Below are positions 1-64,000 of a stretch of DNA of 64,000 nucleotides, one piece after another. The stretch is taken from positions 4,400,001 through 4,464,000 of the forward strand of contig OZ038471.1 in the NCBI GenBank assembly GCA_964036295.1. The letters are read 5' to 3'. A program made the translations under genes and the position numbers. The DNA is from Plumapathes pennacea (taxonomy: Eukaryota > Cnidaria > Anthozoa > Antipatharia > Myriopathidae). Below the pieces are notes generated by a model. The model had not been told where the DNA came from. It saw only the letters and a program-made list of their open reading frames with translations, and did no database searches. Numbering within the stretch: the first letter of the stretch is position 1; each line of letters opens with the position of its first letter.

Positions 1-854
1 TGAAAGATTGAGAGAGAAACAGAAACAAAGACAGATGGAGATACAGACAGAAAAGGAGAGGAATAACTTGCCCTAGTTAACACATCGCGCCACTATTATA
101 TCGAACTCAGCGCAATCAATATGTATAAGTAATGGAAGAATTAGGTACAATTACCGACGTGCGGCTCGGAAACGCTGAATGCGTCGACGGTCATATCGCG
201 ATCAAAACGCGATCTTGCTTTGAACGCGGATCCAATCGGAGAACTAGATGTGTTGTGAATCGAACCGTCCATCACAAGAGGAAAAATAAACCGCCCCGAC
301 AAGCTGTTAGTTCATTCAGCGCAAAACAACTGACGCACTGAATACTGTGCCAACATCGCGCTTTTGAGTTCGGTGCAGGTGACAACACAACGTATAAGCT
401 AAGGCCTTAGAGAACAGCACAGAAACAATAGATCGCATAACTGTCAGGAATCCTCACAAGCCCTGCCATGGGCCCGCCCATAAGCTAAGAACGCCAAGTT
501 AAGACTTTCGCGCAATACTAGCTCAGTTCGCGAGTGGCATCTCATATTGGTATAAGTAATTGAACCATGCCACTTTACCACCTGGCAGTTCGAGTGAAGA
601 GGCTCCTAGGCTGCACGAACACCCTGCTAAACAAAGAGCGGCGTGTTATGTTTTTGAACTTTAATTTATAGACTCTGCCATCTGAGAGGTTGGTCAGATT
701 TCTGTTTTCAGTTGTAAGAATTTTTTCAAATTTTAAATGAACAAATTATTTCTCTTCAAGCTCCGAATTCAAAAGTTGTAGCTACATTTACACATCGGGT
801 TATTTACCCAAGTTAAGTAAACATAACGAGACTGCATGGGAGGTGCATGAATTA

Positions 855-987
855 GGGTTGTTTCACACGATGATAAAGCGAGGGCAAGAGACGAAACGAA
901 ACGAAACGTAACGAAGCGAAACGTTTCCATTCTCTTGCGCTTGTGTTTGCGCTTCCTTCACAAATTTTACCGTGTGAACCGGTCACC
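855..987. repeat. short inverted-repeat (MITE-like) element
   Basis: Imperfect terminal inverted repeats: GTTTCACACGATGATAAAG at the left matches the reverse complement of the right end, which reads TTTTACCGTGTGAACC. The centre is a purine-rich run of ACGAA units followed by the TCTTGCGCTTGTG motif. No coding capacity. Confidence 0.45.
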
Positions 988-3075
988 TCCGCTTGCTTTA
1001 CTCTGTAAACCATCTTCCAGAGCTTGCAAAGTTAGTTCTTGTTCCGACTTATACATACAAGCAGCTAAAACATTTTAAACCTCTGTGTTGTTATTTGAAA
1101 AATACCCCCAACCGAGCACATTTTCGATCGGTCTACAATCATTACTAAGGCATGTGAGGTACCTGCACATAGATAACAAATATAAAACAAACGCCGTCGT
1201 AAAATAGTTTCCCGCACAGAACGACACACTACTGGTCTCGAAGATTGAACGAAGTTGCGTTCAGAGATGTTTAATTATACGACGTACGGGATCCAACTTA
1301 TTGCGGAACTGTGGTTTACTATTAAATGTGTGCGAATTCGGGCAGTGTTCCAAATCGTCAGAAGTCTAGATTCGAAGACGAACGGAGGTCATGGTTCCTA
1401 GGGTTTTGTTTACAACTCAAACGATATATTTAGAAATTTGGTTTTTGTGGTGAGCCACAGGGTACGTATTTTATCGGTTGGGTGCCAAATCCCCCGCAAT
1501 GTTCACAGAACCGATGAACCATTACGCAATCCATAAAATTGGAAGATTATTGAAAAGAATATTGGCGAGTTAGTTATAACGGATACGATTTTACGGCGTC
1601 CTATATATATTCTACAAAGCGGAGTTATCATAAATTCCAATACGTTTTCTGCTCCTTGGAAGCTTGTGCTATCTTATCGCCTCTAGCCTAGCTCTATTTT
1701 AGTCTTGAATTGACTCGTATATGTTCGGTGAGTCCCTAGCTACAGACCATTAAAAGCTTCCTTCAAACTGTTTGGCTTTCCCACACTGTTGAATTAAATA
1801 TCGTTATAAAATTCAAGCGAATATCGGAATCCCAAAAATGAAACACATCAAAAGCAACTGTATTTATAATGTACTATGTGCCGCTTTTAAGGCTGATGTG
1901 GATGAGCTCATTGCAGTAAGAGTGGCTCAAGCTGACATTTCGAGCGTTAATGGCCCTTTGTTGGAGTGAGCCCTTTATCATCAACACAAGTACTTACTTG
2001 CTCCGGCGAAGGGCTAGCGCTTGAAACGTCAGTTTCTAAGTCTTTACGGCGCCGTCAAGGTTTCACACATGAACCCTTGGTCGATTCATTATATGCTTCA
2101 CTGTTGAAGTGACAAAAATCGTATCGCGAAATATAGAGTCACCCAAATTTCTCCAAGGCCCTTGGCCCCGTGCATGAAGAAAACAATTCACAATTGCCAT
2201 AATAACTGTTGTTGCTAAATTTGACCTGATAATGTATTACAAGGTTGCGATGCATAGAAGTCAAGACATGCATTCAAAGGAAGTCCTTAGGCAGCTTTAT
2301 AGGTAGGGAAAGACGAGTTTAATAGTCCGCTTATCTGAATAATTTGGCTTTCTGTATATAGGTTTCTCATCAACAATAAGCAAACGGTAGAAAATTTATC
2401 AATTTATCAACAATGTGCTAATTTTAGCAAGGTGGCAAATTGGGAATCATATAAACTAAACTGGCATCAGTTCCCGTCTTGTTTTAGTTTGGTAGCCACA
2501 CAGTTTGAAGACTGTTGAGGTGCTACGTTGACTCTTGTAATATTGATAAGAATATCCAAACAAGAATTGAGAGTGGTTGTAGAAACCAGGCAACGAACAT
2601 TGATTAAAGAAAAGCCGTTTCCTCATGGAGGACAAATTTGTACAAATGACAAATTATTTTTATGGTTCGCAAGATTGCAACCCGTAACATGTCAGTGTCG
2701 TGAAGGGAAAATTCTGGTCTATATTCCGAACGGAAACATTTTCGAATGTCTCTTCGATCCCTTGAAATCTAACAAGGAAGAATTTTTACCATACTGTAAA
2801 GCAAGATTCTTACCGTCCATGTTGGTCGACCTTCGAGACAGCTTTACTTAACAGTTATGTCTAAACCAAATGTAATAGTACCATACACACATGACCGGTT
2901 TACCACCGCAAAGCCGAAATAAATTATCATAATATTACTGCTTGTTTTCGTTCTTGACTTCATGACAGAAATCGCTTGTTGCCACAGCAACCCAGCTTTC
3001 AGACCACAGAGGCCGTTTTTAGAAGAACCTGTCAGGAGCTCTTGTGCTTTAAAGTGTTGAGAGCAGAGGGAGACT

Positions 3076-3301
3076 TAGGGTGCGTTCGATTGACCGTATT
3101 CCGGAATAGGAATAGCTAAAATGGTCCAAAGTTTTGCTTGTTGTGGGGGTAATGTTTTCGGGATTGTTTTCAAAACCTTTACGCTGACATTTCGAACAGT
3201 TCCCGATACATCTTGACATAATTCAGCTCCAAAGCAAAATATTTTATCAATTAGTATCGCTAATCCTATTCCGGAATAGACCCAATCGAACGCGCCCTTA
3301 G
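3076..3301. repeat. MITE-like element with about 40-bp inverted ends
   Basis: The left end contains GTGCGTTCGATTG followed by TATTCCGGAATAGGAATAGC. The right end is its near reverse complement (CTATTCCGGAATAGACCCAA, then TCGAACGCGCCC). The element is about 225 bp with no coding potential. A single related arm is present near 8180-8225. Confidence 0.6.
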
Positions 3302-4160
3302 TTTTAACTTTTAAAAAACTTCCCATCCCCGAGGGTGTCCTTCTGGAAATTCTCAATAGTTACGTATGAGTTTCTTGAGATGTAAATGTTGCCAACAGGG
3401 GATAGATCTTTACTTAATTTCATTTCATTTTCTTTTTGCTTAAAAACCCGCCGTGCCTTGGCAAGTGCTCTGTTTTAACGAAAATTTTGAAAATACAAAT
3501 AGACGGTAATGTGACATGTCGAATTTCACCGTTTCGAAATAGCAGGTGGATTGAATAAAAAAGGGAGAGTGAATGGCATTGACATTCATCAAAGGATGTT
3601 TTGCTTACAATTTTACGTCGTTTGTTTTGTCAAAGATCCATTTTCTTAAGCCCGTGTAATTCTTTTCTATGTACTAAGTATACATCCATTCAGTTTCAAT
3701 CCGCTTGCCTACAAAATTCAATGTCAACTACAATTCAGACCCCTTAGCTTGACACACAACAGTTACATTTATCGACGCAGCGAGACATTTAGGCCACGAG
3801 ACCAGAGACTGTACCTCTCTAAAAGAAAAGGAAAAAGAAAACTCCCGGAAATGGACGAGAGGAGACGAAAGGAAGCATCGCAAAAATAACAGAGGAAATG
3901 GAAATGCTAGCGCAAACAGTGTAGATAACAAAGGCTATTGAATTTCCTTGCATTTTAAAATGGTATTTTAAAAAATGGAAAATTCAGCTGTCGCTAAAAA
4001 TTCATGGCAAATCTTACTAGCACTTACGCCAAAAGACAGGATTTTTTTGGGATATTACCCTATTCCATAATAACGTTAAATTGTTGTTTTTCTGGGGCCT
4101 ATATACTATGTATTTCGTCTCTGTGTTAAACATAAAGTTGCGGTTAAATCGAGCGCTAAG

Positions 4161-4409
4161 ATGGCGTCAAGCCTCGATAAATCCATAGCAAATTTGGGAT
4201 ACGTATCGGCTGAGGCGTATTTTATGTGTGGTTCGGCCGTACCAGCAGTACGAGCGAGTGAACCTAAGCAGAAAATCACGCCCTTACTTAACACGATTCG
4301 AAGTGCGAAAGTATTGTCTCTAGAGCGAGACTGCGGGCTTGAAGATAACAAGAACCGATACATATATGTCGTAAGCCGAACGAGCTATAGACACAGCTTA
4401 CCTCCGTAA
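4161..4409 (+). CDS. weak 82-codon open frame, unrecognised
   Basis: An ATG in good context (CTAAGATGGCG) opens a frame beginning MASSLDKSIANLGYV and ending HSLPP. I recognise no family. A GTAAGC donor-like site falls inside the frame near 4370, so it could instead be a first exon. No downstream partner exon was found, no signal peptide or domain is visible, and chance is a real possibility. Confidence 0.18.
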   Translation: MASSLDKSIANLGYVSAEAYFMCGSAVPAVRASEPKQKITPLLNTIRSAKVLSLERDCGLEDNKNRYIYVVSRTSYRHSLPP

Positions 4410-4948
4410 ATAGAAGGAACCGAGAACATAGCCCTTGAATCACAAACTTTTGCTCACGTCGCAACATTTTCTGTTGACTGCTTGGTGTCCGGTTTTTTTC
4501 CCCAAACAATGCTCGGCGCTGCGAGATGAGTTCTCATTAACTCTCCCTAATAGATTTTAATTATATTTCAGAATTTTAAACAGTTCACTTTTCTTGAATA
4601 TTGTTCTCTGCTGAATGAAGCAATTCGACGGCACGTCTAATAGGAATGTTAATAATATCGTTAAACACAAAAGCACAGCAGTGCAACATTTTTGTCCAAT
4701 TAAAATCGGCGGTCATCGTTACAAAAAGAAAAGAAGAGATAAATAAAAATGGCCTAAATCAGCTAGCTGGAGTAGCACGTTGTACATTTATCTTAGGCAT
4801 CATAAAAAAAGTCTTTCTCGTTTCGTTTGAGCCGTTTTCATGAAGTAGAGTAACATGTAAAATACTTGGAATGCCTTCTTATGTTGTCTGACTTGGCAAG
4901 AACAAAAAGCCAATTTCCTGATTTTCTAATTGAAAGTAATAACTTAAG

Positions 4949-4950
<2 letters not shown>

Positions 4951-4986
<36 letters not shown>

Positions 4987-5071
4987 GAGAGAGCAGAGTA
5001 TACTAAGTAACACAGACAGTCACAGACAGTGGGCAATTGTGTTGTGTGTGAAGGGGGGGGGGGGGGGGGGT
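4951..5071. repeat. GT and G microsatellites
   Basis: A (GT)n run of about 15 units at 4951-4982 is followed, after a short GA- and CAGACAGT-containing spacer, by a long poly-G tract near 5053-5070. Confidence 0.9.
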
Positions 5072-8000
5072 GAGAAGGAGTGTATTCCACGATGGTGCAC
5101 TGGGAATGAATTACTGTACATTAAAATGTCTATGGAATCGAGTTCCTAAAGAATATTTCACGCAAGAAACCAATCGAACGTACTTGTCACAACTTTAACA
5201 CATTTATGCTCTAGACATACATTCATCTTAGGAATGACTCCAATACCATGTTACCACGCTACACAGAAATCCTAAGAATTGCGAAACACTTTTGTGGCAA
5301 CAGTTCAGTACCGATAAAAGTTTCATCGCTCACCGAATATACTCCATTTATATAACACAACGTGACCGCTGTTACCTTTCCAATTCACCTTTTCCCCTCC
5401 TTTCGTTTTTGTTGTTTGTTGGTGCCACATCCACCTATTCTTTTACTAATCTTCCTGACGTCGTCGAAAAACAATGAAGGATTCCCGGGTAAGCTTGTAA
5501 TCGCTCGAGCTGATGCCAATTGTAAGGTTACGAGCTTTTGCGAGCTTAAAAACTCAAACCACGGAAAGATTGACTCGAACGAAATCGGCTCTCCGTGTAC
5601 GAGTTTCACTGTACAAATAAAGTCGACGGTTGCTTCATAGCTTCTGTGTATTTTTGGAGCCTGTAATCAGGCGTTCTGGCTCACAAACACTCGGATAATT
5701 TCCATTATTTTAGTATTGGAAATTGTTTTACCAGCATCTGAATGCACGAATAGAACTGTAACTAATTGCTCTCCCAAACAACGGAACTCCGCTTCTGTTC
5801 TGTGCTGGTATATTGCTTCCTCGGCCACTACGGCTCATTAGCATTGCATTGCTTCACCAGAACAAACCACAGACGCCCTAAAAATTACCCAAATGGCCTT
5901 CAAGCTGATTTCTTACAACTTACCAACCGAACGATGCGATCCTGTGATTCTGCCAGCAGGACAACTCGGTCCCAAAGTTTTGTCAAGATTGCAGAGAAGT
6001 AATTCCGCGCAGTCCTGACGTGTTTGTCTCTTCTATTATTTGTAACACAGTGTTTGTTGATTGACAGCCGAGTAATGGTTATCTTATTTTCTGTGACGTC
6101 ACAGAGACCATTTAGTTGTTGACTTTTGAAGGACAGGGCCTGACAAAACTGTAAAGCTTTTATTGCAAAGGAGGAGCGTTTGTTTGAAGGTGGAGTTTGT
6201 AGTCAACGAGATAAAAGCGTGGGGGAGGGCCGGCGAGATGCTAAAGCCTCTTGTTTGCGATTTGTACAAGCGACGAAATACGTGTATTATAAAAATCAGG
6301 CCTGGGTTTATAGTTAGCAGGGAAAAAAGCACTTCTTATCAAAGATTTAGCCGGAATTGATTGCTAGACGGGTAAAGCCATGACCGTACTAGCGTACAAA
6401 ATAGTTCGAAAAGTACTAAAAAATTTCAAGAACTTATCAAAGTCTCAACTATGGGGCGTTCTTTTTCGCGGGGTGTTTAATCTTGCATGGCTACGAGCCG
6501 GAATTGAATAAGATAAGCATCGTATTTTTAAAATTGTGTAGATGAGTCTTGTCGAAAAAGCCAAACGAAGTGAAGGTAAACAAACTCAAAGTATAATAGC
6601 AAAAGCAAGATTGGAGGCAACACAATGGGCGATGCAAATTGGTAGCTTTTGTTGTCCACGAGGCATTGAAGACAATCACAAAGCTCTTTGTACTTCCTGA
6701 AGGGATTGACACTCAACAATAAGAGCAATCATTAGTGTTATTAAGCAGCTCGGGGCAGCTACCACTACAAGTGATTGCTTCCTGAACTCACGAAGGGTCC
6801 GCCGGCTGGGAAGTTTCCTATACCTATACTAAAAGCCAAGCCAGTTTCAGTTCAATTTGTGTATGGATTTGGCGATGGATTATTTTGTACTTCAGTCAGT
6901 TATTTTCTCTGGCAAAGAAACCTGACGAGAGGCACGGCAGATTGAAAGCTGATTTGAAGTGGAATAAATTGAAAATTTGAGCAAATAAAAGCTGAAGTGT
7001 CCTTAAAATAAATCCGCCAGGGATAACCGAAAATATATTTTTTTGTGTGAGTGTTGACACGCGAGGAACTCAGAGATACAAAGTCATGAAAAGGCTTACC
7101 GATTTTCGGTTCGACCCAACAACACACCGTCCATTCGTTTTTACTCTCAGTGCTTTCAAGCAGCTCGTCAACCAAAGTCGGCATGATTTATGAAACTCAA
7201 AACCACGCTGTAGCTTTTAAAGTCAACAATACAATAGAGTTTACGACGTGTAACTCTCAAGCTATTGATGTCTTTTTCGGCACGACTTTGCGCGACACAT
7301 ATTTCTTTGTCGTTGTTTCTTGAGCAATAAATGTGGGTGTTCCTCTTATTAAAGACCGCTGCATCGCACTTTGCCGCTAGGATTTTGAAAATTGAATATA
7401 TCTTTCGGCAAGCTTTGGATGACACCTAATTTTTCTCTAATTTATTAATAATTTTTGCATACTCGGTTATTGTTTGTATCCGCCCAGCAATACTGTTCAT
7501 TTTGTTTTAATTGCCAAAAGTGTTCTTTCGGACTTCGTATAGTTCTCGTTTGAAGGAAATTAGATATAGACTTGTCTCCAGACTTCCTTTTTTTCACTAA
7601 TATTTCATTTTGACCATTCATTGTTTATGACAGACGTCGGCTGTAAGACAGATCTGCAAAATTATTAGAGTGTGGCAGCAAAAAAAAAAAAAAAAAAAAA
7701 AAAAAGTAATAGAGCAATTTGATGTTTTTTCCGAGTGAGACCCCGTGTTAGCTCCGTTGGCTATAATTTATATGACTGACAACACAAAAACTCGACAGAG
7801 GTTTTATGGTCTTGTGAACACAAGATAAATCAACTAGGAAACAGTGCCAGACTTTGTAGCAGCCTGTTAGCGGCATTATATGATATGGTCATGAAAACAG
7901 CTGTAGCTTTGTCACCAAGGTTACAATTTATTCTCGCTGTCTTTGATCTGATATCGCCATCTTTAGATGAAGTGTTTGTTGTGATTTTAGCCCTATTTTT

Positions 8001-9030
8001 TTCCAAGAAATAATGATTGAAGAGGATGGAGGTTATTCTGCTTATGTTAGCACTATTTATTTTAGTGTGTTAGTTATGTTAGTAGTTTATGTTAGTAGTT
8101 ATGTTCGTAGTAATTTCACAGTTTGCACTGTAAATGTGAATACCAGTCCGTCTAATTGAAACAACATGCGATCTGATTGAGGGCGCGTTCGGTTGGGTCT
8201 ATTCCCGAATAGGAATAGGGCTGCTGATCGGTAAAATTATTTGGTTTGGAGCTGATCAGGGTTAGGATAAATCGGGAGCTGTTCAAAGTGCAAGCATGGA
8301 GGTTTTTAGAACAATTTCGAACAAAATCTCCCCCAGAACGAGCAAAACTTTTCATTTTAAGAAAAAACCCAGCAACACTGCAGGATAGAACATATAAGGA
8401 CGGGTTATTTCTCAGAAAGAGTCTTTCCAGAAATGAAAACAGAAAAACTGTTTCCAAAATGGAAGCGACGACTGCGAACCGTTTGCATAAGAAACCACAT
8501 CTTGTCTCTGGGGAAAGAGTGACTCTGGTGGCAGGGACACCTTCTCAAGCAAACGGCTTGCTTCGATTTGTAAAGAACTGTGTGAATAGATGGTGCGCCC
8601 AGGGTGACTCGGAAACGAGGGTACCTTGGGTCCCCGGGACACATTTTCTCCAGAGACGGCTAAGCTTGGATTTAAAGCAGTAATGTCAATATTGTTTTTG
8701 TGTTTGGAGCTCGGAGTTGGATTGCTATAAGACGGAATATACAATAAAACATTTGGAAATACAGTGAAGCTCTCTTTCTCTCTGTCCGTCTCTCTTGCAC
8801 ACATATTAAAATACTATAGAATGTGCGTTTACGCTTTGTTCTTTGTCTTCCCAGTGACAGTCCTATTCACTCTACCGACAGTTCACAGAATGAAGAATTG
8901 AGAAATCTACTGGTCGATCACAAGCAACACCGTTTCAAAGGGAACGTTATCTCTTGAGGTAAAGCACCCGTACATATGAAGTTTGTCCCCCTAGAAACCT
9001 AATAGCCCACTGTACAATATTAGGGACAGG

Positions 9031-9243
9031 TTTTAATCCTTTCACTCCCAAGCTCAAAATACAGATTCTCTCAAACTTTTTTAAAGGAAGATAATGCATG
9101 AGTAATGTAGGGAGAACTGATAGTTTAGTCAGCTTTCGTCTTAGCAAGGTACTCAAAAGCCAAGTTCTCTTACTGTATATATTTCTGGTGAGAAACTGAA
9201 GGAATAAATTGAAGTTAATCACTCTTGGGAGAGAAAGGTTTAA
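9031..9243 (-). repeat. copy of the common ~190-bp interspersed repeat (family A)
   Basis: Starts with CCTTTCACTCCCAAGCTCAA and ends with AATCACTCTTGGGAGAGAAA. The core contains TTTCTGGTGAGAAACTGAAG. The same sequence recurs at least ten times in this window, mostly in SRRT introns. The ends carry CTCCCAAG/CTTGGGAG inverted motifs and there is no ORF, so it is a short non-autonomous element. Confidence 0.75.
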
Positions 9244-10246
9244 GCTGAACTTTGTAAGTCCTGTTTGTATGCCTTGTTTGTGAAAATCTATGTTAGTTGT
9301 ACAATGTTTGACATGCGTGGGACAGAAACGAGCATCCCTGTCGTTTGGGATATTTTTTTAATAAAACGCTCTTTCTTCTCTCAGCAAACATGCTCACTGT
9401 AATTGCGCAAATCGGAAACATAGTTATGCGGTCAAAGGCGCCAAAGGTTTGTTGTTTGACAAAATAAACATTCTAAAAGAAAACAAACTGTTGTATGGAG
9501 GACACCTGTTGCTAAGAGCAAAAGGTCGATATATGTAGATGTCAAAATCAAAATTACGGTCGCGTGGTATGAATTTTTGTGTAGTTTAGGTAAAATTGAG
9601 GACTAAATTTCTAAATATTTATAAATTGTGGAAACTAAATCCGAGATGATGCTCATGTTTTTTTCAGACTCTAGTTACTTTTTGAAGCGCTCCAACTATT
9701 GATATCACGGTTCGTACATTGTATATGCAGTCTTTTTTGTTTTAAAGCTGTCAAGAGAGCGATTCCATTTGGCAATATAATTTATTAGAAATTGAATTTG
9801 TACACTTTTTAGGTCGTGTGAGTTTTTTTTAAATCTCTATCCATCGGAAATGCACAACGTTGTGGAAATGCTTTAACAAGCTATGACGAGATTTAGATTT
9901 TTCTCGAATATTTTTGAGAGATAAAGGAAAGGGGATTTGTCTTTTGCGCTCTGGGTGCCATAAGATTACTAATAAAACGACATATTTGAGGTCACACGAA
10001 TAGAGTGAACACCGAATAGTCTTGCTGTTTCCAAAGTCACAAAGCACAGAAACTAAAGAACGGACATAAAAAGAATGAAAGAAACAAGAATTCTTGGGAA
10101 AACGATTGTCAGACCGTGCGCCATTTGCGGTTTCCAGTTTGAAGGTTTGAAGTGTTTCCTGTGTTGCTTATCGAATCTGATCATGATACGCTTCCGGTGT
10201 GTGTGGCCCTGACTTTCAACAGTATTTACGCGAATTTCTCCTCACC

Positions 10247-10351
10247 ATGCAGTCCAATCATGGCCTATATATGCCCGCACATTTGTACAACGCCTCTTCA
10301 AGTGCGCCGAGCTCTCGAGTGAACGAGGCAATTCAGCCGCATCACTTCATT
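10247..10351 (+). CDS. possible first coding exon of an unidentified gene
   Basis: ATG in a good Kozak-like context (CTCACCATGC) begins a 35-codon stretch starting MQSNHGLYMPAHLYN and ending QPHHFI, directly followed by a strong donor (ATT|GTGAGT). The composition (Ser, Pro, His, Asn and Tyr rich) resembles the N-terminus of a transcription factor, but I recognise no family. The next exon was not located: no homeobox or similar motif was seen downstream on this strand. Treat it as a candidate only. Confidence 0.28.
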
Positions 10352-13300
10352 GTGAGTCTTCAACACGAAAGCCATGTCGTAGTCTGGCGTCAACAACTGT
10401 TTGGTCAACGACCAGAACAAACAAGGGCTAATCCTTTTACGCTGACTGATTTTGCTTTCGTTTCGGAATGAAGTCTTTCTCTGAAGCGCGTCTTTAAAGA
10501 GAACGAACTCAAACACTTCAATGCGAGTTCAAGATTAATCGGAGTCGAAATAGCGTGTGTTTTCTCCCTTTTGGATCCAATATATACCACCAGAAGTCGA
10601 GTAAAAATAATACTCTCAAGTTGTATAGAGCGACTCTTCTCATTTACAACCTAAACCACATTAGAAGCCGAGAGTTGTTTTTCTTGTAAATGTGATCTTT
10701 ATCTTAAAAGGAGAAAAAGCCGATGTAAGTGGAATGCGGGGGCGATTAAAACGCAACTATAGTAAAGGCATGTATGTCATTTCACCCAGTATTTTTGTGC
10801 TTGATCAACATAATTGTCAAGTGCAGCCGAGTGGTTCACTTTCATCTACGGCCACCTCTTCACAACGACTACTTCTTAACGATATTTTTATATAGCAACC
10901 ATTGGACAGTCTGCTTGTCATCCCCAGATGAGGGTGTAGTCCTCGAAGACCGGTTGATACTTTCACTGTCAAGTATGCGAATTTGACACGACCTAGAAAT
11001 CGTCCAACTCCTGAACTATCAAATATATAACCTCAAAATCATCAAATGAAAGCTCTCCGTGAGTGCAATCGACTACTGCAGCAATCATGTTGATTTTAAG
11101 CGTAGTTCAGTTTTTCTTACATATAAGTTAATTTAGACAAATAAGCTTCAGTTACCTTTAGATTCTCTTGTATTGAAGGCCCTCTTGGGCAGTACTGAGG
11201 GACAAAAGAAGGCCATTTACTACCAGGACGTCCGATCGGAGAGAACTTCCCTCCAATCTGACACGTTGCGTCGAAGCGTCAGGCAAAACCCACTACCCTC
11301 ACAAACAAGCGTCCGCGTACATCCTGGAACAAACGGAAATCGTATTTTACGGCTTTGTCGTTGCAACAGATTAAGCGATTTTAACGTTTTAAACGGCTGC
11401 GTTTTAATGAGCCGCTAATTTGATTCACTTGGTGACTACACCAGACATCAAGTTATTTAGCTATTAAGAAAAGATGCGGCTCGGTTGTCAAAACACGCCA
11501 AGTGTAGCAAACACCCCAATCAAATAAATCCCCAGCCGTAATTGCAGCAGTCGAGAAACGCGGGAATATTGCGAGGGACACATCGAGGTCTGTCCTCACC
11601 TTCGATTACTCTGCGCGCGGAGTTGCTTTGTCCGTTTAGAAACATAAAGCTCATAGCTTGTGTGGAGTGGGACTACTATAACAGCTCCATTACTTGATTG
11701 CCGATCAAACTGAGTACCAAATTTGCATCAAAATGACACCTTTGTTTAGCAGCCACGGCGGCTGTAACCTAGCACAATCGGCTAGGTAAACATCTCTTAA
11801 ATCACCGAAAAGTCACACAAAGTGAAGACGATCCAATGTTTTTCCGTTCCGTGACAGGTGAGACCGACGTGACCAGTCACAGGAGAGTCAGCAGCCCGAT
11901 GATTGGTCATTTGGCGGGTGTCGAATTAATAAGTAAGCACTAACTTTGTTTAGTCATATGCATTCATCTTCTCTGTGTCAGTTTAGAAACTTAATCGCTT
12001 CTAATAAAAATGACGAAAGACAAAACTAAGAAGGAAGGCAAAACGTTAGCCACATAGGAAGTCCTGACTGAAACTAACAATTTTTTGCTGCTATCATTCA
12101 ATGTAATAAGCCACTTCCACGACCATACGCAGTATAGCAACTAGCACTTTTTCCTATCCACATAAACGCATCGCCAGAAATTCCGGACATTTTGCGTCCA
12201 CGATTGCTTCCGGTCTTTCCCAGCGGCGTGCGGTATGAGCATGCGCCATTCACACATTCAACATTGTTACGTACTTTGCCTCAGTGGGGTGGGGGAGGGA
12301 TGGGTTTCTCCGGTTCAAAAAGAGACTGCTACGTTTAGGAGACGTGCCGCTGAACGACCTAGTTGAAATTAGCTTTCGTTTGGCGCAATTTTCATGCGAT
12401 TTGGAGCTTCCCAGCCCAAAATATCAACATCCGAAGTCAGCGTATTTCACGGGAGGTATTCGCCATGGCTGGCTGTGAACTGCAAATTCAAACACAAAAA
12501 GTACACATCGAATTTGCTCCAGGGGACTGACTGAGGCTTCACAGGAGATGTTCAATCCTTCGACAATCAGGTACGGGGTAGACATTTTGCGTTGTACCCA
12601 AGGTTCTTGTATTAAATGCAGCTTAAAAAGTGACAGTAGCCGGTTTTGAGCGTATTCTGCTATCAATCCCTTCTTACGTCGGCCGAAATTTTAAATTCGA
12701 AAAAGTACACATCGAATTTTACCGGAGATAAATATTTTTTGTACTGTTGTGTTTAGGAAGCTTTCCTCTTCCGAATGCTGCCCAGACATTTTTACGAACG
12801 TGCTTCAGTTAAGCGAAAAGCGCAATTTATTATCAGATCCCATACATTTCTTTGTTATTTCTTGAGCGGCTGTCAGCGTGAAACCTGATGCCTCTTCCGA
12901 GATGGCGCAACCGGATGTCTGAAATTTCTGGCGATGAGTGTCCGTCAAGTAAACCTCTCTGCTGAGCTTGGTTTTGTGTCTATTAGAACCATAGAATAGG
13001 CTCTACACTCTGCCCGCCACGTTTATCGTCAGAAAATCTGCCCTTCGCGAACTGCGCATGATTGTAAAAGTTGCTTATAGAGCCGTTTTTGGATGACTCA
13101 GAAATAAGACCAGTGTTGCTCATGCGCAGCAAGTCAGCGGTGCCAGAGATCCGAGAACGTAATACTTCCACCACAGACGACCCATGCTCTTCTGCGTCAT
13201 CAATGACTTGCGCACTGATCAGCGTGCTAACATAACATTTAACATACGGACACATGGAGACTTAGGATCTGATCAGAGAACTGATAGAATACAACAGTAC

Positions 13301-14169
13301 AGGCAGCTGATCTTACTGTAAATTCTCTTTATATCACCTATGCTCTCCGTTTTCCTACTGAGGGAGAATTTGCGTTTCGATGGCCGTTTTATAACTAGCG
13401 TTCGTTTCAAGAGGCAGATAAAAAAAGCGTGCGTCCACTTCAAACCCGCATCTGCTGTGAGCGATTTAGTGGCGTGTAACACTGCAAGATTAACTCACTC
13501 TTTCGACGCCTTATTTTAAGTCTGACGTGTTTTTCTTTCTTCGTCAGGCTCTGCCATGTATGTATGAAAGAAACCCGACAACGTTTCCAGTGAGAAGCAA
13601 GCGGGCACTTCATACAGCCGTATCATCTTAAGTGGCTCTTCGGCCCTGGCCAAACGGTCTTTGCAAAACCAGAAACGATGTCGGTACAAACTTGTCATTG
13701 GTGGTCAAAACCTCGCGTCGACTTCGTTTGACCAGGCCTTTACTTAAAAGAAAACTGCCGGACCCCTATCAGCTTGTGCACTATATTTTTGCGGTGAACT
13801 CGCTCTGACCTAAGACGTTGTCGCAGCTTGTCTTTGTTGTAATATCTTTTTATACTCCATGCTTGTGGAATTAAGTCAAGTTGACAACTCGTTCATGTCA
13901 GCCTTACCTTTGCTTGCAGAGCTGCCCTTTACTGTCCGTAAACGAATAGTTACTCGCAGTCGAATGAACTGTTCATGTAAGAAGCAGTTTTCTTTTCAGT
14001 TATTTAATATCCGATGAAGCGTTCAGTTGAAAGTTCCTGTTATGGCAACAGTGTTAAATATTTCAAAGATGCCTTTTTATAGCTGTCACCATTCATCACG
14101 TTGAGTGCGCTCTCGTCGAATTAGCTGGTAATGAGTTTTTAGCAGTGTTTTTTATTCTTGATAGATCCT

Positions 14170-14450
14170 TTCAGTACCAAAGGCAAATTTGACTAAACTT
14201 AGAAAACGTTCAACTCCCGAAACTGCCAAAATAAAACTAAACGGTTTGACCACTCAAATGAAAGTTCTGTCGCTAATGGCTTGATTAAAGTTACGTTCGA
14301 TAGCAGGGTTCACCTCCAACTCCCGGTGTCAGTATCAAATGAAACCCAGAAGTGTGACCACTAAAATAGAAGCTCTCAATCGACACATTCTAATAGTAGT
14401 GTTCACTTTCAACTCATGAACTGTCAGATGGAAATTTCTCGATTAGTACT
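14170..14450. repeat. degenerate tandem repeat, ~85-100 bp unit (family I)
   Basis: Units carry CTCCCGAAACTGCC, GACCACTCAAATGAAAG, TCTCAATCGACACATTCTAA and GTGTTCACTTTCAACTC in order, repeated about three times with drift. Related blocks lie at 61690-61915 and 62590-62760. Confidence 0.6.
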
Positions 14451-16889
14451 ATATAAATAAAAGTGTTCAGTTGCAGAATGTGTGAAAACGAAATTCTACC
14501 GTTTTTCCCCTGTAGTAATTGTGTTGTAAAGTCAACTGAACTAATAAAATTGCAATAACATAAAAGGAACGGCTTAGTTAAAATAGATTAATCGGTATTT
14601 GGACTCAACAAAGCGAACGCAGTTATATGCCGGACACAAGAAACCGAGCCATCAAATTCACGTATTGCAGTCCGTTCCTGATTCCTTAACGACAACGATC
14701 AGGAATTTTTTAAGGGAAGCCAACGTGAATGGCTCACTTAGCTACTAAGTACACGCCCAGTCAAGTTTGTACTAAGTATAGGAATTAGCCGTTTATTTAT
14801 GGCAAAAAGAACGGACAGGAAAGGGCTTAGAGTTTTGAGATACGGTAACCAAGGTTGTTTCTACGGGTGCAATTTTAGTCCGATTTTGATGTGTTTTTCA
14901 CTCCCTTTGGAATCCGGCGAACTTGGTGTTAAAAACAATGCCAAAAGTGGATCATTTTTGAAAGTCGGCTTTGGTTTCCACTGTTCCCGTGTAAAAACTG
15001 AGCGAAACACTGTGCAAAATAACCAAGGGAAATGCATTGCACAACATAATTATATATAGCAGCTGCGTGAAGGTCTGCCATTTAACCCTACATTACGCAA
15101 TATGAGCAAACGCAAAGCGGAGAGATTTATGTGGACATTATGTCCGACATTCCGTCGTTAAAACCTGACCTGATGTACTGCATGATACCAGAACAAAACT
15201 CAGTTCTGTGTACAACGTACACAACGGTGATGGATGCATGACAGTCAAACTTACTTTTCTTCGAGCTTATTCAGACTTTGTGTCCCGCATGTCCCGCACA
15301 TGCATGCATTGCGAGGTTCATACACAAAGCCGTGTTAAACGTGTATATACGTGCACTCCTTTAGGCTAATACATTTCAACACTGATTTACGGTATAGCTG
15401 ATTTGAACGTCAGCTTACTCATTCGACTGCTTCAGTAATTGACGAGACTGTTTTGCGTGAGGGGAGCTTTCATGCCAAAGGATGAAAACAGAGACTAAAT
15501 ATCATCCCACCTTGATTTCGTAAGTACTAGCTCTCTCGTCCTCGAAGCTTCCAATATCCTGGAGTCTCTTCCCTTCTGGCTACTTCCCGCAGATGTCACG
15601 CACGTACCTAACCGACGACCGGATTGATTTACAGTGTATTGGCCCGACGATCATCTAAACAGCTAAGGCGGAAACCACACTAGGTTAATCACACTAGGTA
15701 GAAAGAAAGCGGTTTATAAGACAGGCGGAGACTTGCAATTTGATAGTCTTCGCGGTCAAGGTTCTTACTGGGAGCATATGCGGTTAATAGATACGATCTC
15801 CTGAGCAGATTGTTATCTCGGAAATGTTGTTAGCTATGTGACCGAAAATGAAGCACAATCATAGCCTCTCTGATTAAAAAAAAAAAACGCTAGTTGCAGG
15901 ATACTGTTTCTGTGATAAGCCCATTACGGCGGATTGTACTGTGGCTTTTTTCCCGCCTTTTTCCACTGCGTCAAAAACGTTTGAAAATTATAACAATGCA
16001 ATCTAATCTACAAAACGTAAAACTACACCTCTCAGTTCAGTTAATCTACTGCCCAGTTTCTGTTATAGAATCTTTAAAAAAAAAAAAAAAAAAAAATCAA
16101 AGATTGTACTTTCGAATGATTAATTGTTCGCTTGAATAACACACACTTAAGCCATCGAAGACTCTGCATACCTAGCAGATGACAATGAATGTGTGTAATT
16201 GCTTGATCCGAACGGTTGTTGAGAGATGCTTCATGTCGATTGTCGTTCCTGCGGAGAAATATTTAGTTTAAACTGGGTTGGGTTCGACGATCACCTATTT
16301 GCATGCATAGTTATGAGACTGTTGAAGTTCTGTTTTAGTTTAACAGAGTATGCGAGGGAAATATTTCAGCTGTGCTGCAATAGTGTCTATAAATTAGTCA
16401 AACGTATTTAAGTATAATCCATTTAACGACGAAGGTAGTTAAGATTTCGAGTGTCAGTCAGCACGAAAAGGCCACACGACACATTTGACGCATTAGGTTC
16501 ACGGAACGTTGTGCTTTACAATTCAATTATGCTTCTAGAAATAGTCTTTCATGCGAGTTACGTCAACTCCTGGAGCCGCGGCTAGTTGATCGACTATGCC
16601 GAAGGCTTTAATTGACTAACGAACTACTTGGAGGCTATTTATGGACCTTTCGATGCGGACCATAAAACGATCGAAAGTGTGCACAACAACACTTGAGTCG
16701 TCGCCAAAAAGGCGAATACAGGGTACGGATGCAATTATGTCGTATACATGAATGAATACAGATGGACCGTTGCAAGGCATTTTGTACTGAAAACATAAAC
16801 TCGTTATAATTTGCAAAACCTGGACTGAGTCTAAATTAAAACGCCTTTTTCTGAAGATAGTAATAATAACAATCATGACGATAATAATA

Positions 16890-16912
16890 ATAACATGATA
16901 ATAATGATGATG

Positions 16913-16982
<70 letters not shown>

Positions 16983-16997
16983 TGATAGTAATAATAT
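16890..16997. repeat. (AAT)n microsatellite
   Basis: An almost pure AAT/ATA trinucleotide array with GATGATGAT edges. Long Leu or Ile runs in translated frames here are artefacts of this array. Confidence 0.95.
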
Positions 16998-17264
16998 AGA
17001 GATGTAACAAAGCTGTAGATGGCTTTCTTGCCATAATGTGTGCATAATGTACCCCGGATGGTGTCAGGTGTAATCGTCTACTATTAACAAATTGCTCGAA
17101 GGTTGCCTTGAGGAACGAAGTTGTGCATGAATGTCCAAGTTGTCCATGTTTTCGCAAATCAATTTCATGTTCACTTGATATTACGCCATTACGCCGACGC
17201 AGATCGCCAAAATTAGTAATTCATTCATATTACAAACTTGTAGAATTTCAGTATGCAGTCAACT

Positions 17265-17548
17265 TCATCTTATAAACGGACAGCTCTCTGGTAAGAGCGG
17301 TCCCTGCCGTTTCTTCAGTCATTTACTCTGACTGGACGCTCTTTAAGACGGGACACCTCTCTAAAACGGACAGTTAGAGCTGATCTCGAGTTGTCCATCG
17401 TAGAGGGACTTGACCTGTGCTACCTAAACACTATCATATTTTTGCATACAGTCAACTCCCCTCTAAGGCGGACACCCTCGGGACCAGATTTAGTGTCTGC
17501 CTTAGAGAAGTGTCTGCCTTAGAGAGTGTCCGCTTAGAGAGAGTTGAA
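17265..17548. repeat. GGACACC/GTGTCCGC interspersed repeat (family B)
   Basis: Repeated short motifs such as AGGCGGACACCCTCGGGACC and GTGTCCGCTTAGAGAGAG, in both orientations, with AGTCAACT at the edges. Other copies are at about 42541-42725 and 45730-45890 inside SRRT introns. Confidence 0.7.
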
Positions 17549-19606
17549 TGTACTACGTTTTGTGGGTCGAACACGGTGCTCATGATATTACTACTTTGAA
17601 CTCCGATCTCGGACACTCCAGTTCAGCTTTGTGAGCACGCAACTTTCCAAAACGAACCAAAACATTCGTTATATCTATGGCCACCATGCTAATCAACGCG
17701 TACATTTGGTTTCAACGCACCTTTGTCGCATAGCTGGGAGGGCTAGGAACCTTTGATTATTAGGAGAAAAAAATGTGCTTTACATTCCAGAAGAGATTCA
17801 GTCAAGAGTGTCTGGATTTGTGGTTTTCATGTGATGTCACACACTTTTATCACACAGTTGGACTACTGTCGTCTTACAAAACTACCACGTTTAGAGTTTC
17901 ATGAATCAAGCTAATTTCATGAAACGCGATTGAGAGGTTTCGTGCGTGAACTCAGGAGATGTGTACATTTGAATTTCGTGACAACAAAACCATTGGCGTC
18001 ACGCTGTTGGCTCACAGGTCAGTACATGCAAATGTGTGGATTCGGATGCTATTGGCTCTTATAGGACCCCTTTAGTGGACAAAGCCTTATCAATTCGAGG
18101 CCCACAGCTGTATGAGAGATGGTCATGTTGCCATTAGTCGGATGTAGCGAGCCATATCCGATTTTACAGCTCGAAATAGCTTTACAGCGCAATATATATT
18201 ATCAACTCTTCAAATTTGGCCCAGTGATTTAGTTCTTTATAAATACCTATATGGAAAGTTGCACCATGATTGGTTAATATAAAAATGAGAAACCTAGACG
18301 AAGATACAATAGTACATAACTGCGTTACAACAAGGTGTAATATAAAACTGACGAATATCTCTTTATTTGGCTCTTTTGTCTGTCTGTTTGTTTGTTTTCG
18401 TTTGAAAGTTTGAACGTTGAAACATCGAATTTAAATCACTGTCAATGTTGCTCTCTTGATGTCACTTAGGCAACCGCCAAGTCGGCAAACCTGAAACGGC
18501 GATCGTTCTGCTGCTATTTACGCTTTTATAAAAGGCAGTACAACCTACGCTTTTCCATTTAGAACACGACTCTCAAGTTCATGATCTGCTGTGATCAATT
18601 GTGGTTATATAATGCGGCGTATATAAACCCGTAGTGACAGAGATTTAGCGATTAAGATGAAGACTTGCAGTCTGTTGCCAGTGTAAAGAGGCTAAACATT
18701 TTTCAACGTATACACTTGTGGTCTCTAAGACTGTGCTAACCACAGAGTATTCAATGAGCGTTCTGACTTACATTACCTTGCTTTTATGGATGTGTTTCCC
18801 CTTGTAATCACCTTCCGCAAACGGCGTCCGCCACAAGGTATTCCTCGCTTTATAAGTGCCTCTCTCGTTGATGGTCTCGAAATTGAGAGAAGAAACAGTG
18901 TTTTGTCTTCGTTTAGAATTAGCACTCACAGAAAGCTCGTGAAGCTCTGTGAAATCAACTTAGCTGTAGCTCTCCCTGTTAAAGTGCAATCGGGAAGGAA
19001 AGTGGAATATCACTGATAAAGGCGAGTATTGGTGGCCTATTAAGACTTCCGGTCATTCTAATTGGCTTTTCTCTCACGCGCCAAATATGCAAGTAATACC
19101 ACTGCGTACTTTTATCATAGTATGCCTATACATTGGTATGCTCAGCATAGTGATATTTTCCCGTCTTCAGATCTGAGATAAAGAAAATTCAAGGCTGACC
19201 TACACTAGATGTATGATATTTTCACCAAATGCGAAATGGACTTGGCCTCCGCACGTATAAATTAGATTAAGTGTGTTATCGAACGATAACAATCAATTTA
19301 TAAATCATTTTGACATGTAATGATAAGTAAATAGGTTTTCATTTTTGGCTTCAGGTCTCAGAGATAACACAAGCGTTGCACCGCAGCGTTTTCGCTGAAT
19401 CGGTATTGTAAGATTTTGATCAAAACATCAAGGTTTCAACGACGAGGTTTGTGGTTTATACCAAAACTCTGGACATTTTAGTGTGTGAATTTGTGTTTAA
19501 CGACTTTCTAGTTTTGGAATTCATCCTCTTAAGTTAACCTTGGTTTAGTGTTACACAACAGGGACATCTGACTAGCATCAGAAATGACGTGGGGTTCCGT
19601 TATAGC

Positions 19607-19877
19607 GCATTTCCTCGAATGAGCGCCCGGACACTTATTTCAAATTTTGGCTAAAATGGTGGGCGCTTATTAGAGGAGGTCGCTTATTTTAAACTTTATT
19701 CAACCAGCTCTATTGCTAAAAGTAAAGCCAGAAGCAACTTGTTTACTACTTTGATTTATACCCTTATTAGCGCGACCGAAAAAGTGACAGTGAGGGGAGG
19801 AGATGCGATTATTCGAGGGAGCGCTTATTTCTGATTTGGGCTGAAAGCAGGTAAGCGCTTATTCCAGGAAATACGGA
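19607..19877. repeat. MITE with ATTTCCTCGAATGAGCGC ends (family E)
   Basis: The left end reads GCATTTCCTCGAATGAGCGC. The right end reads AAGCGCTTATTCCAGGAAAT, its near reverse complement. Internal GCGCTTATT motifs repeat. About 270 bp, non-coding. Confidence 0.65.
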
Positions 19878-21075
19878 TTTATTACGAAAACGAGAATATA
19901 GAGAACAAGCCAACACCTATTATGGTTGTCACTTTGGCACTATTTGATCAGCTCAAGTAAAGAGAGAGAAAGAGGGAAGAAAGAATATAAATTACAAGCG
20001 TTATACCAGTTTTGGACATGAGAGTTACTGAAGAAAGTTGCCCATCCATGCCGTAATTTAAAATGCCCATCAAGTCAGGGAATGACCCTGAATCTACCGA
20101 ATCGATGGGAGCTCTTGACGTCCAGCCGAACAGTAACACAACAAGACAGCCTGACACGAGCGTTATAACCAAATGACAACCATGACAAGAGCCTTTGGCC
20201 TCTGCGGAAATGTATATATCCAATTCACTGACCATTTTTCGTGTCAATCACCACGTCTTGCGGGTTCTGTACTTTCATGTTGGTGACGACAGCGCTTGAA
20301 GATTTAAGCGCAGATTTAAGAGTTGAGCGAAGATTCTAATCGTAATAGAGTGTGATTAAAATCTGACGTCATTAAAACCGCTTATCTCACAAAGCCGTGT
20401 TTTTGTTCTTTATATCAACAAGTTAAATCGTGGTGCAAAGTTTCGTGTCTACTGTGCATTACATTTATTTGGAGATACGGCATTTTGAAGTTTACGATTG
20501 CTCCTCAAATGGCACAAAAACCAACATTTTCACGCTATCGATCAACTTTTATACGCAGGTTTTTGAAATTTGCTATATTTCTCATCAAAGTACAGTACAA
20601 ACCACTCAAGTGAGGGAGGGGAGGGTGGAAAGGGAGTGGTGGGGAGGGGGAGGGGGAAGCTTGAGCTTTTCTGCCATTTCTTGCAACTGAGAACCTAATG
20701 ACACAAAGTCATTGAAGAAAACCCAGTTTAATCAAAAAAAGTCTGTGTCCTCAGTGAGTGACTGAATAGATGTAGTGCATTACTTTGGCAGGAAAAAAAC
20801 AACAACGGCATATTATGTAGTTTTTGTTCTAAAGTTGTGGAAATGGCCAGGATTCAATGACAGTCTACCTCAATATGTGTAAAGTGGCATAACTATAGTT
20901 TGTCAAAATTATAGGTTTATTGACCTTGCATACAAAAATCCTTTGCTACGACTGAAGTATCCTACGCAACCATTCTCCTTGAAGAAAGAGAGTAACTAAA
21001 GATAACAGCAAAATACAGTATGATAAAGTAAACTAGAAGACCAGTATCTTGTAAATGAAGCTAAACAAATGGCAA

Positions 21076-21313
21076 CACCAGGGACCAATTCAATAAAGCA
21101 TTTACAAGTGTATTTTACAAGTCAGACCAATTTCTCCACATGTTAGAACACACTTTAATCCAATACAATGGCCAAATACTGTTGTGGTTGTGCACTAGGG
21201 ACCTGTATCTGTAATATTGTACAGACTTTGCTGGAGTAGAGTCCATTTAGTGGTGTTTGAATAATGGTCCAACTTGTAAAATACATGTGTAAATGTTTAT
21301 TGAATTGGCCCCA
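21076..21313. repeat. MITE with ~45-bp inverted ends (family G)
   Basis: The left end GACCAATTCAATAAAGCATT and the right end TAAATGTTTATTGAATTGGC are inverted copies, and the similarity continues inward through the TATTTTACAAGT motif. The core TGGCCAAATACTG is shared with the tandemly amplified block upstream of SRRT exon 21 (50520-50888). Confidence 0.65.
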
Positions 21314-21423
21314 GGAATGATTTCTGAATCATATCATAACTACAGCTTTCTTTCTTCCTTTCTTTTTTTCTTTGTCTTCTTTGTCTTTTCTCTGTATTTC
21401 AGTGACCAGTAAAAGTGAATGGC

Positions 21424-27504
<6,081 letters not shown>

Positions 27505-27593
27505 TCAACAACTCAAGTGTTTAGTTAAATTACCAACACTGTCTAGGCATGTAGGAACTGTCAGTGAGATATATTCATGGATGTCATACAGTA

Positions 27594-27907
27594 GAGCCGT
27601 TTTCAGATGACTGTCGAAAACCAAAACCAAAGTAATCACACAGGCCAATCACAGAAAGTGAGAGAAAACAGTTCAGCCAATTGGAAGCCAAAGTAATTTG
27701 CGTTTGGTCTTGTGTTTGGTTTTACTTTCCAATCAGCAGTGCGAGTACACGCCATCGCTTGCGTGAGAAGTGTTTGGTTTTGGTTTTGGTTTTGTTCCTG
27801 ATTGGCTGAGCATGCTGACAAACTCGTGTGGACCAATCCGAAAGCGAAGCAAACGCAAACCAAAGCAATCACACAATTACTTTCGACAGTCATCCGAAAA
27901 CGGCTCT
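27594..27907. repeat. MITE with GAGCCGTTTTC ends (family C), copy 1
   Basis: The left end AGAGCCGTTTTCAGATGACT and the right end AGTCATCCGAAAACGGCTCT are near-perfect inverted repeats, extended inward by GTCGAAA/TTTCGACA. The interior is rich in ACCAAA and CAATCACA words. About 314 bp. Confidence 0.8.
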
Positions 27908-27961
27908 ATCAGCAAATGCAGGTTTATTTATTTATTTGCAAATTGTTATGGAGCAGTTTAT

Positions 27962-28296
27962 TAATTTTTTGATGACTGTAAAAAAAAAAGACTAAAATCA
28001 AAGCAAGTACCCAACTGATCACAGAGGCTTAACCATGTTTTGCAACCAATCAGAATTGGCCAAGGTAATAAGCTGTATTGTTTTATGTTGGAGAAGAAAC
28101 CAATCAGCAGTGTGAAAACAATATTGCTTTCTTGTGTGGAGAATACTACAATCAATGTTTTTGCTCTTGATTGGCCAAGATTGCTGCTGTTTAGTGAACT
28201 TGTTTTTGACCAATTTTTCAGAAAGCATAGCAAATGCAAAGCTAATGTAAGCAGTCACTTGATTACTTGAACTGCCATCTGAAAACGGCTCTATGC
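27962..28296. repeat. family C MITE, copy 2
   Basis: The left end carries GATGACTGTAAA (weak). The right end is CATCTGAAAACGGCTCT. The interior shares CCAATCAGCAGTG and TTGATTGGCCAA motifs with copies 1 and 3. Older and more diverged than copy 1. Confidence 0.6.
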
Positions 28297-28364
28297 TGAT
28301 GATCATTTAGATGAATAATTCTTGTTGCTTTGTTTTACGTTTTTAGAAAATTTTACATTTAGAA

Positions 28365-28625
28365 AATAACTATGATACTACGTGCGCCCTGATTGGCTAA
28401 ATACTGTGTAAGATAAGAGTATATTACACGCTGACGCGACACGTGATGTATTTTACTTGACTAGTTATTTTGTAAAAGAAATGGAAGTTGGGAGAACACT
28501 TGAGTAGCGCCGGAAACCATTCAGCGGCCTCGTGGTTTCCTTTTGCTACTCTCATGTTCTCCCAACTTCCCGCATGTTTAGATGAGGCTATATAACACGG
28601 TTACGCATTATATATTTCTTAATTA
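28365..28625. repeat. palindromic GAAGTTGGGAGAACAC element (family D), copy 1
   Basis: GAAGTTGGGAGAACAC followed by a GTAGCG-type motif is mirrored by TGTTCTCCCAACTTCC, forming a large hairpin. The left flank CTGATTGGCTAA and the GTATATTACACG motif are shared with the copy at 46850-47150. A third partial copy is at 54845-54955. Confidence 0.65.
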
Positions 28626-29962
28626 AAGATTTTTAAGATATAATTCCAATTTATTGACCTAAATTTTGTGAAATTGACAGCAATTTTGTATCTAAATTTC
28701 TGCAAATGTTAGCAATTTACATGTATATAAGAAGAGGTCTTGTACCAGGAGATAAAGTATACAAAAGTGAACTTATTCTTATTCTTATTATATTATATAC
28801 CAATGATGGTGAATAATAAAGCAGTGAATGATGATGGTGAATGATGCCTTAATGTGATGCTAGTTTCTGTTTAACATTTCAAAACACTCATACTCTGAAA
28901 ATATTGAGTGACATCCCCTTTCTGTTTGCAGGGGTCAGGGCAGAAAAGTTTAGACTTGACCCCCCATCCAATCTATAGTATTTTATAATTGCTGCCCCCA
29001 TTTTACTGATCCTGCAAATTCATACCCATGTCCTTTACCGCTGATTGTTTGCCACTGCGAAATGTGTTCATCCATTGCGGAATTTCCCCTCCCTCCCCCT
29101 CCCCCTCCGCAGCTTTTTCCACACCCGAGAAAACCTGGAACTAAAAACACCAACACATGTGCAGACGTTTTGCTGCAGTGTTCTGTCCATTAACATACTG
29201 TTGGCACCAGCTTCTTATTTGCTCCCAGGGCTGTCTGTGAGCAGCGATAAGATTTATTTTTATTTTCTATTTATTTATTTTGTTTTTGTTTTCAATATGA
29301 CTGTTTAATTTTCCGTGGTGAGGTGTCTCCTAGTTTTGGACGATGATTTTGATTTACAACATCGGAGTTTAGAGTTAGAGTATTAACTTTGCCAATTAAA
29401 GGTTTTGAGTACCAAACCTATATCAGCCAATCAAACACATTAACATATCTATCATCTCTTCACTTGTGCAGTAAACATACCTATATAACACCTGAATAGT
29501 TTGCCCAGATAATCATCCTTCCCCTAATCCTAACTCCAACACTACACAATGGTAAATGAATCAAACAAAATCCTATTTTATTTATTTTATCTCTACAAAA
29601 TACAGGACTGTACAAGCCTACTATTTGCTAGCTAGGTATGAACATACTGTGTGTCCTTGAGCACCACACACTGTTTCTCACACTGACAAGTCACTCATCT
29701 CTCAACACAAGACTCTCGACTCGGCAAGATTATTCCTAGCTTGCAGTTTGCTTCTTTCAGTTCATTAATAAGTGCTTGTATTTGCTGTTAATCTTTGTAT
29801 CTGTTACATATACTGTATACAAAGGCTTTATAAGAACCAGATAAGATTGGGTCAAAACTGGTCAAACTATCCAACACTTTCCATAAATTTAGTTTAGGGT
29901 AATGTTGTGAGAATTATTATTAGGATCTGGATATTTGGGATACAAATGCATTACCACCTTGC
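28626..29962. other. intergenic stretch 3' of LAS1L
   Basis: AT-rich, no supportable gene. It holds CT-rich and TTTATT-rich tracts near 29080-29290. The LAS1L 3' untranslated region (minus strand) probably occupies its right part. Confidence 0.55.
29581..29586 (-). terminator. possible LAS1L polyadenylation signal
   Basis: TTTATT on the plus strand is AATAAA on the minus strand, about 377 bases downstream of the LAS1L stop codon. Other AATAAA words lie farther on near 29250-29280, so which one is used is unknown. Confidence 0.3.
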
Positions 29963-31112
29963 TTAAAATAACCAGATACTGTCTGCAATGCCGTTTTTGC
30001 CAGTGTTCTCCACAGTTTCAGTTTCCATCGGAATGATGTTCATAGTGAGATCACTGTCAGGAGCCTCAATCCCTTCCTCTGTGATATCCTCAATTTCACT
30101 TATATTCTCCACAAAACATGTGCTTTGTGCCACTTGATCATCCCTTACCACAGTTGTGTCGGCAAGCTCTTGAAAAAGCTCCAAATTATTTGGTGACTCA
30201 TCTTCTACTCCTAAAACTTCACCCAGGGGTATTTTATGCCAGTGCATGGACCCAGATGATAATGACCACATTTCTTGTGTGTTGTCCCGGTCATCCTTCT
30301 GACTGGTTTTCATTTCACCAGATCCCTTGCTTCTTTTTGCTATCAAAAGCTCATTCAGATCATCAACATTGTACTGCTTTCCAGTGTGATGTGAGTCATT
30401 TGTGTCTAACAACAGCAGTGGAAGTGCTTTGATTTTTTGTTGTAACACATCAGGTATCCCTGGCATATTTTGCAAGACCACGGAGATAATAGCTGAAGTG
30501 TATGGTGATAGACATTTCAGAGATTTCTCCAACAAATCTAACCAGGGAAAGTTCTTTGTTGCACCAAGGACATCAACAGAACTGGGTGACAAAGATGGGG
30601 CTAGGAAGTAGTTCAGCCAGCCTGCTAATTCTTCAGATGACTGAGTTCTGCTGACCTCGGGTAAATACTCTAACAGGCCAATCAGAAGGGATGGTATAAA
30701 TTCTGATGAAACTTTGTGAAGTGCTTCGAACAGTGGTTTCCACAAGTTGATGACTTTACTGGGAAGCATTGGGAGAGAGTCGGTCTTGGGCTCTGGCCAC
30801 TCCACTTCCAGCTTATCCAGTTCTTCTTGTGAACAGGGCAGTAACTGATCATCAAACAGAGCTGAAATAATTTCACTCCTGTGGAAGAAGAACAGTATTG
30901 ACTCAAGATTGATATTACAATAAGTATGTAATGCAATGTAATAGCCCTTATTTGTTTTATAAGGCAAACAATACTGTAAGTTCACAAAAATAAAGTCTGA
31001 TACCAGGCTGATGTGTGTCCATGTATGCATAATAATCAGGTCATGTCACAAACAGTAACCTAAACTCAAGCCCTCACTCCCCCCCCCCTCCTCCCACCCC
31101 CCATCCCCTCCC

Positions 31113-31143
<31 letters not shown>

Positions 31144-31951
31144 AAATCCCCAGGCACTCATTGCATTTAATACTTTGGGGAAAAGGTGGGGGGGAGGGGC
31201 TATAGAAAAGGGGGGGGGGGGCTTCGCTAAGAACCCTGTTGTTCTTGATTTATTACCATGAATTACTTGATGATGCCAAGCTTGCAATTTCTTGCACTGT
31301 TTCTGTGCAAGCAGATTTTGTGGATTCGCTCTTCTTGTGAACCTTGGTCTTCTTTGACGGCTTCTTCGTCTTGGTAGTCAAGTCCAGCAGTGCTCTGTTT
31401 TTATAATCTTTCAGCAGCTGAACAACGCTTTCCTTGTCCACATCGTGTTTAGTGATCTGAGCTTCCCAGTATTCTTCCCGTAGCCACGATAGCGCAACTC
31501 GCAAACCGGACAGAAGGGTTTCAAGAGACGGCAAGTTAGCATGCGTTGCTTCGTGTCTCAAATCAATCAACCAATCAGGCAATCCGATCTCCTCCGCTAT
31601 TGACTGCATGGAGCGGGCATACATGCCCTTTTGTTCAAGGTCTACCATACCATTCACAAATCTCACCAGTGCCATAGCAAGGAGCAGTTTCTTCTCCACA
31701 AAGCCAGACGAAACCGGCGAAGCATCACTCTCATATGACGAATGACCAATCACGGCCAAATGTGCAGCTATTAAGTTGGAAGTGCTTTCGATTGCTAGTG
31801 GCAGCTTCCCAACACTTCGGCTCTTCCATGCCTTCACGCGTTCAGTCCCTTTCCTTTGCAGATGTGGATTTTCGAAGTTGAAAAGATCTCGGTAAGTTGT
31901 CATCCATTCTTTACGGGTTCGCCAGCACACGACACGGCGACTGCTTGCCAT
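29963..31951 (-). CDS. LAS1L: LAS1L, pre-rRNA ITS2 endonuclease subunit
   Basis: Two exons on the minus strand: 31951-31257 (ATG at 31951) and 30878-29963 (TAA at 29963-29965). The junction is phase 2 (TG|GTAATA ... CCACAG|G) and rebuilds a Trp codon. The product is about 536 residues, near yeast Las1 (about 500) and shorter than human LAS1L (about 730). Residues 1-150 are the Las1 HEPN domain. The catalytic HEPN motif RHEATH is at residues 132-137, preceded by GLPDWLIDL and followed by LPSLETLL, with MALVRFVNGM around residues 93-102. A Lys-rich linker follows at about 200-220, then a helical C-terminal half with HWHKIPLGEVLG near the end, like the conserved tryptophan tail of the family. 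Las1 works with the polynucleotide kinase Grc3/NOL9 to cut ITS2 during nucleolar 60S maturation. The gene is head-to-head with SRRT. The intron contains long C/G homopolymers. Confidence 0.93.
31077..31230. repeat. C- and G-homopolymer tracts in the LAS1L intron
   Basis: A long poly-C run (about 31107-31133) followed by poly-A, then poly-G tracts near 31187-31221. This low-complexity sequence is prone to assembly error; it lies just 3' of the exon 1 donor on the minus strand. Confidence 0.85.
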
Positions 31952-32322
31952 GAGCTTTTGGTCAGTGTTACAGGAATGTCTTTGACTATTTAAAGGTTAA
32001 ATGAAAAAAATATTACAAGTGGGCTACTGCAGGATTTCCCTTCGGTGAATGCATTAAATGAACAGGCGTTACCAGAGTAGACGAGAAAGACTAGTGACTA
32101 AGTTTTCCGGAATATTGCCGCTTGCTGCTTTGTATTTTTTCGAAAGGTACTCCACAAAAGATACTCCAGCATATTCGATGTTCTTTTAGAATATGGATGA
32201 ATTTCACGAGTTCATCTTGCTATTTCCAGCTTTTGAGGGCAAAAAGTTGGGGGCAAAATCTATCGGAAATCTTCGGAAAAATTTCGGATATTGACGAACA
32301 TCTGCTCGAACGACCTCGTCCC

Positions 32323-32552
32323 CATGGGGAAGCGAATTCCCACGTAAGGATGGTTACCCCCTCCCGCAGTCTGATTATATTATGTCAGCGGTCGCCCCAC
32401 TGTATTACCTAACTAACAAAACTTGAAGCAGCGGTAATTTTTGCGTTGTCATGGTTTCTTTCTAGTTGCCGTTTTCTGTGTTCGTGTTAGGTAGCATCGC
32501 TCCAAAATGTAAATAAAAAAAGAATGATTTGTGAATGGCTCGTTACCAGCTT
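32323..32552 (+). repeat. duplicated block, copy 1
   Basis: Shares with 33472-33693 the words AAGGATGGTTACCCCCTCCC, GCAGTCTGATTATATTATGT, CTTGAAGCAGCGGTAATTTT, GTGTTCGTGTTAGGTAGCAT and ATGATTTGTGAATG, at well over 90% identity. It lies about 370 bp upstream of the LAS1L start codon. Confidence 0.85.
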
Positions 32553-32564
32553 CCCGCAGAGATT

Positions 32565-32837
32565 CACCTCAGACCCCTCGGTGGAATGGGGGCCAGCAAC
32601 TTTAAGCCCCTTGAGGGAATGGGGACCAGCAACTTTAAGCCCCTTGGGGGAATGGGGACCAGCAACCTCAGACCCTTGGGGGAATGGGGACCAGCAACCT
32701 CATGCTCCTTGGGGGAATGGGGACCAGCAACCTCAGGCTCCTTGGGAGAATGGGGACCAGCAACCTCAATCCTTGGGGAATGGGGACCAGAAACTTCAGA
32801 CCCTTGGGGGAATGGGGACCAGCAGCCTCAGAACTCG
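32565..32837 (+). repeat. minisatellite, ~31-34 bp unit, about 8 copies
   Basis: Consensus pieces GGAATGGGGACCAGCAAC and CTCAGACCCTTGGG alternate about eight times. Unit length drifts between 30 and 34 bp. It begins directly after duplicated block copy 1; the second copy of the block lacks it. Two overlapping open frames here simply translate the repeat. Confidence 0.9.
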
Positions 32838-33350
32838 AGTGAAATACTATCTGACAATGGCATTCACTGGACAGAGCTGACAAACGCACTGTGCATGCGC
32901 AGCCGCGCAGGCAAACTTTTTCCCGCGGAAACTGGCGCGGGTGTACGCTCCATTGAATCCCTTTGTATTTTTTAATTATGTGGCGAAACACAACTTCCGG
33001 CGGAGTTTTTTTAAAAAGTTAAGACGCAGAAGCAAAAGTTAAGCTACAAATTTTTAGAGTTTGCAGTTCAATAGTTTTTCTCTTCCTGAGATTTTGCACC
33101 AACCACTTTCCTCCTTGCACCCGTGGTGAAAATTGCAAAACAAATTCGTCCTTGTCGAAGTGTTTTCATCGCCATAGCGGCCATGGTAATGCTGCGTTCC
33201 GTGAGAGTATAAAGATAGTATAAAAGGACACTATACTCAAGGTGAAAGGACCGGTCAAGCATTGCAATGAAAAGGAAAGCTGTTAAGTTATTTTAAATTA
33301 AAATATTGACCTTAGTGACTCTGAACAAAATAAACGAGCGTACGGACTGA

Positions 33351-33358
33351 TGACGTCA
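33351..33358. promoter_or_regulatory. palindromic CRE/ATF-type site
   Basis: A full TGACGTCA palindrome between the two divergent genes, followed by CATGCGCAATGCG, an NRF1-like half site. Binding is inferred from the motif only. Confidence 0.35.
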
Positions 33359-33471
33359 CCAACATGCGCAATGCGTTTGTCAGCTCCGTCGCATTCACTG
33401 ATATAGAGAAAATTAATATCAGTCCGCGCGTAACCTGGTAACTACCCTCCAGCAAAGAAAATGTGTCTACA

Positions 33472-33693
33472 ACGGGAAGCGAATTGCGTAAGGATGGTTA
33501 CCCCCTCCCGCAGTCTGATTATATTATGTCAGCGGTCGCTCCACTGTATTAATAACTAACCAACCTTGAAGCAGCGGTAATTTTCGCGCTGTTATGGTTT
33601 CTTTATTTGCCGTTTTCTGTGTTCGTGTTAGGTAGCATTGCTCCAAAATGTAAATAAAAAAGGATGATTTGTGAATGACTCGTTACCAGCGAA
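33472..33693 (+). repeat. duplicated block, copy 2
   Basis: Second copy of the block at 32323-32552, without the minisatellite. After GAATGACTCGTTACCAGC the similarity stops. Confidence 0.85.
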
Positions 33694-34863
33694 ACCCTTG
33701 TCACCCTTGACAACAAAAGAGACTAAAGGTGGTGTTACACTGGTCAATTTGCAACGATGCGATGTTGCGCTAAAAATCGTTGAGGTGTAACACCCCATTG
33801 CGAACGGTTTTTCGCGATGTTTGCAGTGCTGCAACGCGTTGCAAGTTTTTGAAAGCGATTCAAAAACTTTCAACGCCGTTGCGTGGATTTGGAACAAATC
33901 GGCGTTGCAAATAGCTCTAGGCAAAGCACTAAACATCCAAGTGAACCATTCCCGGCGATAATTCAGTTGTTGCGACTACTCGAGCCTTGTAAAAAATGAA
34001 ATCAAGTTTCTAAAGCAAAACCCGCGCGATGTCCGCATCGAAAGAGATTTAAGGCTACTGCTTTTTAGATGGAACCAGTCCTTCCCGTTGGTACGACACG
34101 ATTACACCGTACCAGCGGGAAGGACACGTCACATTTTCCACAGTTTAGTTCGCCTCAGTTGTCTAAATCACCATCAAAGGAAGAGATGCCACTTGATTTT
34201 ATTGAAGATACACTTACTCTTCACTTAAAATGATCCTCGACTAAAATAGTCGAGTTATGAATTGTTCATATGGGACGGTTTAGCTAGCTAGCCGTTAAAG
34301 GGTCTGCCCCCAAAACCTCTTCTCGGGGGCAGGGGGAGGGGGTGAAAACCTTCATAGTTTTGAGTCGGAGTGTTCTCAAAACCTTTGCCCTACTTCAAAC
34401 TAAAACTGTACGATTTTTCGACCCTATTTAAAAAAATATATTTGAGATTTTTCGACCCTTTTTCAGACTCTGTATACCAAAAAATTTTACCCTATTTCTG
34501 CAACCAAATACCAAAATATGCAAAATCTACTATTTCAGACCAAAAAGGCAAAATTGATCCCCTTTTGCAGCCTCAAAAATTAAAAAACGATACTGCCTTT
34601 GAGGCGGCGCACTGAGTATTGATGGGACCCTTCCCTCCTCCTCCGGGATATTTTTCTCTGATTCACGTTGATTTTAGTTACATTTTATACTAAATTTACA
34701 CGAAGCGCTAATTTTCTATAAAAGAGTATTGTATGCACGTTTCAAATAAAACGCTTTAGGAACTTAGATATTTTATACTTTACGCCTTTCTTCATACACG
34801 CTATTTCACTCCGATGTGACGTTTATTTATCACTGCACTTCTGTCAGTCAGTTATTACTGTTG

Positions 34864-34922
34864 AGGGGCGACCGCTGACATAATATAATCAGACTGCTGG
34901 AGTAACCATCCTTGGGGGCTAC
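34864..34922 (-). repeat. inverted partial copy of the duplicated block
   Basis: GCGACCGCTGACATAATATA, then ATCAGACTGC and AACCATCCTTGGGGG, is the reverse complement of the start of the block at 32323 and 33472. It ends about 135 bp upstream of the SRRT start codon, so either it is the far inverted end of a mobile element or a shared promoter module has been copied. Confidence 0.7.
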
Positions 34923-34984
34923 TCACGCGGATGGCCCTGGGACGAGGCTGTTGCTCGAAATGGCTTTCGGGAATATTTCCACAT

Positions 34985-34997
34985 GCAGCCATCTTGA
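34985..34997 (-). promoter_or_regulatory. YY1-like site in the SRRT proximal promoter
   Basis: GCAGCCATCTTGA is the reverse complement of the YY1 consensus core CAAGATGGC. It lies about 60 bp before the SRRT start codon, a common place for this motif in TATA-less housekeeping promoters. Confidence 0.35.
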
Positions 34998-35055
34998 ATG
35001 GTGGTGAGCTTTCATATTTTCAGACTGGAGTTTTTCCTTGTTGTGCGTCTATAAG

Positions 35056-37077
35056 ATGGGAGACAGTGACGATGAATACGACAGACGGCGTGGTAGGGAT
35101 AAATTTCGTCGGGAGAGAAGCGATTATAATGATCGCAGACGGGAAAGAGACGAACGACCTTCGCGAAGGGACGACTGGTCTGACAGACGCCGAGACCAAT
35201 CGTGGGACAATAGAAGGCGAGGCGATTACAGAGACTTTGATCGTGGAAGAAGAGATAGCTCCGGCAGACAGATGAGTCCGCCTGGAAAAAGAATGAGGAG
35301 AGACTGGTAATTAAAGAATTACAGCTGTTTGCGCGCAAAATCATGTTGCTAGCGCGCGGCGAATACCACACACGTGAAAAAAATAATAGTCCCGAGATAT
35401 TCGATCGGTCAAATGGATCATGTGAAGAGAACGGGCCCCTTGATCTACTGAGTCTTACTAAAGAACAATTCAGTCTGTACTTCATGTAAAGATAACAGTG
35501 TGATTACATTGTCAGGGATGATCCCTACCATGGTGGTGGAGGGGGTGAATATATGCCCTATGGGGTGCCACACCATGGGGCGTGGGCTGCACATGGAGAG
35601 GGGCAACAAATGCAGATGGGACATCAAGATACCAGACAACAAAGGTGGGGCCTACGATATTTGTATTTATTGTAGTGAATATGCAGACATTAAACATCAA
35701 ACATTCAAGAGAAACAAAAATTGGATTGAGTTATCAGAAGTTCGAGCAACCGGGGGTAAAATTACCATGTTGACAGGTCCAAGCAAAATGAATTTTAGGT
35801 TGAATAGTTATGAGGTTTGAAAAATTAAGGGTTTGAGAAATCGGGATTGCACTGTAAGCAGATTAACACTCAGTGTGATATCAGAAACATCACCATTACA
35901 TTTTGGACATTTGATCTGCAGAGCTGAGGCTGACCAACACCAGGCTCCAGCCATGATGACATTCAAACAGTTTTTGAATGCCCAGGATGACAACATTGAT
36001 GACACTGAAGCAGTCCAAAAGTACAAAGAGTACAAACTGGAATTCCGTAAGACTCAAACAAGTGATTTCTTCCAGCAACACAAAGATGAAGAATGGTATG
36101 TATGATAAATCTAGATATCGGTTTGCCCTTGCTCATACTTTTTTTTTTTTCTTACTTTGTTGTGTATATTTTCTACTGTACTGTTGGTTGGGTACTAACC
36201 AGTTTGTCTTTGCCAATAAAATAAGATTTTCTGTATTCAAATCCCAAGTTGAATCCACATTACCACTTTTATTGATATGTCCTTTCAAGTTCATGTATTG
36301 CACACTTATTATCTCAAGAAAGACATGTTGATGTACTTTGCTTCAACAAATGCGGTCTGACTAGGTGTATTTGATTTCAGTAGCATGTGCAGTATTGTTG
36401 TTCAAATACAATGTAATTATTCATCATACATGTACATGTATTTGTTTCCACTTGCCTCCTTTTGTTGTTTATTATTTTTGCTAATAATTTTTTGCTCCCC
36501 AAACCTCCTTTCAACAGCAATTTGTACCATAGCTCTTGGAGGCATGCATTTGAAAGATGGCTGCACCTTGTGTTTTCATTTAGTGAGGGGCAAAGCAGCC
36601 CAATAAAATCATTCTGCTGCGCACAATGCAGTAGGCCTATAGGACCCTAGGCTCGGCAAATGTATGAAAGTTTGCAAACAAGTGCCTCCATAAAAGCTCT
36701 GTCCTCGCACAGTACATGAAAGTAGATTTTTGTTGTTTACAAAAAAATGTTAGAGAGTTGTGTCCGGAAAAGTCACACCCCAAGGATGTTAAGTACGTTG
36801 GCAAGGGTAAATATATCTCAAGCACGTTCTTGTGCATTTCTTTTCCATTCTGACCAGTCTAGATCAGATTTGCTGACTTGTCCTGCCCTGGGTTCTCTTG
36901 TGTTCAGGTTTAAAGTGAAGTACCACCCCAAAGATTCTGCAGCTCGGCAGAAAGAGTTACAGAAAGCCATGCGAAAAAGGTTGGCTGTATTTCTGGAGCT
37001 GATTAACTCAGAAAGAGCTGAGAATGTTGCACTGGATACTGACCATATTGAGGCCATCATGAAATTTCTGGATGCAT
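35056..37077 (+). CDS. SRRT: SRRT exons 1-4: charged N-terminus and SERRATE/ARS2 N domain
   Basis: Exon 1 encodes the Arg/Asp tract ending in [11 protein letters not shown]. The start is fixed by MGDSDDEYD, which matches animal ARS2 start for start. Exon 2 is Gly/His/Gln-rich. Exons 3 and 4 encode [39 protein letters not shown] and KYHPKDSA...RLAVFLELI, the helical core of the ARS2 N-terminal domain. Each of the first three introns splits a codon after two bases. Intron 3 (36096-36907) contains only AT-rich filler with CT-rich tracts. Confidence 0.93.
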
Positions 37078-38995
37078 GTAAGAGTTACCTTTATTAAAGA
37101 GACCCTCTCACTGTAGATGCTTTGCACGCCCATGTTTATATTTACATCCAGAGCTCGACTTTCCTGAGGCACCCACATCATGACTGATCGATCTGACTCT
37201 CGCTGCTTGCTGTATTCAATACACTTTCTGAGTTTGTGCTGATTTATTTTACGATAAATTGTAGAAAACCGTGAGAATCCGCCATTTTCGTATGATACGA
37301 AAATGGCCGCCGTTAGTCACTGGGCGCGCAAAGCATCTACAGTGAGAGGGTCTCTTAATGTCCAGTAATATTATTGCTGCAGTAGGCTACTCTTGACATA
37401 TTTTACTTTGCCGTACATGTAATATATTGCCTATTTGGGTCATGGGTTTATGGGACTGAAAATAGGCTAGACATGAAATGTATCCAAAATGATTTGTCCT
37501 CAGGGGATTTGCTAAAAACTTCAAAAGAAGTATCTTCTCTATTTGTGACATCATTAACATCCACTCACATACCAAGACATCAGACAAACCAAAGTACCTC
37601 TGGACTATTTGTAAAATCTGAATTATCTTTGCTTTAGTTGTGATTAAATTGGAGGGTGGAACAGACAATGACCTGGCCATCCTCGACCGACCATCAACAC
37701 CGACGGCAGAGAGGCCTCGGAAGAGCTCTACCACAGCTGTAGTGTCGCCGAATCAAGAAGACCAAGATTCTTCTAATGGGCAGGTAGCAAACAGTAAAAG
37801 AGGAAAAGAAAAATCTGTACCACAAGAGGCTTCTGCAAAAGCAGGTAAGGATTTGTGAGACCATATTAGGTGTGTGTTCACTGGACAAGTTTGTTGCAAT
37901 AGTCTTCCTGGTCAGAATAGTCTAACCGGACAATCCCAACCAACAATGCATGCAAACCAATTTACCATATTGGTTGCCCCATTGGACAAGTTAGTTGAGC
38001 AAACTACTGTAGTTGTCCAAAACCCAAACATAGTTTTCTGGGACATACTACAACCATTTATTTCTAGCCCTGAGTGTATCTTTGGTAAACAGTTTTGTAC
38101 TGTTTTGTGCATACATGTATGTGCTTTGCTCTTCAAACTGTTCATCTTCAAGATGTTAAAACCTATTCTATTGTGTGATTGACCACCTGTACAGGTACTG
38201 TGCCTGAGGTGGCCCCCGTATCTCTATCCTCTGTTCCCTTACCTGACGCCCCTCCACCTCCATCGGCTTCGTCATCTAAAAAGGCTAGTGAAGCCAAAGC
38301 TAAGACCAAGGACCAGAGCACGGTAAAACCCATTTCCATGCTGGAACCGACACCGGAACAGCAGCAGCTACAGCAGCAAGCGCAGTACTATTATCAACAA
38401 CAACTGTACCAACAACAACAGCAACAGGTAGAGTTCAGTGATGCATTTTCAACTCCCTGTTTATACAGAAACAAAAATTAGAGAGTTTCAAAAAATAGAT
38501 TGTTTTTATCATCAAAACCCTTTCACTCGCAAGAGTGATCAAGTTAAATTTTCTCCTTCAGTTTTGGTAGCACAAATATATCATACAGTAAGAAGAACTT
38601 GACTTTTGATACCTTGCTCAGATGATAGCTGATTAAACTATCAATTCTCACTACACCACTCTTACAATTTCCTCTTAAAAGGTTGGGAGAATCTGAATCT
38701 TGAATTTGGGAGTGAAAGGGTTAAAAATTGTTTTCATGTAAACGCAGCCTCAGTCTGAATCACCAATGCATGTAGTTGTGCGAACGTCTGCCTATGTTTT
38801 GTACTGTGCATGTACAGTATAGATCAGTCTAAAACTAATGTGCCACCAAACAATTTAAAAATACTCTATGCATTGATACAATCATAACTTGTTCACAACT
38901 GAGTTACTTGCAATCATTGGTATGGTAAGCCCAATCAACTCACACTTTAACACCCTATATATTGCAAGGTACATAGTTCTGCATTTTGCTGTTGC

Positions 38996-39029
<34 letters not shown>

Positions 39030-42000
39030 ATTGCACTGCAGTAGTGTCTGCTTTTGTTTTGTAAAGGAATATTATGCCAGACTTCAGGAGCAACAGCAGT
39101 TAGCTGATCAGAGTTCACAAGCTGCTCAGTCAACAGCTGAGCCGGAGTCCACCAAGAAGGTAAAACTTGTACATCCTTAACAGTGATCAACTTCAATTTT
39201 CTTCTTTAGTCTCTCATCAGAGATAATTATATGATACAGTGTATAGAATTTGCCACTGTCTTGATAGTTAGCTCAGAAAGCTGATTGGCCTATTAATTCT
39301 CACTAAATCACTTGAGTACAATAGCTGTTGGGACCAAAGTTTCTTTTGGCCTTTGATGAATCTATTTTCTTTTGCTGTATGCAGTCAAATAAACAGTTGC
39401 ATGTAGATATACTATACAAGATATTATTTCGTGATGGAAACCTGACAATATTTCTCCATTTTGTGGCTCTGTGTAATTGCAGGAAGACGTAGTCAAGAAA
39501 AAGCGGAAACGCCGTCACCGTGAGCCATATTACTATGATGCCATGGACGACGAGAGTGAGAGTGAATCTGAGTCTGATTCAGAGCCCGAGCCAGCACCGC
39601 CTGGAGAGGAAACACCCATGGAAGCATCAAGTGGCCAGGGAGAGCTCCTACCGCCGGGAGTGGAGGCCGAGGCCCCAAGTACAGAGGAGGAGAACTTGCT
39701 TCCTCCAGGTAAATGGAGAAGGGGACCAAGACTTTACCCTATCACACCCAAGGGGGATCAACTTCAAGTTTCTCCTTCAGTATTTTACCAGAAATATATG
39801 ATCACACCATTATGGAGAACTTGGTTTTTGATACCTTGCTTAGATGAAAGTTGATTGAACTATCAATTCTCACTACATCACTCATACATTTTCTTCTTAA
39901 AAGACTGGGAGAATCTGCAGTTTGAGCTTGGGAATGAGAGGGTTTTAAGACAGGGCTTAGAACTCAAGGAAGAAAATGACACACAGAGGGAGATAAGGAC
40001 ATGCTCAACTACAGCAGAGATGAGACACTAGTTCACAAAGACAGACAAAAAAATAACAGCAGAGGCTTAAAGAGGACACTCACTGTACAGAGATCATTCT
40101 CATTTTTTCTCTGATGTTGTTTCAGGAGTTGATTCACCAGCATTAGCAGATGCGAGTATCCAGCTACCGTCAAGTTCTTCTGCAACAGCGGCAGCATCCA
40201 GTGACAGCATCTCCAAAGAGAGCAAGCCAGGTAGAGTAAAGGGTGTTGGTGTGGCAAGGCCAAGGCAGAGAGTGTAGTGGAGTGAGAAATGAGTAAAACA
40301 ATAAGAGTGCCTTACACAGTACCATGTTCTTGATTTGATCATAACTGTTTTCCAGACTCTGGTGAGCAAGCTGTTGGATCCAGTGAACCAGAGCCTGAAC
40401 CAAGTAATGTAGTCAGTGAGGGATCAGCGGCTTCACACGGACAGGAGTCTCTACCAGACCAACCACATACTTCATCAGGTAAAGCATGCACATAATATAC
40501 ATGTAAAGTATACATGCACCAAAGCACTGCTTTACCCTTTCACACGTGTTTGACTTCAATAGTCCCTTTCAGTCTACGTTTACACTATACCGGATAGGAT
40601 TTTGAGCCGTTGCAAAAACCTATCCAGTGCAGTGTAAACACAAAAAGTTCGGTCCGGAGCAACTTTGGCCGAAAAAACCTATCCGGTACAGTTTAAACAC
40701 AAGGCCAGTCCGGAGCGGCTTTGTCACAATCAATCAAAGCAATCGTACCGGTTTCCTATCCAATACTGGTCCGTACCACTTTCAGAAGCGGAGTGGAGCA
40801 ACAGCGCTCCGTTTCAAAAATCGCTCCGAAAACAGTGTATCCAATGTAAATGGAAGGCCTATCTGGTACATTCTTGCGACACTACGGAAAGCTATCCGGT
40901 ATAGTGTAAACATAGCCTCAGTCTCTTACATGTAGTGAATGTCATACAGTAAGGAGAACTTGATTGAAATATCAGTTCTCACCACATCACTAATATGTTT
41001 TCTTCTAAAATAGTTGGGAGAATCTGCACTTTGAGCTTAGAAAGAGTTAAGATCATCTTGAAAACGGATCTCTTACAATCCTGGCATATATTAATTATGA
41101 ACCTTCTTCTGTTCAGTGCAAGGTAAAAGTAGTGGGGTTTTATTTTGGCAATATTTAGAACAAGCAACCAATTTATTCACCAGCTGATTCAACACAAGAT
41201 GCAGACACCAAGGTATCACAGCCAATGGGCAGCTGTCAATCACAAGCAGAAAGTACCTCAGAGGAGAAGCTGCCTGACCAGACAGCAGACCAAACAATGG
41301 ATCAGGTTGGTAGCACGGACAATGCTGTCATTACTGTCAAGAAGGATGAAAACAATGACATGGTTACAGCTTCAAGCAGTGAAGCAGAAGTGAAACCAAA
41401 AGTTGTTGCTGCTGTGGAGGAGCCACCCAGCCAATCAGCACCAGAGCAGAGCAAACCTGCTGAGGATGCAGCTGCCGAGGAAGTGACAAAGGTAGGTGTG
41501 AGGGAGAGGGGTCTTATTTACAGAATTTTATGATATCTTCACAGTGTTGGCGTTTCCACTTCAATGCATATTTATGTGATTTGCCTGCACAGTCGGCACT
41601 GGGTGTGGTTGTCTATGCTGCTGACTCGGTTTTGATTTTCACCTGTGCTACAGCAAACCTTGCCTTGCAACTCATGGTCACGACTCTCGTGACTCTGATA
41701 CTCTGTGTAAGAACATTGCTCTTCCTGATCTCTGTGCATACTATAACTGGTGGGGAAACGAGTGGCCTTATTTAAATACTGTAAAGAAAGAGGCATGTTG
41801 GGGTGTCAGAAAGTGGTTGTTGGTCACATTAACGAGGTGGTCGAGACAAAAAAGAGTGGGCATAATAACGAGGTGGTCATAGGGCATAGTTTCACTGTAC
41901 TGTTGCAGCTGTGCTTGCCAAGAGAGCTGAGAAGGTTATGCTGTAATTCTTGAAATGTCAAATTATTGTTCAGGCATAACTTGGATTGACTGAGGGTCGA

Positions 42001-45000
42001 CGTGTGAAAGCCGGGTGCCGTGAAAGAATTTGAAGCTGACGTTTCGAGCGCTAGCCCTTAGTCTGAGCAAAATTTCTCTAAGCAATACTTCGCTCAAAAT
42101 GTCAGCTTCAAATTCTTTCACGGCATCCAGCTTTCACACATCGCCCCTCGAGTCGATCCAAGTTATATGTATTTCTCCACGCCGGCGCAGTCAATCTAGT
42201 TCTCTTTAAAGCTGGTTTTCTATTGCTCAGGCAGCTGAGGTAGACTCCAACAAACTGTCGGAAAAGAAAGAAGTCCAAGAACCAAAAAGTCCAGTCTTAG
42301 CTCCAGCCAAGAATAACAAAGAAAGGCAACTTGAAGAGAAAGAGGAGGATACCATGCAAGGTGCAGCAAAAGGTGAAGACCAGGAGATGAAGGATGTTAC
42401 TGTCGTAGAACCACGGGCGCTGCACAAGACCCTGTCTCTATTCCTCAAATCTGTCCCACCAAACATCTCAAAAGAAGACGTGATAGTGGTACGTGATTTC
42501 TATTTGATTTTTTTTTTTTAATCACGTAATAAATAGTTATAGTAAACTCTCTTTAAAGCGGACACCTTCAGGACTAGGTTTAGTGTCCGCTTAGAGAGGT
42601 GTCCGCCTTAGAGAGAGCTCAGTTACAGAGAAACAGGCGAAAACCGGCAAGGACCAAATCTGCATGCTGTCCGCCTTAGAGAGGTGTCCGCTTTACAGAG
42701 GTGTCCGCTAAGAGAGAGTTGACTATAAACTAATCAAGCGCTTCTCCAAACGTAAAATTTTCATACTTTATTACTCTTCATCATACTTTATCACTCTTCA
42801 TCATACTTTATCACTCTTCATCATACTTTTTCGCTCTTCATCATACTTTATCACTCTTCATCATACTTTATCACTCTTCATCATACTTTATCACTCTTCA
42901 TCATACTTTTTCACTCTTCATCATACTTTATCACTCTTCATCATACTTTATCACTCTTCATCATACTTTTTCACTCTTCATCATACTTTATCACTCTTCA
43001 TCATACTTTTTCACTCTTCATCATACTTTATCACTCTTCATCATACTTTATCACTCTTCATCATACTTTATCACTCTTCATCATACTTTATCACTCTTCA
43101 TCATACTTTATCACTCTTCATCATACTTTTTCACTCTTCATCATACTTTTTCACTCTTCATCATACTTTATCACTCTTCATCATACTTTTTCACTCTTCA
43201 TCATACTTTATCACTCTTCATCATACTTTATCACTCTTCATCATACTTTATCACTCTTCATCATACTTTATCACTCTTCATCATACTTTATCACTCTTCA
43301 TCATACTTTGTTACGCTTTATGTTCCTTTGTTCCTTACAACGAAAGAAGTGTTTATTTGTCTTATTATACCAAACAATTTGTTCATTGTTATTATTATTT
43401 TGGTCAGGTTTGTAAGCGCTTTCCTGGATTTCTCCGTGTGGCCTTCTCAGATCCAAACCCAGAGAGAAAGTAGGTGACTTTCAGAAAAGCGTTTGGGCAT
43501 GTATATACTGCTGCTCTTGTTGTGTCGGACCGGGACGGGATTGTTACGCATGCACAGTCGGCACTGGGCGTGGTTGTCTGTACCACTGACTCGGTTTTGA
43601 TTTTCACCTGTGCTACAGCAAACCTTGCCTTGCAACTCATGGTCATGACTCTTGTGACTCTGATACTCTGTGTGAGAACATTGCTCTTAAGTTTGAAAAT
43701 CAATTATTTTGTGGCAATTGTCCTTGGATTTGTCATTTTACTCAGTTCTGCCATTCCTTTTCTAATTCTTTCGTCGCAAACTGATCACCATTTTGTTTGG
43801 GTCACTCTAGATTCACGAGAAGAGGTTGGATAACCTTTGACAGAAGTGTGAACATCAAGGAAATCTCGTGGGACTTGGGCACCACCCGAGTGAGTGGTCA
43901 CTGTCTTTTAACTGTGTTCGGAGTTGCTGTACGTGAATTACAGCTCGACAAATTTTTATCCTGTTGAAAACAACACACGTTTCCAGATGTCAACCGTAAA
44001 AAATGACGGATCTAGATTTCTGGTGGTAGCCCAGAACAGACGTTGAAGGAACCCTCAAGCAATTACATCTAGAGAAGTGTAAAAATGTGCTGAATTTATA
44101 GTTCCTAGCACGAAAAACGCAATGAAACGATGACAAAATAGGCAAGCGCAGCACTTTTAGGCTAAAATAAGGTAATTGTCTTCCCAAACAAGTCGGATGG
44201 AAATGGATTGCTAATTTATCTTTAGACTTTCAGGCGCCCTAAAAGTCGCGGTCAAGGATTTCGGTGCACGAAACAGACTGTGGTTAAGATGGCCCCTTCG
44301 ACGTTTGACACTCACTCTCTCTATCTTTCTTTTCTTCTTTGTCCCCAGATCAAGGACATTGAAGTGACTCCAGTTGTAAACCGGGATCTTAATCGACGCG
44401 TGCGAACCGTCTCGGGGATCACCGTGGCGAAGCAGATTGTACGGGACGACATAAAAATGGCGGCTAAGATGATACGCGTGTTGGATTCCAGGATGAAACT
44501 TTACGAGAAGAAACCAAAGGAAGAGACTGAAGCGAATGAGGGGAAGGAGAAAGAGAAGGAAGCTTCTGCGGAGGTAACACTTTCATTCCCCAAAAGTGGT
44601 CAAGTTCAGTTTTTTTTCTTCGATATTTTCGGTAGAAATAGAGCGCACAGTGACAGTGCTTAGCAAAAGTAATGGCAACAAAATTCGACGGAAAATGGCG
44701 AAAAATAGCGAAACTTCGCAAGAAACGAAATTCACATGAACCTACTGTATTGTTTGTACATGTTTGAAATTGATTTTGCTCTTTCCGGCGAAATTTCGCG
44801 CGAACTTAGCTTTTGATACAATGACGGGATTGTTTCACTTGCACAGTCGGCACTGGGCGTGGTTGTCTATACCGCTGACCCGGTTTTGATTTTCACCTGT
44901 GCTACAGCAAACCTTGCCTTGCAACTCATGGTCACGACTCTCGTGACTCTGATACTCTGTGTAAGAACATTGCTCTTCCTGACCTCTGTGCATACAGTGA

Positions 45001-48000
45001 GTTCTGGGGAAACAATTATTTTCACAGAAATCCCGCTGGTTTTACTGAAAATCGAATCCCCTAGCCTAGAATGTCTTAACCTTTTCACTTTTTCCCTCTA
45101 ACCTTTTCACTTCTGCCAGCCTTTCAAGAGGATAATTTGTGGTGGGAATTGATAGTTCAATTTGCTTTCATTCCAAGCTATCAAGAACCACATTCTCTAT
45201 ACCGTTTAATAAATAAAGATTACTGTACTTCATGGAAAGTGCGCGCGTACGGTTTTTATTCACGAGTTGTGAAGTATCATAAAACGAACGAGCGAGGCTT
45301 TGCGAGCGAGTGAGTTTTATGATACGAAACAACGAGTGAATAAAAACTGTACAAAGCACTTTCCATGATGTTTTCTGTTTATTATATACATACTGAGACA
45401 TTTATGATGGGACCGGGAAACCCTTTAAAAGTAGTGAAAAATCGTCGTTCGCAGCTTGTGATTGGACGAACGATTTTTTTCACGTGTGAAAAGCGTCGTT
45501 CGCGGCCTCTCATTGGCTAGAACTCATTTGCGTACGAAATTTTACGATATGGCTTTTTCGTGAGTATGTCTCAGTATGTATATAATAAGATAGATATATA
45601 TCTGGTGAGAAATTGAAGGAGAAAATCGAAGTTGATCGCTGTAGGAGTTGTGGTTATTTTGTTGGTTCTTATCTTAACGCCGTTGGTTTAAACTCATAAA
45701 AAGATGCTGTTGTAGAGAAAAGTGGAATACAGTCATCTCCCTCAAAGACGGACACCCTCGGGACCAGCTCCGACTGTCCCGCGTTTTAGGAGAGGTGTCT
45801 GTCTTATAGAGAGTTCAGTTAGAGTAAATGACTGAAGAAACGGCAGGGACCGCTCCTACCTGGTGTCCGTTTTAGAGTGGTGTCCGTTAACCCTTTCACT
45901 CCTGGGCTCAGAATACAAATTCTCGTAACTATTCAAGGAGAAAATGTATGAGTGGCACAATGAGAATTGATAGGTCAATTCGCTTTTGTCTGAGTGGACT
46001 TTCAAGCAGCAAATTCTCCGTACTACATCACATATCTCTGGTGAGAGATTAAAAGAGAAAATTGAAGTTGATCTCTCTCAGGAGTGAAAGGGTTAAAAGG
46101 CAGTTCACTGTACGTGGTGACATACACTCAGAGACTTAATCAAAACTCTCTCCCACTCTTTAAAGCAGAAAGCAGAGGAAGGCGAAGAGGCGGAGGTGAA
46201 GCAACCAGAAGAAAAGGAGCCGGACTTGCCGACTGTAAACCCAATGCTGGTGTCGCTCTCAGAAGACGCAGCAGAGGAAGAAGGAGGTGAAGAAATGGAG
46301 TTGATCGGACCCTCCACCACAACACAACCGGACGAAAGTGAGGAGAAATCCACTGTAGATCTGTCTCCTGACGAGAACCTGATGCGGGTGTTGGACAGGC
46401 TTTTACTTTATCTTCGTGTTGTGCACTCTCTTGATTACTACAATGGCGGCGATTACCCGTACGAGGATGAGATGCCCAATCGATGTGGGATCGTACACGT
46501 GCGGGGTTCTTTACCAGAGAAAGCTACACAGGCTGAAGGTGAGGCACGGAGACGTTGCTGTCAGTTCAATGTGTTCGTACGCCTGTTTATTTGTCCACTT
46601 TTTTATTCCTTCACTAAACATCTATGAATCCTCGAAGGGTCCATGTGAGTAGACACATGTACCTGTTGGGTACCTTTTTTTGTTTGCTTGTTTCTTCACT
46701 TGTTTGTTTATTTCGTTTGTTATTACTTTATTCGTGTTTCTTTGGCTGTTTGTTTGTTTGTTTTGCTCAGTTGTTTGTTTGTTCGCTTCATTGCTTAGCC
46801 ATTAAACTCAATGCAAGGACTCGATACACAACTATAGTTAATGTAATTTTATAAAATAACTATGATACTACGCGCGCTCTGATTGGCTAAGTAACCGTGT
46901 AAGATGAGAGTATATTACACGATGACGCGATACTTGATGTATTTTAATTGACTAAAAGAAATATGTAACGCGCCACCGTGTAATATAGCCTCATATAAAC
47001 ACTTGGGAAGTTGGGAGAACACGAGAGTAGCGCCGGAAACCACTCGGCGGCCTCGTGGTTTCCTTACGCTACCCTCGTGTTCTCCCAACTTCTCGCGTGT
47101 TTAGATGAGGCTATATTACACGGGGACGCGTTATATATTTCTCAAGTATTTCCTATAACATAAGTTGTGCACAAGAAAAGCGGGGCTTGGACACGATGTT
47201 AAATTTGAGTTAGAACGAGGTACGTAGTAATGGCGACGATCGGTGACCAACGATAGCGAGCGGTGTCATTATAGGCAGTTTAAGATGTTTCTGATCATTA
47301 TTTGTTCTCTTGTAGTTGAAGAATGGCAGAAGAATCTGAAACAGAAGCTGGAGCCTCACATTCATCCCAAGGAAAGTTTACCCGAGGAGGAGATTGTACA
47401 GCTCGGCAAGAAAGACCCGGTCGCATATCCTTGACTACTTTTCACTTCATTATCTGCGCGCAGTTCTTATTAATGTGCTTTAACGTTTCTCACAGAATGG
47501 TTTTCAGATGACTGTCGAAAACAAAATCAAAGTAAACACACCGCCAATCACAGACGCTGTAAGAAACACTTTCAACCAATTAGAAGCCAAAAGTAATCCG
47601 CGTTTAGTTTTACCTTGAAAAAGAAATCAATCAGCAGTGCGAGGAAACGCCATTGCCACTTGCGTGAGCATATTTCCGTCAGCTTTTGCTTTTAATTGGC
47701 CAACAATGCTGCTAAACTTGTTTGAAAGCGTAGCAAACGCAAAAGCAATCACATACTGACTTTCGACTGTCATCCTAAAACCGCTCTAAAAAATAGTGTC
47801 GTTAGTAATCAGACTACCGTTTGGGCCGTCCGTTCAGACCAGGCAGTCTGAGTAATCTAAGGTCGATCGATATATACTCCTAATCGCGTGAGGTTATCTT
47901 TTTTTTTCCTTGACTGTCGACAATGAGACCGAAAAGTTTGTCGAGGCAAATACTCAAGAGCTGGCGAAGGACAAATGGCTGTGTCCACTGAGCGGCAAGA

Positions 48001-50442
48001 AATTCCGAGGCCCGGAGTTTGTAAAAAAACACATCTTCAACAAACATGCGGACAAAGTGGACGCCGTCAGGATGGAGGTAACGTTTAGTCAAATTCTCCC
48101 AACCATTTACATAGGAAACATACAAATGATGTGGTGAGATCGATAGTTTTATCGGCTGTTTGCAAAAAGGGTTTGTTCTCAATTTGTATTTTTCAGTGTA
48201 CGAATATATCGAGTGGCTAGAGTCGAAAGACTTCTCTTCTGCACATTATACTACGTATCCGAAGTTTAGGATAGAAAAAGAAACGTGTGGAGGATTTTAA
48301 CTTTGAAACATTTCCACGATCTTTTAGGCTAATGTTTAGCTTCTCTTATCGTAGGCGGAGTTCTTCAACAACTATTTATCAGACCCAAAGCGGCCGCAGG
48401 TTCCTGACCCAAGTATCACCAAGCTCCCCGGAAATCCGTCACAGATGGGCGGCCAGATGTACGGTGGTCATCCGCACGGCGGGCAAGGCATGATGGGTTG
48501 GGGAGCGCCCAGGCCCCCTATGATGATGTACGGTAAGTGGCAATGCATTGCAAAGGTTGTCGCGAGGGGCTTGGTGAGTCGGCGATTGGACACTACGGAA
48601 ATATGTATTTCTGCTGTGCGGTCACCTTGCTTTTGAGTCAGCGGTCATTGCACAAAACTGGGTTCAAGTGCAGATTTTGTGGGTCAGTGTGACACTCATT
48701 TCACTCCCAAGCTCAAAGTACAAATTCTCCCAACCATAAAATAAGAAAATTTATTATATGACTGTGACGTAGTTTTACCATATAAGGTCGCAACAGAGTG
48801 CCGGTACGGGAGCGTATTACACACTTCAAATCCGTATTACACTGTAGAAAACCGGTTTGACCGGTTAAGACGCGCGCGTATCACAAATGAATCAAAGATT
48901 TTTCTGAGTGCAAGGTAAAACGGTGCAACGAAAGTCTATGACTTTTCAGATACGAGACCCTTCCATCGAAAGAAACTGTTACTGGATAATTTGTCAAGGA
49001 AGAGAAAGCACAGTTCAGTTGGTGGAAAGCGAACAATCGCCATGGACAAACGGCAGTTCTGACTCCGTAAAGTTTTCCGCACGATGCCGTCACTGTAAAC
49101 ACTGCAAAATGATTTTCGCCGTGTACGAACACTGTTTCGAGTGGTTCCTTTGCTGGAAGGGGTCTTAAACTTTCTACAACCAGGCAGGAAATCGGTGAGT
49201 TGTTAATAATCTATAACTTGACAACGCGGAGTGTCGGCGGTAAAAATCCTAGTCGTGTTATGAAAGTTTCAGATTCTTCAACGTACACATTCGCTGGCTC
49301 TGTTCTAGTGTTTATTCCTTAACTACTCCGAGAAAATAAAAACCCTGTTTTGAGTACAAAGCTGCTTGCTATTGAAGAACAAAAATGGTTAAAAGTTTAA
49401 GCGAAGTGATCGATTTCAACCGCTCGAAGCACATTTGTTCGCTGAATATTTATTCTGTCGAAGCAAGCATTTTCTTCTCCAGCGCATTTATCTCAGCACA
49501 TTTAATCTGAATTGAACTTCGATCATTTGGTGGCATAACTTCTTTAATTTTCTCTGTCAAGATTTTTAAATCGATGACCGGATTGGAAGCTGTAAGTGAA
49601 TCTTTGTGTAAATGAGTGTGCGTACATTTTGCCTGGGATTGAATGAAAACAGTTTTGCTCGAAGTCTCTGTTTTATGTTTGCTGAAATATATTTTATATA
49701 AAGGTAAAACTACGTCACAGTCATATAATAAATCCCTCATTCGATGGTTTAGCGCGTAATACGGGCCGGCATTTTACTCGTTACTCGCATTTTTCCTCGC
49801 CCCGCGGCGGGGCTCGGAAAAATACGAGCAACTCGTAAAATACCGGCCCGTATTACGCGCTAAACCATCGAATAAGATGTATGTATGAGTGATGAAATGA
49901 GAATTGATTTGTTAATCAGCTGTCACTTGTGCAAGGTATCATATGCCAAATTCTCCATAATGTATGATATATCTCTTGTGGGAGACTGAAAAAAGAAAAT
50001 TAAACTTGATCACTCCTGAGAGTGGAAGGGTTAAGACTTGGCCAAGAAAATCAATACTCAACTGAAACTTAGTTCAGTGCATTTTTTATAACATAAGTTG
50101 TGCACAAGGAAAACGGGGCTTGCACACGATGTGAAATTCTACCTCGAATTAGACCCATATAGTAATGGCGACGATCGCTGACCAGCGGAAGTGACGTCAA
50201 GCACGTACTTCCGGTCGTGTATAAATGTCTGTGTTTGTGTGATTGACAGGACGTGGTCATTACAACACACCTCCAGGCTACGGTGGCTACGGACATGACA
50301 CGTATGGGAGAGGTCACACGTTTCCTCCAAAGCCGCGCAGGTGAGTTGGAGTACAGTTGAAGTCGCCGTTATTTGGAAGTCAAGCCGAATCCCCTATAAC
50401 GAAGCTTGACTACCTTAGTTATTTCGAAACCCCGCTATTTCG

Positions 50443-50478
<36 letters not shown>

Positions 50479-51255
50479 CGTGTCCCGTGGGACTTCGAAA
50501 TAGCGGGGTTCGACTGCGTTTTACAAGCTGTACCAATTTCTCTACTCTTTGAAACACGATTTTACCCAACACGATGGCCAAATACTGCTGCAACTATGCA
50601 TTTGATTAATGGTCCAACTACGTGTAATTGTTTATTGAATTGGCCCCTGGTAACATGTGTTCTTTTGCTCGCATGAAAGCCAATGACGTTTAGTGCTGTT
50701 TGATTAATGGTCCAACTACGTGTAATTGTTTACTGAATTGGCCCCTGGCAGCATGTGTTCTTTTGCTTGCATTAAAGCCATTGACGTTCAGTGCTGTTTG
50801 ATTAATGTTCCAACTACGTGTAATTGTTTACTGAATTGGCCCCTGGCAACATGTGTTCTTTTGCTCGCATTAAAGCCAGTGGCGTTTTTTTTTTTTTGCA
50901 GATTCGGGTTTCAGTCAGGAAGGGGTAAAATGAGCGACAGGTTGGTCAGCTACCAAGGTTGTTTAGAGAGATTGTATTCAAATTTGATCCAAGTGTATTT
51001 TGCGATGATGTTGATTTGACATTACTGGGGCTTAGCGGTGACGCAGAATAAAGTACCTTCTACCAGAAAAATAAAACATCCTCGTTCTCAGACTCTCATC
51101 CGGGCGGGGTAAGGGAAAGAGTTTGGGAACGAAGACGAAGAAAATGAACCTGTGTTTATTTGTTTCTTTGTTTCTGCAGGGGTTTCCACCGTGAAGCAAG
51201 ACAACTTGTTCAATACCGTGACCTAGACGCTCCGGAAGATGTGGACGTGTTTTGA
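35056..51255 (+). CDS. SRRT: SRRT/ARS2 (Serrate), nuclear cap-binding-complex adaptor, 22 exons
   Basis: Exons: 35056-35306, 35516-35644, 35922-36095, 36908-37077, 37638-37844, 38195-38427, 39067-39159, 39483-39708, 40126-40230, 40356-40478, 41184-41491, 42231-42488, 43408-43469, 43811-43889, 44349-44573, 46166-46538, 47316-47424, 47924-48077, 48355-48532, 50250-50340, 50902-50940, 51180-51255. The lengths sum to 3663 nt, an open frame of 1220 residues. Every junction is phase-consistent and GT-AG, except intron 17. ARS2 bridges the cap-binding complex (NCBP1/2) to factors for snRNA, histone mRNA and miRNA processing, export and decay. Order: Arg/Asp-rich N-terminus ([13 protein letters not shown]), SERRATE/ARS2 N domain (about 127-245), long acidic, Ser- and Gln-rich linker (250-730), RRM-like domain (about 735-815), a conserved [12 protein letters not shown] block (about 960-975), zinc-finger-like CPLSGKKF...H...H (about 1062-1083), Gly/Met/Pro-rich tail and C-terminal [13 protein letters not shown], the cap-complex contact. 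It is longer than human SRRT (about 876) because of the linker. Confidence 0.95.
37638..41491 (+). CDS. SRRT: SRRT exons 5-11: long low-complexity linker
   Basis: Starts with [15 protein letters not shown], which matches the end of the vertebrate N domain, then becomes Ser/Glu/Pro-rich. Exon 6 has a Gln-rich stretch ([18 protein letters not shown], then six Q). Exon 8 has a basic cluster KKKRKRRHR, a likely nuclear localisation signal, followed by a [13 protein letters not shown] acidic run, a probable casein kinase 2 substrate. Exon 11 starts at 41184 after ATTCACCAG; this acceptor was chosen because the stronger-looking one at 41158 breaks the frame. Vertebrates have a shorter acidic linker here. 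Confidence 0.85.
38519..38721 (+). repeat. family A repeat in SRRT intron 6
   Basis: CCTTTCACTCGCAAGAGTGA at the start, CATACAGTAAGAAGAACTTG inside, and GGGAGTGAAAGGGTTAA at the end. A complete copy. Confidence 0.8.
38985..39030. repeat. (GTT)n microsatellite just upstream of SRRT exon 7
   Basis: GCTGTTGCTGTTG followed by about ten GTT units, ending 37 bases before the exon 7 acceptor. It may act as part of an extended pyrimidine/uridine-rich tract. Confidence 0.9.
39745..39946 (+). repeat. family A repeat in SRRT intron 8
   Basis: ATCAACTTCAAGTTTCTCCT at the start, CTTAGATGAAAGTTGATTGA inside, and GAATGAGAGGGTT at the end. A shorter related piece lies in intron 7 at about 39182-39320. Confidence 0.75.
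40538..41052 (+). repeat. family A copy split by an inverted-repeat MITE (SRRT intron 10)
   Basis: Family A sequence runs 40538-40573 and resumes at about 40922-41052. Between them lies a ~350-bp element whose ends TACGTTTACACTATACCGGA and TCCGGTATAGTGTAAACATA are inverted copies. CAGTCT or a similar short word flanks both sides. Confidence 0.75.
41587..41718 (+). ncRNA. candidate box H/ACA snoRNA, copy 1 (SRRT intron 11)
   Basis: A 132-nt block on the host strand, 95 bases after the intron 11 donor. GCACAG at the 5' end pairs with CTGTGC, closing hairpin 1 (inner stems ACTGGG/CTCGGT and GTGGT/GCTGC). Directly after comes the hinge ACAGCA, which fits ANANNA. Hairpin 2 has CTTGCA/TGTAAG as lower stem and GTCACGA/TCGTGAC around a CTC loop. 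ACA follows, exactly three bases from the end (ACATTG). This is the box H/ACA layout: guides for pseudouridylation processed from spliced introns and bound by dyskerin, NHP2, NOP10 and GAR1. The target was not determined. The distance from the upper stems to each box is about 19 nt, longer than the usual 14-16. Confidence 0.68.
41985..42170. repeat. hairpin element with GAATTTGAAGCTGACG arms (family J)
   Basis: GTGAAAGAATTTGAAGCTGA on the left is matched by TCAGCTTCAAATTCTTTCAC on the right; outer parts (GTGTGAAAGC / GCTTTCACAC) also pair. The loop is about 50 bp. A diverged relative lies near 1930-2110. Confidence 0.75.
42231..44573 (+). CDS. SRRT: SRRT exons 12-15: RRM-like domain
   Basis: Exon 12 ends the acidic linker and starts the fold with [18 protein letters not shown]. 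Exons 13 and 14 give [15 protein letters not shown] and [18 protein letters not shown]. Exon 15 gives [31 protein letters not shown] and a Lys/Glu-rich tail. Segments match human ARS2 almost residue for residue. The RNP-like aromatic positions are largely replaced, as in other animal ARS2 proteins, so RNA binding by this domain may be atypical. Introns 12, 13 and 15 carry a minisatellite and two of the three snoRNA-like blocks. Confidence 0.92.
42541..42726. repeat. family B repeat in SRRT intron 12
   Basis: AACTCTCTTTAAAGCGGACA at the left; several GTGTCCGC and CTTAGAGAG words; AGAGAGAGTTGACTATA at the right. Ends are inverted copies of each other. Confidence 0.7.
42761..43320 (+). repeat. 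20-bp minisatellite, 28 units, in SRRT intron 12
   Basis: Unit TCATACTTTATCACTCTTCA repeated in perfect 20-bp register for 560 bp. Position 10 alternates between A and T; eight units carry T, one of them with an extra change (TCGCTC). The first and last units are the most diverged, as expected for array edges. The spread of T-type units suggests growth by block duplication. Confidence 0.97.
43552..43683 (+). ncRNA. candidate box H/ACA snoRNA, copy 2 (SRRT intron 13)
   Basis: Same 132-nt architecture as the intron 11 block, 82 bases after the intron 13 donor and 127 before the acceptor. Differences from copy 1 keep pairing: the inner stem is GTGGT/ACCAC (all Watson-Crick here), and hairpin 2 is GTCATGA/TTGTGAC (wobble pairs replacing C-G and G-C). 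Hinge ACAGCA and terminal ACATTG are unchanged. The small size of this intron (341 bp) leaves little room for anything else. Confidence 0.68.
44841..44972 (+). ncRNA. candidate box H/ACA snoRNA, copy 3 (SRRT intron 15)
   Basis: Third 132-nt copy, on the host strand, 267 bases after the intron 15 donor. The inner stem is GTGGT/ACCGC, and the second stem changes a G-U to a G-C pair (ACTGGG/CCCGGT). It shares a short 5' flank with copy 2 (GACGGGATTGTT) and a 3' flank with copy 1 (GCTCTTCCTGA), which points to segmental duplication between introns. Confidence 0.68.
45103..45655. repeat. family A copy split by two palindromic elements (SRRT intron 15)
   Basis: Family A pieces at about 45103-45208 and 45600-45655 flank two insertions. 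One is a hairpin at 45226-45376, with TTCATGGAAAGTGC/GCACTTTCCATGA ends and TTTTATGATAC motifs. The other is a ~215-bp MITE at 45377-45592 with TTATTATATACATACTGAGA and TCTCAGTATGTATATAATAA as inverted ends. Confidence 0.7.
45730..45890. repeat. family B repeat in SRRT intron 15
   Basis: CAGTCATCTCCCTCAAAGAC at the start, GACACCCTCGGGACCAGCTC inside, and GTTTTAGAGTGGTGTCCGTT at the end. Confidence 0.65.
45892..46096 (-). repeat. family A repeat, complete copy, in SRRT intron 15
   Basis: CCCTTTCACTCCTGGGCTCA at the left and CTCTCTCAGGAGTGAAAGGG at the right form inverted ends; ATCTCTGGTGAGAGATTAAA is internal. It ends about 70 bases before exon 16. Confidence 0.8.
46166..48077 (+). CDS. SRRT: SRRT exons 16-18: helical core and zinc-finger-like region
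   Basis: Exon 16 begins at 46166 (CTTTAAAG|CAG), the only nearby acceptor in frame. It encodes an acidic run, then [31 protein letters not shown] and a donor in AEG. Exon 17 encodes [11 protein letters not shown] through LGKKDP. Exon 18 encodes [18 protein letters not shown] and the zinc-finger-like [17 protein letters not shown]...NKH. Only one Cys is visible before the His pair, so metal binding is not proven by sequence. The exon 17/18 border is the unusual U12-like one. A strict GT-AG reading (47419/47928) also keeps frame but loses three residues. Confidence 0.88.
46850..47150. repeat. family D palindrome in SRRT intron 16
   Basis: Hairpin arms of about 60 bp at about 46970-47032 and 47067-47133: GTGTAATATAGCCTCAT, GGAAGTTGGGAGAACACGAG and TAGCG on the left are mirrored on the right. 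The left flank contains CTGATTGGCTAAG and GAGTATATTACACG. Confidence 0.8.
47153..47275 (+). repeat. family H repeat immediately upstream of SRRT exon 17
   Basis: ATAACATAAGTTGTGCACAA, CGGGGCTTGGACACGATG and AATGGCGACGATCGGTGACC. Related copies are at 50085-50215, just upstream of exon 20, and at 63525-63660, upstream of a PRDM14 exon. Confidence 0.7.
47505..47792. repeat. family C MITE, copy 3, inside the U12-like SRRT intron 17
   Basis: Left end GGTTTTCAGATGACTGTCGA, right end TTTCGACTGTCATCCTAAAA, interior CCAATCACAG and ATCAGCAGTG words as in copy 1. Confidence 0.75.
48355..51255 (+). CDS. SRRT: SRRT exons 19-22: Gly/Met/Pro-rich tail and cap-complex-binding C-terminus
   Basis: Exon 19 encodes [18 protein letters not shown], then a Gly/Met/Pro-rich stretch. 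Exons 20 and 21 are Gly/Tyr/Arg-rich. The 39-nt exon 21 uses a weaker GTTGGT donor. Exon 22 ends in [17 protein letters not shown] and TGA at 51253-51255. Human ARS2 ends in DLDAPDDVDFF, the tail that contacts NCBP2; here the penultimate Phe is Val. Intron 19 (48533-50249) is swollen by nested mobile elements. Confidence 0.9.
48693..50034. repeat. family A copy split by a 983-bp TIR element plus a 135-bp palindrome (SRRT intron 19)
   Basis: Family A starts at 48693 and stops near 48746, then resumes at about 49874 (ATGTATGAGTGATGAAATGA) to 50034. The first insert (48750-49732) has perfect 30-bp inverted ends containing TATGACTGTGACGTAGTTTT. It holds no transposase frame; the longest ORF inside is 86 codons with CRHCKHCK and no recognisable domain. 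The second insert (49739-49873) is a near-perfect palindrome with ATTCGATGGTTTAGCGCGTA at its tip and a GCGGCGGG centre. Confidence 0.85.
50085..50215 (+). repeat. family H repeat upstream of SRRT exon 20
   Basis: ATAACATAAGTTGTGCACAA, ACGGGGCTTGCACACGATGT and TAATGGCGACGATCGCTGAC. It ends about 35 bases before the exon 20 acceptor. Confidence 0.75.
50418..50515. repeat. hairpin with poly-T loop in SRRT intron 20
   Basis: TTTCGAAACCCCGCTATTTC, then about 34 T residues, then GAAATAGCGGGGTTCGA. A short MITE-like inverted repeat whose loop holds a long homopolymer. Confidence 0.8.
50601..50888 (+). repeat. 98-bp tandem repeat, three units, next to the SRRT exon 21 acceptor
   Basis: TTTGATTAATGGTCCAACTA begins units at 50601, 50699 and 50797. 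Each unit runs through GAATTGGCCCCTGG, ACATGTGTTCTTTTGCT and GACGTT. The unit derives from the right end of a family G element (compare 21270-21313). The array ends about 13 bases before exon 21, so its last unit abuts the polypyrimidine tract. Confidence 0.88.
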
Positions 51256-51543
51256 ATAGTGTAACGCATCGCTGCATCACACCTGTTTATTGATGTCTGG
51301 GTGGCGCTTTGATAATCAAACCAGTCTAAACTAAAACAAGACTTGCCATTGTCTCCAGAACTGTATAACACTGACTCCATTTTAGCCACAGTCTTTCACA
51401 ATCATGCGTCGTAGCAAATAGTGCTTTTTCTTCCCCATGTAAACAAGTGTCTGTCAAGTAATCTCTCTGTTTTGTTTTAGTTCTCCAGTCTGCCAACCAC
51501 GTTTTATCATATTTTCCTCGCGAACTGCGCATGATTGTGATTT

Positions 51544-51751
51544 AACCCTTTCACTCCCAAGAGTGATCAACTTCAATTTTCTCCCTCAGTTTCTCACTAG
51601 AAATATATCATACAGTAAGGAGAACTTGGCTTTTGATACCTTCCTCAGATGAAAGCTGATTAAACTATCAATTCTCATTACATCACTCATACATTTTCTT
51701 CTTAAAAGGTTGGGAGAATCTGTATTGTGAGGTTTGGAGTGAAAGGGTTAA
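51544..51751 (+). repeat. family A repeat, complete copy, downstream of SRRT
   Basis: AACCCTTTCACTCCCAAGAG at the start and GGTTTGGAGTGAAAGGGTTA at the end are inverted copies; CATACAGTAAGGAGAACTTG is internal. This is the cleanest copy for defining the family ends. Confidence 0.85.
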
Positions 51752-52281
51752 AATGGTGCGCAAGAGGCGAGGGAGCCGCATGGAAGTTCCAACACCAGCC
51801 TCGGGAGTTGAAGATGAAGGGCGCGGAGTGTTTTATGTAAAAAGGAAGATCTATTTTTGGCGGCAAACTGCTGCGTGTTTCATGAATCTTGTAGTATTTT
51901 CCATGTTGCATGTTATGTATTTAAATACAACCTGTTAAATTAAAAGCTCATTTAATTAAATGATCTAGTACTTTTAAAAATCATCCCTGTCGAATAATTT
52001 GTATGGCAAGGTTCGTAGTTGTAAGTTCAATGGTACGAAAGCCCTTCATAAATCGTGATAAATGTTCCCTGTCGTACACAGACCATTTTGTCATGGTTGC
52101 ACGCGCATCCAAGATTGACGCGCATCCAAGCATGAGAACAGGCCGAACACAGCCCGCCGTGAAAGAAAGCTAGAAGTTGAATTTAAAAATTGGCCCGATG
52201 CGCGCTTAACCTTGAGAAAATGACCTATCAAAGGAACACCATGTATAGCATCACAACTTCCTTTCAGACTAAAAGTCTCAA

Positions 52282-52287
52282 AATAAA
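52282..52287 (+). terminator. possible SRRT polyadenylation signal
   Basis: AATAAA followed within 40 bases by GT-rich sequence (TTGTTGGGTCGGGTGTTCGTG region). It lies about 1 kb after the stop; an ATTAAA nearer the stop (about 51938) is an alternative. Confidence 0.22.
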
Positions 52288-53335
52288 TGTGAACATCTGT
52301 TATTTCTTTGTTGGGTCGGGTGTTCGTGATTGAAGATTAAATCCGAACGCAGTGGATCAAAAATTTGAGAAATATGCTTCCAACGATTACAGTGTTTCTT
52401 TGATTCGTGTTTCGCTCTTTCGTCAGAATGAAACATCAGTCGATTGAACTGGGATCAACTGTGATGCTTAAGGCATTTGAACCATGACGAACAAATTTCT
52501 TACAAGCAAACGAACGACAAGGTTTGAACGACGTGTTATTGTATGGAGCTTAAGCGTGAAGCTAAAGTCGACACTCGGTACGAGAATTTGTGAAACTCAC
52601 TGATCTTGACGTCATCGTGCTTTGCGCGCGTGTAACTAGTCAAACGTTTCTTTTTCAAGTGGTTGTCAACGTTCACGACATTTTGAGAACTTAAAACAGT
52701 CGTTCTTAGAACGGAGGCGATGAACACAAAACAACTTAGGCAAAAGTAAAACAATTCTACTCTTTGGGCAATCACACCCTTTGCTTTGACTTTAAATACA
52801 CGATATTTACTTTATTAGCTTTCGCTATACGTCAGCCGAATAGAAAATATTTTTAGCCTAAACAGGTGTGCATTGGGAGGAACCGACCAGCAGGTGTCAG
52901 CCGACTTGATAATTACATCAAGTAGTAGTAACATTTGAAAATATGATACAAAAAAGACTGACTTGAAGGGCAAAAAAAGAGGCAGTTTAGGTGGGTGGGT
53001 TGACAGCCACGACAAACGGGGGAATTGACTTGTCTTGCAGCTAGGTAAAAAACCTATAAACGTGCTCTCCAACCTAATGCTTGACTCACTTGCGACTCCT
53101 GTAGGCTAAGAGCCAGAACTAGAAACGAGCAGTATTAAGACTAAGCTCAACGGAGTCACTTTTTGATCTCGAATGCTAGAATGCTGAAGGGGTGGTTTAT
53201 ATTCACAATCATCGATCTCCCGCGGGGCTGTGAACAAGAGGCAAAAAGGTACTTCTTCAAGTAACTGAAAGAAATACATTTTGAGCAACCCAAGAATAGA
53301 TAAGGGTATGAAGAAATGATTTATTGGTTCTCGTG

Positions 53336-53731
53336 TTGCCGTCACCGTTCTAGTTTTCCTAACTTCGCGCTCGCAATATTCATCGATGATAACAAAATAT
53401 TAATAACAAACCTATTAAAATTCATTTTAGGTTCAGTATGCCCTTCCTTTGGAGTACAATACCAGTCCAATCACATTTGAGGGCTCATAAGTGGGAACCC
53501 GTGCCATGTGTGAGGTCGACAGGTTGCCGTCACCGTCCTAGTTTTCCTAACTTTCCTCTCAGCAATACCTTGCGCGCTCGCAACATTTATCGATGATAAC
53601 AAATATTAATAACAAACCTATTCAAATCCATTTTCGGTTCAGTATGCCCTTCCTTTGGAGTACAATACCAGTCCAATCACATTTGAGGGACTCATAAGTG
53701 GAAACCCGTGCCATGTGTGAGGTCGACAGGT
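53336..53731 (+). repeat. tandem duplication, period ~190-205 bp
   Basis: Two units starting TTGCCGTCACCGT, sharing CGATGATAACAAA, TTCAGTATGCCCTTCCTTTG and CGTGCCATGTGTGAGGTCGA. The second has an extra CTCTCAGCAATACCTTG segment. Low divergence implies recent duplication. Confidence 0.88.
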
Positions 53732-54844
53732 TAAAGCCAGTGTGAGCGCCAAGAACACCACAGGTGAGGAGCGGCGCTTTTATCTCTTTATCTCTAAATT
53801 TAATGTTGATCAAACTGTCCCCCCAAAAGCCCGCGTGTACTGGAAATCAATAATTAAAACATCTGTAGCAAGTTAAAAAAAAAAAAAAAGCTAAACATGT
53901 TTTGTGCAAAAACGGACAAGATTTTAGGAAGACGCAAAACGAGATGGGAATTTTGGTTGATTTGGCTGGTACGAGCAAATGCATGCTTTAGCTCTAATAG
54001 AGTTGTTAAATTGCATGTAGCTATACATATAATATATAATATATAGTATATATATAATATAGATATTTAATAATATTAACTCAGTACGGCGGCTTGTTCG
54101 GAGTTTGGCTGTAGCAGCTTAATGGGACCTTAGGTATTGAAATATTATTAGTATACGCAACAATGGGACGAAAGCACATGTACTTACTCCGGCCTATAGC
54201 GTTTTATGTGGCAAGACATGTTCATTGTTATCATCGTGATTGTATAGGCGCTATTGCATTCCTCTTTTGTAAAAGCATGTTTTAATCGCACCTGGTTCTT
54301 AGTGAGGCGAGCTTTTTTGAGAGACTTTGAGAGAGCATATTTATTCGCGTGAGGGCGACTTTGAAGAACGAAGGGGTACTCACCCCATTATCTAATAATT
54401 AGTTTTTGCATGAGTTTTACTTTAAAAGAATTTCTCGGATTGTTACGTTAATGCAGGCAGAGTAAGTATTCAAGTGCCAGTTAAAACGTCGAACATACTG
54501 TCAGTTCTTCTTGTGGGCAAGGATGCCCAGCATTTAAAATGCGTATAATTAGAGTGGACCACCCGTGATTTTTAAAGGTCCAATTTAATGTGGTCGAATC
54601 AACATAAGAAAAACGAATAATTAAATTAATAAAGCCATTTAGTTAAAAATTGTTGACTTTTGGCAATATATCGTTTGTTCGATGTGTAAATAGGTATCGA
54701 ACTTGTGTCGTTTTACTCAACTGACCCAGTCGCACAAATCGACGAGTCGAAATGCAAAACTACCAAACTTTATTGATTCATAGGTCCAAATTTTCATGTA
54801 CTTAACACAAAAACATTAGGTTCGGCATACAGGCAGTTCGACTA

Positions 54845-54955
54845 AGACTTAAGAAATATATAACGCGTCACCGTGTAACATAACCTCATCTAAACACGCG
54901 GGAAGTTGGGAGAACACGAGAGTAGCGTAAGGAAACCACGAGGCCGCCGAGTTAT
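54845..54955. repeat. partial family D element
   Basis: AAGAAATATATAACGCGTCA, then CGTGTAACATAACCTCATC and GGAAGTTGGGAGAACACGAG; only one hairpin arm remains. Confidence 0.65.
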
Positions 54956-55794
54956 TTACATTTACATTCGGGCTGATGCCCCATGCAGGCATTCTTCCAA
55001 TGGAAGATCTTGCCCTGACCAATAGCAGTTAAGAGTGCAGGCGAGTGAACTACACATGCGTAAGTTCGGCAGGTTAGAGACAACTTCGGGCGCGGAACAG
55101 GTAAACTATACCTCCTCATTTTTCTTTGCTTATCTTATTTTCCTTGCATTTCGACGCCCAGACTGCACTGGAAGTCGAGAAATGAAACCTCGATTGCTGG
55201 ACCTAGTTTGAGACATGCTTGTTACACACATTTCATACAAATAGGATAATGTAATAATTTTCATTGTTAGCGTTGGCCTATTTGCAAGGCGAAGCCGCAC
55301 AGGCCTTCAATAGTGCACTTCATCCCCTTTGGTGTGCGAAAAGTTCTCGGGAAATGTCCTTTGAATTTGTGCACATTGCACAAGGCAGAAGGACGGGATT
55401 GCTCCGAGCAAAAGCGCACTAGTTTCTGCTGCGCCACTCGGATGTTTTCAACAAGTGGCGATGATTGTTTGAGGCTAAGAGCAGCCGAATGAATTGTCGC
55501 AAGATACTGCTCAGTCTGTGTACGATTTATTCATAATTTGTCAGACTGCAGTGCAGAGACAACGATTTTTGATACTCAGATCTTGTTGTTTGTAAAGGGC
55601 TGAAACCGCACTTCAGCATTGGCAATATATCACAAGTTGGGTTGTTGATTCGAAGTAACTATGTATGTAACACACGCCATAGTACTTTATCTTTACCAAT
55701 GTAACCTTCAGAATTTCTGGGCTTATTGATAGGTATGTGCATGTTTATTTTTTTTGTGTGTGCGTGTAATAGTTGTTACTTTGTTTTACTTTAG

Positions 55795-58700
55795 AACGCC
55801 AGCCTTGCCACATTGTCTCTTCTCGAAACTCTTCTGCAACCCGCGCAACAGCCAGGCAACCAAGTGCGTTGATAAACGGTGAGTTTACGTCTGTCTTTTG
55901 AGGCTTCCCGTGGTTCGTGGGCGTTGTTTTGTTCAGTGAAAACACAAAACAATTTGAAAATTAAATTCATCCCAGCCTGAAAATTGCTTTCAAACCTTGG
56001 CTAGCCATTGTAGATAGATTTTGTTTGCGGATATGATATATTCTCTAGAATAAACTTCGTGTCAAAGCCATCCCGTTAAAGTTCAAAAATTACATTATTC
56101 AAAATATGCCACTTAGTGGCCACTTTGGTCTAAGGTTCTAAAAATTTCCTGCCGACTAACTAGAGCTCATAGTGATTTACTTTCTGTGCGATCATTGATT
56201 AGCAGAATAGCTTTGTGAGAAAGCGCAATTAGGCAGTGGTGGTCGGTTGTTATTGAGAGTCAAGCTGTCTCTGACCATGAGTCATCAACGGCCGTGAGTC
56301 ACAAAAGACTTTGATCTGACGAACGACACGTTCTTGTGCGGCTTATCTATCTTTTAGCCTCTGTGAATATTGCATTCCAGTTGCACTTCTATCGACGAAC
56401 ACTAATTTCGCTGAGCCGTGTAAAGTTTGGGTGCTTGTCGTCTCCGGCGCAAGTTCAAGCACAATAGATATGCGTCACTCAGTGAAAACGAGAGATCAAA
56501 CGCAAGTACAAGGGATAATTGCGTCAGTGAATCAAAACGGTCCGGCGCAAGAACAAGAGATTAGGGTCAGCCAAGTGAAAACAAGAGACACAGCCACACG
56601 AGTGAAAACCATGAGAAGCAAGCGCAAGCACAAGAAATATGTACGTCAAGAAATACAAGAGATATGCCCCAGTAAATCAAAACGGTCCGATTCAAGCACA
56701 ACGAACGCCGCACAACCCGAATACAAAGCATAACCGCTAGCACTAGAAGATCCTAACACGTGCTGACTGCATGCGCATTATATTTGGTTACCATCCTTTT
56801 GTACTTGCGCTTGCGCGGATCCTGATTTCACTGTCGAATAAGGCCGACTATTGTGCTTGCGGCGTCCCTCGTGAAAAGCTCAAAATACAAATTCTCCCAA
56901 CCATAGAATAAGGAAATGTATGAGTGATGAAAAGAGAATTTATGTTTTAATCAGCTTTCATTTGGGCAAGGTATCAAATGCCAAATTCTCCATACTGTAT
57001 GATATATCTCTGGTGAGAAAGTGAAGAAGAAAATTGATGTTGATCACTCTTGGGAGTGAAAGGCTTAACATATCTGCCGAGGACGACTAGGTTACAACCA
57101 TCCCCGTCGTGTATTTTGTGCCTGACAGAAATACATCACAACTACGAGACACTATTCCTCTCCCAGTGTTCTTGCTGGCGGCACATTGCAATTACAGATT
57201 CAGAAATTCGTAGCAGTTCCACATATTGTGAAATACGAGTACACAAGAATGCATGATCTTTTGTTAACTTTGTCATTGTTTTCTAACGTTTTCTACCTGA
57301 AATATTCAGAAGCTGGTGTTTGTTTGCTGTTCAAATTTTACTTTCGCAGCCATAGTTACCAGTTGAAATCCTCGAACGGGTTGTCAGATTCAAATCTCGT
57401 CCACTTGTTAGCAAAGAAAAGAAACTTTTAAAACTTGGACTGATGTTTGCGCCACTCTGTCCTCGTGGTCCGCAAGGTTTTGTGACTTCCATTCATTCAT
57501 TCATTCATTGGCTATAGATATAAACATGTCAAAATCTTCCGCTTTTATACATTATATAATGTCAATTTGAAACCAAATTTCAATGTTACCTTTCAACGCG
57601 TACTCGCGAAGAAATTCAGAAGCTGTTGTTTGTTTGCTGTTCAAGTTTTACTTTTGCAGCCATAGTAACCAGTTGAAATTCTCGAACGGGTTGTCAATTT
57701 TGAATCTCGTCCACTTGCCAGAAACGAAAAGAAACTTTTAAAACTGGGACTGATGTTTATGTTAGTCTGTCCTCGTGGTCCGCGAGGTCTCGTGACGTAC
57801 GTCGGTTCGTGGCACAACGGCCAAAAACAATTCATTCATTGGCTATAAAAATACACCTGTCAAAATTTTCCGCTTTTATACATCATATAATATCAATTTG
57901 AAATCAAGTATGAGTTAATGTTTCTTTGAAGATCTTATCCAATCACAGTCCGCATGCAAAAACTCAGACACAAGTGCAAGGGAAATACGCATGGCCGGTT
58001 TATTGTCTTGAACCAGAGTTTCAAGCGGTTAGAGACGACCAGTGCGAGTTCAGAATAACACGAACGAAGGTAAAGAAAATCCTTTATTTTTCTTCGCTTG
58101 TCTTTGAATTTAACATTGAGGTAAAATGAGCGGTCGGATTTCATACTTTTTGGCGCCAACCCTGGAAGTCTGGAATGGAACCTGGACCATAACCCGTTAG
58201 AAATGTTTTCAATTTTCTCCCAAGGGAAACTTTAAAACGGACGATTAGTTAAATTTTAGGCAAGGCGCAAATACGAATTAGGGTGGCATATAAGAATAGT
58301 CTTCCTTGTTGGGACTGTGTCACCCATTTGCGGACGTCAAAGACTCAGTCGATTTTTATATTCCTTTTTTTTGTACGAAAGGGTGTCGCTGAAAGTTTTG
58401 TCGGGCAAACTGCTTGTGGAACTTTCACCTGGACTATAATATCAATGAGAACGGGACTCCGAGTATAAAAATTACATTTTCCTCAGCGACATTTTGCTGT
58501 CGCCAAGTGGTAATGTAGCCTTGGGGCTATAAGCGGCCAAGTGAATTTCGCTAAGTTACAATACTGCTTCAGTCTCCTGTGTACGCTCTATTTGAACAGT
58601 AGATATGACAGTGTTGGGGAGTGGAGCGGAGTTTATGAAACACCACTGATGCCCACAATGACGCAGCTCGCTGGTATGCCATCCGCTTTGTGACAGGGCG

Positions 58701-61700
58701 GGCCCGAACAACAAAAATGCAAATTTTCCATTTTGAATTGTGTCAAGAACTAAAAACGCATTTGGGCTTACAATTTATCATTAGTTGGACTGTTCGTTCG
58801 AGGTGAGAGAGAGGGACGACCACCGCTCTCTGGCGTTGGTAGAAAGCTTGGCCAGTTTGCGCCTTTAACATCTTTGTGTCTTCCTTCCAGAGAACTCGTG
58901 ATGCAAAACGCGGCGGTCAACACTTCTAACCGTGCGTTAAGAACCTCGGAGACGAGTGAGTGTGGAGAATTTGCTGCCAAGGACTTGGACTTCTGCCTCT
59001 ACGGACACTTCGCCTCTCAGGAACATGTTCGAAAACCGGGAACAACCAGGGGTGAGTTCTTGTTGACGCAATATATTTTTAACTTTACTCTAGAAAATTC
59101 CTATCGATGTAAAGCGTGTTTAGAGATGTAGACGCGCGGGTTAGATAACTTGTAAGTTGTTAGTATTTGCAGGGGGCTGAGCTGTAGAGCTCTTCCCATG
59201 GGCGTATTAAGGACAATAGCTAATCAGGTTGTTTCTCTTTGCTATTATCTTTCGTTCAAATTGTTGTTTTCTTTGTCAATGAAATATTTACGCCTTCGTA
59301 GAGGGTCTTAAGGGAAGTGCTGAACAAAGCACTTACTCTGCCTGAATGAATTATTGGTTTTCGACTCGCGCTTGATGTGTAAATGTTCCAAGTTAGCAGA
59401 CTTTGCACTGCTATACTATTTCCTTAATTGTCAATTCAATATTTGTCAAGTAAACTTAACAAGGAGATTGATATTCAGCACGCGTACTGTAACGTTATAT
59501 GTTTTGTATACGGTGTGTTACATAAAGCACAACAACTTCCGCATAGAATATTACTATAAAAGCAACTTAAAATCATCCCTTCGCTCAAATTTCCTTCAAA
59601 CTTGTTATTTGATTATGATAAGTTTGAACTTTAGCACTCTACGAATATATTAGATGTATCAAAAGGTTTCTGTGGCATTTTTATTTACCCGGCAACGATG
59701 CCTCATTAAAGTGCGTTGCTTAAGAAAGTACCGACCCAAGAGCTACAATTGTGTGTGCCCCTCAAACTGATTTATTCTACAAGAAATAGATACGAGTGAC
59801 GCAATTGGCAAGTGCACAGGAAGTTACAGTTCGAGAAAGTTATCAGCAGCCAAATTCTCCGTACAACAGTGGTTATAGCTGCCTGATAAATTAGAGGAGA
59901 ATATGGACGACTTGAAAGCACGGTTCCAAATTTTCTTAGATCGACTATTTTAGCTCACGATCGCTGTCATCACTGAAAAACAATGTTCAAAGATCGTAGC
60001 GAGAAATTAGAAACGTAACATTGAGAAAGCCTGGTGATCCTAGCAATCACAAGAAATGGAAAACTGTCAGAGATCGTGGCACGTATTGATCGTAACACTC
60101 TTTATTAAACACTATGGTTGCTTTATTATGCTTAACGAAATTCAAATTCGAAGCCGTTGAATGGTCATTTGAACCCAAACGAATGTCAGGTCAGTAAAAG
60201 TAGCAGAATTTATGCTATAGTTTTGTTCTGTAAGTATTTTTCTATTTGCGTTTTTTTTTATCCAAGTATCGGAAATATTTTAAGACATGGATTGTAATTC
60301 TACTCAGTAGTAACTAAGTGAGTACTAAGGTCTTCACGACAGATAGCGTAATTCAGCCTAACAATATGAGAGTCGTCGTGTACATGTGCGTGCTGCCAGG
60401 TTTGAAGACTGTAAAAGTCTCGGTAGAGTTTATAGAGTAACTGCAAACTGACAAAATGCGAGTTGGCTCGGAGCTAGGTCCATCGAAAGTATGAGTGCTT
60501 CTTATATCCTAATTTCTTCTTGAACGCTATAAATTCAATGCTGTTTTGCAGTTAGTAAACTGTTAGAGTGCTTAGATGCACCTTCCTTACGAAATGAAAT
60601 GGCACATGCAGACATTTACTGTCTCACGCGGGCATTTGTAGCGCTCTGTGTGTTAACTGCATGGATCTTCTTTTTTTTTTTAATAAATTTAAGCCCAGCA
60701 GTTGCACCAAACACTTCACCGCATATCAATTGCGTAGAATGCACTCTGGTAAAATGATAGCAATTTGTAGTAATAAGACGTGAAATATCTGTGCATTCGA
60801 CTTCATGATATCAATTTTACCATTTTACCATTAGAACGCTGATCTCCCTATAAAACTGATGAGAACAAAATGATCAAACTTTCGGAATAAGAAATAAAGA
60901 GCTCGTGTTACTTTTGATACAAACGAACAATAAAAGCTGCTGCAATGAGTGACAGTCGCCTAGTCAGTTGCCTTAGTAAATCTGTCAGTATCCACACTCT
61001 TTTAGAGAATAATCAGTGCATTGTTCTTTTAAAAATTAATTCATTTATCTCAATACTTTGTGAAAGGTAACGTTTTTGTTTGAAGGAGCCACCCATACTT
61101 CTGGATGGATGTTCTATATTTTTATTGTAACCAATCCACGTTTATGAATGCAAGTCTAGAAGGAAGCTACACTATTTGGTATCAACTCAAAGTGGTAAAC
61201 GTTCTATTTTCGTACGCTAGGCGATCTTATCTTTCATTTACATATCTTCAACACTCAGCAAAGACTAAAATTTATGTTCGCTATGGATTAACTCCCTTCC
61301 TTAACTTACCAAAAGAAACTCGCCAGAACATATGTAAGCGCGCGTTTTCACTGACAGAGAGAGTGCTGTTCCATCATACCAGATGTTGCTTACCGTTGTC
61401 AGCCTGCTGTATTGAAAGTGATCTAATCAGGAATACACTGACCGTACACGCACAAAGCCGGGATTATAGCGTTATTTAATCAAACCTGCACTTTGAAGCC
61501 ATGGCACATATTGGGCTTATTGTTAATGTTTAAAATAATAGCGAACTTGGCTTGCGCAAGCGATCGAACAATAAGTGGTCTTTGTTGCACCCATGCTGTG
61601 TCTTCGTGGATGATAGGATAATTTGTATCCATAAGACTCAACCTGGAGTCAAGAACATATGTTTCTAACTCCTGATGTGTGAAGTGAAACTATAAAGGTG

Positions 61701-64000
61701 TGAACACTCAAATGAAAGCCCTCCCCATGAATACATTCTAGTGCCACTGTTCACTTTCAATTCCCGAACTTTTAAGTGAAACCTGAAGGTGTGACCACTC
61801 AAATGAAAGCTCTCGACGAATTCATTGTAATAGCAGCGTTCACTTTAAACTTCTAAACTGTTAAATAAAACCTCAATATGTGACGACTACTCAAATGAGA
61901 GCTCCTAATGAATACGTTCAGATAGCAAGTGGTTTGCGCGAGCAGAGTTCATGTTTGGGCGTATAGTAGACGAGAACACAGGGTGATTGTTTCCCACTGA
62001 CAAGATCTCGGAATTTTCAGCACCTGTTTTCATAGTGCAGTTTTGCGTGAACAAGAAAAGCATTGAACGAGGACTCAGGGGTTAATCTCCAAGGCCGGCA
62101 AGTACCTGTTATGAATACTGAACCGGTAGAGTTACCGTTGTGTGCCGGTACAATCCAAAGAACATGCGTTCATCTGCCTATTGATTCAGCCGACTCATTT
62201 GAAAGAATTCTGCCATCACTACTGGTTACATAAGGATTAAAGTGGCATTCTTGGGATTATCGGCTAACTATTTGGCACGTACAATTTGTAAAAGACAGAG
62301 GAGAATTACTAAGAGAAATGTTGACTGGCGTATCGCACTTTTCTACAAACACTTGGGTGCAACAGGTGATCACGCACTAGCTAACTTTCGAGTAGGCTTT
62401 TGTTCTCTAAAAATAAATTTGATTTGCATGAAAATAAACATGTGATTGAAAACTAATTTCCGCATGAAAGGCTCTTGTGTTGCAGGTCTCGTTTTGAAAC
62501 GAGGGGCCGAAGAGAGTCAGAAATGGCCTGTTTAAGTCTACCGCAAGCGGCTACTGTCGTTTCATTTCGTTAAACCAAAAGCAAATTTTAAGACTTAACT
62601 GAAACCTTCCAATCCCCGAACTGTCAAATGAAACCCAAAGGCGTTACCACTCAAATGAAAGTTCTCAATGAGCACCTCCTAATAGCTGTTCGCTTTACAA
62701 TCAAATGAAACCTAAAGGTGTTACCCGCAAATGAAAGCTCTTAATGAATACTTTCTACAGTGTTCACGTTGAGGGGATATTATGGTTTCCATTTTTTTGT
62801 ATTCAGTGTATTCCTGACCTGTTCTCACTGGTTGAAGTGAAACTGATAGAAAATATGTATGAAACTATAGGTGGCTAGCAATAGAATAATGAGATGAATC
62901 CTTAAGCCTGGTTTTCAAGATGGACGCAAGCAAGAGATACGAGTTCGAGAAAAGCTGCATTTTTTATCGGGTTGAGCCTGTTTTCACTGTGAAATAAGTA
63001 CTCAGTGTGCTTGCTATCTTTACTTTATTGAGTCAGTAGAAATTAAAGCTGGTCCTGTTCTTGGCCATATGTTGTCCTACAGGGAAAACGCCCGCAGAAT
63101 GGGGATTTCACTTCAGCTGCGGCCTGGGGCAGACTTTTAAAGTTGAAATACCATCAAATCTTCCCGAGGGTCTGAAACTGATAGGAGCAACGCTGGGCTG
63201 TAAGACCCACTACGCTGTAATGTGCAGTGCATCATCCGTTGCGAAAGGAAGACGCTTCGGGCCATACAGAGGAAGGCACGTCCAACAGTCGGAGCTGGTT
63301 CCTGGAGCAGACAATCTATTTATGTGGGAGGTAAATTGCTGTCGTGTAAATACAGTAGAACTCGGTTAACCTGAACTCCCAACTATCTAGAACAGAATCC
63401 GATTTCTCTTGGAAATGAACTTGGTAGAAAGTTCCCTGGTATACGGGGGTCAACAGAAAGAATGTCTAACTTAGTTTTGTATCGTCATTAACTTATTTGG
63501 TTCACGTACCAGTTGGTTCAATACATTTTCTGAAACAAAAGTTGTGCAAAAAAAAAACGGGGCTTGCATACGAAGTGACATGTTAGGAAAACGCCGACCA
63601 ACGATAATGATGTCAAAGAAGTATTTCCGCAGAGCTCCATAGTTGTCTGTTGTTGTTGTTGTTGTTGTTATTGATAACTTCATGCCATTTTCATACTATT
63701 GAAACAAGTGAGTTTAGATGATCTAACAAATTAGTCAAGTGTGGTTTTAGAATTATTGCACCTGTCTACGCCAATCTGATTGTTATATCTTCCCAAACTT
63801 TCAGGTATTCAGGGACAAGAAGCTGAGCCACTACATTGACGGCAGCACAGAGACAGAAAACTGGATGAAATTTGTCAACTGTGCAAGACACGACAAGGAG
63901 ACGAACCTTCACATCGTCCAGGAAGGCGAACAGATATTCTACGAAGCTTGCCGAGATATTCTGGAGGGAGAGGAGCTCCTTGTGTGGTATGGCAGCTCAT
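55795..64000 (+). CDS. PRDM14: PRDM14-like PR/SET-domain gene, 5' part, cut by the window end
   Basis: Exons: 55795-55878 (N-terminal coding or 5'UTR), 58891-59051, 63083-63330, 63805-beyond 64000. Phases agree across all three introns (2, 1, 0). Exon 58891 carries AAKDLDFCLYG, like the EEDLQFVLYG motif ahead of the PR domain in vertebrate PRDM14. The PR domain spans the next two exons: LPEGLKLIGATLG, AKGRRFGPYRG, DNLFMWEVF, LSHYIDG, NWMKFVNCARHDKETNL, IFYEACRDI and EELLVWYG. The LSH-IDG and NWM-VNCAR motifs are closest to PRDM14 rather than PRDM1 or PRDM9. The C2H2 zinc fingers lie past the window. PRDM14 is a nuclear DNA-binding repressor; in mammals it controls pluripotency and germ cells, and sea anemones have several paralogues, one linked to neural progenitors. 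The start is uncertain: either an unseen upstream exon or ATG at 58901 (MQNAAVNTSNRAL). Confidence 0.82.
56440..56865. repeat. degenerate repeat of GTGAAAAC-AGAGA and GCGCAAG words
   Basis: CAGTGAAAACGAGAGATCAA, AAGTGAAAACAAGAGACACA and GTGAATCAAAACGGTCCGGC recur with drift. The left GGCGCAAGTTCAAGCACAAT and the right ATTGTGCTTGCGGC form loose inverted ends. A 100-codon basic frame (56431-56733) is a translation of this repeat and not a supported gene. Confidence 0.5.
56876..57066 (-). repeat. family A repeat in the first PRDM14 intron
   Basis: AAGCTCAAAATACAAATTCT at the left, ATATCTCTGGTGAGAAAGTG inside, and CACTCTTGGGAGTGAAAGGC at the right. Confidence 0.75.
57300..57905 (+). repeat. tandem duplication, period ~310 bp
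   Basis: Unit 1 (57300-57590) and unit 2 (57612-57905) share ATTCAGAAGCTG, TTTGTTTGCTGTTCAA, CTCGAACGGGTTGTC, AAAGAAACTTTTAAAACT, GTCCTCGTGGTCCGC and TTCCGCTTTTATACAT. Divergence is about 10-15%. Confidence 0.85.
61690..61915. repeat. family I tandem repeat, ~85-bp unit
   Basis: GAAGTGAAACTATAAAGGTG, GTGTGACCACTCAAATGAAA and GAATTCATTGTAATAGCAGC type units repeated about three times. Confidence 0.7.
62590..62762. repeat. family I tandem repeat, second block
   Basis: CCCGAACTGTCAAATGAAAC, GTTACCACTCAAATGAAAG and GAGCACCTCCTAATAGCTG; about two units. The same unit order as the block at 61690. Confidence 0.65.
63525..63675 (+). repeat. family H repeat and (GTT)n in the PRDM14 intron
   Basis: AAAGTTGTGCAAAAA and ACGGGGCTTGCATACGAAGT match the family H copies in SRRT introns; a GTT microsatellite follows at about 63643-63669. 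Confidence 0.7.

Follow-up and report, generated by a model that had tools for sequence, protein, structure and literature searches.

Location and conservation of the intronic blocks

The analysed window, 64,000 nucleotides of Plumapathes pennacea contig OZ038471.1, contains an SRRT/ARS2 gene whose coding strand carries three 132-nt blocks that align without gaps. The initial annotation had named the host gene from the letters alone, and the assignment is borne out by PF12066 and PF04959, which matched two of the four stretches tested. It had also described the blocks as equal in length, on one strand and intronic; with splice sites placed by eye, each block does occupy an intron of its own in the sense orientation.

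41587..41718, plus strand: copy 1, H/ACA snoRNA candidate, in SRRT intron 41492-42230
43552..43683, plus strand: copy 2, H/ACA snoRNA candidate, in SRRT intron 43470-43810
44841..44972, plus strand: copy 3, H/ACA snoRNA candidate and best-folding copy, in SRRT intron 44574-46165

Alternate introns carry the blocks, one block-free intron separating each pair. The blocks are 94-97% identical (copy 2, 94% and copy 3, 97% to copy 1). In animal genes that host multicopy intronic snoRNAs the general pattern is one copy per intron on the sense strand, duplicated in cis, and the SRRT blocks are likewise sense-strand, one per intron and cis-duplicated. Conservation had been thought to begin at the first stem base and to fade soon after the ACA box. 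These limits need qualification: copies 2 and 3 share ~20 nt upstream of the first stem base, and there is no uniform end after ACA, copies 1 and 3 sharing ~45 nt more with falling identity.

DNA and translated searches of the 290-Mb genome revealed no further copies among their best candidates. Exact 20-mer scans of bacterial/archaeal and viral collections gave no matches to the blocks, and a literature search joining SRRT, "snoRNA host gene" and SNORA found no such paper in the collection searched.

Hairpins, boxes and pockets

Box H/ACA RNAs are defined by a hairpin-hinge-hairpin-tail architecture with an H box of the form ANANNA (PMC7991803). RNAalifold gives this architecture as the consensus of all three copies, and the elements are positioned as follows.

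41587..41648, plus strand: copy 1 5' hairpin, lower stem GCACAG/CTGTGC
41650..41655, plus strand: copy 1 H box ACAGCA
41659..41711, plus strand: copy 1 3' hairpin, lower stem CUUGC/GUAAG
41664-41671 (CUUGCAAC) and 41699-41706 (UACUCUGU), plus strand: copy 1 3' hairpin pocket strands
41713..41715, plus strand: copy 1 ACA box
43552..43613, plus strand: copy 2 5' hairpin
43615..43620, plus strand: copy 2 H box ACAGCA
43624..43676, plus strand: copy 2 3' hairpin, pocket strands 43629-43636 and 43664-43671, same as copy 1
43678..43680, plus strand: copy 2 ACA box
44841..44902, plus strand: copy 3 5' hairpin
44904..44909, plus strand: copy 3 H box ACAGCA
44913..44965, plus strand: copy 3 3' hairpin, pocket strands 44918-44925 and 44953-44960, pairing with 18S GGAGUA[UG]GUUGCAA
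44967..44969, plus strand: copy 3 ACA box

As first reported, the H box directly follows the first stem and ACA stands three bases before the end in all three copies, the RNA end being taken here as the block end. The distance from pocket to box is ~14-16 nt in H/ACA RNAs (PMC7991803, PMC8522698), and a spacing of about 19 nt had been held against the initial assignment. That value applies to the 5' hairpin with the stem originally proposed; in the 3' hairpin the spacing is 14 nt when the U-A, C-G and A-U pairs beneath the main stem are included. The 3' hairpin of every copy combines a 5-bp lower stem, an 8+8-nt pocket and 14 nt to ACA, with 16 of 16 pairs standard, and its geometry is textbook H/ACA. 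Box and stems are likewise as expected in the 5' hairpin, but its pocket is ambiguous. With the GCACAG stem its spacing is 14 nt when the left pocket has 0 nt and 16 nt when it has 3 nt (copy 3), and a 13-16-nt rule is satisfied only through weak pairs that leave a left pocket of 0-3 nt.

A two-hairpin H/ACA descriptor, written after the blocks had been seen and allowing a left pocket of at least 2 nt, ranked them 2nd, 4th and 9th of 114 matches in the window. The best descriptor score for copy 1 starts its hairpin at 41566 rather than 41587. Dinucleotide shuffles satisfied the descriptor at all in 32, 44 and 30 of 10,000 cases for copies 1, 2 and 3, respectively, and none of the 10,000 scored as well as its block for any copy. 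When the left pocket was required to have at least 3 nt all three blocks still passed, copies 1 and 2 keeping the spacing only by switching to other 5' lower stems. The top descriptor match in the window overlaps an apparent coding exon.

In whole-block folding, copies 1 and 2 favour other global structures, and so does copy 3 once five upstream bases are added. Copy 2 folds barely better than its shuffles (z -1.13, or -0.53 with five more bases; -0.56 for its 3' half).

The copies vary in 9 of 132 columns, seven of them paired in the proposed structure, which was written down by hand. The observation that differences between copies preserve pairing was upheld, since all seven variable paired columns retain a standard pair through one-sided wobble changes. 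Two-sided compensation was not seen among these columns, because only three near-identical paralogues are compared. Nine random transitions placed on copy 3 broke no pair in 7.5% of trials, and broke none while placing at least seven changes in pairs in 0.27%; nine substitutions of any kind broke no pair in 0.32%. A pair-shuffle control on the block differences had no power (500/500).

Comparison with known H/ACA families

The initial annotation did not recognise the family, in keeping with the finding that no Rfam family attains its gathering score on the blocks. A search for weaker matches (to E 10) was performed with copies 1 and 3. These include SNORA84, SNORA22 and SNORA35, all full length, on the same strand and agreeing in their 3' end; in the same search one C/D match and no H/ACA match came from a control stretch. 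SNORA84 (RF01229) matches only copy 3, with an E value of 0.086 and a score of 17.6 against a gathering score of 45. The corresponding values are E 0.9 and 3.9 for SNORA22 (RF00414; scores of 16.3 and 13.3 versus 80) and E 9.5 and 5 for SNORA35 (RF00566; 10.6 and 11.8 versus 39). SNORA22 has UUGCACAGU...CUGUGCUA-AGCAA in common with the blocks, in the region of the 5' lower stem and the H box. As all of the matches fall far below gathering scores, identity with an RNA known to Rfam was rejected; the resemblance to SNORA22, SNORA84 and SNORA35 is likely one of class only.

The descriptor ranks, the shuffles, the kept pairing, the weak full-length Rfam matches and the fit to 18S rRNA described below uphold the box H/ACA assignment. 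Together they support a reading of the three SRRT/ARS2 blocks as putative cis-duplicated, intron-encoded box H/ACA snoRNAs of ~132 nt.

Predicted target of the 3' hairpin

The pocket strands of the 3' hairpin are identical in the three copies. They pair with 18S GGAGUA[UG]GUUGCAA, the left strand contributing seven bases to GUUGCAA and the right strand six to GGAGUA, with U-G unpaired between them. The resulting 6+7 bp include 12 Watson-Crick pairs of 13 when the upstream half of the site is taken from foreign eukaryotes, a step adopted because an intact 18S was not found in the assembly. The predicted target U has the context GGAGUA-U-GGUUGCAA. Of 5,000 shuffled guide pairs, 17 reached 12 Watson-Crick pairs. 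The own 18S fragment alone forms 7+4 = 11 bp with the pocket, 10 of them Watson-Crick, a level (10 Watson-Crick or that score) matched by 22 of 300 shuffled guides against a larger rRNA set and by 220 of 5,000. The own target set comprised 7,431 bases of rRNA fragments, U2 and U5, and the 18S site was its only match at a threshold of at least 8 bp with at least 3 on each side. A second own 18S fragment reads ACGTATGGTTGCATAG and lends no support to GGAGTA as the upstream half. One of the four foreign small-subunit sequences differs at the site, with C at the target.

Spacing to modified positions places the target U at human 18S 1174, although one other offset also fits. Six human modified 18S positions, counted from the target, land on T in the own fragment; five come from a listing and the sixth is position 1248. 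Human Psi1174 is listed at 100%, so that the predicted target of the 3' hairpin is a site also modified in human. From this pairing, the U predicted to be targeted by the 3' pocket is the 18S counterpart of human Psi1174.

For the 5' hairpin, five and then six pocket registers were searched against the own rRNA fragments, U2, U5 and foreign rRNA, and no convincing target was found in them. The highest own matches have 8 Watson-Crick pairs of 10-11, in three different registers, a level also reached by many shuffled guides. The best match that also occurs in foreign large-subunit rRNA is 28S GGGA[UG]AACCA (7/9 Watson-Crick). A resemblance of block motifs to the ends of human U5 snRNA was discarded on inspection by eye, the own U5 not confirming it.

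Relation to SNORA40

A table row in PMC6466398 assigns 18S-1174 to SNORA40/ACA40 (RF00561), an H/ACA RNA like the SRRT candidates, for which the same site is predicted by pairing. The lengths are similar (128 model positions versus 132 nt). However, human SNORA40 is hosted by TAF1D, whereas here three copies reside in SRRT, and the Rfam matches of copies 1 and 3, taken up to E 10, do not include SNORA40. No SNORA40 match in the window exceeds the gathering cut-off, and none does in the 290-Mb genome among the 48 of 58,950 candidates scored, the best reaching 29.6 against 51 bits. A weak match elsewhere looks, by eye, unlike SNORA40.

The row in PMC6466398 gives SNORA40 a second target, 28S-4546. 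At the presumed own 4546 site, aligned through human sequence, seven bases pair on the left and one on the right, as judged by eye; the human 28S string itself gives 5+3 pairs. Targeting of 28S-4546 is unsupported for the SRRT blocks in the alignment used. The SRRT RNA is likely a functional counterpart of SNORA40, a statement about function and not about descent.

Alternative explanations

The blocks might instead be a triplicated cassette, possibly poison, exon of SRRT, bounded as TGCACAG/TCGG...CTCTGT/GTRAGA, 114 nt long and open in phase 0. All three copies retain an initial AG and a terminal GTAAGA or GTGAGA, and matched stretches of 51, 51 and 47 aa lack a stop. These sites are nevertheless ordinary: the window has 3,887 GT sites, of which 999-1,825 reach an equal or better score, and 3,902 AG sites, of which 534-990 do so. 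Of the nine differences, three are at codon position 1, two at position 2 and four at position 3, so that most are not at position 3, copy 2 apparently lies in a phase-2 intron where TGA would be met, and there is neither a Pfam match up to E 10 nor a coding relative among the best candidates of the translated genome search. With splice sites no better than background and a substitution pattern that is not codon-like, an exon is disfavoured and appears highly improbable. An origin as a piece of a transposable element or of another kind of repeat is still harder to credit and would be very surprising. Inverted-repeat elements do occur in the region, but the arms of the seven listed for 41000-46500 overlap no block. 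Dispersed copies had been named as the sign of a transposon; all three places found lie in this one gene on one strand, among the best candidates in 290 Mb, in searches that skip very common words at the DNA level and hence do not amount to a full repeat census.

Two further alternatives accept an H/ACA RNA. One working snoRNA accompanied by two decaying duplicates would agree with copies that differ by few transitions and with the poor folding of copy 2; it is unlikely, as no copy has lost its boxes or its 3' pocket and no proposed pair is broken, while decay is already seen in the flanks common to copies 1 and 3. A different main target, with the RNA either an orphan or, like scaRNAs, a guide for snRNAs, would suit a 5' hairpin without a settled target and a comparison whose own snRNAs were U2 and U5. 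Against it stands a 3' pocket that pairs at the homologue of a known human pseudouridine, and this alternative is judged distinctly unlikely.

Proposed function and implications

The preferred reading, of SRRT-hosted, cis-duplicated H/ACA snoRNAs whose 3' hairpin would guide 18S Psi1174 as the functional counterpart of SNORA40, is very probably correct. By analogy with their class, exonucleases would free the snoRNAs from debranched SRRT introns, and dyskerin, NHP2, NOP10 and GAR1 would bind them; the 3' hairpin, through the computed pairing, would direct pseudouridylation at the 18S counterpart of human Psi1174. That the Psi1174 guide in this lineage is an H/ACA RNA without SNORA40 descent, amplified threefold in the ARS2 gene as an independent replacement, is a more tentative proposition and on balance doubtful. 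If true, a conserved and fully used modification has been kept while its guide was replaced independently in different animals, and ARS2, itself an RNA-processing factor, could influence the amount of guide made.

The candidate represents an unannotated guide RNA family missed by Rfam cut-offs in this genome, and its predicted target is a concrete, testable and conserved small-subunit site. Anatomy and target would suffice to recognise a guide after sequence similarity to known families is gone, and, if unrelated to SNORA40, the SRRT RNAs would exemplify guide turnover beneath a conserved modification.

The host gene and its intronic blocks

SRRT/ARS2 lies on the + strand of the window, where PF12066 and PF04959 match two of the four stretches tested. 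Its splice sites were chosen by eye and the intron coordinates were taken by script. The blocks studied here sit in three alternate introns, consecutive ones being separated by a single intron that lacks a block:

41587–41718, + strand: copy 1, ungapped 132-nt block in intron 41492–42230
43552–43683, + strand: copy 2, ungapped 132-nt block in intron 43470–43810
44841–44972, + strand: copy 3, ungapped 132-nt block in intron 44574–46165

The window also contains repeats. The intron of copy 1 contains an inverted repeat (41992–42149; 59-nt arms, 90% complementary, 40 nt apart) that looks like a small inverted-repeat transposon, and the block-free intron that separates copy 1 from copy 2 contains a 20-nt tandem repeat (42761–43309; 27.5 copies, 97% matches). 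An element at 45887–46096 is bordered by perfect 18-nt inverted repeats, TTAACCCTTTCACTCCTG, and is perhaps related to repeats at 38517, 39165 and 39736. A 98-nt tandem repeat of 2.9 copies occupies 50601–50887.

Structure of the blocks

RNAalifold folds the three copies into a common structure of two hairpins joined by a hinge and ending in a tail, in which no pair is broken. Seven of the 9 variable columns among the 132 fall in pairs of the hand-written structure and all seven remain paired, which agrees with the proposal of the initial annotation that differences between copies mostly preserve pairing; with three paralogues, one-sided wobble changes and no two-sided change, this evidence is modest. 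When nine random transitions are introduced, all pairs survive in 7.5% of trials, and survive with at least seven changes in paired columns in 0.27%; for nine random substitutions of any kind all pairs survive in 0.32%. Single-sequence folding of the 132 nt is uneven, the z-score being −2.15 for copy 1, −1.13 for copy 2 and −3.57 for copy 3. Whole-block folds of copies 1 and 2, and of copy 3 with five extra upstream bases, favour other global structures.

A descriptor composed after the blocks were known (two hairpins, each with 5 bp or more of lower stem beside ANANNA or ACA and each containing a pocket as well as an upper stem 13–16 nt from the box) was scanned over both strands of the window and returned 114 distinct ACA ends, the blocks ranking 2, 4 and 9. 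The top match, 50179–50353, overlaps an apparent SRRT 3' exon, as judged by eye, and is taken as a false positive; the descriptor alone is therefore not specific. Dinucleotide shuffles of copies 1, 2 and 3 pass it 32, 44 and 30 times per 10,000, and none equals the block score.

A CCTTG-CCTTG repeat gives the 3' hairpin two lower-stem registers of near-equal energy. The CUUGC/GUAAG register (−16.8, −11.3 and −16.8 kcal/mol for copies 1, 2 and 3; alternative −16.6, −11.1 and −16.6) forms a symmetric pocket, CUUGCAAC + UACUCUGU, 14 nt from ACA. The 5' hairpin has a clear H box and a clear GCACAG/CUGUGC stem, but a less distinct pocket. The atypical spacing of ~19 nt between upper stem and box noted initially holds for the 5' hairpin with the stem drawn then, but not for the 3' hairpin, nor for other pairings of the 5' hairpin: with UCGG/UUGA counted as paired the distance is 14 nt and there is no left pocket, and with it partly opened the distance is 16 nt and the left pocket 3 nt.

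Alternative origins of the blocks

Each block is open in one frame, with AG at its start and a GTRAG string at its end, so that a 114-nt exon is a conceivable reading, and gene finders might annotate one there. However, hundreds of other sites in the window score similarly to these exon-like splice sites, no protein family was matched, the best-scored candidates of a translated genome search include no coding relative, and the differences between blocks show no preference for third codon positions. A transposon is the other alternative, for which dispersed copies outside host introns had been named as the mark. Among the best-scored candidates of DNA and translated searches of the 290-Mb genome there are none; the block occurs in three places, all in SRRT, a copy number that does not support a transposon.

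Comparison with Rfam

No family attains its Rfam gathering score anywhere in the window, and a 3.7-kb search with E up to 10 placed none on the blocks. Short 161-base queries, run for copies 1 and 3, gave SNORA84 (E 0.086), SNORA22 (0.9) and SNORA35 (9.5) for copy 3, and SNORA22 (3.9) and SNORA35 (5) for copy 1. These matches are on the + strand, span the full model and end at the 3' end of the block; taken singly, their scores are insignificant. The lists for both copies also include one miRNA and one C/D family, and that of copy 3 a trypanosomatid H/ACA family on the opposite strand; a control stretch (50179–50358) had one match only, C/D. The genome yielded no SNORA40 over the 51-bit cut-off, the best scoring 29.6 bits (best 48 of 58,950 candidates scored).

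Predicted target of the 3' hairpin

The upper stem of the 3' hairpin, which sets the pocket opening, was fixed ahead of the target search, and the 8+8-pocket register was derived afterwards. H/ACA guides pair over at least 8 bp, with 3 on each side, as given in an excerpt of PMC7991803. At a threshold of 9 bp, 3 per side, a scan of P. pennacea rRNA fragments, U2, U5 and foreign rRNA gave a single match, the P. pennacea 18S fragment GGTA[UG]GTTGCAA (11 bp, 10 Watson-Crick), which at 8 bp remains the sole match in 7,431 P. pennacea bases. The fragment is a broken 18S copy, in which non-18S sequence precedes the site. Among four other eukaryotes, three (SSU sequences L007, L012 and L014) have GGGGGAGTATGG in this region; the fourth, L010, has GGGGTAGTACG, with C at the target position. 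With GGAGTA as the upstream half the pocket pairs 7+6, 12 Watson-Crick. A second P. pennacea 18S fragment has GTATGGTTGC too; there ACGTA precedes it and CATAG follows, and the fragment thus does not confirm GGAGTA. When 5,000 shuffled guide pairs were run on 9,606 bases together with the joined site, 220 of them formed at least 10 Watson-Crick pairs, 72 at least 11 and 17 at least 12; on a larger, redundant sequence set, 22 of 300 shuffled guides attain the 11-bp score.

The rRNA genes found in the assembly are scattered fragments (L021, L023, L032–L037; contigs C5 and C7). Contig C7 holds six 28S domain-V pieces of equal score and C10 a row of ~20 diverged ones. At C8:6836636–6896753 lie at least 45 equal-scoring U2 genes (46 candidates scored), spaced ~1.37 kb apart in an array that changes strand partway.

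Position 1248 of human 18S is modified. If the target is 1174, the P. pennacea fragment has T at each of the human modified positions 1174, 1177, 1232, 1238, 1244 and 1248. One further offset in the fragment gives the same result; what we take to be the human 18S sequence favours the offset that makes the target 1174. The P. pennacea 28S site that we presume corresponds to human 4546 reads GATGAAAGG[TT]GTTGCAATAG; the left guide pairs 7 and the right just 1, so 28S-4546 is not supported as a second target. Against the human 28S string presumed for 4546, the guide pairs 5+3. A table in PMC6182160 gives Psi1174 and Psi1177 at 100% in human ribosomes, and one in PMC6466398 lists SNORA40 (host TAF1D) as the guide for 28S-4546 and 18S-1174.

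No register of the 5' hairpin tested gave a strong conserved target; this hairpin could be an orphan half, or could have its target in an RNA other than those searched.

Interpretation

Titles and abstract openings, a partial coverage of the literature on coral, Nematostella, cnidarian and SRRT-hosted snoRNAs, the target and SNORA40, do not mention this RNA. Our reading is based on the sequence, the copies, structure statistics and the pairing computed here, and confidence in it is slightly lowered because the second P. pennacea 18S fragment and one of the four foreign SSU sequences fail to support the upstream half. Most likely, and with a high degree of confidence, the three copies are an ordinary intron-encoded H/ACA guide that has diverged past the reach of Rfam, a candidate guide RNA that would be processed, assembled into an RNP and act in modification, its 3' half doing the job of SNORA40 at 18S Psi1174.
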